From Nitratidesulfovibrio termitidis HI1 (GTDB lineage Bacteria; Desulfobacterota; Desulfovibrionia; Desulfovibrionales; Desulfovibrionaceae): a stretch of 64,000 nucleotides of DNA. Under the pieces are notes generated by a model, which was given only the letters and a program-made list of their open reading frames with translations, made no database searches and was not told where the DNA came from. The stretch's first letter is position 1; the number at the start of each line of letters is the position of its first letter. Made by a program: the position numbers and the translations under genes. This document shows positions 1-64,000 of this stretch, one piece after another. Where the stretch lies: positions 590,388 through 654,387 of the forward strand of contig NZ_KI632512.1 of NCBI RefSeq assembly GCF_000504305.1. The letters run 5' to 3'.

Positions 1-1357
1 GCAGCAGGGTGGCCAGGGCCGTGGTGCTTTCGCCCGCGTCCTGCGACAGCCGCTGGATGGACGAGGCCAGCACCCCCAGGGCCTTGCCCTTTTCACCGGT
101 ATGTGCGGCGCGGATGCTGGCGTTGAGCGCAATGAGCTCTATCTCGTCGCCGACGTCTTCTATGTCTTCAAGAAAGGCGCTCATCTGCGCCACCATCTCG
201 GCCACCTCGACCATGACGTGGCCCATGCGCTCGCCCTGCTCGGCCAGCGACAGCATGCGCGTGGCGATTTCCGACACGCTGCTCTCCATGTGGTCGAGAA
301 CGGCAGTGCCCCCGCAGCCTTCGCCCAGGCACGTTTCGTCCGAAAACCCGCCAGTCCGCTGGCCCACCCCGCGCACGCTGGCGGCAATGGCCGTCAGTTC
401 GCGCCGCAAGGTGGAAACGGCATCGGAAAAACTGCCCCGGGCGTTTTCCAACTGGGCCTGCTGCAAGGCGCAGATGTCCGCAGCCACGGCCAGTTCCACG
501 GCCAGGGCCTCGTCGGCTGGGGGTTCGTCCGAAGTGCCGGGGGTGCTGGCGGAAGAATTGGCGGGGGAACCTTCCAGACCCGCGCGGGCGTCGGCCAGGG
601 CTTCCTCCACGTGTTCCACCTGCTGGCGCACGATGTCGTGAAATTGCAGGGATCCTATGATGTGTCCCATGGAAACGGCAATGTCCGCCGTGTGGCCGCG
701 CACGTCTTCCGAGGCCTTGCGGCTGCCCTCGGCCACTTCGTGCAGGGTGTCCATGTTGTCACGGATGGAGCCGAACACCGAATAGGCGCATTCACGCTGC
801 ATCTCGTGCATCTCGCGGGTGCTGGCCTCCGCCTTTTCGGCCAGGGTGTCCAGCGTCTTGGCCTGCTGCATGATGCGATCGGAATATTCGACGATCTTGT
901 AGCCCAGCTTTTCCACATCGTCGGCAAGGGTGCTGAAGCCGCGCCCGTCGGAGCCCAGGCGGGCGCTTTCGATGCGCGTGGAAATGCCCAGCATCTGCAG
1001 GGTGCGCACCACGCGGGCGTAGTCGCGTATGGATTTGGAAAGTTCGTGCACCAGTTCGCGGGCGCGGGCCAGCATGGCGACGTCTTTGGCATCATCGTCC
1101 ACGTGGCAGAGGGTCTGCATGGCGTCCAGTTCCGCCACCAGTTCTTCCAGAATATGGCGTACGGTGTCGCCCGAGGCGATGTGGTTCAGCTTCTGGCTGT
1201 CCGCGGCGATATCCTGCACCCGCATGGCCACGTCCTGCAATTCCGCGCCAAGGGCAAGAAAGTCGTCTTCGCGCCGCTGCACCAGCAGGGCAAGCCCGCT
1301 GCCCACACGATCAAGCCGCTCCCGCACCTCGCGCGCCAGCGCCGTGTATTCCTGCAT
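1..1357 (-). CDS. Cytoplasmic chemoreceptor-like signalling protein (partial, C-terminus beyond window)
   Basis: This is the first 452 codons of a minus-strand gene that runs off the left edge. It starts at an ATG at 1357 preceded by GGAG. The visible protein is almost entirely helical with heptad-like spacing and no hydrophobic segment, so it should be cytoplasmic. Near residues 404-425 it reads ELIALNASIRAAHTGEKGKA, a recognisable but degenerate version of the methyl-accepting chemotaxis hairpin tip (compare [14 protein letters not shown] in the next gene). Two related helical blocks are joined by a Ser/Pro/Ala linker around residue 245. Its neighbour is an H-NOX chemoreceptor on the same strand, so a role in sensory clustering or adaptation is plausible, but the ligand is unknown. 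The divergent tip leaves CheA/CheW coupling uncertain. Confidence 0.75.
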   Translation of the reverse strand, partial: MQEYTALAREVRERLDRVGSGLALLVQRREDDFLALGAELQDVAMRVQDIAADSQKLNHIASGDTVRHILEELVAELDAMQTLCHVDDDAKDVAMLARARELVHELSKSIRDYARVVRTLQMLGISTRIESARLGSDGRGFSTLADDVEKLGYKIVEYSDRIMQQAKTLDTLAEKAEASTREMHEMQRECAYSVFGSIRDNMDTLHEVAEGSRKASEDVRGHTADIAVSMGHIIGSLQFHDIVRQQVEHVEEALADARAGLEGSPANSSASTPGTSDEPPADEALAVELAVAADICALQQAQLENARGSFSDAVSTLRRELTAIAASVRGVGQRTGGFSDETCLGEGCGGTAVLDHMESSVSEIATRMLSLAEQGERMGHVMVEVAEMVAQMSAFLEDIEDVGDEIELIALNASIRAAHTGEKGKALGVLASSIQRLSQDAGESTTALATLL

Positions 1358-1686
1358 CTGCGTCCCGTCTCCAGTGGTTCTGCATCCCCGCGATGCCCGG
1401 ACTGTCGCGGCATCAAACCCGCCGCACCAAAGTACCCTGCCGTGTCATGGTCCCTGCCCTGCGGCGTTGCTGCGCGCCGCCGCAGCCCTCCCGGCCGTCT
1501 TTCTTTCCCCCGGGCAGCCGGATTGCGCCATCCCGGCGCGCGCCCGTGCCGCCCGCCGTCCTGCCCGTGCGCACAGGCAAGGGCATCAGCAAATGTATGG
1601 TACCGCACCGCCCATCGTGTTTAAAGTATAAAATGGGGAAGCCCCCGCGAGAAAACGTCCCCTTTCCGTCAATGGACATTGCGCGC
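1358..1686. other. Intergenic region between two chemoreceptor genes
   Basis: This 329-base gap separates the stop of the H-NOX receptor (1687) from the start of the next same-strand gene (1357). Apart from the possible promoter at 1597-1625 and an AT-rich patch around 1618-1635, I see no conserved gene, RNA or clear terminator. Confidence 0.5.
1597..1625 (-). promoter_or_regulatory. Possible sigma-70 promoter of the partial chemoreceptor gene
   Basis: Reading leftwards, TTTAAA and TACCAT are separated by 17 bases, each matching four of six consensus bases. The site lies about 240 bases upstream of the 1357 start in a locally AT-rich patch. It is a pattern match only. Confidence 0.3.
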
Positions 1687-3792
1687 TCAGTCCAGAAAGC
1701 GGATTTCCGCTCGTGCCACATGTTCGCTCTGCGGGGTCAGCCTGACATCGACCTTCCGCTTCATGAAGTCCGCCGCACCAAGGATGATGCCCTCGAAATA
1801 CTCGAACAGCGCGCGTGAGGATCGATAGGTCATCACAAGGGTGTTCCCCTTGTCCTCATAGGTGAACGCTGGTGGATTGATGCCGGGATAGTCCTTGGTG
1901 AGCTGCTTGTGCAGTGCATCCATGCCCAGGTACAGTTCCTTCAGGTCGTTGGTCTTGAAGTAGCGGCGGTACATCCTGTAGAAACCATCCATGGTGTAAC
2001 GTCCCAGCTTGCGGAACACTTCCCTGGTCGAATCGCCCGTGATGCGCGAAAGCTCGTGGGCCATCTGCTTCAGCACCTGGTCCGGGTAGTTGGCGGTGGC
2101 CAGAAACACGGGGTTGCCCATGGCCTCCAGCATCTTGGCCACCACATCGCGCCCGTAGTTGCCCACGGCGAATTCCTGCATCAGCTTGGGCAGCACCCCG
2201 CGCATCTGCCCCTGCGACTTCCACAGCTTGGTCGCGTCCACCTTGGCCTCGCTGAAGCGCACGGCCAGGGTCAGCAGTTCCTGTGAAAGCCCGGCCAGAT
2301 ACCGTGTGGCCGCAGAGGCCTGCACCGCGCCCGTTTCCGATTCACCGGCCACCGTGGCGATGGCCTCCACCGCGCCGGTGACTTCCTCTGCCGAGGCGGA
2401 TTGCTGCTCCGCCGCCGTGGCAATCTGGGCCACCCGCTCCACCATGTCCTGTATGCGCGCAGTGATGCGGCTGATGGACTGCCCGGCTTCATTGGAAAGA
2501 CGCGTGCTTTCGGTCACCTGCCCGCCCGTAACCTGCATGGACTGCATGGCGTCGTGCGAACGCTGCTGAATGGTGCGCACGGCCTGTTCCACTTCCTTGG
2601 TGGCGGACATGGTCTTTTCGGCCAGCTTGCGCACCTCGTCGGCCACCACGGCAAAACCGCGCCCGGCGTCCCCGGCGCGGGCCGCTTCGATGGCCGCGTT
2701 CAGCGCCAGCAGGTTGGTCTGGTCGGCGATGTCGTTGATCACCCCGATGATGCGGCCGATCTCGCCCGCCTGACCGTCCAGCTGGTTCAGTTCCGTGGCC
2801 AGCCGGTCGGCCGATTCGGCCACGGCGTTGATGCCTTCCACGGCGCGCTGCACCAGTGTCGCGCCCGCCGTGGCATCGTCGCGGGCGCCCTGGGCGGCGT
2901 CGGAGGTGGCCGATGCGTTGCGCGCCACCTCCAGCACGGTGTTGCGCATCTGCTCCATGGCCGTGGCCACCGACGCGGCCTGCTCCTTCTGACGTGCCGC
3001 CCCCCGTGCCTGCTCGTCGGACGAGGCGGAAAGTTCTTCGGAAGCGGACGCCACCCGCTGGGCCAGCCCGCTGATATCGGCCCCCGTGGCCAGCAGTTCC
3101 TGCTGGCGCAATTCCAGGGCCGAACATTCGCGCCGCGAGTCACTGTGGTCGAACAAGGTCACCACCGCACCGGTCACGATGCCGTCGGCATCCACCAGGG
3201 ATTCGGAAAGCACCTGCAACGACAGGGGTACCCCGGACGGGGTGGCCAGTTCCACGTCGCGGTGCATGGAAGTGGTGGGGAGCACGGGCATGAAATCCAG
3301 CGCGGCTTTTGCGGACCCGTTATTCCCCGCGCCCCCCGCAAGTGCCTCGGCCGGGGTGCGCCCGACCATCCGTTCCTCCGACAGTCCCGCCAGGGTGACC
3401 ACCCCCTTGCTGACCCTGGCGATGCGGCCCGAGGCATCCAGCAGCAACACCGGAGCGGTCATGACGTCGAAGGCCGTATGCAGTTGAGTGGTATCCGCCT
3501 CCAGCCGGGCTGCGGCCTCCAAAGCCGGGTGAGGGGCCACATCCCGGGCGCGCATGTCGTCCCGCACCCGCACCGGCCCCAGCGCTGCCAGTTCGGTTCT
3601 CAGCCGCTCCAGCGACGATGCGGTGGCACGCATCGCGTAGGCAATGACCCCGGCGGTCAGTGCAAGACCGCCGCACAAGGCGATGCCGGACCACGCGACG
3701 CCGCCCGGAAGCGCAAGACCGGCGGCGAGAAGGCTCAATGCGGCACCAAGTGCGGCCAGGACAATGGGAAAGGGCGAACGCGAGTTTTCCAT
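1687..3792 (-). CDS. Methyl-accepting chemotaxis protein with PAS and C-terminal H-NOX haem domain
   Basis: A 701-residue chemoreceptor. Two transmembrane helices lie at about residues 9-28 and 33-52 with almost no periplasmic loop. They are followed by a HAMP-less linker, a PAS-like domain (about 95-215) and a cytoplasmic signalling domain (about 230-510) whose tip reads [20 protein letters not shown]. Residues 530-701 form an H-NOX (haem-NO/oxygen binding) domain. The proximal haem ligand is His628 in [10 protein letters not shown], and the propionate-binding YxSxR motif is Tyr656/Ser658/Arg660. Aligned without gaps to the Thermoanaerobacter Tar4 H-NOX, Tyr665 matches its distal oxygen-binding Tyr140, which favours O2 as well as NO binding. 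Likely output is chemotaxis away from oxygen or NO in an anaerobe (inference). The start at 3792 has GGAG upstream. Confidence 0.93.
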
Positions 3793-4323
3793 GGCAGTCT
3801 CCGGGGCGGTGATGTTGTTCCGGGAAGCAGAGCCGAATGTACCGTGTTACCCGGCCCAAGCAAGCGGGATTTCCAGATTATCATGCGAAGGCCCGGGATA
3901 GCCCCGCCCTGGTCCCTGTCCGGGCAGGACGCGACAGGGGCATGGGGGCCCGGCCTGCGCCAGCCCGGTCCAGAATCCAAGCCCGATGTCAGGGCCCGGC
4001 ATCTGGGCCAGACATCTGGCAAACATCTGGGCCAGAAGTCTGGGTCGGACGTCAGGACCGGACGCCTGGGCCGAACAGCGTCCCATCAGACCGCCGCAAC
4101 ACCGTTGAAGATCGGTACGGCGTACGGGCACACCCGGCCTATCGGCAGGAACTGCCGAAACACAGGGGGAAAACAACGGCGGCGCCGCAACGGACGCACC
4201 ATGGCAGAGCGTGGCGGTATTGCGGAAGAACGCTGCAACAGCTGAGGGAAAGGGGGGGAGAGAGAGGGAAAGAACCGGCGGGCAAGCGGACGTGGGCGGC
4301 AAGGCAGGGGCCTTGCCGCGCGC
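3793..4323. other. 531-base intergenic region with degenerate direct repeats
   Basis: No credible gene is seen between the radA stop and the chemoreceptor start. The region is GC-rich and carries degenerate direct repeats at 3970-4080, including two exact copies of catctgggccaga (4000 and 4024, spacing 24) followed by diverged copies. An AT-rich patch, tgataatc when read leftwards (about 3875-3885), could belong to the chemoreceptor promoter. Confidence 0.5.
3970..4080. repeat. Degenerate direct repeats, about 24-bp period
   Basis: Successive units resemble catctgggccagac / catctgggccagaa / gtctgggtcggacg / cgcctgggccgaac. The first two share a 13-base identical core, 24 bases apart. They lie outside any gene and resemble the in-gene repeats at 43783-43860 in wording (tctgggccgga). 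Confidence 0.6.
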
Positions 4324-5781
4324 CTAGACGCCGTCTTCGGACTCGGAATCGGCGGGGTCGCCGAAGCCGGACGGGGTGCCCCCGCCTTGCGCGCGTGATC
4401 CATGCCCGGCCGGGTCGGCGTACGCGGGGCGCTTGGCGCGTCGGAACAGCGCATCCTGCAAGGCGGCCACGGTGGGCACGCCGTGCGCATGATCATCGGC
4501 GGGATGCAGGATGGGCGTATAGCCCAGCCTGCGGGCCTGGTCGCGGCGGATGGAATGGGCGGCCACCGGGCGCACTTGCCCGTTGAGATCGACCTCGCCC
4601 CAGAACACGGCCCGCCCGGGCAGGGGCAGATCGTAGAACGACGACAGCACGGCGGCCACCAGCCCCAGGTCCATGCCGGGATCCTGCAACTTCATGCCGC
4701 CGCCGATCTTGGCGTAGATGTCCACCTGCCCGAAGTTGAGGCGCAGCCGCTTTTCCAGCACCGCCAGCAGCAGGTGCAGCCGGTTGACGTCGAACCCCAG
4801 CCCCGTGCGGCGCGGAATGGCCAGATAGCTGCGGGTGACCAGGGCCTGCACCTCAACGGCAAGGGGACGCTGCCCGTCCACGGCCATGACCAGCGCGGTG
4901 CCCGACAGGGCCGGGTCGCGCGCGCCGAGGAAGAAGGTGGAAGGGTCTTCCACCACCTCCATGCCCTGCTCCACCATGCGGAAGACCAGCAGTTCCTGAT
5001 TGGGGCCAAAACGGTTCTTGAGCACCCGCAGCAGGCGGAACATCTGCCGCCGGTCGCCTTCGATGGAAATGACCGTGTCCACCAGGTGTTCCAGCAGGCG
5101 TGGCCCGGCCAGTGCGCCGTCCTTGGTCACGTGGCCCACCAGCAGCACGGTGGTGCCGCTGCGCTTGCAGGCCTCCACGATTTCCGTGGACACGGCGCGC
5201 ACCTGGCTGACGTTGCCGGGCAGCCCCTCTGCCCTGTCGGAACTGACGGTCTGCACGGAATCGACGATGAGCAGCGCCGGGGCTTCGGGGCCTTCGAGAT
5301 GGGGCAGGACATCGTCCAGCCTGGTGGTGGCAACGGCCATCAGTTCGTCGTGCAGCACGCCAAGGCGGGCGGCGCGGGCCTTCAACTGGGGCAGCGATTC
5401 CTCGCCCGAAAGATACAGCACGCCGCGTCCGGCGGCGGCAACGGCCCCGGCTACCTGCAACAGCAGCGTGGACTTGCCGATGCCCGGCTCGCCCCCCACA
5501 AGGATGGCCGCACCCGGCACAAGGCCCTTGCCCAGCACGCGGTCCAGCGCATCCAGGCCGCTGCCGAAGGGTTCGGCGCCGTGGTCGGCCACGTCCTTCA
5601 GCGCCTGGGCCCTGCCCTGCGGCCCTGCGGACGACGCGCCGGGGCGTGCCCCGGCCTTGCCCTCGCGCGGGGCCATGGTCAGTTCAAGGGTGTTCCATTC
5701 CTTGCAGGCGGGGCACTGGCCGCGCCATTGCGGCGCGCGCGCCCCGCAGGCGGTGCAGACGTAGGTTTCGCGCAGCTTCAC
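4324..5781 (-). CDS. radA: DNA repair protein RadA
   Basis: A 485-residue RadA/Sms, a branch-migration ATPase that processes recombination intermediates. The N-terminal zinc finger has Cys9, Cys12, Cys23 and Cys26. The Walker A motif GEPGIGKST is at residues 97-105, and the RadA-specific KNRFGPNQE motif is present. The C-terminal half is the Lon-protease-like domain. The start codon is GTG at 5781. The gene follows the zinc-ribbon gene by 9 bases on the same strand, so they probably share a transcript. The last 40 residues are a Gly/Ala/Asp-rich tail beyond the usual domain end. Confidence 0.97.
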   Translation of the reverse strand: MKLRETYVCTACGARAPQWRGQCPACKEWNTLELTMAPREGKAGARPGASSAGPQGRAQALKDVADHGAEPFGSGLDALDRVLGKGLVPGAAILVGGEPGIGKSTLLLQVAGAVAAAGRGVLYLSGEESLPQLKARAARLGVLHDELMAVATTRLDDVLPHLEGPEAPALLIVDSVQTVSSDRAEGLPGNVSQVRAVSTEIVEACKRSGTTVLLVGHVTKDGALAGPRLLEHLVDTVISIEGDRRQMFRLLRVLKNRFGPNQELLVFRMVEQGMEVVEDPSTFFLGARDPALSGTALVMAVDGQRPLAVEVQALVTRSYLAIPRRTGLGFDVNRLHLLLAVLEKRLRLNFGQVDIYAKIGGGMKLQDPGMDLGLVAAVLSSFYDLPLPGRAVFWGEVDLNGQVRPVAAHSIRRDQARRLGYTPILHPADDHAHGVPTVAALQDALFRRAKRPAYADPAGHGSRAQGGGTPSGFGDPADSESEDGV

Positions 5782-5790
5782 GGGCGCACG

Positions 5791-6756
5791 CTACTTGCCG
5801 TCGGGGGGGATGCGCGCCTCCACCACCTTGACGCCGAATTCGGCCACGGAGGCGGGCGGGTTGTAGAACACCACCATGAACGGCACTTCGCCGCCGGGGG
5901 GTACGTTGGTGTTGTTGGTGAGGATTTCGATCTTGTTGTTGAGGGCCGTTTCCAGTTCCTGCTCGCCCAGCACCTGCAACTGGAACAGCGACACGGTGAC
6001 CCCGCACAGCTGCTGTTTGGTGACCACGGCCGTGCCCGCCGCGTCGTACAGCGAGGCTTCGATCTTCATCAGTTCGCGCGGCGAGGAAAAGTTGTTCACC
6101 ACCTTGCCCTCGATCACCGCAACCTGGCCCACCTTCTCGTTGTTCACGTAATACTGGCGGTAGTTGCGCAAGGCGATGTTCTTGATCTGCTCGGTGCCGT
6201 TGACCGCGGGCGGGGGCGTTTCCACCGCCTTGTCCCCTGGCCACATGCCGGTGAAGCGCAGGGTGACGCCCACGGCCACGGCCAGCAGCACGGCCACGAA
6301 CCCGGCGATGACCGGCCAGCCGTACTTTTTGGGCGGCACGGCGGGCGGGGCGTCGTCCAGGTTGTAGCCCTTCATGGAGCCGATGATGTCGCTGACGTCC
6401 GGGCCATCGTCGGCACTGCCGCGCTTGCGGGCATCGGCCTGCACCTTGGCACGGACGGCGGCTGCCAGATCCGCCTCGGGGTCGGAAGCCACGTCGAAGG
6501 GGCCGTGATCCAGTTCCGCGCCGTTGGACGATACGGTGTCGGAAGCGGCGGCGTCATCCGGTCCGCCCATGCCAAGTCCGCCCATGCCAAGTCCACCCAT
6601 GACGGCGTCGAAATCGGGCGCGCCAGCGGATGGCGGCGTGGCCGATTCGATGGGAAAGACGGACTTGCACAGGGTGCATTTCAGCTTCGCACCGGGGCGG
6701 GCGCGATCGTCGGGCAGGTTGTATTTGGTCGAGCAGCTGGGGCAAATGACGATCAT
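5791..6756 (-). CDS. Zinc-ribbon (MJ0042-type) single-pass membrane protein, DUF3426-like
   Basis: A 321-residue protein of unknown function. The N-terminus is an MJ0042-type zinc ribbon (Cys5, Cys8, Cys27, Cys30). A low-complexity acidic linker follows, containing a Gly-Met repeat (MGGLGMGGLGMGG) near residues 53-65. One transmembrane helix spans about 146-168, and the C-terminal domain resembles DUF3426, predicted periplasmic. The arrangement suggests a membrane-anchored protein sensing or binding something in the cytoplasm through its zinc ribbon. The start at 6756 has GAGGTG upstream. It is likely co-transcribed with radA. The repeat is visible in the DNA at about 6561-6603. Confidence 0.85.
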   Translation of the reverse strand: MIVICPSCSTKYNLPDDRARPGAKLKCTLCKSVFPIESATPPSAGAPDFDAVMGGLGMGGLGMGGPDDAAASDTVSSNGAELDHGPFDVASDPEADLAAAVRAKVQADARKRGSADDGPDVSDIIGSMKGYNLDDAPPAVPPKKYGWPVIAGFVAVLLAVAVGVTLRFTGMWPGDKAVETPPPAVNGTEQIKNIALRNYRQYYVNNEKVGQVAVIEGKVVNNFSSPRELMKIEASLYDAAGTAVVTKQQLCGVTVSLFQLQVLGEQELETALNNKIEILTNNTNVPPGGEVPFMVVFYNPPASVAEFGVKVVEARIPPDGK

Positions 6757-6825
6757 CGGGCACCTCGGACGTGGAATCTCGGCGAATGGCCGGGGCGCGA
6801 CGACAGGCAGGCGGCGTGGCCCACC

Positions 6826-7365
6826 CTAGGCGCCCTCGGCTTCGATGACGGCTTCGTAGATACCGGGAAGTTCGCGATACCGTTCGGCATAGTCGAGGCC
6901 ATACCCTACAATGAAGCCACCGGGCAACGCAAACCCCGCAAAGTCCACGCGCACGGGCACCGCGCGGCGCTCCTGCTTGTCCACCAGCGCGGCCAGGCGC
7001 AGGCTCTTTGCACCGCGCGCCGCAAGCTGACGGAACAGGAAGTCCACGGTGTGGCCGGTGTCCACGATGTCTTCCACCAGCAGCACGTGCTTGCCCTGCA
7101 AGGGCACTTCCACGTCCTTGGTGAAGCTGACGGTGCCGCAGGTTGCGGTGGACGAGCCGTAGCTGGCCACGCGCACGAAATCGAGTTCCGGGCGCATGTC
7201 CAGGTGCCGCACCAGATCGGCAAAGAACATGAACGCGCCCTTCAGCACGCAGACCACCACCAGTTCCTCGCCCGCGTACAGGCGATTGATCTCCTGGCCC
7301 ATTTCGGCCACGCGCGTGGCGATGGCCTGTGCGTCGTACACTACCTTCAAGTCCTTGATCTTCAT
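6826..7365 (-). CDS. hpt: Hypoxanthine phosphoribosyltransferase
   Basis: A 179-residue purine-salvage enzyme that transfers phosphoribose from PRPP to hypoxanthine (and often guanine). The PRPP loop reads LLVEDIVDTGHT, the signature of type I phosphoribosyltransferases, and VCVLKGAFMFFADL near the N-terminus is typical of Hpt. I chose the start at 7365 (MKIKDLKV) because a GGAGG sits 10 bases upstream and the family alignment begins there. The in-frame open extension up to 7590 has no family similarity. Confidence 0.95.
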   Translation of the reverse strand: MKIKDLKVVYDAQAIATRVAEMGQEINRLYAGEELVVVCVLKGAFMFFADLVRHLDMRPELDFVRVASYGSSTATCGTVSFTKDVEVPLQGKHVLLVEDIVDTGHTVDFLFRQLAARGAKSLRLAALVDKQERRAVPVRVDFAGFALPGGFIVGYGLDYAERYRELPGIYEAVIEAEGA

Positions 7366-7520
7366 CGTCGTCCGGCCTCCGGGCCCGTGTATCGCAGGGT
7401 GCCGGGCACACCGCGTCGTGCGCGGGGCGCCCGGCCCGTGGGTTGTCATGTGAACACGCGGCGGCTGATGGCGCCGGGGCACGGCACGCGCCAGTGGATG
7501 GCACGCGGCGCGCCAACCAG

Positions 7521-7988
7521 CTACATTTCCAGCAGCACCGCCGTTTCGTCGCAATCGGGGAACTTGGGACAGTGGATGCAGTCCGCCCATATTTTCTGGG
7601 GCAGCACGTCCTTTTCCACCACCCGGAACCCCATCCGCAAAAAGAAATCCACCTGGTAGGTCAGCGCGAACACCCGGAAGATGCCCAGGGTCACGGCATC
7701 GCTCAGGCAGGCATCCACTAGCTTGCGCCCCCAGCCCTTGCCGCGCAGGTCGTCGGCCACCACCAGCGAACGCACCTCGGCGATGTCGTCCCAGGCGATG
7801 GACAGGGCGCAGCAGCCCACCAGCGGGCCGCCGTCGTCGGGATCAATGACCAGAAAGTCGCGCAGGTGGCTGTACAGCTGGTTCAGCGAACGCGGCAGCA
7901 GCAGCCCCTGGCCGGAGGTGTGCATGAGCAGGCCGTGAATGGCCTTGACGTCCTGCACGCGGGCCTTGCGGATGTACGGCTGGCCCAT
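7521..7988 (-). CDS. GNAT-family N-acetyltransferase (short N-acetylglutamate synthase-like)
   Basis: A 155-residue GNAT acetyltransferase. The acetyl-CoA binding segment reads VVADDLRGKGWGRKL (RxxGxG type). The C-terminal stretch LPQKIWADCIHCPKFPDCDE, with three cysteines, is characteristic of the short stand-alone ArgA-like synthases of delta-proteobacteria. The substrate could be glutamate (first step of arginine synthesis), but this is by family resemblance only. Its ATG at 7988 directly abuts the stop of the thioredoxin-like gene, with a G-rich ribosome site inside that gene's end, so the two are translationally linked. Confidence 0.8.
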   Translation of the reverse strand: MGQPYIRKARVQDVKAIHGLLMHTSGQGLLLPRSLNQLYSHLRDFLVIDPDDGGPLVGCCALSIAWDDIAEVRSLVVADDLRGKGWGRKLVDACLSDAVTLGIFRVFALTYQVDFFLRMGFRVVEKDVLPQKIWADCIHCPKFPDCDETAVLLEM

Positions 7989-8462
7989 CTAGTTGCCCCC
8001 CAGCAGGGTATCCACGAACTTGCCCAGTTCGTCGGCCTCGACGAGGCCCACGTGGTTGGCCACCAGCTTGCCCTGCCGGTCGTAAACCAACAGTTGCGGG
8101 ATGGAGGACACGTTGAAGAAACGCTGCAATTCCTCCTTGCCCTTCCACACCGGATAATTGAACGGCGTGCGGGACATGAAGGCCGCCAGTTGCCTGGGGT
8201 TGTCGTCCAGCGAAATGCCGTACAGGGCCACCTTGTCTTCGGAATATCGGGCGCGCACGTTGATCAGGCCGGGGATTTCCTCCAGGCACGGCGGGCACCA
8301 CGAGGCAAAGAAGTTGACGATGACCACCTTGCCCTTGGCGGCGGTGACGCGGCGCAGCAATTCGCCGGAGCCCATCTCTTCCACGGCGGGAGCCGCAACG
8401 GCAACGCCGCACAGGACGACGAGCAGCAGCGGAAGAAGTGCAAGCGATGTCAGGCGTTTCAT
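7989..8462 (-). CDS. TlpA/ResA-like periplasmic thiol-disulfide protein
   Basis: A 157-residue exported thioredoxin-fold protein. Residues 1-24 are a signal peptide ending near VAVAAP. The active site is FFASWCPPCLEE, with the WCPPC motif of TlpA/ResA proteins. It probably reduces or isomerises disulfides in periplasmic partners such as cytochrome c apoproteins. The ATG at 8462 is preceded by GGAGG. It is followed without a gap by the GNAT gene. Confidence 0.9.
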   Translation of the reverse strand: MKRLTSLALLPLLLVVLCGVAVAAPAVEEMGSGELLRRVTAAKGKVVIVNFFASWCPPCLEEIPGLINVRARYSEDKVALYGISLDDNPRQLAAFMSRTPFNYPVWKGKEELQRFFNVSSIPQLLVYDRQGKLVANHVGLVEADELGKFVDTLLGGN

Positions 8463-8579
8463 CTAAAAGCCTCCGAGGGGATAAAGCCACTGCGCCCGGA
8501 ATGCCACGGGCGGCCGCCCACGGCTGAGTGCCCATAGCAGTTCCGGGGGTCCGCCACGGGGCGGAGCGCATTCTTACCG

Positions 8580-8612
8580 CCGAACGCGCGCCGGGGCAAC
8601 CGGCGCGTTCGG
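8580..8612 (-). terminator. Hairpin downstream of metH
   Basis: A 10-bp perfect stem (ccgaacgcgc / gcgcgttcgg) lies between the metH stop and the next gene on the same strand. There is no T-tract, so it may be a weak or Rho-assisted terminator. Confidence 0.4.
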
Positions 8613-8729
8613 AACGGTCACGCGGGAAAGAGAGGAAAAGGATGCCGGGACGGCGAATCCGTTCAAGATGTCGAGAAAAGCGTGCGGAGCGTCGGCTGCG
8701 GGCCTTGCCACGGGTCCGGGCGGGATACC

Positions 8730-11183
8730 CTATTGCACCGTCAACAGTTCTTTGGCCACCCGCACGGCCTCCACGGCGTCGGCGGAATAGCCGTCCGCGC
8801 CGATGGCCTCGGCATAGGCGGGGGTAACCACCGCGCCGCCCACCATGACCTTGACGGGCAGGCCGCGTTCGCGCACCAGGCGCACGGTATCCTCCATGCG
8901 CACCATGGTGGTGGTCATCAGGGCCGAAAGCCCGATCACCCGCGCGCCGTGATGTTCCGCGGCCTCCACGATGTCGGCGGCCTTCACGTCCTTGCCCAAG
9001 TCCACCACGTCGAAGCCGTGGTTGCCCAGCATCAGGGTGACGATGTTCTTGCCGATGTCGTGGATGTCGCCCTCCACCGTGGCCATGATGATCACCGGGC
9101 GGGTTTCGTGCCCCCGCTGGGCTTCAAGCAACGGTTGAAGTTTGCGAAAGGCGTGCTGCATGGTCTCTGCCGAACGGATGAGCTGCGGCAGGAAGTATTC
9201 GCGCCGTTCGTAGCGGCGCCCCACCTCGGTGATGCCGGGGATCAGCTTTTCCTGCACCAGCGAGAACGGGTCGGCACCTTCTGCCAGGGCGCGTTCCACC
9301 AGGGCCAGCGCGCCGTCGCGGTCGCCCCGGATGACGGCCTCTTCCAGCGTGGCGGCCTTGGCCTTCACGCCAGCCGTGCCTCCGGTGCCGCCAGATGCCC
9401 CACCGGCAGCCGCTCCCGTGGCGTCACCACCCGGCGTCCAGCCGGAGTACCCTTCAATGAACGACTCGGCGTTGGGGTCCAGCCCCAGCAGCACGCTGGA
9501 GGCGGCCACCGCCTCGCGGATGCGCGCGTTGCCCGGGTGGGCGATGCACGAGGAAAGCCCCGCACCCGCCGCCATGGCCAGGAAGGTGGAGTTCAGCAGT
9601 TCGCGCGCGGGCAGGCCGAACGAGATGTTGGACAGCCCGATGGTGGTGGGCAGCCCCTCTGCCGCGCACCAGCGGATGGTGTCCAGGCAGTGGCGCGCGG
9701 CCTCGGCCTTGGACGACACGGCCAGGGCCAGCACGTCCACCATGACCAGACGGCGCGGAATGCGCAGGCCGTCGGCCTGTTGCAACAATTCCTCTATGAT
9801 GGCGATGCGTTCCGCCGCCGTCACCGGCAGCTTGCGCCCCTTGAGCGGCAGCAGGATGAACGGCGCGCCATGGTCGCGGCACAGCGGTCCCAGGTGCTCC
9901 ATGCGGCCCGGTTCGCCGCTGATGGAGTTGACCAGCGGGGAGCCGGGATGAAACGGCAGGGCCGCGGCAATGGCGTCGGCATTGGACGAATCCAGCGACA
10001 GCGGCAGCGAATGGCGGGCCACCAGGCGTTCCACCAGCGCGGGCAGCAGCACCGCCTCGTCCACCATGGGGGCACCCACGTTCACGTCCAGCAGCGGCGC
10101 GCCCGCCTCCACCTGTTCGTCGGCAAAGCGCAGGGCCTGGGCGAATTCGCCCGCCTGCAGTTCCGCCGTCAGCAGCTTCTTGCCGGTGGGGTTGATGCGT
10201 TCGCCGATGATGCGGATGGGGCTGCCCGCCCCGATGTGCACGGCTTGGGCGCGGGTAGTCAGCACGATGCCGTCGCGCCGGGCCGGGTCGGGCTCGAGAC
10301 CGCCAGAAATATTGCCCAGCGCGGTGCGCAGGGCTGCTATATGGGCAGGCGTGGTGCCGCAGCAGCCGCCCAGCATGCGCACGCCAGAGGCGGCAAAGCG
10401 GGCGGTGTGCCGGGCAAAGTCGTCCGGCCCCAGGCGGAACACGGTCTTGCCGTCCACCAGTTCCGGCAGCCCCGCGTTGGGTTCCACCAGCACCGGCACT
10501 TCGGCCAGTGCCAGCAGTTCGTCCACCACCTCGACCACCTGTTCCGGTCCGGCGCTGCAATTGGTGCCCACAAGGTCCACGCCCATGTTGAGCATGGACT
10601 GCACGAACACTCCGGGCCGCGTGCCGGTCAGGCTGACGCCGTTCTCGAAGGTCATGGAAACGCCCACGGGCAGGTCGCATTCGGCGCGCACGGCCAGCAC
10701 GATGGCCCGGGCCTCGGCCAGGTCGAACTGCGTTTCGGCCAGGATCAGGTCCACCCCGCCCTGCACCAGCCCCCGGATCTGGGCGCGGAAGGCGGCCACC
10801 AGTTCGGCGGGGTCCAGATCGCCCAGCGGGCGCAGGAAATGCCCGGACGGTCCCACGCTGCCCGCCACGAAGGCCTCGCGGCCACTGGCAAGCACGGCCT
10901 CGCGCGCGGCGCGGGCCATGGCACGGTTGAATTCCACCACGTCGGGAGCGCCGGGGCCGGTACCCAATTTGTAGATGCAGCCGCCGAAGGTGTTGGTGGT
11001 CAGCACGTCGGCCCCGGCCTGCAGGTAGTCGGCATGAATGCCCACCAGCACGTCGGGTCGGGCCAGGCAGAACAGTTCCGGGCTTACGCCGGGCGGCAGC
11101 CCGCGCGACTGGAGCATGGTGCCCATGCCGCCATCGAAGACCAGCCGACGACCTGACCGAAGCGCTTGACGAAAATCTGGCAC
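8730..11183 (-). CDS. metH: Cobalamin-dependent methionine synthase, short form without activation domain
   Basis: About 817 residues. The order is a homocysteine-binding domain (start near RLVFDGGMGTML; zinc ligands in GTNCSAGP and LGGCCGTTP), a methyltetrahydrofolate (pterin) domain (GERINPTGKKLL), a B12 cap, and a cobalamin Rossmann domain with DIHDIGKN (base-off His). The protein ends right after the B12 domain, so the AdoMet reactivation domain of E. coli MetH is missing; reactivation must come from another protein. A Gly/Ala linker lies between the pterin and B12 parts. I prefer the GTG start at 11183 because AGGAG lies 8 bases upstream; an ATG at 11228 would add 15 residues. Confidence 0.95.
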   Translation of the reverse strand: MPDFRQALRSGRRLVFDGGMGTMLQSRGLPPGVSPELFCLARPDVLVGIHADYLQAGADVLTTNTFGGCIYKLGTGPGAPDVVEFNRAMARAAREAVLASGREAFVAGSVGPSGHFLRPLGDLDPAELVAAFRAQIRGLVQGGVDLILAETQFDLAEARAIVLAVRAECDLPVGVSMTFENGVSLTGTRPGVFVQSMLNMGVDLVGTNCSAGPEQVVEVVDELLALAEVPVLVEPNAGLPELVDGKTVFRLGPDDFARHTARFAASGVRMLGGCCGTTPAHIAALRTALGNISGGLEPDPARRDGIVLTTRAQAVHIGAGSPIRIIGERINPTGKKLLTAELQAGEFAQALRFADEQVEAGAPLLDVNVGAPMVDEAVLLPALVERLVARHSLPLSLDSSNADAIAAALPFHPGSPLVNSISGEPGRMEHLGPLCRDHGAPFILLPLKGRKLPVTAAERIAIIEELLQQADGLRIPRRLVMVDVLALAVSSKAEAARHCLDTIRWCAAEGLPTTIGLSNISFGLPARELLNSTFLAMAAGAGLSSCIAHPGNARIREAVAASSVLLGLDPNAESFIEGYSGWTPGGDATGAAAGGASGGTGGTAGVKAKAATLEEAVIRGDRDGALALVERALAEGADPFSLVQEKLIPGITEVGRRYERREYFLPQLIRSAETMQHAFRKLQPLLEAQRGHETRPVIIMATVEGDIHDIGKNIVTLMLGNHGFDVVDLGKDVKAADIVEAAEHHGARVIGLSALMTTTMVRMEDTVRLVRERGLPVKVMVGGAVVTPAYAEAIGADGYSADAVEAVRVAKELLTVQ

Positions 11184-11302
11184 AGCCTGTACTCCTGAAA
11201 CTTGGCTCGCAGGCGATGGAGAGTCCATGAACCGCGAGTGTTCCGTAAACGTGCCCGACCGGCGCGTACCGCCGCACGGGAAGGCCTGTGTACCGGAAAG
11301 CC

Positions 11303-11331
11303 TTGTAAAGGACAAACAAAAATCATACCAT
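11303..11331 (+). promoter_or_regulatory. Candidate promoter of rpoH
   Basis: TTGTAA and TACCAT are separated by exactly 17 bases in the AT-rich middle of the metH-rpoH divergent region, about 90 bases before the rpoH start. Confidence 0.45.
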
Positions 11332-11421
11332 TCCCGACTGTACGGCCCCGTCACGCATAGTGGGACCCCGCTACACGACGCACGAACCGGTGCGGCCTGC
11401 GCCGCGCCTTGACCGGATACC

Positions 11422-12819
11422 ATGACCGATACCGTGAAAACGCCGCGCCGCGCCGCGCGCACGCGTGGCGCCAAGGCCCCCGGGCCAGCTGCCTCCGAAC
11501 TTTCCGAAGCCCCCGAAGCGCCCGTCACGCCGGAAGTCGTGCTGGACGCCGAGGTGCTTCTTGACCCGCAGCCGGAAATTGCCCCCAAGGCCCGCGCCAA
11601 GGCGGCCTCCGGCAAATCGGCTTCGGGAAAATCGTCTTCCGGCGCCTCCGCTTCGGGCAAACCTGCGCGCGGCCGCCGTGCCGCATCTTCCCCTGCTGGC
11701 GATGGCGACGATGACGCACCGGCCTCCGCCACCGTGGTCGGCGAATATCCCGACGAATCGGACGACGACGAAAGCACCGACGACGAACTGGACATCGACT
11801 TCGACGGTCCCGGCGACGACGCCATCGACGTCGACCTGCTGCACGGCGACGACGATTCGTCCCACGCCTCTCACGGCTCCCGTGACGCAACGGGCGCGCA
11901 CGAGGACGGCGAAGCCCGCCACCGTTCCCTGCCCGTGCTGCGCCCGGCCATGCCCGGCGCTTCCACGCGCGACTCCCTGCACCTGTACCTGCGCGAAATC
12001 AGCAGGTTTCCGCTGCTGAAACCGGACGAGGAATTCGACCTTGCCCGCCGCGTGCAGGAACAGGGCGACAGCGATGCCGCCTTCCGCCTTGTCACCTCGC
12101 ACCTGCGCCTGGTGGTCAAGATCGCCATGGACTTCCAGCGGCGCTGGATGCAGAATGTGCTGGATCTGATTCAGGAAGGCAACGTGGGCCTGATGCGCGC
12201 GGTCAACAAGTTCGACCCCGAAAAAGGCATCAAGTTCTCGTACTACGCCGCCTTCTGGATCAAGGCCTACATCCTCAAGTTCATCATGGACAACTGGAGG
12301 ATGGTCAAGATCGGCACCACGCAGGCCCAGCGCAAGCTGTTCTACAATCTCAACAAGGAACGCCAGCGCCTTATCGCGCAGGGGTACGACCCCGACGCCG
12401 CCACCCTCTCGGAAAAGCTCAACGTCACCGTCGAGCAGGTCATCGAGATGGAGCAGCGGCTCGATTCGTCCGACATGTCGCTGGACATCACCGTGGGCGA
12501 GGATTCCGGCGGGGCCACCCGCATGGACTTCCTGCCCGCCCTGGGGCCAGGCATAGAGGAAACGCTGGCCAACAGCGAAATCGCGCGCATGGTGCAGGAC
12601 AGGGTGCAGACCATCCTGCCGAAGCTGTCGGACAAGGAGGCATACATCCTCCAGCACCGCCTGCTTACGGAACAGCCCGTCACCCTGCGCGAGATCGGCG
12701 AGAAGTACGACATCACCCGGGAACGCGTCCGGCAGATAGAGGCGCGCCTGCTGCAAAAGCTGCGCGACCATCTGTTCAAGGAAATCCGCGACTTCTCCTC
12801 GGACTGGATATCACAGTAG
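11422..12819 (+). CDS. rpoH: RNA polymerase sigma-32-type heat-shock sigma factor with long acidic N-terminal extension
   Basis: 465 residues, against about 285-300 for a usual RpoH. Residues about 182-465 are a complete sigma factor: region 2 (HLRLVVKIAMDFQRRWMQN, then YYAAFWIKAYILKFIMDNW for 2.4), the RpoH box QRKLFYNLNKE, and region 4.2 (LREIGEKYDITRERVRQIEA). Residues 1-181 are low-complexity: Ala/Ser/Lys-rich first, then strongly acidic (DESDDDESTDDELDIDFD). The extension could act like region 1.1 by masking DNA binding, or be a handle for chaperones or proteases (inference). No internal start has a better ribosome site, but initiation near residue 165 cannot be excluded. A lipoprotein gene follows at 36 bases. 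Confidence 0.92.
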   Translation: MTDTVKTPRRAARTRGAKAPGPAASELSEAPEAPVTPEVVLDAEVLLDPQPEIAPKARAKAASGKSASGKSSSGASASGKPARGRRAASSPAGDGDDDAPASATVVGEYPDESDDDESTDDELDIDFDGPGDDAIDVDLLHGDDDSSHASHGSRDATGAHEDGEARHRSLPVLRPAMPGASTRDSLHLYLREISRFPLLKPDEEFDLARRVQEQGDSDAAFRLVTSHLRLVVKIAMDFQRRWMQNVLDLIQEGNVGLMRAVNKFDPEKGIKFSYYAAFWIKAYILKFIMDNWRMVKIGTTQAQRKLFYNLNKERQRLIAQGYDPDAATLSEKLNVTVEQVIEMEQRLDSSDMSLDITVGEDSGGATRMDFLPALGPGIEETLANSEIARMVQDRVQTILPKLSDKEAYILQHRLLTEQPVTLREIGEKYDITRERVRQIEARLLQKLRDHLFKEIRDFSSDWISQ

Positions 12820-12855
12820 CCGCCCGGCCCGGTCAGGCCGTTGCACGAGCCCTCC

Positions 12856-14655
12856 ATGCCATCCATCCTTCGCATAGCCTTTGTCCGCAACGCCGCAGGC
12901 ACGCTGACGGCCATCCTGGCGCGGCGCCGATCTGCGCCCGCCGGAACCTTCGGGCGTTCGCGCTTCGGGGCGCTTTCCCGCGCCGCCGCGCTGCTGGCGG
13001 CGGTCTGTCTGGCCTCCGGCGTCTCGGGCTGCGCAACCCGCCAGGCCACGCCCGACCAACCCGCCGCCCCCGTCGAATGGCAGCTGTCACCGGATGCGGC
13101 CACCACCTACTATTACCTGCTGCTGGAGCAGGCGGGGCGCACCGGCAACATGCGCGACGCGCTGACCGCCATCGAGCAGTTGGTGGCCCTCGATCCGTCG
13201 CCCAGGGTGTTCATCGACGGCGGCTCGTTCCTGCTTTCGCGCAAGGAAGCAACCCTGGCCCGCCAGGTGTTGCAGGAAGGCGTGACGCGCTACCCCGACG
13301 ATCTGGACATTACCCTGCTGCTGGTGGAAACCTACCTTGAGGAAAACCGCACCAGCGATGCCCTGTACACCCTGCGCAGCTTCGCCAACGCCCATGGCGA
13401 GGACGAACAGGCCCGCCAGGAACTGGCCCTGCTGCTGGTGAAAACCCGCAACTTCGCCGAGGCGGACAAGCTGCTCTCCGGCATCGCCGAGCGCAATCGC
13501 ACCCCCGTGCTGCGCTACTACCACGCCCGCGCGCTGGTGGGGCTGAACCGCCATTCCGAGGCGCTGGGCCAGTTGCGCAAGGCCGTCAAGGCCGCGCCCG
13601 ACTTTCTGGAGGCCTGGGCGGAACTGGCCTTCATCTACGAGCTGCGCAAGGACTACGTGGAAGCCGAGCGCACCTACGAGCAGATCATCACCCTGGACGA
13701 AAGCAACCAGGACGTGTGGTTGCGGCTCATCGCCATCAGCCTGAAGCTGAACAACCCGACCAAGGCCTACGAACTGTCCCGGCAAGGGCCGGAAACCTTC
13801 GGTTTTCTGCTCACGGCGGCCACCCTGTTTCTGGAAGAGAAATTCTACGAACAGGCCGATGCCCTGCTCACCGTGGTCAAGGACACCCCCGGCGCACCGG
13901 AAGAGGTGTACTTCTACCTGGCCGTGCTGTCCTTCGAAGGCAAGCGCGACCCGGCTGGCGCCCTGCGCTGGCTGGGCGAAATCACCCCGTCCAACAAGTA
14001 CCACGACCGTGCCCTGCGCCTGAAAAGCCAGTTGCAGTATGAAACCGGCGACCTCACCGCGGCGCTGGCCACGCTGAAGGAAGGACAGAAGACCTACCCC
14101 GGCCAGAAGGAATTCTGGCAGATGGAAGCCCAGCTGTACCTGAACAGCGACAAGCCGGAAGCGGCCCTGGCCGTCATGGACGAGGCGCGCACCTTCTGGC
14201 CCGACGACGCCGAAATCGCCTTCATGCGCGGCATCATCCTGGACGAGCGCGGCCAGAAGGCCGAAGCGTTCGCCATGATGGAGCAGGTCATCGCCGACCA
14301 CCCGCGCCACGCCCAGGCCCTGAACTACGTGGGGTACACCCTGGCGGAACAGGGCCGCGACCTGGACCGGGCGCTGGAACTGATCACCCGCGCCCTTGAA
14401 GAAGCGCCCGACAGTACCTACATCATCGATTCGCTGGCCTGGACGCACTACCGCCGGGGCGAACTGAACGAGGCGTGGCAGGCCATCGCCCGCGCCGTGG
14501 AACTGGGCGCCAGCGACCCCACCATCTGGGAACACTATGGCGACATAGCCGCCGCCCTCGGCAAGAAGGCAGAGGCGCGCAAGGGCTACCGCAAGGCCCT
14601 GGAAATGTCGCCCGCCAACGCGGCGGACGTTACCGCCAAGCTCAAGAACCTGTGA
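12856..14655 (+). CDS. TPR-repeat lipoprotein
   Basis: 599 residues from the ATG at 12856. After an unusually long basic N-region comes a hydrophobic stretch and the lipobox GVSGC (Cys59), so it is a predicted lipoprotein. The rest is helical with many tetratricopeptide repeats (for example ALNYVGYTLAEQGRDLDRAL and WEHYGDIAAALGKKAEARKG), a scaffold for protein complexes, possibly at the outer membrane. Its TGA overlaps the ATG of the next lipoprotein by one base (TGATG), so the two are translationally coupled and probably work together. The substrate or partner is not evident from the sequence. Confidence 0.88.
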   Translation: MPSILRIAFVRNAAGTLTAILARRRSAPAGTFGRSRFGALSRAAALLAAVCLASGVSGCATRQATPDQPAAPVEWQLSPDAATTYYYLLLEQAGRTGNMRDALTAIEQLVALDPSPRVFIDGGSFLLSRKEATLARQVLQEGVTRYPDDLDITLLLVETYLEENRTSDALYTLRSFANAHGEDEQARQELALLLVKTRNFAEADKLLSGIAERNRTPVLRYYHARALVGLNRHSEALGQLRKAVKAAPDFLEAWAELAFIYELRKDYVEAERTYEQIITLDESNQDVWLRLIAISLKLNNPTKAYELSRQGPETFGFLLTAATLFLEEKFYEQADALLTVVKDTPGAPEEVYFYLAVLSFEGKRDPAGALRWLGEITPSNKYHDRALRLKSQLQYETGDLTAALATLKEGQKTYPGQKEFWQMEAQLYLNSDKPEAALAVMDEARTFWPDDAEIAFMRGIILDERGQKAEAFAMMEQVIADHPRHAQALNYVGYTLAEQGRDLDRALELITRALEEAPDSTYIIDSLAWTHYRRGELNEAWQAIARAVELGASDPTIWEHYGDIAAALGKKAEARKGYRKALEMSPANAADVTAKLKNL

Positions 14656-15566
14656 TGCATCCATCCTTTCGGTTTTTCATCGCGCCCACGGAAAATGGGG
14701 CGGCCACCGCGCACGGCACTGCCGTGCGTCGTCGCGTGTGCTCCCTGCTGGCCGCCCTGCCCGTCCTGATCCTGCTTGTCACGGTCGCAGTGCTGCAAGG
14801 CTGCGCCCCGCGCGTGGCCCCCGGCGTGCCTGCCCCCGCAGAGCAGGCCGACGCCGCCTGGCATGCCTACCGCAGTTGGGCGCAGACCAACGACGCGGAT
14901 GCCGGTCCCTTCCGGCTCAACGCCAGCCTGCGCTACAAGACCGGCGAACACGACGGCAACCGCGTGGTGGCCCTGCTGTGGTCCAACGGCGACGTGCCGC
15001 TGCGCCTGGACATCATGGCGGGCATCGGGGCCACCGTGGCCCGCATCCGCGAGGACGACACCACCTTTCTGGCCTATGCCCCCAACGAGAACCGCGCCTA
15101 CTACCACAGCGGCGACCTGAACCAGGGCGGGCGCGCGCTGCTTTCGTTCGGCGTGCCGGTGCCCTTTTCCGTGCCGGACCTGGCCAACCTGCTGAATGGC
15201 CGGTTCGCCCGGGTCTTCGACGATGCCCGCACGGACGCACGTCTTGTGGCCGACGGGGGAATCGCCTACACTCTGCCGCGCGGCAGGGTTCGCGGAATGC
15301 TTGAACTTTCTCCCGAAGGACTGCCCCGTCACTGGACGGATACGGCCCCTGGTGACAAGCAGGCCGGGTGGGACATGCGCATCGACTATGACGAGGCTGC
15401 GCCGCCCCTGCCCCGCAAGATCACCATCACCCACGCCAAGGGATATTCCGCCATCCTGCTGGTGAAGGAACGCGAACGGCCGCAGGCCTTCACCGGTGAG
15501 CAACTGGGGCTCGAACTGCCAGAAGGCACAGAGGTCTTGCCGTTGCGCGAAGGCGCGCGGCGTTAG
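14655..15566 (+). CDS. Lipoprotein, LolB-like fold candidate
   Basis: 303 residues. A hydrophobic signal segment (LLAALPVLILLVTVAVLQGC) ends in a lipobox with Cys50. The mature part is beta-rich, with segments such as FRLNASLRYKT and VVALLWSNGDVPLRLDIMAG, reminiscent of LolB/DUF4292 outer-membrane lipoprotein-binding folds. By position it is the coupled partner of the TPR lipoprotein, since its ATG overlaps the preceding stop by one base. I infer a role in outer-membrane lipoprotein handling, but sequence identity to true LolB cannot be judged here; an unrelated exported beta-sheet protein is possible. Confidence 0.7.
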   Translation: MHPSFRFFIAPTENGAATAHGTAVRRRVCSLLAALPVLILLVTVAVLQGCAPRVAPGVPAPAEQADAAWHAYRSWAQTNDADAGPFRLNASLRYKTGEHDGNRVVALLWSNGDVPLRLDIMAGIGATVARIREDDTTFLAYAPNENRAYYHSGDLNQGGRALLSFGVPVPFSVPDLANLLNGRFARVFDDARTDARLVADGGIAYTLPRGRVRGMLELSPEGLPRHWTDTAPGDKQAGWDMRIDYDEAAPPLPRKITITHAKGYSAILLVKERERPQAFTGEQLGLELPEGTEVLPLREGARR

Positions 15567-15767
15567 GGGGACATCCCTTGCCGGTCCAACCCGGCCACGG
15601 ACTGCCCGCACGCATCACCAACTGTTCCGACCGGCCCGGCCGCCCCGACCGCGCAGGCAGGCCCGGCAGGCCGACGCCACGACGGGCTGATCGGCCTGAC
15701 AACCCGACGCCCCGACTATTCCACCAACAGGCATGCCACACAGCACCACAACGCGACGGAGACGTTC

Positions 15768-16202
15768 ATGACCGCGCCCGATACCCAGACCTCCTTCTCA
15801 CTTTCGGCCGTGCTGTCCAACCTCAAGGTGGGGTTGTGCGTGCTGCGCGGCGAATTGGGCCGCGTGGCTTCCGGCGTGCTGCGCTGCATGGAGGCTCGCC
15901 AGTTGCGCCGTCGCATGGACGAAGAGCACGCGGCCCTTGGCCAGCGCGTTGCGGAACTGCTGGAAGCGGGCAGCCTTGATGCCGCCGGATTGGCGGAGGA
16001 CGCTCGCGTTCGCGGATTGACGGAGGACGCTCGCATTCGCGGATTGGCGGAGGACGCTCGCATTCGCGAGCTGGCCGGACGCGCCGCCTTCCTGCGCGAC
16101 GAACTGGCCCGCCATGCCGCCAGCGCCAACGTGGATCGCGAACGCCATCTGGCCCGCATGGCCCGCTGTTGCGGCTCGAATGGCCCAGCTGGCGTGAACT
16201 GA
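15768..16202 (+). CDS. Small helical protein with 9-residue tandem repeats, unknown function
   Basis: 144 residues, not recognised. The start has a ggaga ribosome site. The protein is charged and helical; residues about 75-101 are three near-identical repeats (LAEDARVRG, LTEDARIRG, LAEDARIRE) encoded by 27-bp DNA repeats at 15993-16073. The whole protein looks like a coiled coil with no membrane segment. A good terminator follows directly at 16206, which supports it being a real transcription unit. Confidence 0.6.
   Translation: MTAPDTQTSFSLSAVLSNLKVGLCVLRGELGRVASGVLRCMEARQLRRRMDEEHAALGQRVAELLEAGSLDAAGLAEDARVRGLTEDARIRGLAEDARIRELAGRAAFLRDELARHAASANVDRERHLARMARCCGSNGPAGVN
15993..16073 (+). 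repeat. 27-bp in-frame tandem repeat (three copies)
   Basis: Three copies of a 27-base unit beginning ggaggacgctcgc, differing at a few positions, code for the LAEDARIRG-type nonapeptide. Copy number could change without breaking the frame. Confidence 0.85.
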
Positions 16203-16205
16203 TCC

Positions 16206-16238
16206 GGCCACGACTGGTCGACTGGCGCTCTTTTTTTC
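16206..16238 (+). terminator. Rho-independent terminator
   Basis: A short stem (GCCA-CGAC paired with GTCG-TGGC, a two-base bulge, loop tg) is followed within a few bases by seven T residues (16231-16237). It begins just after the stop at 16202. Confidence 0.6.
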
Positions 16239-16255
16239 CTGGTTACGCCATAGCC

Positions 16256-16284
16256 TTGACAACCGGCCCCCGGAACAGCACATT
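16256..16284 (+). promoter_or_regulatory. Possible promoter for rpiB-cysS
   Basis: A perfect TTGACA at 16256 is followed after 17 bases by the weak -10 CACATT. It lies just downstream of the terminator and about 125 bases before rpiB. Confidence 0.35.
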
Positions 16285-16407
16285 CCCAGCGCCGATCGGC
16301 CCCGCTGCACACCCAGCGCGCATGACCGGCATCCGTTCCACGGCTTACGCGGCGCCCGCAACGGGCGCACACCCCATATTTCCGTCAGCACGCAGCGAGG
16401 GAACACC

Positions 16408-16875
16408 ATGTCCGCATCCGTCATGTCCGCGCCAGTCATCATCGGCTCCGACCACGCCGGTCTTGCCCTGAAGCAGGTCATCGTCGCCCACCTCAAGGCC
16501 ACGGGCCGCCAGGTGGAAGACCTTGGACCCCAGACCGCCGAAAGCTGCGACTACCCGCTCTACGCCGCCAAGGTGACCGAACGGGTGCTTGCCACCGGCG
16601 GCTTGGGCATTCTGGTCTGCGGCACGGGCATCGGCATGTCCATGGCGGCCAACCGCTTTCCGGGCATCCGCGCCGCGCTGTGCACCTGTGAATTTCACGC
16701 CCGCGCCACCCGCCAGCACAACAACGCCAATGTGTTGTGCCTTGGCGAACGGGTAACCGGCCCCGGCGTGGCCATGGGCCTCGTGGACGTGTTTCTGGAC
16801 ACCGAATTCGAAGGTGGCCGCCACCAGCGCCGCATCGACCAGTTCGATGGGCCGGCCTGTACCGGCGGCTGCTAG
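16408..16875 (+). CDS. rpiB: Ribose-5-phosphate isomerase B
   Basis: 155 residues, full length for the RpiB/LacAB family. It interconverts ribose 5-phosphate and ribulose 5-phosphate in the pentose phosphate pathway. The N-terminus (VIIGSDHAGLALK) and the catalytic segment GILVCGTGIGMSMAANRFPGIRAALC are diagnostic; the Cys in VCGTG is the usual catalytic base. The start at 16408 has GAGGGAAC upstream. cysS follows after 121 bases on the same strand, and the two may share a promoter. Confidence 0.97.
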   Translation: MSASVMSAPVIIGSDHAGLALKQVIVAHLKATGRQVEDLGPQTAESCDYPLYAAKVTERVLATGGLGILVCGTGIGMSMAANRFPGIRAALCTCEFHARATRQHNNANVLCLGERVTGPGVAMGLVDVFLDTEFEGGRHQRRIDQFDGPACTGGC

Positions 16876-16996
16876 GCTCCCCTGAGGGGAACATCGACCT
16901 TGCTGTGGCACGTTCCTTCCTGCACCCGGCCCACCTGCTGGGCGCACACACGTTGCCATCGCTGACGCACCACACCGCATTCCTACGGGAGCATCA

Positions 16997-18454
16997 ATGC
17001 AACTGTACAATACCCTGACCCGCAAGAAGGAACACTTCGAGCCTGCCGTGCCCGGCAAGGTCAACATGTACGTCTGCGGCATCACCGCATACGACCTGTG
17101 CCACATCGGCCACGCCCGCTCCGCCGTGGTGTTCGACGTGCTGGTGCGCTACCTGCGCCACACCGGGCTCGACGTCACCTTCGCGCGCAACTTTACCGAC
17201 GTGGATGACAAGATCATCACCCGCGCCAACCAGGAAGGTCTTTCCAGTCAGGAGGTCGCGGAAAAGTACATCGCCACCTTCTACGAGGACATGGACCGCC
17301 TGAACGTGCTGCGGGCCGACCTAGAACCCCGCGCCACCACGCACATAGAGGAAATGATCTCATTGTGCGTGCGGCTCATCGAACAGGGCAAGGCCTACGC
17401 CACCCCGTCGGGCGACGTGTACTTTCGCGTGCGCGCCTTTCCCGGTTACGGCAAGCTTTCCGGCCGCGACGTGGACGACCTGCGCTCCGGGGCCCGCGTG
17501 GCGCCCGGCGAGGAAAAGGAAGATCCGCTCGATTTCGCCCTGTGGAAGGCTGCCAAGCCCGGCGAACCCTTCTGGGAAAGCCCGTGGGGTCATGGTCGCC
17601 CCGGCTGGCACATTGAATGCTCTGCCATGAGCGAAAAGCACCTGCCCTTGCCGCTGGACATCCACGGCGGCGGGCAGGATCTGGTCTTTCCGCACCACGA
17701 GAACGAAATCGCCCAGACCGAGGCGGCCCTTGGCAAGGACTTCGTGCGTTACTGGGTGCACAACGGCTTCGTGCAGGTGAACGCCGAAAAGATGTCCAAG
17801 TCGCTGGGCAACTTCCGCACCATCCGCGACATTCTGGAAAACTACCTTCCGGAAACGCTGCGCTACTTCCTGCTGACCAAGCACTACCGCAGCCCCATCG
17901 ACTTCACCTTCGAGTCCATGGACGAGGCGGAAAAGAACCTCAAGCGCATCTACGAAGCGCTGGGCCTGCTGCACGCCGAACTCGAGCGCGAAAAGTGGAC
18001 CTCCGGTCCCCTGCCCAGGGATGTGACCGAAGAATTCGAAGGTCTGCGCCAGGCCTTCACCGACGCCATGGAAGACGACATGAACACCGCGGCCGCCCTG
18101 GGGCACGTGTTCACCATGGTGCGCCTGGCCAACCGCATTCTGGACAACAAGGGCCAGCGCAAGACCGAGGGCGCCCGCGCCTTCTTCCGGGCCGTGCTGG
18201 ACCAGGCCGCCATCTGGTTCGCCGTGCTGGGCGTGTTCGGCCGCGAGCCTGCCGGATTCCTGGCGGAACTGCGCGCCTGCCGCGTGGCCCGCAAGTCCAT
18301 CGACCCGGCCAGGGTCGAAGAACTGTTGCAGGCCCGCATCAACGCCCGCGCCGACAAGGACTTCGCCCGCGCCGACGCCATCCGCGACGAAATCGCCGCC
18401 CTCGGCATAGAGGTGCGCGATACGCCTTCCGGCGCGGTATGGGACGTGCTATAA
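16997..18454 (+). CDS. cysS: Cysteinyl-tRNA synthetase
   Basis: 485 residues, class I aminoacyl-tRNA synthetase that charges tRNA-Cys. The HIGH-type motif is in [14 protein letters not shown], the KMSKS motif is [10 protein letters not shown], and the zinc-binding Cys is in [10 protein letters not shown], with a second in WHIECSAMS. The C-terminal DALR/anticodon region is complete. The start at 16997 has GGGAG eight bases upstream. The M48 peptidase gene begins only 8 bases after the stop, so these genes are probably co-transcribed. Confidence 0.98.
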
Positions 18455-18462
18455 GCCACCCC

Positions 18463-19932
18463 ATGATTTACCGCATCTCCACCCGCTTCCGGCATTCTTC
18501 CGCGCCCCGCACCGGCAGGCTTTTCGCCCGCCTGCGGGGCGCGCTTGCCCTGTGCCTGTGCGCGCTCATGCTGCTGGGCCAGGCCCTGCCCGCCTTTGCG
18601 CCGCCCGCCGGGGCCTTTCTGGGCGACTTCACCGTCAAGGACGAGGTGGAACTGGGCAAGAAGTTCAACGTGCTCATCAAGGCCCGCCTGCCGCTGGTGG
18701 AAGACCCGGAAGTGAAGGAGTACGTGCGGTCCATCGTCGAACGGCTGAAGGCGGTGGTGCCGCCGCAGCCCTTCGACTTCGAGACCAACGTGTTGATGCA
18801 CAATGCGGTCAACGCCTTTGCCAGCCCCGGCGGGTACATCTTCGTGCACACCGGCCTGCTGATGGCCATGGAACACGAAAGCGAAGTGGCGGGCGTGCTG
18901 GCCCACGAAATGGCCCACGTCACCCAGCGCCACATCGCCAGCCGCATCGAAAAGTCGCAGCGCATCACCCTGCTCAGCCTTGCCGGGGCGCTGGCCGGGG
19001 CCTTCATGGGCGGCGGCAGCAGCAAGGGCGCGGCCATGGCCGGGTCCATCGCCGCAGGCCAGACGGCCATGCTCAACTACAGCCGCATCGACGAAGCGGA
19101 TGCGGACCAGGTGGGCATGCAATACCTGGTGGCCGCAGGCTTCCGACCGGACGGCATGGCCGGGGCCTTCGAAAAGCTGCGCAGGCAGAGCTGGTCCACC
19201 GGCACGGACGTGCCCGCCTATCTCAGCACCCACCCCAACATCACCGAACGCATCAGCGAAGTGCGCCTGCGCGTGGAACAACAACCCGCCAGCGTGCGCA
19301 ACCGCAAGGACGACGACGAACGCTTCCGCAGGGTGCAGCTGCTGGTGCGCGCCCGTTACGCCGATGCCGCCATCGCCCTGCGCACCTTCGAGCAGGCCAA
19401 GCCCGACGACTGCATGTCCCAGTTGGGGCTGGCCATCCTGTATTCGCGCCTGAACCGGGTGGGCGAGGCCACGGCGGCCTTCGACCGGGCACTGGCCTGC
19501 AATCCCAGGGACCAGCTTGTCTGGCGCGAAGCCGGGCGGTTCCACTACACCAAGGGCGACCGCAACCGCGCGACGCAGATGCTGCAACGCGCCGTGCTGA
19601 TGAATTCGCGCGACTACATGGCCCTGTTCTTCTATGCGCGGCTGCTGTTCGACACGGGGCAGCGCAACGAGGCCTATACCTACTACAAGGAAGTGCTGCG
19701 CCACCTGCCCGAGGATTCCGAGGTGCACGACTACTACGGGCGTGCATTGGGCATGGACGGGCAGATATTCAAGGGCTACCTGCACCTTGCCTACAGCGCA
19801 CTGTACGCCAACGAGAAGGAAAAGGTGGAGCAACTGCGCGACAAGGCGCGGGCGGTCATCCGCACGCCGGAGGACCAGGCGGAACTGGATCGCTTCGACA
19901 CCAGGTATCAGGAGCGCAAGGCCGTCTGGTAG
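18463..19932 (+). CDS. M48 zinc metallopeptidase with C-terminal TPRs (BepA/YfgC-like)
   Basis: 489 residues. A signal peptide (hydrophobic segment about 25-45, ending ALPAFA) is followed by an M48 peptidase domain with the zinc motif HEMAH (residues 148-152) and the downstream Glu in SRIDEADADQVGMQ. The C-terminal half (about 275-489) is TPR-like. This matches BepA, a periplasmic protease/chaperone for outer-membrane proteins such as LptD and BamA. The gene lies 8 bases after cysS, with a macrodomain gene close behind. Confidence 0.93.
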   Translation: MIYRISTRFRHSSAPRTGRLFARLRGALALCLCALMLLGQALPAFAPPAGAFLGDFTVKDEVELGKKFNVLIKARLPLVEDPEVKEYVRSIVERLKAVVPPQPFDFETNVLMHNAVNAFASPGGYIFVHTGLLMAMEHESEVAGVLAHEMAHVTQRHIASRIEKSQRITLLSLAGALAGAFMGGGSSKGAAMAGSIAAGQTAMLNYSRIDEADADQVGMQYLVAAGFRPDGMAGAFEKLRRQSWSTGTDVPAYLSTHPNITERISEVRLRVEQQPASVRNRKDDDERFRRVQLLVRARYADAAIALRTFEQAKPDDCMSQLGLAILYSRLNRVGEATAAFDRALACNPRDQLVWREAGRFHYTKGDRNRATQMLQRAVLMNSRDYMALFFYARLLFDTGQRNEAYTYYKEVLRHLPEDSEVHDYYGRALGMDGQIFKGYLHLAYSALYANEKEKVEQLRDKARAVIRTPEDQAELDRFDTRYQERKAVW

Positions 19933-19964
19933 ACGGTCCCGGCCCTGGAGGCATGGGGCGCGCC

Positions 19965-20648
19965 ATGGCGACTGCGCGGGACAATGACTCCAGCCCTCCT
20001 CACGCCCACCGGGATATTCCCCAACGCTTTTTCAGGACGGCCCTTGTGGACGATCTGTCCCTGATCATACCCGCCCCCACCGGCCACGGACTGCTGGTCG
20101 TGGGAACCGGCGACCTTGCCGCCACGACCACCGACGCTGTGGTCAACGCCGCCAATGCAGAACTGCGCGGGGGCGGTGGCGTGGACGGCGCGCTGCATCG
20201 TGCCGCAGGACCGTTGCTGCTGCCCGCAGGGCGGGACATCGTGGCGCGGCGCGGCCCGCTGGCAGCGGGAGAGGCCGTGCTCACCCCTGGATTCAACCTG
20301 CCCGCCCGCCACGTGATCCACGCCGTGGGCCCCATCTGGCGCGGCGGGGCGCAGGGTGAACCGCAGGCGCTGGCCGCGGCCCACGCCAACAGTCTGCGTC
20401 TGGCGGCGGAACACGGGCTGGCCCGGGTGGCCTTTCCGGCCATCAGTTGCGGCAGCTACGGCTATCCGCCGGAACAGGCCGCGCCCATCGCCCTGGCCGA
20501 GGCCGAGCGCGGCCTGCGAGCCGGGCTGGTGCGCGAGGTGCGCTTCGTCCTGCACGGGCAGGGCATGCTGGCGGTGTGGCGCGTGGCGTTTCAAGCTCTT
20601 GCCGGACAGATTGGCCGCAGCATGCACGATGCGCAGCCCAGCGCCTGA
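19965..20648 (+). CDS. Macrodomain protein (ADP-ribose/O-acetyl-ADP-ribose binding)
   Basis: 227 residues. The core has the MacroD-type fingerprint: GDLAATTTDAVVNAANAEL, then GGGGVDGALHRAAG, HVIHAVGPIW and FPAISCGSYGYP. Such proteins bind or hydrolyse ADP-ribose esters, including deacetylation of O-acetyl-ADP-ribose and removal of ADP-ribose from proteins or nucleic acids. The Asn/Gly-rich loop and the GVDG segment needed for catalysis are intact. I chose the ATG at 19965; an in-frame ATG at 19953 is too close to its GGAG. No toxin partner (DarT-type) is visible next to it. Confidence 0.9.
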   Translation: MATARDNDSSPPHAHRDIPQRFFRTALVDDLSLIIPAPTGHGLLVVGTGDLAATTTDAVVNAANAELRGGGGVDGALHRAAGPLLLPAGRDIVARRGPLAAGEAVLTPGFNLPARHVIHAVGPIWRGGAQGEPQALAAAHANSLRLAAEHGLARVAFPAISCGSYGYPPEQAAPIALAEAERGLRAGLVREVRFVLHGQGMLAVWRVAFQALAGQIGRSMHDAQPSA

Positions 20649-20747
20649 TCTGCGCCATATCTGCGCCAGATATGCGCTGACCATGCCTGGCCACGCGCAT
20701 CCCCAACCCTTGCGAAACCGGCGCGGCAACGCCGAAGGAACAACCGT

Positions 20748-21305
20748 ATGGAACTGAAGGGGACAACCATCCTTGCCGTGCGCGACGCGGACGGCGTGGC
20801 CATGGCCGGTGACGGCCAGGTGACCATGGGCCAGAGCGTGGTCATGAAGCACACCGCCCGCAAGGTGCGCCGCCTGTACCGCGAGCGGGTGCTGGCGGGC
20901 TTTGCCGGGGCCACGGCCGACGCCTTCACCCTGTTCGAGCGCTTCGAGGCCAAGCTGGAGGAATTCGGCGGCAACCTCACCCGCGCCGCCGTGGAACTGG
21001 CCAAGGACTGGCGCAAGGACAAGTACCTGCGCAGGCTGGAGGCCATGCTGCTGGTGGCCGACGCGGAAACCATCCTCATCCTGACCGGCACCGGCGACGT
21101 CATCGAACCGGACGACGGCATCGCCGCCATCGGCAGCGGCGGCCCCTATGCCCTGTCCGCCGCCCGCGCCCTGTCCCGGCACACCGCCCTGGACGCGGAA
21201 ACCGTGGTGCGCGAGGCCATGGCCGTGGCCGGGGAGCTGTGCGTGTTCACCAACGGCCACCTGACCGTGGAAACGCTGCGCCGTGATACGGGTGCCAAGG
21301 CGTGA
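20748..21305 (+). CDS. hslV: ATP-dependent protease peptidase subunit HslV
   Basis: 185 residues, the proteolytic core of the HslUV (ClpYQ) protease. The N-terminus [16 protein letters not shown] contains the catalytic Thr pair; processing of a short propeptide would expose it. GDGQVTMGQ and [14 protein letters not shown] are family hallmarks. The ATPase partner hslU is not in this window. The stop overlaps the start of ispE by four bases (GTGA), so translation is coupled to an isoprenoid gene of unrelated function. Confidence 0.96.
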
Positions 21306-22303
21306 GCCACCACGACATGCCCGCGCCTGCTTCCGTCACCTTGCGCGCCGGGTGCAAGGTAAACCTGTACCTGCGCATCACCGGCGTGCGCCCCGACGGC
21401 TACCACGAACTGGACACCCTGTTCCTGCCGCTGCCGGAACCATGCGACCTGCTGCATGTGACCCCCCACGCGGATGACGGCATTGCCTTCACCTGCACCG
21501 AGCCCGACGTGGATCCGGCCCGCAACACCGTGGTTACCGCGTACGAGCGGTTCGCGGCGGCTACCGGCTTTCGTCCCGGCCTTGCGGTGCATCTGGAAAA
21601 GCACATCCCGCACGGCGCGGGCCTGGGCGGCGGCAGCGCCGACGCCGCCGTGCTGCTGCGCCACCTTGCCGCGCTGTGCGCGCAGCAGTCCCCCGGGGCG
21701 GCTCCCACGCCAGCAGCCCTGCGGGCAATGGCCGCCGGTGTCGGCGCCGACGTGCCCTTCTTTCTGATGGACGGTCCGGCGCGGGCCAGCGGCATCGGCG
21801 AGGTGCTCACCCCGCTGGCGACTGGCGAACTCGCCGACCTGGGACTCGCGGGCCTGCATCTGGTGCTGGCCTGCCCGCCTGTACGCGTTTCCACGCCGTG
21901 GGCCTATCGGGCCTGGGATGCCGCCAATGCCTGCGTGCCCGGAACAATGCCCGAATCCGCCTCCGGTCCGGCATCGGCCAGCCCCGCCCTGCCCGGCAAC
22001 GGCTCCATGGCCGGACAAAGCGCGAAATCATTGCGTCCTTGCTTGACATCGGAAAGTCTAGAAGATAGAAATCCACTCTCTCGCGGACCGTGGCTGACCA
22101 ACAGCTTTGAACCGGTTGTTTTTCAGGCACATGCAACCCTGCGCCGGACCAAGGAATTTCTTCTTCGACGCGGGGCCTGTGCCGCGCTTGTGAGCGGGAG
22201 CGGCGCCAGCCTGTTCGCCCTGTTCAGAAAGCACGGCACGGCGCGTGATGTGGCCGAAGCGCTTCGCAACGACAACATCGCGGCCTTTTTGCATGCACTG
22301 TGA
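21302..22303 (+). CDS. ispE: 4-diphosphocytidyl-2-C-methyl-D-erythritol kinase
   Basis: 333 residues, GHMP kinase of the non-mevalonate isoprenoid pathway, phosphorylating CDP-methylerythritol. The ATP-binding motif is [16 protein letters not shown], and the C-terminal motif is [11 protein letters not shown]. The GTG start at 21302 overlaps the hslV stop. Compared with a typical length of about 290, there is an insertion of roughly 45 residues ([18 protein letters not shown] onward) before [12 protein letters not shown]. Its DNA is less GC-rich than the rest and contains a promoter-like sequence for the downstream tRNA/prs genes. Confidence 0.93.
22043..22071 (+). promoter_or_regulatory. Sigma-70-like promoter inside ispE
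   Basis: A perfect TTGACA is followed after 17 bases by TAGAAA, within a local AT-rich stretch in the ispE insertion. It points towards tRNA-Gln and prs, about 290 bases ahead. Confidence 0.5.
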
Positions 22304-22365
22304 GATGCGCGCCGCAAGGCGCACGCAGGCCAGCCCCTGCGTTAGGAACGAAATTTCCCTCATGC

Positions 22366-22441
22366 TGGGGTGTCGCCAAGCTGGTAAGGCAACGGGTTTT
22401 GGTCCCGTCATCCGAGGGTTCGAGTCCTTCCGCCCCAGCCA
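22366..22441 (+). tRNA. tRNA-Gln (anticodon TTG)
   Basis: The cloverleaf is complete. The acceptor TGGGGTG pairs with CGCCCCA (one T-G wobble), the anticodon stem is ACGGG/CCCGT around loop ttTTGgt, and the T arm contains GGTTCGAGTCC. The discriminator is G, and CCA is encoded at 22439-22441. It sits between ispE and prs on the same strand. Confidence 0.97.
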
Positions 22442-22491
22442 CTTTTTTCCGATGACGCTTGCCATCGCAACCACAAGCCGGAAGTCGAAAC

Positions 22492-23430
22492 ATGCACGGT
22501 GACCTGAAGATTCTTACCGGCACGTCGAACCCCGCCCTTGCCAAGGCCATCTGTGACCACCTGGGGTGCCAGCTCACCCCGGCCCTGTGCGAGACGTTCA
22601 GCGACGGCGAGATTCGCATCGAAATCGGCGACAACGTGCGCGGCGACGACGTATTCGTCGTTCAGGCCACCTGCTCGCCCGTGAATTACAACCTGATGCA
22701 GCTGTGCCTGATGCTGGATGCGCTGAAGCGCGCCAGCGCCGGTCGCGTCACCGCCGTGGTGCCCTACTACGGCTATGCCCGCCAGGACCGCAAGGTCAGC
22801 CCCCGCGCGCCCATCAGCGCCAAGCTGGTGGCCGACTTCCTGACCACTGCGGGCACCGACCGCGTGGTCACGGTGGACCTGCACGCGGGCCAGATCCAGG
22901 GCTTTTTCAACGTGCCGGTGGACAACCTGTACGCGCAGCCGGTCATTCTCGAATACCTGCGCCCGTATGCCGGTGACATCGCCATCGTCTCGCCCGACGC
23001 GGGCGGCGTGGAGCGCGCCCGTTCGTTCGCCAAGAAGCTGAACGCGGGCCTTGCCATCATCGACAAGCGCCGCGACCGTCCCAACCAGGCCTCCGCCATG
23101 CACGTCATCGGCGACGTCAAGGACAAGATCGCCATCGTGGTGGACGACATGATCGACACCGCGGGCACCATGTGCGCGGCGGGCGAGGTGCTGCTGAAGA
23201 ACGGCGCCAAGGAAGTGATGGCCTGCGCCACGCACCCCGTGCTGTCCGGCCCGGCCATCGAGCGGCTGTGCAATTCCACCTTCTCGCAGGTCATCGTCAC
23301 CGACACGGTGCCGCTGGGCGACAAGCTGGCTGCCTGCAGCAAGCTGAAGGTGCTTTCCGTGGCGGGCCTTCTTGCAAAGGCCATCCACAACATCCACACC
23401 GAATCCTCGGTGAGCGTGCTTTTCGTATAA
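22492..23430 (+). CDS. prs: Ribose-phosphate pyrophosphokinase (PRPP synthetase)
   Basis: 312 residues, normal for class I PRPP synthetase, which makes PRPP from ribose 5-phosphate and ATP for nucleotide, His and Trp synthesis. Motifs include [10 protein letters not shown], the flexible-loop segment [22 protein letters not shown] and the PRPP loop [13 protein letters not shown]. The start at 22492 follows GGAAG. It is placed after tRNA-Gln and before rplY; hpt (a PRPP user) is elsewhere in the window. Confidence 0.98.
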
Positions 23431-23492
23431 GCAATTCACATTCCGACGCGGGGCGGGATGCTTACGCGGGAATGAATTTAAGGAGAACTGCA

Positions 23493-24068
23493 ATGTCCGA
23501 ATTGAAGACCCTGAGCGTGCGCAAGCGCGACGGCCTTGGCAAGGGCGCCAACCGCAAGCTGCGGGCCGAAACCCTGGTTCCCGGCGTGTTCTACAACGCC
23601 GAAGGCCTGAACGTGCCGATCGTGATGGACACGCTTCCCGTCGAAAAGCTGTTCGAAGCCGTTGGCCGCACCACCGTCTTCAACATTGAGCTGGATGACA
23701 ACGGCGCCAAGTCCACCTACCCGGCGCTGTTCTGGCAGATCCAGTACCACCCGGTGAAGAACCGCTTCTCGCACATCGATTTTCTCGGTGTGGACCTGGA
23801 AAAGCCCGTCAAGATCCGCGTGCCCCTCGAATTCACCGGCACCTCCAAGGGTGTGAAGGTGGGCGGCAAGCTGGAAGTGTACCGCGAAGCGCTGGACATT
23901 TCCGCCAAGCCCCTGCTGATGCCCAGCAAGATCACCATCGATCTGACCGACCTCGAAATCGGCAAGACCATCAGCGTGAACGACCTGCCCCTGGGCGAAG
24001 GCGTCTGCGCCGTTGCCGACCGCAACTTCGCCATCGTGGCCGTTGTCTCGCCCAAGGGCGAGGAATAG
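23493..24068 (+). CDS. rplY: 50S ribosomal protein L25 (CTC form)
   Basis: 191 residues: an N-terminal L25 domain that binds 5S rRNA (LSVRKRDGLGKGANRKLR, PGVFYN) plus the C-terminal TL5/CTC extension. The start at 23493 has AAGGAG upstream. The gene follows prs, a very common pairing. A strong hairpin lies about 115 bases after the stop. Confidence 0.97.
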   Translation: MSELKTLSVRKRDGLGKGANRKLRAETLVPGVFYNAEGLNVPIVMDTLPVEKLFEAVGRTTVFNIELDDNGAKSTYPALFWQIQYHPVKNRFSHIDFLGVDLEKPVKIRVPLEFTGTSKGVKVGGKLEVYREALDISAKPLLMPSKITIDLTDLEIGKTISVNDLPLGEGVCAVADRNFAIVAVVSPKGEE

Positions 24069-24180
24069 CGCCTGAGGCCGGGAACGCCGTCGCCGTCCGC
24101 CGCATCCTGTGCGGTGCATCCCATGTGGATATGACGACCTGACGCACGGCTTCCCAAGGTTCGGACCGCGGTTTCCCCCC

Positions 24181-24213
24181 GGCCCCGCGCACCTCGCGCG
24201 GGGCCGGTTTCCG
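24181..24213 (+). terminator. Strong hairpin after rplY
   Basis: A perfect 10-bp GC stem (ggccccgcgc / gcgcggggcc, loop acctc) is followed by ggtttccgcg. The T-tract is poor but the stem is very strong; it probably ends the prs-rplY transcript. Confidence 0.55.
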
Positions 24214-24224
24214 CGTTTCCGGAA

Positions 24225-24300
24225 CCTGACCGGTCCGGGACCTGACCCGTCCGGGACCTGGACCGTCTGGCTCCTGCTCGGTCCGGCTCCTGCTCTTTGG
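24225..24300. repeat. Intergenic 16-bp degenerate tandem repeat
   Basis: Units cctgaccggtccggga and cctgacccgtccggga are adjacent (24225 and 24241), followed by diverged copies such as ctcctgctcggtccgg. The repeat lies between rplY and pth and is non-coding. Confidence 0.7.
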
Positions 24301-24421
24301 GGCGCTGCCTCGCCCTCGCGCGCCGGTAAACGCCGTCGTGCCGCAGCGCCCCGGCGTCATGGCGCCCCGCCACCTGCGCCGCCTTTCCCGCCCCGCAGAA
24401 CTCCAACCCCACTTTGCGCGC

Positions 24422-25030
24422 ATGAACGTCGCCGGTCTCATCGTCGGCCTGGGCAACCCGGGCAAGGAGTACGAACGCACCCGCCACAACCTTGGCTTCA
24501 TGGCCGTGGACGCGCTGATGGACGCTGCAGCCCGCGAGACGGGCGGCGGTTGCGACCAGCTTTCCGGCGGCAAGAAGAAGTACGACCTGTGGCGGTGCCG
24601 CATCACGTCCACGGGCAATCCATGGCTGGTGGCCAAGCCGCAGACCTTCATGAACCTGAGTGGCGAGGCGGTGCTGGCCATTGCCTCGTACTACCGCATC
24701 AAGCCGGGCGCCATCCTGGTGGTGCACGACGAACTGGATATTCCCCTTGGCCGCATGAAGTTCAAGACCGGGGGCGGCAATGCCGGTCACAATGGCTTGA
24801 AATCCATCACCCAGCTTCTGGGTACGCCGGATTTCCACCGACTGCGCCTGGGCATAGGCCGTTCGCCCCATGGCGGCGAAACCACCAACTGGGTGCTGGG
24901 CAGGCTTTCCGGCCCGGAGCAGACCCTGCTGGATGAACTGCTGCCCGCCGCCGTGCAGGCCATGACCACCTTTGCCAGCCAGGGTGCGACAGCCGCCACC
25001 CAGTTCGCCAACGCCTACAAGCCGGACTGA
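24422..25030 (+). CDS. pth: Peptidyl-tRNA hydrolase
   Basis: 202 residues. It releases peptides from prematurely dropped peptidyl-tRNAs. Motifs are IVGLGNPGKEYERTRHNLGF (catalytic His in RHN), KPQTFMNLSG and VVHDELDIPLGRMKFKTGGG, followed by AGHNGLKSI. I chose the ATG at 24422 because the family begins there; longer in-frame starts at 24338 and 24359 exist, and no start has a clear ribosome site. Confidence 0.95.
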   Translation: MNVAGLIVGLGNPGKEYERTRHNLGFMAVDALMDAAARETGGGCDQLSGGKKKYDLWRCRITSTGNPWLVAKPQTFMNLSGEAVLAIASYYRIKPGAILVVHDELDIPLGRMKFKTGGGNAGHNGLKSITQLLGTPDFHRLRLGIGRSPHGGETTNWVLGRLSGPEQTLLDELLPAAVQAMTTFASQGATAATQFANAYKPD

Positions 25031-25213
25031 CCTGGCGGGCCCGACCGGCCTGCTTCGAAGTGACAGGGACACGCCGGAAACGTCAGCCCCGCCGATGGCG
25101 CGAACAACATCCGGCAACCCGGCGGCCACGCCCTGCGCTCCGCCGTCCCACGCACCGGCCCTTTCACACGGCCGCAGCCCGGCCATGAGCAATGCTGCCG
25201 ACCGCCAGCGGGA

Positions 25214-25242
25214 TGGACTCTTGCTGCGGATTGGGATAGACT
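25214..25242 (+). promoter_or_regulatory. Possible promoter of carD
   Basis: TGGACT and TAGACT are spaced by 17 bases, about 50 bases upstream of the carD start, with an AT-richer segment following. Moderate match only. Confidence 0.3.
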
Positions 25243-25290
25243 GTCTTTTCCTGCCGAATTCAACCTTGTTTTCCCCGCATGGAGTTCCGA

Positions 25291-25806
25291 GTGTTTGCCC
25301 AGGATCAACTCGTCGTCTACCCGGCTCAAGGCGTCGGCAAGGTCGAACGCGTCGAGTCGCAAGTGGTTGGCGGCGTTGCCACGGACTTTTACATAGTCCG
25401 CATCCTGGGCAACAACGTTACCCTCATGGTGCCCGTGCGCAATGCCGCCAATGTGGGGCTGCGCCCGCTATGCGCGCCGGAACTGGGGGCGGAAATCCTC
25501 GAATCGCTGCGCGACCGCTCCGGCTTCACCGGCTACACCGGACAGAACTGGAACCGCCGCTACCGCGAATACTCGGAAAAGCTGAAAAGCGGCGACCTGG
25601 CGGACGTGGCCTACGTACTGCGCGAACTGCTGCTCATCGGTCGGGACAAGGAGCTTTCGTTCGGCGAACGCCGCCTGCTGGAACAGGCCATGGGGCTGAT
25701 TACCCTGGAACTGGCCTGCGTGCTCGACCGGACCCAGGACAACGTGCGCGCCGAAATCGAAGAGATGTTCCAGGATGTCCTGCAAGCCAGGGAAAAAAGC
25801 GAGTAG
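25291..25806 (+). CDS. carD: CarD-family transcriptional regulator
   Basis: 171 residues. The N-terminal CarD/TRCF RNA-polymerase-interacting domain reads FAQDQLVVYPAQGVGKVERVE, and the C-terminal helical part binds DNA near the -10 element in characterised homologues, stabilising open promoter complexes. I chose GTG at 25291 because GGAG lies exactly six bases upstream, and this GGAG overlaps an alternative ATG at 25279. It sits between pth and rho. Confidence 0.93.
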   Translation: MFAQDQLVVYPAQGVGKVERVESQVVGGVATDFYIVRILGNNVTLMVPVRNAANVGLRPLCAPELGAEILESLRDRSGFTGYTGQNWNRRYREYSEKLKSGDLADVAYVLRELLLIGRDKELSFGERRLLEQAMGLITLELACVLDRTQDNVRAEIEEMFQDVLQAREKSE

Positions 25807-26153
25807 ACCACTTGCCATCCCCTGTCGAATGGGCTAGGTAGCCCCTTGTACGGCGGGTGGAAGCAACCGAACATTGCAACACCTCTCTTGTGGGTCCCCT
25901 TCCCTCCTTACCGGGCAACGAAAACCCGGCTTCGGACCCGGCACAGTGTTCCCGCCCGTCCACCACAACGATTTTCCTTCATACCGTCATTCCGACAACA
26001 GTCCACGCTTGCGAACGGATCGCCATTGTGCGGTCTTTCGTGCCGTGCGGACGACTGTAATTGCATCCTTCCATACACCCCCACACCCTTCCAAAAGCAG
26101 TCCCCACCACGCCTATGAGGAAAAAGAAGAACGTCCAGGGTTCCGAGACGGCC
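25807..26153 (+). promoter_or_regulatory. C-rich, G-poor rho leader (possible rut/autoregulation region)
   Basis: This 347-base non-coding leader precedes rho. Bases 26061-26114 contain 27 C but only 4 G, in a genome where C and G are otherwise balanced; upstream parts (25940-26040) are also C-biased. C-rich, G-poor unstructured RNA is the hallmark of Rho loading sites, and rho is known to be autoregulated by attenuation in its leader in E. coli. No other gene is seen here. Confidence 0.6.
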
Positions 26154-27404
<1,251 letters not shown>

Positions 27405-27438
27405 CGCGCCAGCGTTACGGTTTTCGGCACGGAAACAC

Positions 27439-27478
27439 GAAGCCCGCCGCTCCCGAAATGGGAACGGCGGGCTTCTTT
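27439..27478 (+). terminator. Rho-independent terminator of rho
   Basis: gaagcccgccg and cggcgggcttc form an 11-bp stem, extended by tccc/ggga around gaaat, followed by the T-rich ttctttcatt. It lies 35 bases after the rho stop and may also act on the convergent oxidase gene. Confidence 0.85.
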
Positions 27479-27555
27479 CATTGCGGGGGAACAGCAATGG
27501 TCCGGCAGGCACGCCATGCTTCGCCGCGAGGCGCACTCCGGAATCCGGCCCGCCC

Positions 27556-29481
27556 TTACGGCAGGCGCACGTTGACCATCATCCCCTGGTCCTCGTGTTC
27601 CAGGTTGTGGCAGTGGAACAGGAATATCTGCTCGCCGGGGTAGGCGGGGCTGCCGAAGTCCACGTCGGCCAGCACCGTTTCGCCGGGCCACACCAGAACG
27701 GTGTCCTTCAGGCCAAGGTCGGTGGGCAGTCTGCCCGCTGCATCCACGGCCAGGGCGCGCACCTGGGCCGGACTGCCCCGCCGCTCGCGCACCCGCATGA
27801 AGTCCCCATGCAGATGCATGGGGTGCGGCATGCTGCGGGCCGCATTTTCCATGGCCCAGACCTCGCGCTGCCTGTCCGGAACGGTAATGGGAAAATGGTC
27901 CATGGCAAAGGTTTCTCCGGCGATGGTCCAGCGCTTGCCATCGGCTTCCAGCCGCAACACGCGAGTAAAGGCGGAGTGCCCATCCGTGGCCGCATCGGAC
28001 CCGTCCGGAACGGAAAATCTTTCAGGCACCTTGCGGTCGTAGCGTTCCGCGCGATCCACCGATACCTTCAGGATGGGGTAGTCACTGCCTTCGGCTAACC
28101 CAGGGGATTCACCATGCGTACCACTGATTACTGATCCATTGCCGTGTCCCGCGTGTACGCCCTGCCCGCCATGCCCGCCCTGCCCGGAAGCGGAGTCCGT
28201 CACGGCGGGCATGGTGGCGCGGTTCATGCCGTGGGGCATGGACCCGTCGTGGCCCATTTCCATTCCACTCATTCCGCCCGAAGTCATGCCTGCGCCGCCG
28301 TGACCGGCGTGGTCGCCCTGCCCGCTGCCATGTTCCATCTCGTTGTGCATGGGGTCGAAGGGGAGGTTGCGCAGCCACACCTGTTCACCCGGTTCCATGG
28401 CGCGCAGGTCCAGCAGCACCTCCGCCCGCTCTCCCGGCGCCAGGAACAGCCCATCCACCCGGCGTGGCGCGGGCAGGAAACCGCCGTCATTGGCGATCAG
28501 CGTCATGGGTACAAGAGAACCGGCCTTGCCCGTACCGCCGCCTCTCGTGAAGGCCAGATTGAAGATGCGCGCGGTGCTGCCGTTGAGCAGGCGGAACCGG
28601 TACAGCCGGGTGGACGCGGACAACGTGGGCAGGTGCGCACCGTTCACCAGCACCCGGTCGCCTAGATACCCCATGAACAACTCGTCCTCCACAGGGGCAT
28701 AGATCAACCCGCCATCGGGGCCGATGCGCTTGTCCTGCAATACCAGCGGAATGTCGGTGGCCCCCAGGGCCAGATCCAGTTCACGGGCAAAGGCGCGTTC
28801 CTCGTCGTCGCGCACGATGAAAAACGAGGCCAGGCCCAGATAGGCCTGACGCGCCGTGTCGCCGTGCGGGTGCGGATGATACCAGTAGGTGCCTGCCCGG
28901 TTGGTGATGGGGAATGCGTAGTCGTAGTGCTCGCCCGGCCCCACGGCATACATGGGGTGCCCGGCCTGTCCCCACGGGCAATCCACGCCGTGCCAGTGAA
29001 TGATGGTGACCGGGCCGGAGGGGGCACCTGCGTGCCCCCCATGGGAACCGTGGGCGCCTCCGCCGGGTGCCGGACCCAATGACCCAAGGTCGTTGACCAT
29101 TCGCACGGCGAAGTCCTGCCCCTTGTCCAGCACCAACACGGGATTGTGATAGACGCGCCCCTGATGTTCCGCCGTGTAGGACAGCATGGGGCCGCCCGTT
29201 GCGGGCAGCAATCCGGCCTGAAGCGAAGCGGTCAGGGTGAACGGTCCCGTTGGTGCCAGCAGCCCGAACAGCCCGGATTGTCCGGGCAACGGCAGCGGCC
29301 CGCCGGACATCAGGTGCGGCACAGACGCACCGGCCAGGCCCGCCCATGGCGGCAGGACGGAACCGAAGCCAAGCGCCAGAGCCGCTCCACCTGAAAGGCG
29401 CAGGAAATCACGACGACTCAGATGCGTGGCCGTCCTGACACGGCCCGGCCTGAAATGACCGCGATGACTGTTCGTTGACAT
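27556..29481 (-). CDS. Tat-exported multicopper oxidase, CueO/CopA-like
   Basis: 641 residues. A twin-arginine signal (SRRDFLRLSGGAALALGFG) directs folded export. All copper sites of a laccase-type oxidase are visible: IIHWHGVD, TYWYHPHPHGD, HPMHLHGDFM, and the type-1 site FHCHNLEHEDQGMM. A Met/His/Gly-rich insertion (about residues 365-450, for example GMSGMEMGHDGSMPHGMN) resembles the methionine-rich copper-binding region of CueO/CopA, so cuprous oxidase activity in copper defence is likely. The substrate is not proven. The start at 29481 has GGAGG upstream. No copper chaperone or CueR gene is adjacent. Confidence 0.92.
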   Translation of the reverse strand: MSTNSHRGHFRPGRVRTATHLSRRDFLRLSGGAALALGFGSVLPPWAGLAGASVPHLMSGGPLPLPGQSGLFGLLAPTGPFTLTASLQAGLLPATGGPMLSYTAEHQGRVYHNPVLVLDKGQDFAVRMVNDLGSLGPAPGGGAHGSHGGHAGAPSGPVTIIHWHGVDCPWGQAGHPMYAVGPGEHYDYAFPITNRAGTYWYHPHPHGDTARQAYLGLASFFIVRDDEERAFARELDLALGATDIPLVLQDKRIGPDGGLIYAPVEDELFMGYLGDRVLVNGAHLPTLSASTRLYRFRLLNGSTARIFNLAFTRGGGTGKAGSLVPMTLIANDGGFLPAPRRVDGLFLAPGERAEVLLDLRAMEPGEQVWLRNLPFDPMHNEMEHGSGQGDHAGHGGAGMTSGGMSGMEMGHDGSMPHGMNRATMPAVTDSASGQGGHGGQGVHAGHGNGSVISGTHGESPGLAEGSDYPILKVSVDRAERYDRKVPERFSVPDGSDAATDGHSAFTRVLRLEADGKRWTIAGETFAMDHFPITVPDRQREVWAMENAARSMPHPMHLHGDFMRVRERRGSPAQVRALAVDAAGRLPTDLGLKDTVLVWPGETVLADVDFGSPAYPGEQIFLFHCHNLEHEDQGMMVNVRLP

Positions 29482-29554
29482 GGTGCGCCTCCCGGACAGC
29501 AGGGTACAAGAGACAGCGCGTCGTGATCGACGCGCACGGAGGAAACATGGTTCG

Positions 29555-29582
29555 AGAATACGCCTTTCCCACCCTGCCGCAA
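29555..29582 (-). promoter_or_regulatory. Possible promoter of the multicopper oxidase
   Basis: Reading leftwards, TTGCGG and TATTCT are separated by 16 bases, 74 bases before the start. I see no CueR-type dyad with 19-base spacing. Confidence 0.3.
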
Positions 29583-29650
29583 CCCTGGCGGCAAGCATGT
29601 CGTGTGCGCGACCGACGCTGACAGTCACAGTCCGTAACAACCCGATACAG

Positions 29651-29708
29651 CCCCCCACAACGAAAAGCGCCCCGACGCTGGGGTCGGGGCGCTTTTCGTT
29701 GTGGGGGG
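29651..29708. terminator. 26-bp perfect palindrome, bidirectional terminator
   Basis: Left arm 29651-29676 and right arm 29683-29708 are perfectly complementary over 26 bases around the loop gctggg. The arms contain agcgccccgac/gtcggggcgct flanked by AAAA/TTTT tracts, so the inner part works as a terminator in both directions, while the outer cccccc/gggggg ends extend it well beyond normal length. It follows the diguanylate cyclase gene on the minus strand. Confidence 0.85.
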
Positions 29709-29780
29709 ACAGCCCTTCCGGCAGCCACGGCAACGTCGGCATGGCATCAAGGAATACATCAAGCATGGTGGAATGCCGGG

Positions 29781-30881
29781 CTATGCATCGGGCGTCAGCG
29801 CGTCGGCCCCATCCATGATCACCCGAACCCTGTTGCGGCCTTCGCGCTTGGCTTCGTACATGGCCTTGTCGGCCAGGTCGAACAGACTGTCCGTCAGCGG
29901 TTCGGGCATGCCCGGCCTGGCGTGGGCAACGCCCGCGCTCAGGGTTACGCGCACGCCGTGCTCCACCACCTGCCCCTGCCCGTCACGGATGGCAAAGCTG
30001 ACGCCTTCCAAACCGGCGCGCACCGATTCGGCAATCTCGCCAGCCCGTTGCGCGCCCTCGCCGGTGAGCACCAGGGCGAATTCCTCGCCACCAAAGCGCG
30101 CCACCACCGAGGCGCATTCGCCAGCCCCCTCGGCCCGTTCGGCCTCATCACTCAGGCTGCTGTTGCAGTCTTCCACCTTGCGGCGCAGCACCTCGGCCAC
30201 GGTGCGCAGCACCTGGTCGCCGATGCGGTGGCCGTGCTGATCGTTGATGCGCTTGAAGCGGTCCACGTCGAACAGCACCAGCGCCAGGGGGGTGCCGCCC
30301 TTCCAGGCCACCTCGCCCGCCGCCAGCGCCGTGTCGAAGGCGCGCCGGTTGCCAAGGCCGGTGAGCGGATCGGTGACGGTCAGCTCGCCCACCCGGATGG
30401 CGTCGTTGTCCATCTGCTCGCGCACCTCGCTGAAGGTGGCTCGCAACAGGCGCACCACTTCGGTGGGGTCCAGGCCGCTTTCCACGGCGCGCACGCTGTC
30501 CTGCTCCAGTTTGTCCATGTCGCCCCGCCGCTGGTGCAGCATGGTCCGAAATTCGCGGGCCAGACGCTCGGTTTCCTGCAGGGCCTCGCGCATGCGGCAT
30601 TCGTAGGGCTCCACCCGGATATCCCGGTCCGCCCGCAGCACCTTGTGGTAACTCTGATCGCTGAAGTCGCGGCGGTGCAGCACGTCCACCAGCAGTTGCT
30701 GGATGCGGGCCTTCTGGTCGTCGTTCATGGTGCTGAACTCGCCCAGCCCGCGCATATAGAAGATCAGCGTTCGCCACTTGCTGTCGTGCGGCACCCCCGC
30801 GCGATCCAGCATTTCACACAACCGTTCCTCGCCCGAGAAGGTGCACTGTTGACGGGAACAGTTGCAGGTATTGTCAGCCAT
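29781..30881 (-). CDS. Diguanylate cyclase (GGDEF domain) with Cys-rich N-terminus
   Basis: 366 residues, soluble. The N-terminus MADNTCNCSRQQCTFSGEERLC has four cysteines that could hold a metal or Fe-S centre. A helical region (30-190) follows, then a GGDEF domain with TDPLTGLGNRRAF, FDVDRFKRINDQHGH and the active-site ARFGGEEFALVL. An insertion of about 20 residues (SSLSDEAERAEGAGECAS) replaces the usual segment just before the active site, and no RxxD inhibitory site is seen at the expected place. It should make cyclic di-GMP from GTP without product inhibition at a canonical I-site. Confidence 0.92.
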   Translation of the reverse strand: MADNTCNCSRQQCTFSGEERLCEMLDRAGVPHDSKWRTLIFYMRGLGEFSTMNDDQKARIQQLLVDVLHRRDFSDQSYHKVLRADRDIRVEPYECRMREALQETERLAREFRTMLHQRRGDMDKLEQDSVRAVESGLDPTEVVRLLRATFSEVREQMDNDAIRVGELTVTDPLTGLGNRRAFDTALAAGEVAWKGGTPLALVLFDVDRFKRINDQHGHRIGDQVLRTVAEVLRRKVEDCNSSLSDEAERAEGAGECASVVARFGGEEFALVLTGEGAQRAGEIAESVRAGLEGVSFAIRDGQGQVVEHGVRVTLSAGVAHARPGMPEPLTDSLFDLADKAMYEAKREGRNRVRVIMDGADALTPDA

Positions 30882-30971
30882 GGGTGTCTCGTTCCCCGTA
30901 CCGTTGCAAGACACTGTCACGCATCGCCCGGCCGGTACGAAGTTGCACCGTGCGTATGCGCCGCCGCGTGC

Positions 30972-31029
30972 GGGCAACGGCTGTCCGTTGCCCCCCCACA
31001 CGCGGCAGGGGCGGCCTGCTGGCCGCCCC
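30972..31029 (-). terminator. Two tandem hairpins after rpoD
   Basis: gggcaacgg/ccgttgccc (30972-30993) and ggggcggcc/ggccgcccc (31008-31029) are perfect 9-bp stems with four-base loops between the rpoD stop and the cyclase gene. Neither has a T-tract. Confidence 0.45.
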
Positions 31030-31078
31030 CGATATTATCAGCGAATGCGTTGCGCCGCCATGGGGCGACGCGCGAATA

Positions 31079-32843
<1,765 letters not shown>

Positions 32844-32851
<8 letters not shown>

Positions 32852-34643
32852 TCGATCTCCCCAACGTTTCCTGAAGGGCCCGGAGCAATTCAATGCCTGC
32901 GGCAGGGTCGGTGGAAGTCGCCGTCTGGCGAAGGGCGGCCATCATGCTTGATGCGCCGAGTTCCCGTGTGGTCACCGATTCGATGCCGGAAAGCAGATCC
33001 TGCAATTCCTCGAGTTCCTTGTCGCGGGGCGGGACATCGCCCGTCCTGCACCTGATCCAGAATTCCTTTTCGCGTTCCGAAAGATTGGGCAGCAGCTGTT
33101 CCGGCTCTGCGCCGTGGCGGGCCATCTTGGCCCACAGATCCCGTGCCCACGGGCTGGCCAGCACCAGTTCGGCCCCTGCCTCGCGCAGGCGGGCGAAATG
33201 ATGCGGGTAGCGCACCAGAAAGAACATCACCGCCCGGTCGCGCTTGGCGGGGGCATCGCCGCTGGTGTGCACCGCGTCCACCTGGCGTTGCGGCGCGGGG
33301 TTGCGCGCCTCTCGCGCACCGGGGGCGGCAGCCGCCGCGCCCTTGTAGAAATCGCCCGAAAGTCCTTCGCGAATGGCTTCCTCGCGGATGCCAAGGCCGG
33401 AAGCGATGCGCGACAGAAAACGCGATGCCAGCAACTGGCCGTCCGCATGCCCTGCCCCGGCCTGCCGCAGCAGGTTGCGCGACCACTCCAGCGCATCGCC
33501 CGGCGAATAGAGCGTGCGCAGGGTGTCGATGCAGAAATCCAGCCCGTCGGGCGCGCTCTTGCGCAGCGCCTCGAAGGCATCCTTGCCCTGGTCGTGCAGC
33601 AGGCTGTCGATGTCCTCTCCGTCGGGCAGCAGCACCACCTTGCAGCGCATGCCGCGCGTCAGCAGCATTTCGCAGGCGCGCATGGCCGCCTTGCGACCGG
33701 GGTTGTCGCCGTCGAACAGCAGTTCCACCGTGGAGCAGAACCCGCCCAGCCGCTTGACCTGTTCCGGCGTCAGCGCGGTGCCCAGCGCGCCGCAGGCCAT
33801 GTTGTAGCCGTACTGGTGCAGGGTCAGCACGTCCATGTACCCTTCGGTGAGCATGGCCGTCTTGTGCTGGGTCATGGCCCGGCGCGCCTGAAACAATCCG
33901 TAAAGATGCTCGCCTTTCTTGTAGATGGCCGAATCGCTGCTGTTGATGTACTTGGCCTGGTCCTCGTCGGCGATGATGCGTCCGCCAAAGGCGATGACCT
34001 GGCCCGCCAGGTTCTTGATGGGAAAGATCATCCGGCCCCGAAAACGGTCGAACATGCGGCCCGCGTCGTTGCGCGAAAGCAGGCCCGCCTGCGCGGCGTC
34101 CGACTGCTGAAAACCCGCCCGGCGCAGCGCATCCGCCAGGGCCGACCATTCGCGCAGGCTCCAGCCCAGTTCGAAGGAATTCACGATCTCCGGCGAAAGC
34201 TGGCGGCGCGCGATGTAGTCGCGGCATTCCTGACCGGCGGGAATGGTCAGGTTGCGCCGAAAATGTTCACGCGCCACGTCGTACATGCGCAGGCACTGCC
34301 GCTTGAACGACTGTTCGCGCTGTACCTTGGGGTCCGGCTTCCAGTCGTCTTCCAGCGAAACCCCCGCCTCTTCGGCCAGGGCTTCCAGCGTTTCGCGAAA
34401 CTCCAGCCCGTGGATGCGCCCGTAAAAATCGAAAATGTCGCCCGAAGCCTGGCAGCCGAAGCAGTAGAAAAATCCTTCCTCCTCGTTGATGGAGAAGGAA
34501 GGCTTGGTCTCCTGGTGGAACGGGCACGGGGCCATCCAGCGCGGGCCGCCGGTATGGCGCAACTCGACGTAGCGGCGCGCCACCTCCACGAGGTTCAGGC
34601 GGGCCTTGATGGCCTGCACGACCGAGCCGTCCCTGCGTTTCAT
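32844..34643 (-). CDS. dnaG: DNA primase
   Basis: 599 residues. The N-terminal zinc-binding domain has [13 protein letters not shown] and [15 protein letters not shown]. The TOPRIM/RNA polymerase core includes [33 protein letters not shown] and the DGD metal site [13 protein letters not shown]. The C-terminal helicase-binding domain is present. It makes RNA primers at the replication fork. Its last codons overlap the rpoD start by eight bases. Confidence 0.98.
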
Positions 34644-34738
34644 GCCGCCGTTCCGGTGTTCCGGGTGCGCAAAAGGGAGGACCGCGTGGTGCGCGGGCCG
34701 CCCTGCTCCATTTTCACCGTGTTCTGCAACTGGACCAG

Positions 34739-37183
34739 CTACTTCAATTCGATGATGGTCATACCGTCGCCGCCCTGGTCTTCCGGAGCCAGGGCAAACG
34801 ACCGTACGGCCGGGAATGACTTCAGGAACGCGTGAATTTCCTTGCGCAGGGCCCCTGTGCCGCGACCGTGGATGGCCTCCACCGCCGACATGCCCGCGAG
34901 CAGGGCCTTGTCCAGCGCACGTGAAAGTTCGCTTACGGCAACATCAGCACGCATTCCGCGCAAGTCAACCCTCATGGACGCGGTTGCATCGGAAATGGTG
35001 CGGGTCACCGCGCCAACGACCACACGAGGCTTTTCGTCCAATGCGGCCAGGTCTTTAGCCTCGGCCCACATGGTCACCCCGCTCAGGTCCACGCGCACCC
35101 TGCCGCGCCGGGCATCCACCTCGACCACCGTGCCCTTCTTGCCCCACGGCACGTAGCGCACGGCCTGCCCGGTGCGCAGTGTTTCCACCTGCAACGCGGG
35201 GGCCTGCGGCGCATCGTCGGCGCCCGGCATGCCGTCGGCATCGCCGTTGCCCGCGGCACCGGAAACCAGCCGGGCGCGGGTTTCCGCAAGGGCCTTCAGG
35301 GCCTGCTTGTGGCTGACCTTGCCGGACTTCCATTCCTGCAGCACGGTCTTGGCCTGTCCCTGCACGGTTTCGAACAGGGTACGGCGCTCGCGCTCGAAGC
35401 GCTCGTCGAGCTTGGCGCGCTTGTCGCGCAGGCGGACTTCTTCGGCCCGCAGTGAAGAAATTTCGGCTTCGCGCTGCACGGCCAGGGTATTCAGGCGGTC
35501 CACCAGGGCGCTGGTGTCCTCGCCGTCCAGCAACAGGTACTGTTCGGCGCGGCGCAGCACCGCTTCCGGCAGGCCGTGTTCACGGGCCACGTCCAGCGCC
35601 TGGCTGGCCCCCACCTGATCATAGGCCAGGCGGAACAACGGGCGCTTGGTGGCCGGATCGAACAGCACCGAGGCGGCGCGCACCTTGTCGCGGGTCAGGG
35701 CGTAGGCCTTCAGCGCCGGGAAGTGGGTGGCGGCCACCACGGCGGAGCCTGCCTCCATCACCTCGTCCAGCACGGCCTGGGCCAGGGCCGCGCCCTGTGC
35801 CGGGTCCGTGCCCGCGCCGAATTCGTCCAGAATCACCAGCGCGCCAGGACCAAGACGGTCCCACACCCCGCTCAGGTGGCGGATCTGCGCGGTGAAGGTG
35901 GATACGTTGTCCTCAAGGCTCTGCTCGTCGCCGATGAAGGCAAAGATGTCCGTCCAGAACGGCAGCGAACTGCCGGGGCGCACCGGCACGGGCAGCCCGG
36001 CCAGACCCATCAGCGCGATGAGGCCCAGCGTCTTCAGGCACACCGTCTTGCCGCCCGCGTTGCCACCGCTGATGACAAGGCCGAGCTGACCGGGCAGCAG
36101 TTCGATGTCCACAGCCTGCGGACCATGCTGCGTCACCTGTCCGGTGGCGGACTTGCCGCGCGAGGCGCTAGGGGCAGACTGGGCGGCGTGGGCAGCAGAT
36201 GCACCGCCCTTCTCGCCGCGCGCGGCGGCCAGAGCCAGCAGCGGATGGCGAGCGCCCAGCAGCGAAACATGACCGCCCTCGCTGACCGCAACGGTCCCTG
36301 AGTCGCCGGTTTCCTCGAACCGGGCAGACAGGACGCAGCGCGCGCACAGCACGTCGCCCTCCACCAGCAGGTCGTAGGCGCCGCGCACGGCAGCCAGTTC
36401 GTCGCGGACGAGGTCGGTGAGATAGCGCAACACCTTGCGCTCTTCCTCGCGTTCCTCGCGCTTCAGCTCCTGCAGGCCGTTGTTCAGCTCCACCAGGAAC
36501 ATGGGCTCGAAATAGCAGGTTTCGCCGGTCTGCGAATAATCGTGGATGATGCCCTGCAGGCGCCCCTTGAAGTTGGACTTCAGCGGCAGCACGTACCGGT
36601 CGGACGAAAGAGTCATGAACTCGTCCTGCAGGTAGTGGCCAATGTTGTAGCGCTGGGCGTATTCCTTGACCTTGCGGGTGCACTGCTGGTGGATGCGGCG
36701 GATTTCGCCGCGCACCAGCGAAAGTTCGGGCGAGCTTTCGTCGCGCAGCATCCCGTCGTCGGACACGCAGCGGTCAAGGCCGGACACGGTGCGCTGCGGC
36801 AGCGGGTGGCTGTCCACAAGCGCCGTCAGCAGATCCCAGCGACCGCCGGTGGACTGCCCCTCGCGGATGGACACGGCCAACTTGCGGGCCAGCCCCAACG
36901 TCTGGCGCAGGGCCCACAGCGCGTCGAGGTCCAGCACGGTGGCCGGGGCGTCCAGCGCGCGGAACACGCCGTCCAGCGGAGGGAAGGAAGAAAGGCGAAA
37001 GCCCGTGTGCCCGGCCCAGCGCCGCGCCTCGTCGAACAGGGCGGCGGCATGGCGCACGGCGTCGATGCCGGTCAGCGGGCGTACGGCAAGGGCCGCTTCC
37101 GCTCCGGCTTCGGAAACGCACAATCCGGCAAGATGCGTGAGCACCTTGCCGAATTCCAGCACCTGAAGGCTGCGGGATTCCAT
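34739..37183 (-). CDS. mutS2: Endonuclease MutS2
   Basis: 814 residues, full length. The core ATPase carries SGGNAGGKTVCLKTLGLIAL and the Walker B/dimer segment LVILDEFGAGTDPAQGAALA, then VAATHFPALKAYA. The C-terminal Smr nuclease domain is DLRGMRADVAVSELSRALDK with the motif HGRGTGALR. MutS2 proteins suppress recombination or rescue collided ribosomes. A Gly/Ala-rich insertion (EKGGASAAHAAQSAPSASRG) lies in the middle. The start is eight bases after the yqeY stop, so the two are probably co-transcribed. Confidence 0.97.
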   Translation of the reverse strand: MESRSLQVLEFGKVLTHLAGLCVSEAGAEAALAVRPLTGIDAVRHAAALFDEARRWAGHTGFRLSSFPPLDGVFRALDAPATVLDLDALWALRQTLGLARKLAVSIREGQSTGGRWDLLTALVDSHPLPQRTVSGLDRCVSDDGMLRDESSPELSLVRGEIRRIHQQCTRKVKEYAQRYNIGHYLQDEFMTLSSDRYVLPLKSNFKGRLQGIIHDYSQTGETCYFEPMFLVELNNGLQELKREEREEERKVLRYLTDLVRDELAAVRGAYDLLVEGDVLCARCVLSARFEETGDSGTVAVSEGGHVSLLGARHPLLALAAARGEKGGASAAHAAQSAPSASRGKSATGQVTQHGPQAVDIELLPGQLGLVISGGNAGGKTVCLKTLGLIALMGLAGLPVPVRPGSSLPFWTDIFAFIGDEQSLEDNVSTFTAQIRHLSGVWDRLGPGALVILDEFGAGTDPAQGAALAQAVLDEVMEAGSAVVAATHFPALKAYALTRDKVRAASVLFDPATKRPLFRLAYDQVGASQALDVAREHGLPEAVLRRAEQYLLLDGEDTSALVDRLNTLAVQREAEISSLRAEEVRLRDKRAKLDERFERERRTLFETVQGQAKTVLQEWKSGKVSHKQALKALAETRARLVSGAAGNGDADGMPGADDAPQAPALQVETLRTGQAVRYVPWGKKGTVVEVDARRGRVRVDLSGVTMWAEAKDLAALDEKPRVVVGAVTRTISDATASMRVDLRGMRADVAVSELSRALDKALLAGMSAVEAIHGRGTGALRKEIHAFLKSFPAVRSFALAPEDQGGDGMTIIELK

Positions 37184-37191
37184 GTAAGGGA

Positions 37192-37638
37192 CTACCCCGC
37201 CAGGCGCGCGCGAACGGTGGCGGAAAGCGCCTTGCCGTCCACCCGGCCCTTGTGGGCGTTCATGATGGCCTGCATCACCCGGCCCATGTCCTGCGGACCC
37301 TTGGCGCCGGTTTCGGCAATGGCGGCATCGATGGCGGCGGCAAGTTCGTCGCCTTCCAGCGGGGTGGGCATGTATTCGCGCAGGATGACCAGTTCCGCCT
37401 GTTCCTTGTCGGCCAGGTCGGTGCGATTGGCGGCGGTGAACTGCTCGATGGAATCCTGACGCTGCTTGGCCTGCTTCAGCACCACGTCCAGCAGTTCCGC
37501 CTCAGTCACCGGGCGCATCAGCTCGACCTGCATGTTCTTGGCGGCGGTCTTCAGCATGCGCAGCACGCCCAGGCGCACCGCGTCCTTGGCCTTGTAGGCC
37601 GACACGTAGTCCTTCTCGATGCGTTCGGAAAGATTCAT
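37192..37638 (-). CDS. yqeY: YqeY/GatB-tail domain protein
   Basis: 148 residues of the YqeY family, related to the tail domain of GatB that binds tRNA in amidotransferases. It begins MNLSERIEKDYVSAYKAKDA and contains LREYMPTPLEGDELAAAI, typical of the family. The function of stand-alone YqeY is not established; tRNA-dependent amidation or quality control is suspected. The ATG at 37638 is preferred over a GTG nine bases upstream. Located between rpsU and mutS2, a conserved neighbourhood. Confidence 0.93.
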   Translation of the reverse strand: MNLSERIEKDYVSAYKAKDAVRLGVLRMLKTAAKNMQVELMRPVTEAELLDVVLKQAKQRQDSIEQFTAANRTDLADKEQAELVILREYMPTPLEGDELAAAIDAAIAETGAKGPQDMGRVMQAIMNAHKGRVDGKALSATVRARLAG

Positions 37639-37683
37639 GGGTGCCACCAGAGCGAAAGAATGGGGTTCCGGAAATACGGAATA

Positions 37684-37714
37684 CGGGAAACCCGGAAGAC
37701 CTCCGGGTTTCCCG
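37684..37714 (-). terminator. Hairpin between rpsU and yqeY
   Basis: cgggaaacccgga and tccgggtttcccg form a perfect 13-bp stem with a five-base loop. On the minus strand it is followed by the T-rich tattccgtatttcc. It probably terminates or attenuates rpsU transcription before yqeY. Confidence 0.7.
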
Positions 37715-37768
37715 TTCCAGGCATGTCGCGGCTGCGTATGGGGCGGTGCCCCGCGCAGGCGAAGCGGC

Positions 37769-37972
37769 TTAGGCCATGTTCATCTTCCTGATCTTCTTCA
37801 GGAGACGCTTGCGGGCGGCCGCCTTCTTCTTCTTGCGCATCACGCTGGGCTTTTCGTAGTGCTGACGCTTCTTCATTTCGGAAAGAACGCCGGCCTTTTC
37901 GACCTGCTTCTTGAAGCGACGCAGCGCGATGTCGAAGTTGTATTCGTCGTCGTTAAGATACACACCGGGCAA
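37769..37972 (-). CDS. rpsU: 30S ribosomal protein S21
   Basis: 67 residues, a standard S21: [20 protein letters not shown], then [20 protein letters not shown] and the basic tail. The start is a rare TTG at 37972: this is exactly where the family begins, and a near-perfect Shine-Dalgarno (AGGGGGTGAT) ends a few bases upstream. Other in-frame codons upstream lack both features. S21 binds near the anti-Shine-Dalgarno region and helps initiation. Confidence 0.96.
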
Positions 37973-38053
37973 AGAAATCACCCCCTTCGCCAGAAATCCC
38001 CTTGCGGGGTGGGTGCGAACGGGTTGTTTACACCGCCCGAGCGCAAAAGGCAA

Positions 38054-38106
38054 GCCCTGTCCGAACCCGTCAGGAATCAACCTGACTGGGCCATGCCGGA
38101 CAGGGC
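38054..38106 (-). terminator. Nested hairpin in the rpsU leader / after the 62-residue gene
   Basis: gccctgtccg and cggacagggc form a 10-bp outer stem enclosing tcagg/cctga. It lies between the small membrane protein gene and rpsU. It could terminate the former or be an RNA structure in the S21 leader. Confidence 0.4.
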
Positions 38107-38167
38107 CGAAAAAGAACCCGTTGGCGGCACCGCGCAAGGCGGCCGGTAACGGGTGGAAAGCTGGCGC

Positions 38168-38356
38168 CTAGTGATGCCCCTCGGAATGACAGCCACCCTT
38201 GCAGGTTTCCAGCACCGACTTGAGGATCACGTAGCCCACGCCGCTGCAGATCACGAACAGGACGGCGTACAGCACTCCGAAGAAGATGGAATGGTCGGGC
38301 ATCCACCACGGAATGTCCTGCGGCAGGGGGCTGTGAATGGTTTCACCGTGCAACAT
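38168..38356 (-). CDS. 62-residue single-pass membrane protein
   Basis: A small protein with an excellent ribosome site (GGAGGAAC). One transmembrane helix spans about residues 25-46 (IFFGVLYAVLFVICSGVGYVI). The N-terminal part is Trp/Pro-rich and the C-terminus has Cys and His residues (ETCKGGCHSEGHH), possibly binding metal or haem. It resembles small membrane proteins seen in related sulfate reducers; the function is unknown. It lies 15 bases after the HU stop on the same strand, so is likely co-transcribed with HU. Confidence 0.75.
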   Translation of the reverse strand: MLHGETIHSPLPQDIPWWMPDHSIFFGVLYAVLFVICSGVGYVILKSVLETCKGGCHSEGHH

Positions 38357-38371
38357 GTTGTTCCTCCGACC

Positions 38372-38644
38372 CTACTTGATCGAGTCCTTCAGGGTCTTGC
38401 CGGGGCGGAACTTGACCACCTTGGACGCGGGAATCTTGATTTCCGCGCCGGTACGGGGGTTGCGACCCTTGCGCGCCTGGCGATCTTCGACCGCGAAGGT
38501 GCCGAAGCCGGTCAGGGTAAGCTTGCCTTCGGCGGCCAGAGCGTCCTTCACCGCGTCCAGGAACGCGTTCAGCGAGCGCTCGGCGCTGGCCTTGGTCAGG
38601 TTGGCCTTTGCCGCGATCTTGTCGACCAGATCAGCCTTGGTCAT
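38372..38644 (-). CDS. hup: DNA-binding protein HU
   Basis: 90 residues, the classic nucleoid protein: MTKADLVDKIAAKANLTKAS, LTGFGTFAVEDRQARKGRNP with the DNA-bending arm, and FRPGKTLKDSIK at the end. It should form dimers that bend DNA. A promoter-like sequence is about 100 bases upstream. Confidence 0.97.
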   Translation of the reverse strand: MTKADLVDKIAAKANLTKASAERSLNAFLDAVKDALAAEGKLTLTGFGTFAVEDRQARKGRNPRTGAEIKIPASKVVKFRPGKTLKDSIK

Positions 38645-38747
38645 CTGCCTTTCCTCCTCTCGGGTTAGCTGCGGTCAGGTTGCCTGGGGACTTCAGCGCC
38701 GAGGGTGGCATGCCCCCTGCTTGCGCTTTTTTTCTCAAGTCGCCCCG

Positions 38748-38776
38748 AAAATACCAGAGGCGCACCCGGCACGCAA
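38748..38776 (-). promoter_or_regulatory. Candidate promoter of HU
   Basis: Reading leftwards, TTGCGT and TATTTT are spaced by 17 bases, giving a leader of about 95 bases to the HU start. Confidence 0.5.
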
Positions 38777-38834
38777 CGGAACAACGGTACACTCCGCATC
38801 GACAAACATGATTCCCGGCACAAAGTCAAGGCTG

Positions 38835-39851
38835 TCAGGGGATTTTGACGGATTCCGAGAGCATGTGAAAATCTTCTGGAGCCAGGCTTTCCGGCCGCAC
38901 CGCCGGGTCCAGCCCCAGCCCCGTCAGCAGTGCGGGCACGTCATCCTGCACATAACTACGCAGAATTCTTTGCAACTGCTTGCGGCGTTGTTGAAAACAC
39001 ACCTTCAGCAGGCGCGAAAGACGCGCCGGGTCGAACCGGCCCCGCGCCGCGCCCAGCGGCACGAAGGACAGCACGGCGGAATCCACCTTGGGGCGCGGCA
39101 CGAACACCTGCGGCGGCACGATGAACTCCAGACGCGGCGTGACGAAGCTCTGCAGCCATACCGAAAGCGCGCCATACGCCCCGCTGCCCGGCGCGGCCAC
39201 GATGCGTTCGCCCACTTCCTTCTGGATCATGAACACCGCCCGCGCAAGGCCGGGGGCCGTGCTCAGGATGTCCCACATCAGCGGCGAGGCCACGTTGTAG
39301 GGCAGATTGCCGATGACCTTCCACGAGCGGGCCGGGGTCAACCTTTCCCACGGGAACAGCAGCGCGTCGGTGAGCACCGGGGTGATCACCGGCGGTTCCG
39401 CCGGGCGGGTGCGGCCATGTTCGCTGGCCCAGTGGTAGTCCTTTTCCAGCAGGAACAGCTGGGCGGGACCGGCGGCGTGGATGTGCCGGGTCAGCGCGCC
39501 GGGGCCGGGACCGATCTCGATGACCCTGTCCTCCGGTCCGATGCGCAGGGCCGCCACGATCTTGGCGGCTATGTTGCGGTCGCGCAGGAAGTTCTGCCCC
39601 AGGCTCTTCTTGGCGCGCGGGCCCCCTGCCCCGTCGGGCGACGGCATGGTGTCGTCCGCGCTGGTTCCGGCAGGGGCGGAAGCAACGGGCATATCCATGC
39701 CCATGCCGTCCGGTTCCGACGACGGACCGTCGAACCGGTTGCGCCCCCGGCCCGAACGCCCGGGAGCCGGATCGGACCCACCGCCACCACGGCGGTCCTG
39801 GCGTGGCCGGGAATGGCCGGGTTTGCCGGATTGCTTGCCGCGCGGGGTCAT
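38835..39851 (-). CDS. rsmA: 16S rRNA dimethyladenosine transferase with N-terminal extension
   Basis: 338 residues (family about 270). The methyltransferase starts at about residue 78: KKSLGQNFLRDRNIAAKI, then the SAM site VIEIGPGPGALTRHI and the catalytic NLPYNVASPLMWDIL. It dimethylates the two adjacent adenines in helix 45 of 16S rRNA. The first ~75 residues are Gly/Arg/Pro/Ser-rich and disordered, and could bind RNA. The ATG at 39851 has GGAG seven bases upstream and overlaps the DUF2062 stop (ATGA), supporting this long start. Confidence 0.94.
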   Translation of the reverse strand: MTPRGKQSGKPGHSRPRQDRRGGGGSDPAPGRSGRGRNRFDGPSSEPDGMGMDMPVASAPAGTSADDTMPSPDGAGGPRAKKSLGQNFLRDRNIAAKIVAALRIGPEDRVIEIGPGPGALTRHIHAAGPAQLFLLEKDYHWASEHGRTRPAEPPVITPVLTDALLFPWERLTPARSWKVIGNLPYNVASPLMWDILSTAPGLARAVFMIQKEVGERIVAAPGSGAYGALSVWLQSFVTPRLEFIVPPQVFVPRPKVDSAVLSFVPLGAARGRFDPARLSRLLKVCFQQRRKQLQRILRSYVQDDVPALLTGLGLDPAVRPESLAPEDFHMLSESVKIP

Positions 39852-40546
39852 GAACGGTCTCCATCGTGGTGGCCGGTTGTGTCGGCGTTCACGGTAGTTG
39901 TGTGAGAGGGGTGGTCGGACGGGGATGACGGGCCAGCCTGGTCAGTCGGAGCAGGCCGGACAATCGAAGCAGGCGAAGCAGGCGAAGCCGTCGAAACAGG
40001 CGAAGCCGTCGAAGCAGGCGGTGCATCCTGTTCGGACTGTACGGGCTGGCCAAGCCGGGCATCGCGCCGGGCCTGCCAGGCGCGCAGCAGTTTGATGGTC
40101 CTGCGCTGGCGGTAGGCGTTCACCCCGCGAAAGGTCAGCACGTAGGTGACGAAGGCGGCGGGAATGCCCAGCACCACCCCGCCCAGGCACATCACCAGAA
40201 AGAAATCCCGCCCCAGTTCCAGCATGCGGGTCATGTCCAGGTTGGCCGGATCGAAGGCCACCGTGGTGTGCCAGAGCAACCCGCCCACACAGTACAGCAT
40301 GGCGTAGAAGGGAATGACGTTGAGCGGGTTGGACACGAACGTGCCGATGGCCGCGCCCACGGGGTTGCCCCGCAGCACGAAGGCCAGCGCCAGCGAGACC
40401 ACCGTCTGGAACGGGATGATGGGCAGAAAGCCCACGAACACCCCCACGGCCAGTCCCATGGCCAGCGAATGGGACGACGCGGACTGACGCATCAGCCGCA
40501 GATACTGAAAGCGCACGAAGCGCCGCAGCCTACCCCACCATTCCAT
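39848..40546 (-). CDS. DUF2062 membrane protein with repetitive C-terminal tail
   Basis: 232 residues. The N-terminal 160 residues are the DUF2062 domain with two or three membrane segments (LAMGLAVGVFVGFLPIIPFQ, FVSNPLNVIPFYAMLYCVG, VMCLGGVVLGIPAAFVTYVL). Function is unknown; related domains occur fused to glycosyltransferases. The C-terminal tail is Ser/Ala/Pro repeats (ASTASPVSTASPASPAS) from an 18-21 bp repeat in the DNA at 39966-40022. Its stop overlaps the rsmA start by four bases. I chose the ATG at 40546 with AAGGA upstream. Confidence 0.85.
   Translation of the reverse strand: MEWWGRLRRFVRFQYLRLMRQSASSHSLAMGLAVGVFVGFLPIIPFQTVVSLALAFVLRGNPVGAAIGTFVSNPLNVIPFYAMLYCVGGLLWHTTVAFDPANLDMTRMLELGRDFFLVMCLGGVVLGIPAAFVTYVLTFRGVNAYRQRRTIKLLRAWQARRDARLGQPVQSEQDAPPASTASPVSTASPASPASIVRPAPTDQAGPSSPSDHPSHTTTVNADTTGHHDGDRS
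39966..40022. repeat. In-frame repeats in the DUF2062 tail
   Basis: Units of the form cgaagcaggcgaagc / gtcgaaacaggcgaagc recur several times, coding for the Ser-Pro-Ala tail on the minus strand. Confidence 0.8.
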
Positions 40547-40603
40547 CGTCAATCCTTGGCGGGCAGGCCGTCAGGCGTGCCATCTTGGTGCATGCACAAC
40601 GCA

Positions 40604-42700
40604 TCATTCCATCCTGTCGAAGCGCTCGAAGCGCATCACCAGCCCGGCCCGGCCCTGGGTGGCCGAACGCAGGGCCGTGGAGAAACCGAACAGCTCGCGC
40701 AGCGGGGCCAGGGCCTGCACCACCTTCTGGCCGGAATGATCGAACATGTTCTCCACCTTGCCGCCCCGCGCGCCCAACAGGCCGATGGCCGACCCTACGT
40801 GTGCCTCGGGCACGCCGATTTCCACGAACATGATGGGCTCCAACAGCACCGGATCGGCCTTGGCCAGGGCGTCCTTGACGGCGGCCACGGCGGCCATGTG
40901 GTAGCCCGCCGGGCTGGACGCCCCGTCGCGGCGGCGCAGTTCGGTGACGGCAATCTCCACGTCCTGCACGGGATAGCCCTTGACCACACCGCTCTGCAGG
41001 CTGTCGGTGATGCCCTGCTCCACGGCGTCCACCCACTGGCGGGGCCACTGCTGGGTATCCACCTCGAAGCGGATGCGGGTGCCTTCGTCGCGCGGGCGGG
41101 GCGCCACGGACAGGGCCACATGGCCGTAGTGCGGCTGGTCGCCCAGTTCCCGGTCGAATTCTCCGCTGCCCGTGGCGGCGGAAAGAATGGTTTCCTGATG
41201 CACCACCTGCGGGTTGCCCACGCGGGGCGACACGCCGTACTCCCGGCGCATGCGTTCAAGCACCACTTCAAGGTGCAGTTCGCCCATGCCGGAAACGATG
41301 CGCTGGCCGGTGCCCTCGTCCAGTTCCACGGCCAGGGTGGGGTCTTCCAGGGTGACGCGTTCCAGCACCTCGTCCAGCTTGGCGCCTTCCTCGGTGTTGC
41401 GCGGCTCCAGCGCCAGCGAGATCACCGGGCGGTACGCGGCGATGTTTTCCAGCAGCAGCGGCCGGGCCGGGTCGGACAGGGTGTCGCCGGTACGCACCGA
41501 CCGCAGCCCCACCGCGGCCACGATGTCGCCCGCCACGGCGGTTTCGATCTGCTCGCGCCGCCCGGCATGCAGCCGGTACAACTTGGAGAAGCGCTCGTCC
41601 TTCTCGCGGGTGACGTTGCGGCAGGCATCCCCTTCGGACGCCGCCCCCGCGTACAGGCGCAGCAGGGCGTACTTGCGGCTGCCCTCCATGACCACCTTGA
41701 ACACCAGCGCGGACAGCGGCGCATCCGGGTCGAACGGCACGGACACCTTGCGGCCCTGCGCCGTGTCGTAGCCCAGCACCGGGGCGGTCTCGTCCGGACC
41801 CGGCAGGTACGCGCACACCCCGTCCAGCACGGGCTGCACGCCGGTGTTGCGCAGGGCGGACCCAGCGAACACCGGCACCGCCCGGCGGGCCAGGGTGGCC
41901 CGGCGCAGCGCGGCACGGATGTCCTGCGGGTCCATCTCGCCGCCGCCCAGATACACGTCGATGAAAGTGTCGTCTGCCTCGGCCAGGGTTTCCAGCATCC
42001 TGTCACGCCATGCGGCGGCAGCGCCCAGCAACTCCGGGGCGGGGGCATCCGGCAGCGATGCGGCATCCGCCATGGGGGTGCGGGTGTACTCGCGCCCTTG
42101 CGTGGACTGGTCGAAGGAAAGATATTCCATGGTCACCAGGTCCAGCAGGCCCTCGAAGTCCTCGCCCTCGCCCACCGGGGCCATCACCGGCACCACCACC
42201 GCCCCCAGCCTGGTGCGCATGGCCTCCAGCACCGCGCCAAAGTCCGCCCCGGCGCGGTCCATCTTGTTCACGAAGGCCAGCTTGGGCACGCCGAACTTCT
42301 CGGACTGCCGCCACACTGTCTCCGACTGCGGCTCCACCCCGCCCACCGCGCAGAACACGCCCACCGCGCCATCCAGCACGCGCAGAGACCGTTCCACCTC
42401 AATGGTGAAGTCCACATGGCCGGGAGTGTCGATGATGTTCACGGTGTGGCCGTCCCACGCGCAGGTGGTGCAGGCCGAGGCGATGGTGATGCCGCGTTCC
42501 TGCTCCTCGGGCATGAAGTCCATGGTGGCGGTGCCGTCATGCACCTCGCCCATCCGATGGATGCGGTCGGTATAGTACAGGATGCGCTCGGTGAGGGTGG
42601 TCTTGCCCGCGTCGATGTGCGCGATGATGCCGATGTTGCGCAGCGGTGCCGCCTTTTCGCGGGGATGGGGGCGTTTGCCGCCGGGGGCTGCGTGGGACAT
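40604..42700 (-). CDS. fusA2: Elongation factor G paralogue (EF-G2 type)
   Basis: 698 residues, a full five-domain EF-G. G1 is [13 protein letters not shown]3 [10 protein letters not shown]4 NKMD. The switch-I segment [29 protein letters not shown] and the '[10 protein letters not shown]' text are the EF-G2 style rather than the str-operon form. It is not near rpsL/rpsG/tuf, so it is probably a second copy with a role in translocation or ribosome recycling. The start at 42700 has GGAG upstream. It shares a strand with the preceding unknown gene, 83 bases apart. Confidence 0.9.
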
Positions 42701-42783
42701 GGAGAACTCCGGAGATTGGCGTACGAGGGAATGAAGGAACCGGAGAACGGGACAGGCGAAAGTGCAGTTGCCGCGCGAGGCGG

Positions 42784-43911
42784 TCAGGGCGTACCCGAAG
42801 AACCGGGCGAGACGGAAGCGGACAGCAGGGCCACGGCGCGCCGTGCGAACCAGGCCGGGGAAAGGCCGGGGTGCATCCAGCACCATTCATGGCCGGGGCC
42901 CAGCACCAGATCGACATGGTCCAGCCAGCCTGAGGCCTGGTCCGGAGCGCAGGCGACTGCGGTCAGGGGGAGCAAGGAGGGCAAGGTGCTGAGGGGAGCG
43001 AAGCCGGAGGCAATGGCGCCGGACGATGCGGCGGGGATGTCGAGAAACGTGGCGTCGGGGTGAGCGGCACGCAGGGCGGGCACATCCAACCGATCGTCAG
43101 GAGCGATTGCATCAACATCCTCGACAATGCCGATGACCGGTGCGGGGCCATCGCGCCACACGGACACGCCGAGCGAACGGGCACGAGCAGAAATTCCATC
43201 CGGATGCTCGCCCAGCAACACCAGACGCCCACCTGCCCCATCTCTCCCAGCGGCCCAGCCGCTGGCGGCCAACGCCTCCAGTAACGCGGGCAGCGCATCG
43301 GCGGTCAGGTCGGCCACCACCTCCTGCCCTGCCAGCTCCAGTGCAGCCAGCATCGGAGCAGGCCACGGGGCGGAGCCGCCCACCCGCAACACGGCCACGT
43401 TGCCCACTCCGGCGAACAGCGCGGGCAGCATGGCGGCCAGCAGGCGCGGGGCCGATGCCCACGCCGCATCCACGCAAACCAGCGCCCAGGCACAGGGGGC
43501 GGTGTGCTCCAGGCTGGTGAATCCCTGCCGCCAGCGCGTGGCGGTGCGAGTCTCGCGCACGTCGCCCGCGCCAGCCCCCCCTGCGGCCCCGTGCAGCACG
43601 TGCAGGCGGGCGATGCAGGTCTTCAGGCGGGCGCGGTCCACATCGCCGGTGGCCTCGTAGGCGGCGGCAAAGGCGGCGTCGTCAACAGGGGTGACGCCGG
43701 GCGTGGAGGCCAGCAGTTCGGCAAGATCAGGTCCGGCAGTGTCAGGCTGAACCGTGCCGGGTCGAGCGACGGCAGACCCGGACACGTCTGGGCCGGACAC
43801 GCCTGGGCCGAAATCGTCTGGGCTGAAATTGTCCGGGCCAAAATCGTCCGGTTCGGCAGCAGCACCGGCGCACGCCGAAAGGGAGGAAGAAACATCGCGG
43901 GCTGAGGACAT
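42784..43911 (-). CDS. Unknown protein, possible aldehyde-dehydrogenase/HisD-like fold
   Basis: 375 residues, not firmly recognised. Residues 25-60 are a repeat region ([20 protein letters not shown]) encoded by repeated tctgggcc-type DNA. The rest has a Rossmann-like alpha/beta pattern; [20 protein letters not shown] and [10 protein letters not shown] resemble the NAD-binding part of aldehyde or histidinol dehydrogenases, but no catalytic Cys motif or HisD zinc ligands are evident. It may be a degenerate member. It precedes the EF-G gene on the same strand. Confidence 0.5.
43783..43860. repeat. 15-bp-type degenerate repeat inside the unknown gene
   Basis: Units such as acgtctgggccgg / acgcctgggccga / tcgtctgggctga / ttgtccgggccaa / tcgtccggttcgg recur with a 15-base period, giving the D(D/N)FGPD/SGPD peptide. 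Confidence 0.8.
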
Positions 43912-44080
43912 GCGGTTCCTGCTGTTGCGGTACGAAAACGGTGCGCGCGAAATGAATGCCCTGGCCGCGCCGCACGCTGGCGCACTATAGCCGTTCGCCG
44001 GAAACGAGGCAACGCGCGACGTAGCGCCGCGCGTTGCCGTTGCCCCGATGGCGTTGATGGCGTCGGTGAAACGGACCGGG

Positions 44081-45343
44081 CTACGAACCCAGCGCGGGCT
44101 TGCCCAGCCGTTCCTTCATGTAGTTCTTGAGCAATGCGCTGACCAGTTCCTCGCGGCTGAGGTGGGTGGCATACGCGCCGTCCTTGATGATCTTCCAGAA
44201 GTCGTCGCGCGAGAGGATGGAATCTTCCTTGGCCACCACGGCCAGCCGCACGCTGTAGTCGGCCAGCGCCGTACGCAGGGCGTCCTCGTTCATGCTGTCG
44301 AACTCGCCGGTACGCGCGGCAATGGTTTCGGCGGGGGGCAGCCGGTCCGATTCCAGCACCTGCCGGAACCCGGACAGAAACCGTTCCGCCCCGGAACGGA
44401 TGTGCTTGCGCTGCACCACATTCAGGTTGGCCCACCCGGCCTTCACCCACTTGAACAGGGCATAGCCGGTAGCCTTGGCGCCGGGCTGCTCCTCGAAGAA
44501 CACGGTGATGGTGGCGGAATCGTACATGTAGGTGTCCATCCAGCTGATGCCGCGCGTGGTGGCGCCGGGCACGCCGGAATAGACGTATTCCCAGTCGGTG
44601 TCCTTGCCCACGATGGCGCCCTTGCGGCCCACGGTGGAAGGTTCGGCCTGACGCGACACGGAAATCAGCACCGCCCTGCCCTCGTGCCGCGTGAGCACCA
44701 GCAGGCGGTTCAGGGTGTAGGCATAGTAGCACCCGCTGAAGGTATCGGGGGTGATTTCCTCGCGCTCGGCGCCGTGCAGCACCAGCGGCGCGTCGGCCAG
44801 CCCCTGGTCGGCGGCGCGTTCCCACAGGCGCAGGCCGCTTTTCATGATGTCGCTGCCCGGCTGCCAGCGGCTGCTGCGGATGGACGCGGGAAATACCGCT
44901 TCCTGCGGAATGGCCGGGTCGTAGCAGTAGCGCAGCAGCTTTTCCAGCGGGGCATTGATCTGGCTGCGATAGAAGATGCCGTAGCCGGGGTCGCGCTTGG
45001 CGGGCAGGGCCTTTTCCGTGGCGGCGGCGGGCTGCATGGCGAAATCGAGCAGGGTGTTCAGGGCCGCAAGGTTCAGCCCCTTGCCGGGCGTGGCGTTGCG
45101 GTCGCCCACGGCGCCGAGCAGCATGGTGACGGCGCCCTCTACCGGTTCGGGCAGGTTGCCCTTTTCACTGGACTTGTCGGCGCTATCGTCAGAGGCCAGG
45201 GCTGCCGGGGGCAGCGCCAGGGCCATGCCGATAGCAAGGGCCAGGACACAGGACACGGCCAGCGCGAACGCGGGCAGGAAACGCATGCGGACGGCGGCGC
45301 AAAGGGCCGCAATGCGGCTACGCGAAAGAAAACACATCGACAT
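44081..45343 (-). CDS. Exported protein of unknown function
   Basis: 420 residues. A signal peptide (FLPAFALAVSCVLALAIGMALALPPAALA, about residues 19-46) leads to a mature periplasmic protein with several Trp/Tyr-rich segments (DTDWEYVYSGVPGATTRGIS, YALFKWVKAGWANLNVVQRK). No family motif was recognised. The start at 45343 (MSMCFL) is chosen from the signal-peptide fit; a MRFL start 54 bases further in also works. The lipase-like gene is divergent to its right. Confidence 0.75.
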   Translation of the reverse strand: MSMCFLSRSRIAALCAAVRMRFLPAFALAVSCVLALAIGMALALPPAALASDDSADKSSEKGNLPEPVEGAVTMLLGAVGDRNATPGKGLNLAALNTLLDFAMQPAAATEKALPAKRDPGYGIFYRSQINAPLEKLLRYCYDPAIPQEAVFPASIRSSRWQPGSDIMKSGLRLWERAADQGLADAPLVLHGAEREEITPDTFSGCYYAYTLNRLLVLTRHEGRAVLISVSRQAEPSTVGRKGAIVGKDTDWEYVYSGVPGATTRGISWMDTYMYDSATITVFFEEQPGAKATGYALFKWVKAGWANLNVVQRKHIRSGAERFLSGFRQVLESDRLPPAETIAARTGEFDSMNEDALRTALADYSVRLAVVAKEDSILSRDDFWKIIKDGAYATHLSREELVSALLKNYMKERLGKPALGS

Positions 45344-45785
45344 GGGGCGAAAGAACCTCGTGACGGATGGCGTGTCGGCAGGGGTGGGCGGCGCAGGGCG
45401 GACAGGGCCGGAGAATGCGCCGCGGAAACTCGGGTTGGAATTGCACCGCGGCACGCCTGATGGGGCCGCAGGCGGCACGGCCAGCCTGGCCGGACGTTCC
45501 GGTGAACATGGGCCAGACGCACTGGAACCGTGGGGCCGGACGTTCCGGAAAGACCGGGACCAGACGCACCGATGTGCATGAAGGCCGTATGCAGAACGCC
45601 CGACCCGGCCCCATGCCTGCCCGATGAAGCATCGGCAAGAGGGGGCGTGACGGGCGGTGCCGGGCAATGGCCGGTCATGCTTGTCCCCCGAACAGTAATT
45701 GTCTACTCTGGTCACGTCAAGACAACCGGCGCGGCGGCGGGCCCATGCCCTCCCCGCGCCGCATTCCTCCCGACGAGGCCTGTGC
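45344..45785. other. 442-base divergent intergenic region
   Basis: It separates the exported unknown protein from the lipase-like gene. It contains two copies of a ~35-base sequence starting ggccggacgttccgg (45488 and 45534, spacing 46). It also holds a region around 45700-45725 with ttgacgtgac reading leftwards, possibly a promoter. No gene or RNA was recognised. Confidence 0.5.
45488..45570. repeat. Direct repeat, 46-bp spacing
   Basis: Two ~35-base copies share ggccggacgttccgg at the start and cagacgcac at the end, with a diverged middle. Confidence 0.75.
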
Positions 45786-46961
45786 ATGTCCCTGCTGCTG
45801 GTGCCGTTGTGCATCGCCCTGTTCATCGCCACGATCAGCTACCTGCTGTTCTTCCGCGCCGCGCGCCGCGACGCCACGCCCACGCCCCCTCCCACGCTGG
45901 TGGTGCGGGGCGTGTTCTACAGCGTGGCCGGGGTCGTGATGGCCCTGGCCTTCTACCCGTTCGGGCCATGGTTCCGGCGGCGCTGCCGCCCCTGCCCCTT
46001 TCCGTGCCGGACCGGGGCCGGTGACCGACACCACGGCGAAGCACCCTGCGCCGGGCGCGCCTCTGCCCCGGCTCCACGCCCCGACGGCCCACCTGACGCG
46101 CCGTCCAATGTGCCGTCCAATGTGCCGTCCAATGTGTCGCCCAATGTACCGCCAGTTCTGCCGCCAGTCCTGCTCATCCACGGCCTGTACCACAACGTCA
46201 CGGCCTGGACCCTGTACCGCCGCTGGCTGATGGCGGCCGGGTTCACGCGGGTGTACTGCCATGGTTATTCCAGCTGGCACACCGGGTTCGGGCTGTTGGT
46301 GGACGAACTGGACGAGTCGGTGCGCGACCTGGTGGCCGCGCATCCCGGCGAACGCCCCCTGCTCATGGGGCACAGCCTGGGTGGATTGCTGATCCGGGGC
46401 TGGCTGGCCGATGCGGCCAACCAGCAACTGGTGGCCGGGGCCGTGACCCTGGGCACCCCGCACCAGGGCAGCACCCTGGCCCGGCTGGGCGCGGGCCGCC
46501 TGGCCCGCAGCCTGACTTACAGAGGGGCGCTGATCCGCGAACTGGAAGCCACCGAGGCCCCGTCCGACGTCCCGTGCGTGGCCCTGTATTCGCCCATCGA
46601 CAACATGGTGGTGCCGCAGGAAGGACTGCACGTGACCACGCCCGGCTGGACCCTGCGCGCCTCGCCCGCCGTGAGCCACATCTGGATGCTCTGGGACCGG
46701 GGCACGGCGCGGCTGGCCATCGAATCGCTGCGCGAACTGGCAGCCCTGCACGCCGAACGGGAACGGGGACACAAGGCGTGCGGCCATCCCGCATCGGGCC
46801 ATCCCGCATCTGGCCACATCGCATCCGGCCATCCCGCATCCGGGCACACCACGGCCAGCCACACCGGGCCCGGCGAGCCGCCGTGCGCCGACGCTGCCCC
46901 GGAACAGGCCGCCGCCCCCAGGAATGCGGATGTGAAGAGCCCCGGCTACAGCCGGGCGTAG
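45786..46961 (+). CDS. Membrane-anchored lipase/esterase-like alpha/beta hydrolase
   Basis: 391 residues. Two N-terminal hydrophobic segments (about 2-22 and 36-58) anchor it. The hydrolase domain has LLIHGLYHNVTAWTLY (oxyanion region), the nucleophile elbow MGHSLGGLL, and a plausible His at VSHIWML, as in PGAP1-like lipases. Two repeat inserts occur: PSNVPSNVPSNVSPNVPP before the domain, and a His-rich C-tail with HPASG repeats. Both are encoded by short tandem DNA repeats. The start has GAGG seven bases upstream. Its 3' end overlaps the convergent glycosyltransferase by 16 bases. Confidence 0.82.
   Translation: MSLLLVPLCIALFIATISYLLFFRAARRDATPTPPPTLVVRGVFYSVAGVVMALAFYPFGPWFRRRCRPCPFPCRTGAGDRHHGEAPCAGRASAPAPRPDGPPDAPSNVPSNVPSNVSPNVPPVLPPVLLIHGLYHNVTAWTLYRRWLMAAGFTRVYCHGYSSWHTGFGLLVDELDESVRDLVAAHPGERPLLMGHSLGGLLIRGWLADAANQQLVAGAVTLGTPHQGSTLARLGAGRLARSLTYRGALIRELEATEAPSDVPCVALYSPIDNMVVPQEGLHVTTPGWTLRASPAVSHIWMLWDRGTARLAIESLRELAALHAERERGHKACGHPASGHPASGHIASGHPASGHTTASHTGPGEPPCADAAPEQAAAPRNADVKSPGYSRA
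46101..46155 (+). repeat. 12-bp in-frame repeat (PSNV)
   Basis: ccgtccaatgtg recurs with small changes, giving the PSNV repeats before the hydrolase domain. Confidence 0.85.
46785..46852 (+). repeat. 15-bp in-frame repeat (HPASG)
   Basis: Units like ggccatcccgcatcg repeat five times, giving His-Pro-Ala-Ser-Gly copies in the lipase-like protein's tail. Confidence 0.85.
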
Positions 46962-48244
46962 ACCTTCAGGTAGTCTTCCACCATCCGGTCCACGGTAAAC
47001 CGTGCCCGCCACGCGTCCTGGCCCGCCCTGCCCAGCGTGCGGGCCAGCCGGGGGCGCTCCAGCAGGCCCGCCACCGAAACAGCCAGGCCGCCCCAGTCGC
47101 CTTCTTCGGCCAGGGCGCCGCTGACGCCGTCCTCCACCTGCTCCGGCAGCCCGCCCACGCGGAACGAACACACCGGCACCCCGGCGGCCATGGCTTCCAG
47201 CACCACCAGGGCGTGGTTGTCGGCCAGCGTGGGGTACACGAACACGTCCGACGCGGCCAGCAGGGTGTCCAGCATGGCGCGGTCCACGTAGGGCCAGCGC
47301 AGCAGGTCGCCGTCGCGCCCGGCGGCATCGCCGCCCACCATCAGCCCCACTGCGGCGGGCACGGCGCGCTTCACCTCGCTCCACAGGGCCATCCAGCGAT
47401 GTCCGCCCTTCAGCATGGCCTGCTCGCCCCCGTGCGCCACGAAAATGACCACCCTCGCATCAGGCGCTATGCCCAGCGCGGCGCGGGCCTCTGCCTGCGG
47501 GGGGCCGCCCGCCGCGTCCACGCCATTGGGCACCACGCTGCACGGCAACTCGGGAAAACGCGCCCGCACCATGCGGGCCAGCCAGCCCGAGGGGCTGACC
47601 AGCAGCGGCCCTGCGGCGCGCAACGCGCTGGCCCGCCGGTCCTGCAACGGGGCGGCGGCGGGATAGCCGCGCGGGCACGTTTCGGGACAACCGGTGCGCC
47701 AGCCCTCGCAGTCGATGGGATACACGCAGCCGCCGGTGAGCAGCGAACAGTCGTGCACGGTGATGACCAGCGGGACGGGGGGAACGGGAAGAACGGGGGA
47801 TACGGGTAGCGACGGCGATGGGGGCCGATCCCCCCCGCCGGAAATGCCCGACGGCTCCGGCTGGCCCGATTGACTCGACTGGCCCGATTGACTCGATTGA
47901 CTCGATTGCCCCGGCTCGACGATGGAACCGAGACAGGCCGTCCAGTCCAGCGTGGCGTGCAGGTGCAGGGGCATGCCGGGCATCAGGCAACCGCCCACCC
48001 CGGCGGCGGGCACCACGCCATGCACGGCCCCACCTTCGGCATATCCTTCGGCGGCACCTTCGCCAGTGCCCTCTTTGGGGGCGTCAACATCGGAAATGTC
48101 GCCATCCAGGATCTCACAGGTCCGGTGCACCACCACGCCGCGCCGGGCAAGCCCGCGCGCCAGCATGTGCGCCACCCGCGTGGCTCCGCCACGGTGGGAA
48201 AGCAGGGTATGGAAATGCAGCGCTGCCGGAAGCGTGGTGGTCAT
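46946..48244 (-). CDS. Glycosyltransferase family 4 protein with Gln/Ser repeat insert
   Basis: 432 residues, GT-B fold. The N-terminal acceptor domain starts TLLSHRGGATRVAHMLARGL; the donor domain has VVPNGVDAAGG, VIFVAHGGEQAMLKGG and the nucleotide-sugar motif NHALVVLEAMAAGVPV. The insert EPGQSSQSSQSGQSSQSGQP (about residues 110-130) comes from a 9-12 bp DNA repeat (about 47868-47925). A Cys-rich stretch (GGCVYPIDCEGWRTGCPETC) is typical of a subgroup of these enzymes. The start overlaps the stop of the next gene by four bases (ATGA), so the two are coupled; the sugar and acceptor are unknown. Confidence 0.85.
   Translation of the reverse strand: MTTTLPAALHFHTLLSHRGGATRVAHMLARGLARRGVVVHRTCEILDGDISDVDAPKEGTGEGAAEGYAEGGAVHGVVPAAGVGGCLMPGMPLHLHATLDWTACLGSIVEPGQSSQSSQSGQSSQSGQPEPSGISGGGDRPPSPSLPVSPVLPVPPVPLVITVHDCSLLTGGCVYPIDCEGWRTGCPETCPRGYPAAAPLQDRRASALRAAGPLLVSPSGWLARMVRARFPELPCSVVPNGVDAAGGPPQAEARAALGIAPDARVVIFVAHGGEQAMLKGGHRWMALWSEVKRAVPAAVGLMVGGDAAGRDGDLLRWPYVDRAMLDTLLAASDVFVYPTLADNHALVVLEAMAAGVPVCSFRVGGLPEQVEDGVSGALAEEGDWGGLAVSVAGLLERPRLARTLGRAGQDAWRARFTVDRMVEDYLKVYARL
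47868..47925. repeat. Short in-frame repeat in the glycosyltransferase
   Basis: cgattgactcga-type units recur, coding on the minus strand for Ser-Gln-Ser-Gly-Gln. Confidence 0.75.
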
Positions 48245-50211
48245 GCGCCCTCCCCGCCGTCATGGGTCATGCCCGCTGCCGGAATTTCGCCAGATGGGGT
48301 CTGCGCCAGGTGGTCAGCGGCTTTCGCCGAGCCCGAAGCTGGCCGGGCCCGCTCCAGCAGATCCTGCTTCAGCGCCCACAGCATCAGGAAGCTGGCCGCC
48401 TCGCGCGCCATGCCTTCTCCCACCAGCATGTCCAGCAATTGGCCGACAGGCGCGGACCGCCGCGCGGCGAACAGCAGCCGCTGCAACAGGCGGGGGGGCA
48501 CCAGCCGTTCCACCCCGGTGTAGAACACGGGAAATTCCTGCTTGCGGTATACCGCCTCGCCCGCGCGGGTCCAGCCGAGCACCATGTCGCGGTCAAGCTG
48601 CGCCGTGGGGTACGCGCCGAACACGTCCGCATACGGCATGTGCAGCGGATGCGCGGCCTCGCGCAATTCGCGCAGGGCGTCAGAGTCCGCGTCTTCCCCG
48701 CCCTTCGGCCCTGCGTCATGCTCCGCTCTCGGGCCCGCAACCGAATCGGCGGACGGGCCTGCATCGTCCCCGGCGCTGACGCCCAACGCCCGGCCTGCTC
48801 CGTGCCCGCCCCCCTGGAATGGCGCGGGCTGCCGCCACAACGCCTCCCACAGGTCCAGCCAGCGGGCGACCACGCCGTCCCAGGTGAATTCCGCCAGCAC
48901 CCGTGCCCGCGCGGCAGCCCCCATGCGGGCGCGCAATGCGGCGTCGGTGGCCAGCCGGGCCAGGGCATCGGCCAGGGCGGGCACCTCCACCACGGTCTGC
49001 TGGGCCAGCAACAAGTGGTACTGGCTGTCGAAGAACACCGGCGCCAGCATGTCCACGTCGGGCGTGGCCACCGGGGCCAGGGTGGGCACGGTGAACCCGG
49101 TTTCACCGTGCACGACGATGTCCCGGTAGCCGTCGTAGTCGGACACCACGGCGGGCAGCCCTGCGGCCCCGGCTTCCACCAGGGTCAGGCCGAAGGTTTC
49201 CTGCATGTTGTCCACGGGAGAAACGAACACGTCCGCCGCCGCGAACAGCGCGGCCCTTTCCGTGTCGGATGGCGAAGGCATCACGCGGATGCGGATGCCC
49301 AGCCGCTCGGCCAGGCCGGTGATGCGGGCCGGGGTGTCGTCACCGGATTTCACGAACCCGGCCACCACCAGCAGAAAGCCGCCACGGGCCAGCCCCAGGC
49401 CTTCGGCGCGCTGCAGGGCGCGCAGCAGGGGCAGCAGGTCCATCTTGGAATAATGGGCGATGCGCGCGAACACCAGCAGCACCGGCTCTGCGTCCACGCC
49501 CAGCATCTGGCGCATGTCCGCCCGCAGTGCCGTTTGGCACTCCGACCCGCGCAGCGGACCAGGCTGCGACCCCGCCTGTGACCCCGGCGGCGCCCCCGCC
49601 TGAGAACGGACGGCACCGGACGCCGCGTTCAGGAAATCCGCGTCCACGCCCAAGGGTATCCGCTCCACATGCGGTGCGGGGTATGTTTCCTCGTCCAGCC
49701 CGTAGGCGCGGCGCAGATGCTCGAACATGCGCAGCACCACCGCCTGCCCGGCCGTGGAGGTGGCCACCACGGCGTCGCGGGCCGTGGTGCCCGGCCACAG
49801 GTGGGCCAGAAACCTGGCGGGGTAACGGGCGTAACTGAGCGAATGGGTGACCCCGGTCACCGGGAACAGCACCGGCGCGTACGCGTTGCGCAGCCGGGCC
49901 ACATGGGGCTGGTCGGTGACGCTGTCCGACAGGTGAAAGCAGTGATAGGGCTTGCGCGCCAGCATCCAGGCCAGATCGTTGCGGGTGGACACCCGGAACC
50001 CGTTGCGCGCGGCGATGACCGGAAATTCCTCGCGCAGGCAGGCCTCCGTGGCTTTGACCACGTCCAGCCCCGGCAGAAAGAAATGGTACTCGGGAAACGG
50101 GTCGGCCCGCAGCAGCGCCCGCATGAAGCCCGCATTGGCCACGGGACGGCCCATGATCTCGCCGGTTTCAAGAAAGGGGTGCAGGGTGCCCCAGGCGCGT
50201 TTGGTGCTCAT
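48241..50211 (-). CDS. Large glycosyltransferase, GT4 family, with C-terminal extension
   Basis: 656 residues. It has a GT-B fold with HVERIPLGVDADFL, VLLVFARIAHYSKMDLLPLL, and the donor site ETFGLTLVEAGAAGLPAVVSDYDGY. After the transferase (ends about 470) comes a low-complexity linker (AGDDAGPSADSVAGPRAEHD) and a helical C-terminal domain of about 150 residues that is not recognised. It overlaps the following glycosyltransferase by four bases; together they probably build part of a surface polysaccharide. The start at 50211 lacks a clear ribosome site. Confidence 0.82.
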   Translation of the reverse strand: MSTKRAWGTLHPFLETGEIMGRPVANAGFMRALLRADPFPEYHFFLPGLDVVKATEACLREEFPVIAARNGFRVSTRNDLAWMLARKPYHCFHLSDSVTDQPHVARLRNAYAPVLFPVTGVTHSLSYARYPARFLAHLWPGTTARDAVVATSTAGQAVVLRMFEHLRRAYGLDEETYPAPHVERIPLGVDADFLNAASGAVRSQAGAPPGSQAGSQPGPLRGSECQTALRADMRQMLGVDAEPVLLVFARIAHYSKMDLLPLLRALQRAEGLGLARGGFLLVVAGFVKSGDDTPARITGLAERLGIRIRVMPSPSDTERAALFAAADVFVSPVDNMQETFGLTLVEAGAAGLPAVVSDYDGYRDIVVHGETGFTVPTLAPVATPDVDMLAPVFFDSQYHLLLAQQTVVEVPALADALARLATDAALRARMGAAARARVLAEFTWDGVVARWLDLWEALWRQPAPFQGGGHGAGRALGVSAGDDAGPSADSVAGPRAEHDAGPKGGEDADSDALRELREAAHPLHMPYADVFGAYPTAQLDRDMVLGWTRAGEAVYRKQEFPVFYTGVERLVPPRLLQRLLFAARRSAPVGQLLDMLVGEGMAREAASFLMLWALKQDLLERARPASGSAKAADHLAQTPSGEIPAAGMTHDGGEGA

Positions 50212-50566
50212 GGTGCAGCAAAGACACAACTTGTCGAGGCTGTCAAACCGTTCCGGGGCTTCGCGCCCAGCCTTCTTTCCGGCCCCGTATTGCCCGGCCC
50301 CGCCTTTCACGCGCGGCGCCGCGCCCCCCGACACGCGGCCTGCCCCGCCCTCCCCCGGCAAAGCTTGCCGCCCCCCCTCTCCGTCCACCAGATCCAGTCC
50401 GGTCCGTCCGCGCCAGCCCGGCATTGCGCGCAACATGGACCAATTCTTGCTGTCTCCCGTGCAGCGTCGCATTTCCGACGCCTGCCAGCCCGCTTCCGCA
50501 ACCGGCACGGGCCGCGCACATCACCTTGTCCCTACGCCGCAAACCCCTGGGGGGGGAGACCGGACC
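50212..50566. other. 355-base divergent intergenic region
   Basis: It lies between the large glycosyltransferase (leftward) and the GAF-GGDEF gene (rightward). It is GC-rich, with no convincing promoter, RNA or gene. A G-run (50549-50558) immediately before the cyclase start supplies its ribosome site. Confidence 0.45.
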
Positions 50567-52063
50567 ATGAAGAAGACACCGCAGCATACCATGTGGACCA
50601 TGGGCCTTTCCGAGGCCGATGCGGGGCTGCTGGCCGCCCACGCGGGCAGCGACTATCGCATCATCGCCCTGCCTCCGGGCCGTGCGCCGTCCGCCCTGGA
50701 AATGGAGCGCGACGACCCGTGCCTGTTCTGGCTCACGTCCGAAGCGTGGACTGCCATCGCCAGCCAGCGCGAAGGCAAGTCGCAGCACCTCGACCTTGTC
50801 CCGCGCGTGCTCGTGCTGGAACCCGGCTACTCGCGCGAGGAAATAGAACGGGCGCTGGACAGCAGCTTCACCGATGTCATCAAGCCGCCGCTCACCCGCG
50901 CCCGCGTGCTGAACGTGCTGCGCCGCGCGGTGGAAACGCGCAACCTGTACCACGACATCCTGCGCATGACGCGCGAGATTTTCCTTGAACGCGAAATGCT
51001 GGCCCGCAAGAACGACACCCTGTCGTTCCTGGTGACCTTTCTGACACGGGCCACCGAAAGCCTGGACCCTGCGGAAATTCTTGGCAATGTGCGCGAAAAT
51101 CTTTCGATGCTGCTGCCGGTGACGGCGGTGCACGGCATCTTCTGGCCCCCGGTGCCAGAGGGGGGCGCGCTGGAGGCGGAGCTGTTCGTGGCCACCGCGC
51201 CCGACTGCCCGGTGAACGTGCAGTGGGTGGATCTGCTGCTGGAGTCGGCCCGGCGCCTGGGCAACGCACCGGTGGCTGGCTACCGCGTCACCCATGTGCC
51301 CGGCATGGCCGAACTGCTCGACGCCAGCGGCTGCGCCGTGGACCCCGGGCAGCCCCCCGTGCCCAGGCGGGTGATCCTGATGCCGCTACGAACCGGTACC
51401 GAGGCGCTGGGGGCACTGGCCATCCTGACCGACGGCAGCCAGACCATGGGCAAGGACCAGGCCCAGGCGCTGGATTCGGCCATGAAGCACCTTGCCCTGG
51501 CGCTGAAGAACGCCATGGTCTACCGCGAGGTGAAGCTGCAGGCCGACCACGACGCGCTGACCCGGCTGCACAACCGCCGCAGCCTGGACGAACGGCTGCG
51601 CACCGAATTCGAACGGCACCGCCGCTACGGCCACCCCATGAGCCTGCTGCTGCTGGACCTGGACCATTTCAAGGCCGTCAACGACACCTACGGCCACCTT
51701 GCGGGCGACGCCGTGCTGCGCGAACTGGCCGACGTGCTGCGCAATTCCATCCGCACCACGGACTTCGCGGCCCGCTACGGCGGGGAAGAATTCGTGGTCA
51801 TCCTGCCGCATACCGATGAAGCGCAGGGCCACCTGCTGGCCGAACGGCTGCGCCATCGCATCGAACAGTGCCGGGTGCAGCACCACGGGGTGCAGCTTTC
51901 GGCCACGGTGAGCATCGGCGTGGCGGGCTTTCGCCCTGGCGCCTTCGCCAACGTGGAGGAACTGGTGCTCGAGGCGGACCGGGCGCTGTACCTGGCTAAA
52001 GCCAATGGCCGCAACGTGGTGTGCACCATGTCCGGCTGCGATGATGCCAAGGCCGCCGGATAG
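50567..52063 (+). CDS. Diguanylate cyclase with receiver-like and GAF domains
   Basis: 498 residues, soluble. Residues 1-120 look like a degenerate receiver (SFTDVIKPPLTRARVLNVLRR at the end, no clear phospho-Asp), followed by a GAF-like domain (about 150-315). The GGDEF domain has HDALTRLHNRRSLDERL, LLLDLDHFKAVNDTYGHLAGD and ARYGGEEFVVIL. A canonical RxxD inhibitory site (RTTD) sits five residues before GGEEF, unlike the cyclase at 29781. The start follows GGGGGGAG by eight bases. A strong terminator follows. Confidence 0.92.
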   Translation: MKKTPQHTMWTMGLSEADAGLLAAHAGSDYRIIALPPGRAPSALEMERDDPCLFWLTSEAWTAIASQREGKSQHLDLVPRVLVLEPGYSREEIERALDSSFTDVIKPPLTRARVLNVLRRAVETRNLYHDILRMTREIFLEREMLARKNDTLSFLVTFLTRATESLDPAEILGNVRENLSMLLPVTAVHGIFWPPVPEGGALEAELFVATAPDCPVNVQWVDLLLESARRLGNAPVAGYRVTHVPGMAELLDASGCAVDPGQPPVPRRVILMPLRTGTEALGALAILTDGSQTMGKDQAQALDSAMKHLALALKNAMVYREVKLQADHDALTRLHNRRSLDERLRTEFERHRRYGHPMSLLLLDLDHFKAVNDTYGHLAGDAVLRELADVLRNSIRTTDFAARYGGEEFVVILPHTDEAQGHLLAERLRHRIEQCRVQHHGVQLSATVSIGVAGFRPGAFANVEELVLEADRALYLAKANGRNVVCTMSGCDDAKAAG

Positions 52064-52087
52064 CCGGACCGGATTACGGGAAATGAG

Positions 52088-52123
52088 GCGGGGCGCTCCG
52101 AAAGGGGCGCCCCGCTTGCGTTT
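52088..52123 (+). terminator. Rho-independent terminator after the GAF-GGDEF gene
   Basis: gcggggcgc and gcgccccgc form a perfect 9-bp stem, then ttgcgttt. Confidence 0.7.
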
Positions 52124-52244
52124 GGGCATTCCACCCCGCCATTCATGGTATCTAAAGCTCTGCATGTACATTGCTCAAAATCGAATCCGGCGATATTTTC
52201 CGTTGCGGTCAATCGCGGTTTCCGAACGATCAACGGGGACGGAC

Positions 52245-54359
52245 ATGGAGCTACGCGATCTCAGAACCTTTACGGCAGTAGCGCGCCTGCTCAGTTTTCA
52301 CCGGGCGGCGGCAGAATTGAACGCAGCGCAATCCACGGTCTCCGCACACATTGCCGCGCTGGAAACCGAGCTGGGCCTCCGGCTGTTCGAACGGCTGGGC
52401 CGCCGCGTGGCCCTGACGGAAGCGGGCGAGCGGCTGGTGCACTACGCGGCCAAGCTCATCGACGTGGAAGACGAGGCCAGGGCCTGGGTCACCGGCGAAT
52501 CGCGGCTGCGCGGCCAGCTGACCGTGCGCGTGCCGGAATCGTTGTGCGCGTACCGCCTGCCGCCTGTCATCGCCGCATTTCGCCGCCGCCACCCGGAGGT
52601 GGCCCTGCACCTGACCGCGTGCACCCTGAACGGCCTGGAAAAGGACCTGCGCCAGGGCATCACCGACCTGGCCTTCGTCATGGCCGACAGCGTGCACGGC
52701 GGCGACCTGAACGTGGAAGTCCTGGGCATGGAACCGCTGGTGCTGGTGGCCGCGCCGCATCACCCACTGGCCACGCGCGAACGCGTCACCACCCGTGACC
52801 TGCACGGCGTCACGCTGGCACTGTCCACGGCGGATTGCGCCTACCGCACGGTGATCGAAGAAGCCCTGGCCGCGGAAGGGGTGCATCCTGCCGCCGGACT
52901 GGAATTTTCCAGCGCGGCGGCCCTGCGCGGCTGCGTGGCCTTAGGCGTGGGGATTACCCTGCTGCCCGTGGCCGCCGTGCGCGACGCTGTGCGGGCGGGC
53001 ACCCTGCGTACGCTGGCCTGGGAGGACCATCCCTTTGAAACGGCGGTGCTCATGGTGCGCCACCGGGGCAAGTGGGTGTCTCCGTACATGGACACCTTCA
53101 TGGAACTGTGTCGCGCCGCCTGCGCCGACGCCACTGGCGCTGCGGGCAACCCGGAGCCCATCTGGGACTTTCCGTGTCCCATGGCGGACGTGGCCACCGT
53201 CCTCGAACCGCCCAAACCGGTCCCCCCGGACGCGCGTCCGGACGCCACCGGCCAGCCCGCCGTGGCGGACGCCGTGGGGTCTCCCGGTTCTCTTTCCGGG
53301 CCGGACACGCCAGGCGTGTCGGGCGCATCGGGCGCACTGGACGTATCAGGCGTACCGGGCGCACTGGGCGAACCGGGCGCACTGGGCGAACCGGACGAGC
53401 CGGTTCCGCCGACTACTCAGGATAACAGGCCCGAAACCATACCGGGCCGCATTCCGAATGACACGGCGTCCGACGGGGTGAATGCCGAGCCACATGACGA
53501 TTCGGACGCCGAGGTGAATGACAAGCCGGACGACCTGTTGCATGACCTGCCCTCTCCCGGCTCCGCGCCGTGGTTCGAGCCGGAGTCCGGTCCGGGATAC
53601 GATGTTGGATATGATGCGGGATACGATACGGGGTATGATGCGGCGTTCATGGACGATGCGGACACCGGCCCGGAAACGGTCTGGGGCGCCCCGCCCGATA
53701 TGACGCCCGACATGGTCCCCGACATGACGCCGGAGATTGAGGACGAGCCGGAATTCGTGACGTCGCAGGACGTCCCCTGGGACTATCCCGACGATTTCGA
53801 CCGCCCTGCGCAACCCGACGAACCATACCCCGGTGGAGCTGACGGACCGGGCGACAGTGGAACTGCCCCCCCCGACGACACGAGGGACATGCCCCCGTAC
53901 GCCCCGGAACCCATGTCACCCCCGACGGGGTCTGCGCCCGACCAGGCACCCCCCGCCATCTCTGCGGATGCCGACGTGGCCCCGGAAAACCGCCAGCCGT
54001 CGCTGTGGGACATGCCGCAAGCATCCGGCCAACCGCCGGTATCTGCCGCGCCTGCCTCCGCATCCGCCGACGCGGACGTGCCGGATGCGCCGACCGCGCC
54101 CCATGCACCGACGCGATCGGGGCAACCGGGAGAGTCGCGCGAATCGCGTGAACAGGGAGAACCGGGTGAACCGGACCAATCGGGCGAACCGGGTGAACTG
54201 GGTGAACTGGGAGAATTGGGCGAGCCAAGCGAACCGAGCACATCGGGCAAATCGGGCGTCCCCCCGCACGAACACACCCGGCCTGACACCCCGGAACACG
54301 CGCCAGAGCCCGCGCCGGAGGCGCAGCAATGGCTGTCGCTGCTGCCCCCCAAACGCTGA
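52245..54359 (+). CDS. LysR-type regulator with a 400-residue repetitive tail
   Basis: 704 residues, more than twice the LysR norm (~300). Residues 1-295 are a standard LysR: helix-turn-helix LLSFHRAAAELNAAQSTVSAHI, then an effector-binding domain. Beyond that is a low-complexity tail made of repeat families: GALGEPGALGEPDEP (53325-53400), four GYDxGYD units (53593-53640), TPDMVPDMTPE (53697-53740), and GELGELGELGEPSEPS (54184-54240). The frame stays open with no stop, and the tail ends AQQWLSLLPPKR, a non-repetitive end that suggests it is translated. It is acidic and Pro/Gly-rich, probably disordered. Confidence 0.85.
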   Translation: MELRDLRTFTAVARLLSFHRAAAELNAAQSTVSAHIAALETELGLRLFERLGRRVALTEAGERLVHYAAKLIDVEDEARAWVTGESRLRGQLTVRVPESLCAYRLPPVIAAFRRRHPEVALHLTACTLNGLEKDLRQGITDLAFVMADSVHGGDLNVEVLGMEPLVLVAAPHHPLATRERVTTRDLHGVTLALSTADCAYRTVIEEALAAEGVHPAAGLEFSSAAALRGCVALGVGITLLPVAAVRDAVRAGTLRTLAWEDHPFETAVLMVRHRGKWVSPYMDTFMELCRAACADATGAAGNPEPIWDFPCPMADVATVLEPPKPVPPDARPDATGQPAVADAVGSPGSLSGPDTPGVSGASGALDVSGVPGALGEPGALGEPDEPVPPTTQDNRPETIPGRIPNDTASDGVNAEPHDDSDAEVNDKPDDLLHDLPSPGSAPWFEPESGPGYDVGYDAGYDTGYDAAFMDDADTGPETVWGAPPDMTPDMVPDMTPEIEDEPEFVTSQDVPWDYPDDFDRPAQPDEPYPGGADGPGDSGTAPPDDTRDMPPYAPEPMSPPTGSAPDQAPPAISADADVAPENRQPSLWDMPQASGQPPVSAAPASASADADVPDAPTAPHAPTRSGQPGESRESREQGEPGEPDQSGEPGELGELGELGEPSEPSTSGKSGVPPHEHTRPDTPEHAPEPAPEAQQWLSLLPPKR
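53300..54250 (+). repeat. Cluster of in-frame tandem repeats in the LysR tail
   Basis: At least four unrelated short repeats (units about 9-18 bases) lie in the same open frame: ggcgcactgggcgaacc, gggatacgatgc, gacatgacgcccg, gaactgggtgaactggg. All have lengths divisible by three. Confidence 0.8.
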
Positions 54360-54679
54360 GACCGCACCTGTCGCAGTCGCAACCGGGTACCAAGCCCTCT
54401 TTGCCCATTCCCCCACGCAACAGGCTGGTACATCGGCAGACCCGGCGCGCGGCGTGGCCTGCCCTGTCATCCGGCGCAGCTTGACCGCGAGCGTGGCGTG
54501 GCGTAAGCCCCCCGTTCCGCCGCTACTGCCCGTTGCCTGCTCCCGTGTCGCCTACCGCGCCGTCGGCCGGCCTCGCGGGGCCGCCATACGGCTTTGCGGG
54601 TCCGACATATGACCTCGCGGGTCCGCCGTCCGGCTCTGCGAACCCGGCACGCAGCCCATTCCCCTTTCCGGAGTTCCGC
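54360..54679 (+). other. 320-base region upstream of yhhQ
   Basis: No gene is recognised. A ~20-bp degenerate repeat lies at 54570-54645 (ctcgcggggccgccatacg, ctttgcgggtccgacatat, ctcgcgggtccgccgtccg, ctctgcg). The GGAG at 54670 is the yhhQ ribosome site. I searched by eye for a preQ1 riboswitch and did not see one. Confidence 0.45.
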
Positions 54680-55387
54680 ATGAACGAACTGCTCTGGTTG
54701 TGCTTCGCCCTGTTCGACATGGGCATCACCGTGCTCATGCACCGTCTCTTTGGTGCCGCCGGGCTGCATGCCCTCATCGTGCTCAACCTGATGGTGTGCA
54801 ACATCCAGGTGCTGAAGACCGTGACCCTGTTCGGCATGACCACCACCCTCGGCAACATCGTGTACGCCGGGGTGTTTCTGGCCACCGACATGCTGGGCGA
54901 ATTCCACGGCAAGGCAGAGGCGCGCAAGGGCGTGCTGCTGGGCTTCGTCACCCTGCTGCTGGGCACGGCCTACATGCAGGCCTCGCTGCTGTATGCCCCG
55001 GCCCCTTCCGATTTCGCCCACCCGCACATGGAAGCCCTGTTCAGCCTGTTGCCGCGCCTGGCCGGGGCCAGCCTGCTGGCCTATCTTGTCTCGCAATACC
55101 ACGACGTGTGGGCCTACCACTTCTGGATGCAGCGCACCGGGGGCCACCACCTGTGGCTGCGCAACAACGCCAGCACCCTGGTCAGTCAGGTGCTCGATTC
55201 CTCGGTGTTCTGTCTGGCCGCCTTCACCGGGGTGTACCCGTTCGAGGTGGTGCTGGAGATCATGCTGACCACTTACCTGTTCAAGGCCGTGGTGGCCCTG
55301 CTGGACACCCCGTTCATCTACCTGGCCCGCCGCCTGCACCGCGCACGCCCGGCAGGCGCCAGCGCCGCCGCCCCGGTGGCAGGCTGA
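54680..55387 (+). CDS. yhhQ: Queuosine-precursor transporter (YhhQ/DUF165 family)
   Basis: 235 residues, membrane protein with about six helices. It has the family hallmarks: LMVCNIQVLKTVTLFGMTTTLGNIVYAGVFLATDMLGEFHGK (the ATDMLxE motif is typical), DVWAYHFWMQRT and NNASTLVSQVLDSSVF. Characterised YhhQ proteins import preQ0/preQ1 for queuosine modification of tRNA. The start at 54680 has GGAG seven bases upstream; a longer frame from 54533 would translate the repeat DNA and is unlikely. Confidence 0.93.
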   Translation: MNELLWLCFALFDMGITVLMHRLFGAAGLHALIVLNLMVCNIQVLKTVTLFGMTTTLGNIVYAGVFLATDMLGEFHGKAEARKGVLLGFVTLLLGTAYMQASLLYAPAPSDFAHPHMEALFSLLPRLAGASLLAYLVSQYHDVWAYHFWMQRTGGHHLWLRNNASTLVSQVLDSSVFCLAAFTGVYPFEVVLEIMLTTYLFKAVVALLDTPFIYLARRLHRARPAGASAAAPVAG

Positions 55388-55482
55388 GGCCAGATTTCGC
55401 ACTGCCAGCCGCTATCCGCCGGTACCGGCAAGGGACGACGCCCCTCCCGGCGCAGTCCCGCGCGCCCGCATTTCGAACGCAC

Positions 55483-55515
55483 AAGGCCGGATTCCCTCGG
55501 GAATCCGGCCTTCTG
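55483..55515. terminator. Bidirectional terminator between yhhQ and gntR
   Basis: aaggccggattcc and ggaatccggcctt form a perfect 13-bp stem with a short loop, followed by tctgcgt. It serves the convergent yhhQ and gntR genes. Confidence 0.75.
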
Positions 55516-55622
55516 CGTATCTGTCATTGCGCGGGCGTGATCAGCCTTTCGCCTGCCCACCCTGGTCTGCCTTGCCCCGTCGCGGCAGCGGGGCAACTCC
55601 GGCGGTTTCATCGCCGCCACCG

Positions 55623-56417
55623 TCAACGTCCCCTCCCTAAAGGGTCCACCAGAGTACCCGCCAACGGCGCCTGCCCGGCCGTACCGTCCTTGTCATACAC
55701 GTAGCCGCCGATGGCGCAACGGAAGCGGTACTTGTCGCCCCTGTGCAGGGCGCGGCTGAATTCCACCGCCCGGCCCGTGTCGGTGTAGACCACGCTCTCC
55801 ACCCAGATGCACGGGCAGTTGTCGCCGATCTTCAGATACTTGCGCTCGTTCTCCGTGGGCATCACAGCGCCCAGTTCCTGCCGCGAATGCAGAAGGCGCA
55901 TGCCGTAATCCTCGTGCAGCACCTTGTAGAGCACGGTATCCAGCTTCTTTTCCAGAAAATCCGGCACCAGATCCGTGGGCAGGATGGAACGCTCCAGCAC
56001 CAGCGGCACGCCGCTGGCCAGCATCAGCCGGTACAGGAAGATCACCGGCTGGCTCACGGCAAGATTCAGATGGGCGGCCACCTCGGCATCGGCGAATTCT
56101 ATACCCGCGGCGATGGTCTTGTAGTGCGGCTCCAGCCCGGCGCTGGCGATGTCGTCGTAGTAGGTGGTGATGCTTTCCAGCGAACGGGTAAGCACCGGAC
56201 TCTTTTCGGAAAGCAGGAACGTCCCCTTGCTGCGCTTGCGCACCAGCATGTGGTCGTTGACCAGTTTGTCGATGGCTTGCCGCACCGTCATGCGATGCAC
56301 GTTGAACATGGCGGCCAGGTCGTTCTCGTTGGGGATCTTGTCGCCCGGCTGGTACACCTTGTTCCGTATCTGCTCGGAAAGCCATTCGTAGATGACGAGA
56401 TACTTCGCTTTGCCCAT
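55623..56417 (-). CDS. GntR/HutC-family transcriptional regulator of the sulfonate/phosphonate locus
   Basis: 264 residues. An N-terminal winged helix (YEWLSEQIRNKVYQPGDKIP, then LAAMFNVHRMTVRQAIDKLV) is followed by a UTRA ligand-binding domain (for example VIFLYRLMLASGVPLVLERS, YRFRCAIGGYVYD), the HutC subfamily layout. It is the last gene of the xsc-phnX-gntR set and probably senses a pathway intermediate. The operator candidate at 59583-59602 contains GT-C-TA-G-AC, matching the HutC core GT-N-TA-N-AC. The start at 56417 is the family start; longer in-frame sequence has no similarity. Confidence 0.9.
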   Translation of the reverse strand: MGKAKYLVIYEWLSEQIRNKVYQPGDKIPNENDLAAMFNVHRMTVRQAIDKLVNDHMLVRKRSKGTFLLSEKSPVLTRSLESITTYYDDIASAGLEPHYKTIAAGIEFADAEVAAHLNLAVSQPVIFLYRLMLASGVPLVLERSILPTDLVPDFLEKKLDTVLYKVLHEDYGMRLLHSRQELGAVMPTENERKYLKIGDNCPCIWVESVVYTDTGRAVEFSRALHRGDKYRFRCAIGGYVYDKDGTAGQAPLAGTLVDPLGRGR

Positions 56418-56586
56418 GTCCTTCCCGTGTCCGTGCGCGGCGGTATCGTCACACCGGCATGATTCGCCCTTCATTCCTTCATCGCTGCCGTCTCCCGGAC
56501 AGGAAACCGCTGCCCGCAACTTCGAGCATTGCCCGCGTATCACGGATGCACGCGTCAGGCCAGCCCCGAAGGCATCGTGCGATGTC

Positions 56587-57444
56587 TCACAGGGGGGCAT
56601 GCGGGGCCGCGCAGGGCGCCTCGCCCCGGGCAAGGCGCTCCTCTATTGCTTCAATGACGGAAAAGCAATCGGCGATGGAATCCACCACGTAATGCGCGCC
56701 TGCCTGACGCAACCGGGCGGCAGCCACGGCCATGCGCTCGGTCAGACTGCCCGGGTCCATGCGCGCCGCGTCTACCTCTGAAAGCCCCACGTCGTTGCCG
56801 GTGCGCACCACGCCCACGGTCCACATGCCCGCGTTGCGCCCCTCGTGCATGTCGGCCACCGTGTCGCCGATCTTGACCATGGATTCCATGGGGTGCACCC
56901 CCAGCCGCATGGCGTTCAGATAACACATCCACGGATATGGCCGCCCCGCGGGCACCTCGGAAGCATGCACCACCACGTCGGGGGTGTAACCCTGGCGGGC
57001 CGCCTCGGGCGCCAGCACCTCCATCATGGGGCCGGTGTAGCCGGTGCACGAGCCAAGGCCCATGCCCCGACCGCGCACCTTGTCCACGAATTCGGCAAGA
57101 CCGGGCACCGGCGCGGCATGGGCGGCGATGGTCCGCAACATCAGCGGCTCCACGTCGCGGTAGACGGCGTCTACCTCCGCTTCACCGGGCATGCGCCCGT
57201 GCGCGGCACGCCAGCGGCTGGCCACGCCTTCCATGGCCAGCATGCGGCGCACGTGCTCGCGCTTTTCACTGCCCATGGGTTCGCGCGCTTCCGCCACGCT
57301 CACCTCCACCCCATGCAGGGCGAACGCCTGCACGAACACAGCCGCCGGGCCCAGGCAGCCGTGGTCCACGGCGGTGCCTGCCCAGTCCAGCACCACGGCC
57401 CGCACCGGGCCGTCATACGCGCGGGTGCGAAGAAACGGTTTCAT
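56587..57444 (-). CDS. phnX: Phosphonoacetaldehyde hydrolase
   Basis: 285 residues, HAD-superfamily enzyme that cleaves phosphonoacetaldehyde to acetaldehyde and phosphate. The nucleophile is Asp20 in VVLDWAGTAVDHG, and the Schiff-base Lys61 is in REPMGSEKREHVRRM; the 41-residue spacing equals that of the Bacillus cereus enzyme (Asp12/Lys53). Also conserved are GRPYPWMCYLNAMRLGVHPM and KIGDTVADMHEGRNAGMWTVGV. The dedicated transaminase PhnW is not visible here; Tpa may stand in. The gene lies downstream of xsc, across an 18-bp repeat, and ahead of gntR. The start at 57444 follows CAGGTG. Confidence 0.93.
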   Translation of the reverse strand: MKPFLRTRAYDGPVRAVVLDWAGTAVDHGCLGPAAVFVQAFALHGVEVSVAEAREPMGSEKREHVRRMLAMEGVASRWRAAHGRMPGEAEVDAVYRDVEPLMLRTIAAHAAPVPGLAEFVDKVRGRGMGLGSCTGYTGPMMEVLAPEAARQGYTPDVVVHASEVPAGRPYPWMCYLNAMRLGVHPMESMVKIGDTVADMHEGRNAGMWTVGVVRTGNDVGLSEVDAARMDPGSLTERMAVAAARLRQAGAHYVVDSIADCFSVIEAIEERLARGEAPCAAPHAPL

Positions 57445-57493
57445 GTTCACCTGCCCACAGGTTTGAAAGGCTGGCAATCTTCCAGAGAAGCGG

Positions 57494-57547
57494 TACCGGC
57501 CACAGGAACAATACCGGCCAGAGGAACGGTACCGGCACCCCTGCAAG
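57494..57547. repeat. Three 18-bp direct repeats between xsc and phnX
   Basis: taccggccacaggaacaa, taccggccagaggaacgg and taccggcacccctgcaag are adjacent. A further gccggtac follows. The repeat lies in the 270-base gap before phnX and contains GGTACC half-palindromes. Confidence 0.75.
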
Positions 57548-57714
57548 GATGCCGGTACACGACCTGCAACCGAAGAAGGGGGAATGCCCACCCTTCGGAT
57601 TTATCTCGAATGGCACTGGCGGCGCGCCGTTCCGGGCTTGGGCCATGGCCTGTCCGGGTTCATTGCTGCGCACCGTCCGGCGCGCCGCCCATGCCGTTTC
57701 GCCGTAATGCGCGG

Positions 57715-59457
57715 CTACTTGGGGAAGTGCCGCTTGTCCAGGTGTTCGTACTTGGGCAGGTGCCGGGTGGGCAGGGCCAGGGCGTCGCGCCGGAACGGCG
57801 GCGCCAGACGGGTGCCGTCGGTCATGATTTCGATGACCGAGGGCTTGCGGCTCTTGCGGGCGGCTTCCAGGGCATTGGCCAGGTCGGCCTGGGTGTTCAC
57901 CTGGTAGCCCACCGCGCCCATGGCTTCCGCGATCCTGGCATAGGAGTTGGACCAGATGTCCGCGCCCACGAAGCGGTTGTTGTAGAAGTCCACCTGGTTC
58001 TTCTTTTCCGCGCACCACGCCCCGTTGTTGTACACGGTGGCGATGACCGGCAGGTTGTACTGCACGGCGGTGGGCACCTCGAACAGGCTCATGCCCCACG
58101 CCCCGTCACCCACGATGGCCACCACCGCGTCTTCGGGGCAGGCCAGTTGCGCGCCAAGGCCCGCCTGATAGGCGAAGCCGGTGTTGCCGAAGGTCAGCGT
58201 GGCCACCGAACGCTTGGCGTTGCGGAAGCGCAGGTAGCTGTTGGCCGTGGACGAGGTGTTGCCGATGTCCGTGGTGGCGATGGCGTTGTGCTCGGTAACG
58301 AAGCGGCCCACCACCTCCAGCGCCTTGCGCGGATGCATGCGGCCTTCCATCACCGGTTCGTCGGCGATGGCCGCGATTTCCTTGTACCAGTCCTCCAGTT
58401 CCGCCTTGACCATGGCGTACACGGCGTCGTCGCGCTTGGGGTTCGGCATGGCTTCGCGCACGCGGGCCAGCAGTTCCACGGCGGCGTCCTTGGCGTCGGC
58501 GCACAGGCCCACGGCCACGGGGTGGGTCTTGGCGATGTGGCGGGGGTTGATGTCGATCTGGACGATCCTGGCGGTCTTGGGGAAGTAGTTGATGTCGTAC
58601 TGCGGCAGCGTGCCGAAGTAGGACAGCCGGGTGCCCACGGCCAGGATGACGTCGGCCTGCTGCAGGATGCGCATGGCCGCCTTGGACCCCATGTATCCGA
58701 TGGGGCCGGTCCACAGCGGATGGTCGCAGGGAAAGGCGTCGTTGTGCAGGTAGGTGCAGGCCACCGGGGCGTTGAGATGTTCCGCCAGGGCCTTCACGGT
58801 TTCCAGCGCGCCGGAATCCACCACCCCGCGACCGGACACGATGACCGGGCGCTTGGCGGCCTTCAGCACTTCCACCGCCTCGCGGAACTGTTCCGGATTG
58901 CCGATGCCGCCGGGGGCCACGCGGTACTGCGACGGGGCCAGGATGTCCTCGTCCAGTTCGCCGTAGAAGAAGTCGCGCGGAATATCCACCAGCACCGGGC
59001 CGCGTTCGGCGTAGGCGATGCGGAAGGCGGTGCGCAGGATGTCGGCTGCCCGCTTGGGATGCGGCACGCGAAGCGACGCTTTCGTGATCGGCTTGAACAA
59101 GTTCCAGGTGTCACATTCCTGAAAGCCGTCCCAACCCACCGAGATGCTGCCCGCGCTGGGCGAAATGAGCACCATGGGCGTGTGCGCCATGTTGGCCGTG
59201 GCCACCGCCGTTGCGTAGTTGGTGATGCCGGGGCCGTTCTGGCCGATGCAGACACCTGCCCTTCCGGTCATTCTTGTAAAGGCGTCCTCCATGTGGCCCG
59301 CCGTCTGCTCGTGGCGCACCGAAATGAAATCGATGCCCGCCGCCGGAAACAGGTCCAGCAGATCCATGAAAGCGGAGCCGAGAATGCCGCTGACATGGGT
59401 GACGCCTTCCTGCACCAGCACTTCCGCCATTGCTTCACTGGGAGTCATCTTGGGCAT
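57715..59457 (-). CDS. xsc: Sulfoacetaldehyde acetyltransferase
   Basis: 580 residues, thiamine-diphosphate enzyme that converts sulfoacetaldehyde and phosphate into acetyl phosphate and sulfite. Glu activating ThDP is in [18 protein letters not shown]; the ThDP/Mg motif is [20 protein letters not shown]. The sequence [20 protein letters not shown] and [13 protein letters not shown] near the middle are characteristic of Xsc rather than acetolactate synthase. The start at 59457 has GGAGG seven bases upstream. In a sulfate reducer the sulfite is a terminal electron acceptor and acetyl phosphate can make ATP. Confidence 0.95.
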
Positions 59458-59556
59458 TTCAAAGCCTCCTCAGAGGGTGATACCGCGTTGCCTTTGCCTG
59501 ACAATGCACGGTGTTGAAGTATTTTACGTCGAGTTCCCGCCCGTCGTAAAAAACGC

Positions 59557-59562
59557 TTGACA
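59557..59562 (+). promoter_or_regulatory. -35 element TTGACA towards tpa
   Basis: Perfect TTGACA; a matching -10 is not obvious at 16-18 bases, where the palindrome begins, so the site may be activator-dependent or misread. Confidence 0.4.
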
Positions 59563-59564
59563 AA

Positions 59565-59593
59565 AAAATAGCAAAGTCTCATCGCTATGTCTA
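59565..59593 (-). promoter_or_regulatory. Candidate xsc promoter overlapping the operator
   Basis: Reading leftwards, TAGACA (59593-59588) and TATTTT (59570-59565) are separated by 17 bases. The -35 box lies inside the palindrome, so a bound regulator would block it. Confidence 0.45.
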
Positions 59594-59602
59594 GACAAAG
59601 CG
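59583..59602. promoter_or_regulatory. 20-bp operator-like palindrome CGCTATGTCTAGACAAAGCG
   Basis: The inner TGTCTAGACA is a perfect palindrome, and the flanking CGCT/AGCG are also complementary; only one A/A pair mismatches. The core fits HutC-family sites (GT-N-TA-N-AC). It is the best candidate for binding by the GntR protein at 55623. Confidence 0.65.
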
Positions 59603-59771
59603 AAAAAGAAGATCGCAACCGCCGATCGATTACGACCATTTTTTCGGAGGACCGCCCGGAACACTGCCCAATAACGGATCATATCCGCATCATTCCCGCC
59701 CGGAGGTAGCTCCCCGCGGTCCGCATCACAGGCGCCATCGTTTTTTTCCTGACAACCTCAAGGAGCAGGAC

Positions 59772-61151
59772 ATGAGCCCCAGTCTGAAGCAAGACCCAGC
59801 GGCATACGCGGCGGCCGACATGGCCCACGTGTGGCATCACCTCGTCCAGCACAAGGCATTCACCGGCAAAGGCCCCATGATCGTGGTCGAAGGTGAAGGG
59901 CTGAAGCTGCGGGACATCAACGGCAAGGAATATCTGGACGCGACTTCGGGCGGCGTATGGTGCGTGAACGTGGGCTATGGCCGCGAACGCATCGCCCGCG
60001 CCGTGTACGAACAGTTGAAGTCCATGCCCTACTACGCGGCCACGGCCAGCAACATTCCGTACATCGAATTCGCGGAAAAGCTGATTTCCCACATGCCCGG
60101 ACTGTCGCGGGCGTACATTTCCAACAGCGGGTCAGAGGCCAACGAAAAGGCCTACAAGATGGTCCGCGCCCTGGCCCACATCACGGGCAACACCGCAAAG
60201 AAGAAAATCCTCTTCCGGGCCCGCGACTACCACGGAACGACCCTTGGCGCGCTGAGCTCCACCGGCCAGGCGGAACGCAAGGAATGGTTCGGCCCCTTTG
60301 TGCCCGGCTTCGTCGAAATCCCCCACGCCTGCTGTTACCGCTGCGCCTTCGGCAAGACCTACCCCGGGTGCGACCTTGACTGCGTGAAGGCGGTCGACCG
60401 CATCATCCGCGAAGAAGGCCCGGAAACCGTGGGCGGCCTCATCGTCGAACCCATCACGGCGGGCGGCGGGGTCATTCCCCCGGTTGCCGAGTACTACACC
60501 GAACTCGCGGCGGTCTGTCGCCGCCACGGCGTGCTGCTGATCATGGATGAAGTGGTCTGCGGCATGGGCCGCACCGGCACCATGTTCGGGTACCAGCACT
60601 ACGGCGTCACGCCCGACATCGTGACCATGGCCAAGGGCGTGGCCAGCGCCTACATGCCCATATCGGTCACCGCCACCACCGAGGAAGTCTTCAAGGCCTT
60701 CCTGCACGACCCGGCGGACAGGCTGGCCTACTTCCGCGACATCAGCACCTACGGCGGGTGCGCCGCCTCGTGCAGCGCCGCTCTGGAAAACATGGCCATC
60801 ATCGAGGAGGAAAAGCTGCTCGATAACGTGGTGGCCATGGGCGACTACCTGCTGGCAGGCCTGCGGGAACTGGCCGTTCTGCCCAATGTCGGCGACGTGC
60901 GCGGCAAGGGCCTGCTGTGCGGCATCGAACTGGTGGAAGACAAGGCGGGCAAGAAGCCCCTGCCCGAAGGCAAGGTCATTCAGGTGGTGGGCGAAATGGC
61001 GGCGAGCGGCGTGCTGGTGGGCCGCACCAACCGCAGCCTGCCCGGCTTCAACAACATCATCAACATCGCCCCGGCTTACGTGGTCACCAAGGATGACATC
61101 GACGTCATCCTCAGCACGATGCAGGCGGCCATGAACAAGGTGCTCGGCTGA
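59772..61151 (+). CDS. tpa: Taurine:pyruvate aminotransferase
   Basis: 459 residues, class III PLP-dependent aminotransferase. It has the PLP lysine in VTMAKGVASAYMPISV, the cofactor aspartate in LLIMDEVVCGMGRTGTMFGY, and SNSGSEANEKAYKMVRALA. The Cys-rich segment HACCYRCAFGKTYPGCDLDC matches the Tpa type known from Bilophila. It should transfer the amino group of taurine to pyruvate, giving sulfoacetaldehyde and alanine. With xsc, ald and a transporter alongside, the function fits well. 2-Aminoethylphosphonate is a possible second substrate. The start follows AAGGAG. Confidence 0.93.
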   Translation: MSPSLKQDPAAYAAADMAHVWHHLVQHKAFTGKGPMIVVEGEGLKLRDINGKEYLDATSGGVWCVNVGYGRERIARAVYEQLKSMPYYAATASNIPYIEFAEKLISHMPGLSRAYISNSGSEANEKAYKMVRALAHITGNTAKKKILFRARDYHGTTLGALSSTGQAERKEWFGPFVPGFVEIPHACCYRCAFGKTYPGCDLDCVKAVDRIIREEGPETVGGLIVEPITAGGGVIPPVAEYYTELAAVCRRHGVLLIMDEVVCGMGRTGTMFGYQHYGVTPDIVTMAKGVASAYMPISVTATTEEVFKAFLHDPADRLAYFRDISTYGGCAASCSAALENMAIIEEEKLLDNVVAMGDYLLAGLRELAVLPNVGDVRGKGLLCGIELVEDKAGKKPLPEGKVIQVVGEMAASGVLVGRTNRSLPGFNNIINIAPAYVVTKDDIDVILSTMQAAMNKVLG

Positions 61152-61179
61152 TACCCGCAACCACTCACAGGAGCATCCC

Positions 61180-62289
61180 ATGCACGTCGGCATTCTGAAA
61201 GAGATCAAGGTGCTGGAAAACCGTGTGGCCATGACGCCAGCGGGCGTGGTCGCCATGCGTGCCCATGGCCATCTGGTGATGGTGGAAACCGGGGCGGGGA
61301 TCGGCGCGGGCTTTGCCGATGCCGAATACGTGGCCGCCGGGGCGACCATGACCGACGCGCGGACCATCTTCAGCCAGTGTGAGATGGTCATGCACGTCAA
61401 GGAACCGCAGCCCTCGGAATACGGGCTGCTGCGCAAGGACCAGATACTGTTCACCTACCTGCATCTGGCCGCGGACGAGGAACAGACCCACGCCCTGGTG
61501 GCCGCGCGCAACGTGAACATCGCCTACGAAACCATCCAGAAGGCGGACGGTTCGCTGCCGCTGCTTACGCCCATGTCCGAGGTGGCGGGCCGCATGGCCA
61601 TCCAGCAGGCCGCCAAGTACCTGGAAATACCCACCGGGGGCATGGGCAAGCTGATGGGCGGGGTGCCCGGCGTGGAGCCTGCCGTGGTGGTGGTCATCGG
61701 CGGGGGCATCGTGGGCATCAACGCGGCCAAGATGGCCTGCGGCCTTGGCGCCACGGTGTACCTGCTGGACAAGAACCTGGACCGGCTGCGCTACCTCAGC
61801 GACGTGATGCCCGCCAACTGCATCACCATGATGTCCGGCCCCTATGCCATCCGCAAGCTGCTGCCCCAGGCCGACGTGGTCATCGGGGCGGTGCTGGTGC
61901 CCGGCGCCAAGACGCCCCACCTGGTCACCCGCGAAGACCTGAAGCTGATGCGCAAGGGCGCGATCCTGGTGGACGTGGCCATCGACCAGGGCGGCTGCTT
62001 CGAAACCTCGCGCCCCACCACCCATGCCGAGCCGGTATACGTGGTGGACGGCGTGAACCACTACTGCGTGGCCAACATACCCGGCGCTGTGGCCATGACA
62101 TCCACCGCCGCACTGACCAACGCCACCCTTCCCTATGCCCTGGCCATCGCCGACCTGGGCTGGAAGGAAGCCTGCCGCCGCCACGAGGACATCCGCAAGG
62201 GCCTCAACGTGGTGAACGGCAAGATCACCTACCCGGCAGTGGCGGAAGCCTTCGGGCTGCCGCACGTACCGGCGGCAGAGATGTTGTAG
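61180..62289 (+). CDS. ald: Alanine dehydrogenase
   Basis: 369 residues, NAD-dependent enzyme converting alanine to pyruvate and ammonium. Substrate-binding residues lie in MHVKEPQPSEYGLLRKDQIL and FTYLHLA; the dinucleotide fold is VVVIGGGIVGINAAKMACGL. It regenerates the pyruvate used by Tpa and delivers NADH, so the pair forms a closed loop. It starts 28 bases after tpa with GGAG just upstream, in the same operon. Confidence 0.96.
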   Translation: MHVGILKEIKVLENRVAMTPAGVVAMRAHGHLVMVETGAGIGAGFADAEYVAAGATMTDARTIFSQCEMVMHVKEPQPSEYGLLRKDQILFTYLHLAADEEQTHALVAARNVNIAYETIQKADGSLPLLTPMSEVAGRMAIQQAAKYLEIPTGGMGKLMGGVPGVEPAVVVVIGGGIVGINAAKMACGLGATVYLLDKNLDRLRYLSDVMPANCITMMSGPYAIRKLLPQADVVIGAVLVPGAKTPHLVTREDLKLMRKGAILVDVAIDQGGCFETSRPTTHAEPVYVVDGVNHYCVANIPGAVAMTSTAALTNATLPYALAIADLGWKEACRRHEDIRKGLNVVNGKITYPAVAEAFGLPHVPAAEML

Positions 62290-62474
62290 ACGGGGTGTTC
62301 CGGGCTCGGCCGACCTCCGCGCGGGGGGCGGCCGGGTACGCCCGGCCCCCGGAGTCAGGACGACGACGCGGAATCCGCCGCCCCTGTCAACGCGGCGGCC
62401 CGTTCCTTCCCGTCACCGGCCCCTGCCGGACCGACAGGGATGAACGGTCGCCCCCCCGCCGATGGAGCGTACCC

Positions 62475-63230
62475 GTGCAAGACGCCGCCAGACCACGGAC
62501 CAAGATCGAAGTGTGCAACCTTACCAAGCGGTTCGGTGAACTGCTGGTGCTCAACGATATCTCCTTCTCTGTGGCAGAGGGCGAATTCGTGGCCATCGTC
62601 GGCCCCACGGGCTGCGGAAAGACCACCTTTCTCAACACCCTGTCCTGCCTGCTGCCCGCATCGAGCGGACAGATCCTCATCGACGGCACCCCCGCCAACC
62701 CCAAGCGGCACAACATCTCCTACGTCTTTCAGGAACCCACCTGCCTGCCCTGGCGCACCGTGCGCGAAAACGTGGCCTACGGCATGGAGGTCAAGGGACG
62801 CCCCCGCAAGGAGATCGACGAGCGCCTGGACCATATCCTGGACCTGGTGGGGCTGACCCAGTGCGCCGACCTGTACCCCAACCAGATATCCGCCAGCATG
62901 CAGCAGCGCATCGCGGTTTCGCGCGCCTTCGCCGTGGACCCGGACCTGCTGCTGATGGACGAGCCCTACGGCCAGCTGGACGTGAAGTTGCGGTTCTACC
63001 TGGAGGACGAACTGGTGAACCTGTGGCGCAAGCTGCAAAGCACGGTGCTGTTCATCACCCACAACATCGAGGAAGCGGTCTACGTTTCCGAGCGCATCCT
63101 TGTGCTGTCCAACAAGCCCACCCGCATCAAGGCGGAGGTGAAGGTGGACCTGCCCCGCCCGCGCGACTTCATGGATCCGGAATTCGTACGCATCCGCGAG
63201 CACGTCACGGATCTCATCAGATGGTGGTAA
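62475..63230 (+). CDS. ABC transporter ATP-binding protein, taurine/sulfonate type, with atypical signature motif
   Basis: 251 residues. Walker A is GPTGCGKTT, the Q-loop VFQEPTCLPWRT, Walker B LLLMDEPYGQLD and the switch His FITHNIEEA. The ABC signature, normally LSGGMQQR, reads ISASMQQR, which is unusual at two usually critical positions (S-G-G to S-A-S). I chose GTG at 62475 because GGAG sits seven bases upstream; an in-frame start at 62295 would add unrelated sequence. By context it should energise uptake of taurine or a similar compound. The gap after ald holds a ggccggg/cccggcc hairpin (62330-62347). Confidence 0.88.
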   Translation: MQDAARPRTKIEVCNLTKRFGELLVLNDISFSVAEGEFVAIVGPTGCGKTTFLNTLSCLLPASSGQILIDGTPANPKRHNISYVFQEPTCLPWRTVRENVAYGMEVKGRPRKEIDERLDHILDLVGLTQCADLYPNQISASMQQRIAVSRAFAVDPDLLLMDEPYGQLDVKLRFYLEDELVNLWRKLQSTVLFITHNIEEAVYVSERILVLSNKPTRIKAEVKVDLPRPRDFMDPEFVRIREHVTDLIRWW

Positions 63231-63306
63231 CCCCGCAAGGGGACACGCAATGGCAAGAACATACGCCCAGACAGTCTACCGTAACCTGCTTCAAGGAGGT
63301 CTGACC

Positions 63307-64000
63307 ATGCTTCGGATGAAACGTTGGGTTGGATTTGCGGCTGCCGTGATGGCCCTTCTTGCCATGGTGGCAACGGCCTTCGCCGCCGAGGTGAAGGTCC
63401 TGAACACAACGTGGCAGGCAGAGCACGAAACCTTCGTGCCCTGGTATGCCAAGCAGCAGGGCTGGGACAAGGCCGCCGGTTTCGACTTCAAGCTGCACAT
63501 GTTCGATTCCGGCATGGCCCAGATAGAGGCCCTGCCCGCCAAACAGTGGGTCGTCGGCGGTACGGGCGGCGTGCCCATGATGTTCGGCGCGCTGCGCCAG
63601 AACGCCTACCTCATCGCCATTGCCAACGACGAATCGGTGACCAACGCGGTGCTGGTGCGCCCGGACAGCCCCATCCTGAAGACCAAGGGCTTCAACCCCA
63701 AGCATCCCGATGTGTTCGGCTCGCCTGAAAGCGTCAAGGGCAAGACCATCCTGGCCACCACCATCTCGTCCGGCCACTACGCCATGAGCCTGTGGCTGAA
63801 GGCCCTGGGCCTGACCGACAAGGACGTGATCATCAAGAACATGGACCCCGCCCAGTGCGTGGCCGCGTTCGAAAAGGGCATCGGCGACGCGGTCGTGCTG
63901 TGGGCGCCGCAGATGTACAACGGCCTCAAGAAGGGCTGGAAGGTTGCCTCCGACGTCAAGACGGCGGGCGGCTTCGTGCCCATCGTGCTCATCGGCGACA
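63307..64000 (+). CDS. Periplasmic substrate-binding protein of the taurine/sulfonate ABC transporter (partial)
   Basis: The first 231 codons of a gene cut by the window end. A signal peptide (VGFAAAVMALLAMVATAFAA) is followed by a TauA/SsuA-like binding protein: the ligand-binding sequence FVPWYAKQQGWDKAAGFDFK, VGGTGGVPMMFGALRQNAYL and TILATTISSGHYAMSLWLKALG. AAGGAGGT sits just ahead of the ATG. It directly follows the ATPase; the permease is presumably next. Confidence 0.88.
   Translation, partial: MLRMKRWVGFAAAVMALLAMVATAFAAEVKVLNTTWQAEHETFVPWYAKQQGWDKAAGFDFKLHMFDSGMAQIEALPAKQWVVGGTGGVPMMFGALRQNAYLIAIANDESVTNAVLVRPDSPILKTKGFNPKHPDVFGSPESVKGKTILATTISSGHYAMSLWLKALGLTDKDVIIKNMDPAQCVAAFEKGIGDAVVLWAPQMYNGLKKGWKVASDVKTAGGFVPIVLIGD

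Follow-up and report, generated by a model that had tools for sequence, protein, structure and literature searches.

Within the 64,000-nucleotide stretch of Nitratidesulfovibrio termitidis HI1 DNA analysed here (the window), a gene with an ATG start encodes a 701-residue chemoreceptor. The receptor carries an intact H-NOX domain fused after the C-terminal arm of its MCP signalling domain, and its gene heads a che gene cluster on the same strand. The reading that we favour, and hold to be probable, is that the protein is a membrane-anchored cytoplasmic receptor for O2 (and NO) that serves directed swimming and feeds its own Che pathway. Such a receptor would probably let cells steer relative to oxygen, and we view its arrangement as an uncommon form of a design that is already known. 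We counted in favour of an O2 receptor that the H-NOX domain is much better conserved than the PAS domain, that the spacing between the MCP hairpin tip and the H-NOX domain is nearly constant, and that the gene is linked to cheA. We counted against it that Trp9 and Asn74 are missing in 94 of 94 fusions, and that the distal Tyr is replaced by Phe in two fusions, of which one has lost the proximal His as well.

The domains of the receptor were identified with Pfam, and the features are collected in Table 1. The MCPsignal match scored 160.4 bits, and the HNOB match (residues 532-684) scored 120.8 bits against a cut-off of 25.5 (E 7e-35). The PAS_4 match scored 24.7 bits against a cut-off of 23.1 and is weak taken alone. 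A preliminary description of this DNA had placed a PAS domain before the signalling unit and the H-NOX domain after it, and the Pfam matches bear out this order. That description also supposed that two inputs may be integrated; a second input through the PAS domain is at most possible, because this domain is poorly conserved. The signalling part has both the domain match and the conserved hairpin tip expected of an MCP (tip conservation 0.93). Both MCP arms matched the methylation-site consensus pattern, at residues 248-265 and 458-474, giving predicted sites. The membrane anchor was identified from hydropathy alone. The hydropathy profile had no clear periplasmic part, and Pfam returned no HAMP match in the receptor. 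The N-terminus probably consists of two membrane helices joined by a very short loop, and hence would have no periplasmic sensor domain. Genome-wide, we found 41 MCPsignal matches and a single HNOB match.

Table 1. Features of the H-NOX receptor gene and its downstream neighbour, in window positions.
Feature	Position	Strand	Basis
Chemoreceptor TM-PAS-MCP-H-NOX, 701 aa	1687..3792	(-)	ORF and Pfam
Hydrophobic N-terminus, residues about 6-54	3631..3777	(-)	Kyte-Doolittle peaks
PAS domain, residues 108-220	3133..3471	(-)	PAS_4
MCP signalling domain (residues 297-481) with its hairpin tip at about residue 377	2350..2904	(-)	MCPsignal, tip motif
H-NOX domain, residues 530-701, reaching the extreme C-terminus	1690..2205	(-)	HNOB, PDB matches
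Met538 at the Tt Trp9 position	2179..2181	(-)	Alignment to Tt
Thr600 at the Tt Asn74 position	1993..1995	(-)	Alignment to Tt
His628, proximal haem ligand position (Tt His102)	1909..1911	(-)	Alignment to Tt
YRSSR, residues 656-660, YxSxR motif (Tt 131/133/135)	1813..1827	(-)	Alignment to Tt
Tyr665, distal tyrosine position (Tt Tyr140)	1798..1800	(-)	Alignment to Tt
Downstream gene, 606 aa, two MCPsignal stretches, runs off the window	1..1357 (L108:6925-8745)	(-)	

We compared the H-NOX domain with PDB sequences, and the ten best of 27 matches were Tt/Cs H-NOX entries (E 3.8e-16 to 1.1e-14). The best was the Thermoanaerobacter H-NOX (Tt), whose numbering we use for pocket positions. An AlphaFold2 model of residues 480-701 was built from six sequences (mean pLDDT 74.6, with the linker at low confidence). 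Foldseek placed H-NOX structures first for this model, with an E-value of 1.1e-11 to Tt H-NOX. In VIA-align, where we treated rows with Z within 1 of each other as tied, the model aligned over 170 residues both with the Nostoc H-NOX (Z 18.0, rmsd 3.3) and with the Cs H-NOX entry 6cww (Z 17.6, rmsd 3.6). Tt/Cs entries as a whole scored Z 15.7-17.6, and the first non-H-NOX rows scored Z 8.3. We conclude that the C-terminal domain, as modelled, has the H-NOX fold. Chance resemblance or a mis-framed ORF was ruled out by the Pfam, PDB sequence and Foldseek matches.

We then read the haem pocket from the alignment to Tt H-NOX. The residues that mark the H-NOX family are present: the proximal His628, Pro641 (Tt Pro115) and Y656, S658 and R660 of the haem-propionate YxSxR motif. 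In addition, Phe604 corresponds to Tt Phe78, and Leu534 stands at the position of Tt Ile5. His628, the YxSxR motif and Tyr665 thus occupy the H-NOX positions assigned to them in the preliminary description. Its assertion of a gap-free alignment did not hold, since the alignment has gaps of three residues near Tt 32-34 and of one residue from the His to YxSxR. Residues 102 to 140 of Tt span 38 positions and residues 628 to 665 here span 37, and the stretch from YxSxR to Tyr665 aligns ungapped. The same description spoke of an oxygen-binding distal tyrosine. The tyrosine is present, but the label is too simple: the residue set named for O2-binding H-NOX proteins is Trp9, Asn74 and Tyr140 (PMC1435932), and this receptor has Tyr140 but neither Trp9, which is Met538, nor Asn74, which is Thr600. 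With Trp9 and Asn74 absent, the Tt pocket is not reproduced. Binding of O2 by this domain is likely from its sequence, but because these two residues are replaced, the strength of binding cannot be borrowed from Tt. O2 may bind weakly in this pocket, or may oxidise the haem quickly.

The receptor is one of many. Of the 149 family genomes sampled, 60 had HNOB, with one match each; the order sample had it in 98 of 297 genomes, and the class sample, which largely overlaps the order sample, in 97 of 297. The phylum sample had HNOB in 12 of 395 genomes, six inside the family and six outside, and the latter frames were short (186-246 aa). For the pocket count we used 111 loci drawn from all four of these taxonomic samples and from four plasmid records, after dropping L169, which is the same place as L209. 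These comprised 94 C-terminal MCP fusions, one N-terminal fusion (L210, Acetoanaerobium) and 16 loci without an MCP motif in the frame. The last group held four family or order receptors, namely the short frames L004, L054 and L182 together with L044, which the motif pattern missed yet Pfam assigned to MCPsignal. It further held two short frames, L191 and L208, that belong to a different family within the order, and a stand-alone set of ten, drawn from other families of the phylum (six), the same family (one) and plasmids of other groups (three). A one-off fusion is ruled out by the family-wide HNOB matches and the 94 C-terminal fusions. In these 94, the H-NOX domain comes after the MCP motif and is trailed by 0-14 residues.

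The haem-associated residues were strongly conserved among the C-terminal fusions, which are related to one another and are not independent events. His occupied position 102 in 93 of 94, and Y, S and R of YxSxR were each found in all 93 fusions having the residue. At position 140, 91 fusions have Tyr and 2 have Phe, and one contig-cut frame lacks the residue. The distal Tyr noted in the preliminary description is therefore a conserved feature, present in 91 of the 93 fusions with the residue compared with none of the ten stand-alone H-NOX proteins, which carry Leu, Met, Val or Cys at this position. Position 74 was Thr (83), Ser (10) or Ala (1) and never Asn. Position 9 was Met (57), Ala (16), Thr (14) or another residue (7) and never Trp. 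The sole N-terminal fusion in the count, L210, has Trp-Asn-Tyr as in Tt. The two fusions with Phe for the distal Tyr, L059 and L207, belong to genus g5. In L059, Tyr replaces the proximal His while Thr is retained at position 74; in L207, Phe at 140 occurs together with Ala at 74. L207 would fit position 74 acting together with the Tyr, in one case, and both are possible natural loss-of-O2 or loss-of-haem variants.

We aligned 55 of the receptors, and all 55 had both MCPsignal and HNOB by Pfam; 46, including the window receptor, also had PAS_4. Conservation was scored as the mean share of the majority residue, with zero where the window residue differs from the majority. It averaged 0.93 for the MCP tip, 0.50 for H-NOX and 0.17 for PAS, the last somewhat lowered by a few frames that are short at the N-terminus. 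Named relatives, with 93-99% identity over the H-NOX part, were Nitratidesulfovibrio liaohensis, N. oxamicus, the Desulfovibrio MAG Rs511_bin20 and Desulfovibrio sp. A2, and a Solidesulfovibrio magneticus MAG was 54% identical over the same part. Nitratidesulfovibrio, Desulfovibrio and Solidesulfovibrio are anaerobes, which supports a strict-anaerobe lineage and agrees with the anaerobe supposed in the preliminary description. In a quick tree of a thinned set of 63 rows (51 labelled C-terminal, the short frame L191 included), the C-terminal fusions clustered together (SH-aLRT 95), and the two N-terminal fusions formed a separate group (99). Long branches meet at the split between them and the outgroup branch has a support of 21; the two arrangements may share a common origin or may have arisen separately. 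We also observed one genome (G656, locus L209) with two HNOB matches, in a 901-aa frame and a 723-aa frame. In another, 43%-complete genome (G570), an MCP-like frame is followed within a few bases by L191, a short H-NOX frame whose pocket is of the same type; the receptor may be split there, or the sequence may contain errors.

The position of the H-NOX domain relative to the membrane follows from the geometry of the MCP. The signalling domain of MCPs forms a folded-back hairpin. The tip motif GRGF lies at residue 377, about midway between the end of the PAS domain (about 220) and the start of the H-NOX domain (530), and the two arms are of similar length, about 150 residues. With arms of similar length in a hairpin, the C-terminal arm should return the H-NOX domain to the membrane-proximal end of the stalk, beside the PAS domain. 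The preliminary description had put the domain at the far end of the receptor, opposite to the membrane, and this placement is very probably wrong. Among the 55 receptors, the spacing from tip to H-NOX was 153-156 residues in 50 of the 51 in which it was measurable. The linker between the C-terminal arm and the H-NOX domain is short (about residues 518-529).

Downstream of the receptor gene and on the same strand, mostly outside the window, we found in order a 606-aa MCPsignal protein, CheY, CheA, CheR, CheB and a small protein of the nitrite/sulfite reductase family. The preliminary description makes no mention of this cluster. A consensus scan, which is weak evidence, found no terminator or promoter between the receptor and the downstream gene. 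The 606-aa protein has no strong membrane-helix signal (highest 19-residue hydropathy 1.26), and an MCP-like protein of this type sits between the receptor and CheY/CheA in genera g1, g11, g15, g32 and g38. The reductase-family protein that closes the cluster has 243 residues (L108:1142-1873, outside the window). We examined neighbourhoods in the 60 family genomes, using stretches of up to about 19 kb, some of them contig-cut, and a phmmer limit of 1e-12. CheA was found in 27 of the 60, always downstream of the receptor and on the same strand. The linkage was present in 8 of 21 genera and included all sampled receptor-bearing genomes of g1, g5, g11, g14, g15, g29, g32 and g38. Measured between stop-to-stop frames, the gap from receptor to CheA was -81 to 44 bases in g14 and g29, 101-137 bases in g5, and 2.2-3.2 kb in g1, g11, g15, g32 and g38, where the MCP-like protein and CheY intervene. 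Direct adjacency, seen in the three genera g5, g14 and g29, argues for co-expression of receptor and CheA. CheA was absent from the fetched stretch in 33 of the 60 genomes, some of these stretches being contig-cut, and a dedicated pathway is thus not general. In these 33 genomes we found no other conserved neighbour, since the largest cluster of neighbouring frames, which are unannotated and may include shadow ORFs, spans only 8 genomes. A further point against our reading comes from D. vulgaris, where a mutant of cheA1, which may or may not be the orthologue of the cheA described here, was unaffected on soft agar; the conditions under which CheA1 functions were said still to be explored (PMC3944678).

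We propose the following mechanism for an O2 receptor. Ferrous haem in the H-NOX domain would bind O2, which Tyr665 would hold, with Thr600 taking over the helper role of Tt Asn74; the same haem would be expected to bind NO as well. Ligand binding would move the H-NOX domain. Because the first H-NOX helix follows the C-terminal arm, to which the short linker joins it, this movement could be passed on to the stalk base, next to the PAS domain. A shift at the stalk base would then alter CheA activity at the distant tip. CheA would signal through the clustered CheY, and CheR and CheB would provide adaptation. Cells would be expected either to gather in a band at low O2 or to swim away from it. 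According to the literature, strict anaerobes have O2-binding H-NOX proteins with a distal Tyr that are attached to MCPs and probably act in O2 chemotaxis (PMC12329717, PMC8738867). D. vulgaris bands at 0.02-0.04% O2 (PMC4383621), by our own estimate roughly 0.2-0.5 micromolar, and we hypothesize that the altered pocket is tuned to this range.

The replaced pocket residues could also be explained if the protein were primarily a receptor for NO, supplied by denitrifying neighbours or nitrite chemistry, with O2 binding weak or incidental. Two of the three O2-binding residues are missing, Tt H-NOX binds NO besides O2 (PMC9814294), and a nitrite/sulfite reductase-family gene closes the che cluster in the window genome. 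However, this gene turned up in 6 of 7 neighbourhoods from g1 and nowhere among the remaining 53, and the fusions keep the distal Tyr almost without exception, whereas NO-type H-NOX proteins are described as lacking it (PMC12329717, PMC8738867). We consider an NO receptor unlikely. The persistent Tyr argues for holding O2, and so also against the idea that O2 quickly oxidises the haem and that a ferric or haem-free state is the signal. Oxidation-activated H-NOX proteins have been described (PMC7108781, PMC12329717), and an incomplete Tyr network could speed oxidation. Oxidation of Cys as in the Vibrio protein (PMC7108781) is improbable here, because there is no Cys in the window H-NOX nor among the nearly invariant columns of its relatives. 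A redox sensor is thus, in our judgement, very unlikely. Finally, the PAS domain might be the real sensor and the H-NOX domain a passenger or dimer brace. Other receptors use their PAS domains for O2 or redox sensing (PMC13401364), and PAS_4 is widespread among the aligned receptors, but the PAS domain is far less conserved than the H-NOX domain, whose haem residues are nearly invariant; we give this explanation hardly any credence.

The O2 receptor that we favour resembles several known systems. The Thermoanaerobacter/Caldanaerobacter (Tt) receptor, from a strict anaerobe, likewise joins an MCP to an H-NOX domain that has the proximal His, YxSxR and distal Tyr. In Tt, as in the Acetoanaerobium relative L210, the H-NOX domain is N-terminal, whereas here it is C-terminal, and the Trp-Asn-Tyr pocket of Tt is replaced by mostly Met, Ala or Thr at position 9 and Thr or Ser at position 74. 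Tt H-NOX binds NO, CO and O2 and is a proposed O2 sensor whose function was not yet demonstrated (PMC9814294). Stand-alone bacterial H-NOX proteins, NO sensors of facultative anaerobes, belong to the same domain family and share the haem-ligand motifs, but are separate short proteins, and none of the ten examined has the distal Tyr. The aerotaxis receptors Aer and Aer2 also combine PAS and MCP domains with an intracellular O2-related input (PMC13401364); in these, PAS (with FAD or haem) is the sensor and there is no H-NOX domain. The NCBIfam Vibrio Aer2 model scored 114.4 on our receptor, over the MCP part, against a cut-off of 1200. DcrH of Desulfovibrio vulgaris, from the same bacterial group, also has a cytoplasmic O2-binding domain after the MCP, but this is a di-iron hemerythrin, and DcrH has a periplasmic domain and HAMP (PMC9388753), whereas the receptor here has a predicted haem domain and gave no Pfam match to hemerythrin. 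Judged by domain content, the likeness to DcrH is one of layout only. The window genome itself encodes a DcrH-like receptor with a C-terminal hemerythrin (L098, 2154266-2154817 region). Its hemerythrin region, with the start set by eye, begins about 155 residues past the tip, as H-NOX does here, so that in this genome the same end of MCPs carries O2-type sensor domains of two kinds.

H-NOX chemoreceptors of strict anaerobes with a distal Tyr are a known class, and a Desulfovibrio H-NOX was reportedly listed in early surveys of the family (Iyer 2003; Boon and Marletta 2005). What is new here is the C-terminal placement, the Thr/Ser pocket and the che linkage. In a search that mostly covered papers available without subscription, we found no literature match for these three features and no title or abstract opening on a Desulfovibrio H-NOX receptor. 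H-NOX is absent from the main text of a 2026 aerotaxis review (PMC13401364). C-terminal O2-sensing domains on MCPs were already known from DcrH, for which a role in aerotaxis has so far been no more than proposed (PMC9388753).

It is documented that strictly anaerobic sulfate reducers form bands in O2 gradients and show aerotaxis (PMC4383621, PMC4287179). The receptor evidence for this behaviour is thin, and the H-NOX receptor family is a conserved and testable candidate. The natural pocket variant could reveal residues besides the Tyr that set O2 affinity, and the C-terminal attachment raises the question of how a signal that enters an MCP at its end governs the kinase. More tentatively, and with considerable doubt, these receptors might form a separate Desulfovibrionales line of gas chemoreceptors. 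Its wiring would be reversed relative to Tt, the H-NOX domain driving the MCP through its first (distal-side) helix, joined to the C-terminal arm, and not, as in the Tt type, through its C-terminal end. Its Tyr-plus-Thr/Ser pocket would be tuned to the sub-micromolar O2 where these anaerobes band, and it would have its own CheA in eight genera. If this is true, such a line would be a missing receptor for aerotaxis in sulfate reducers.
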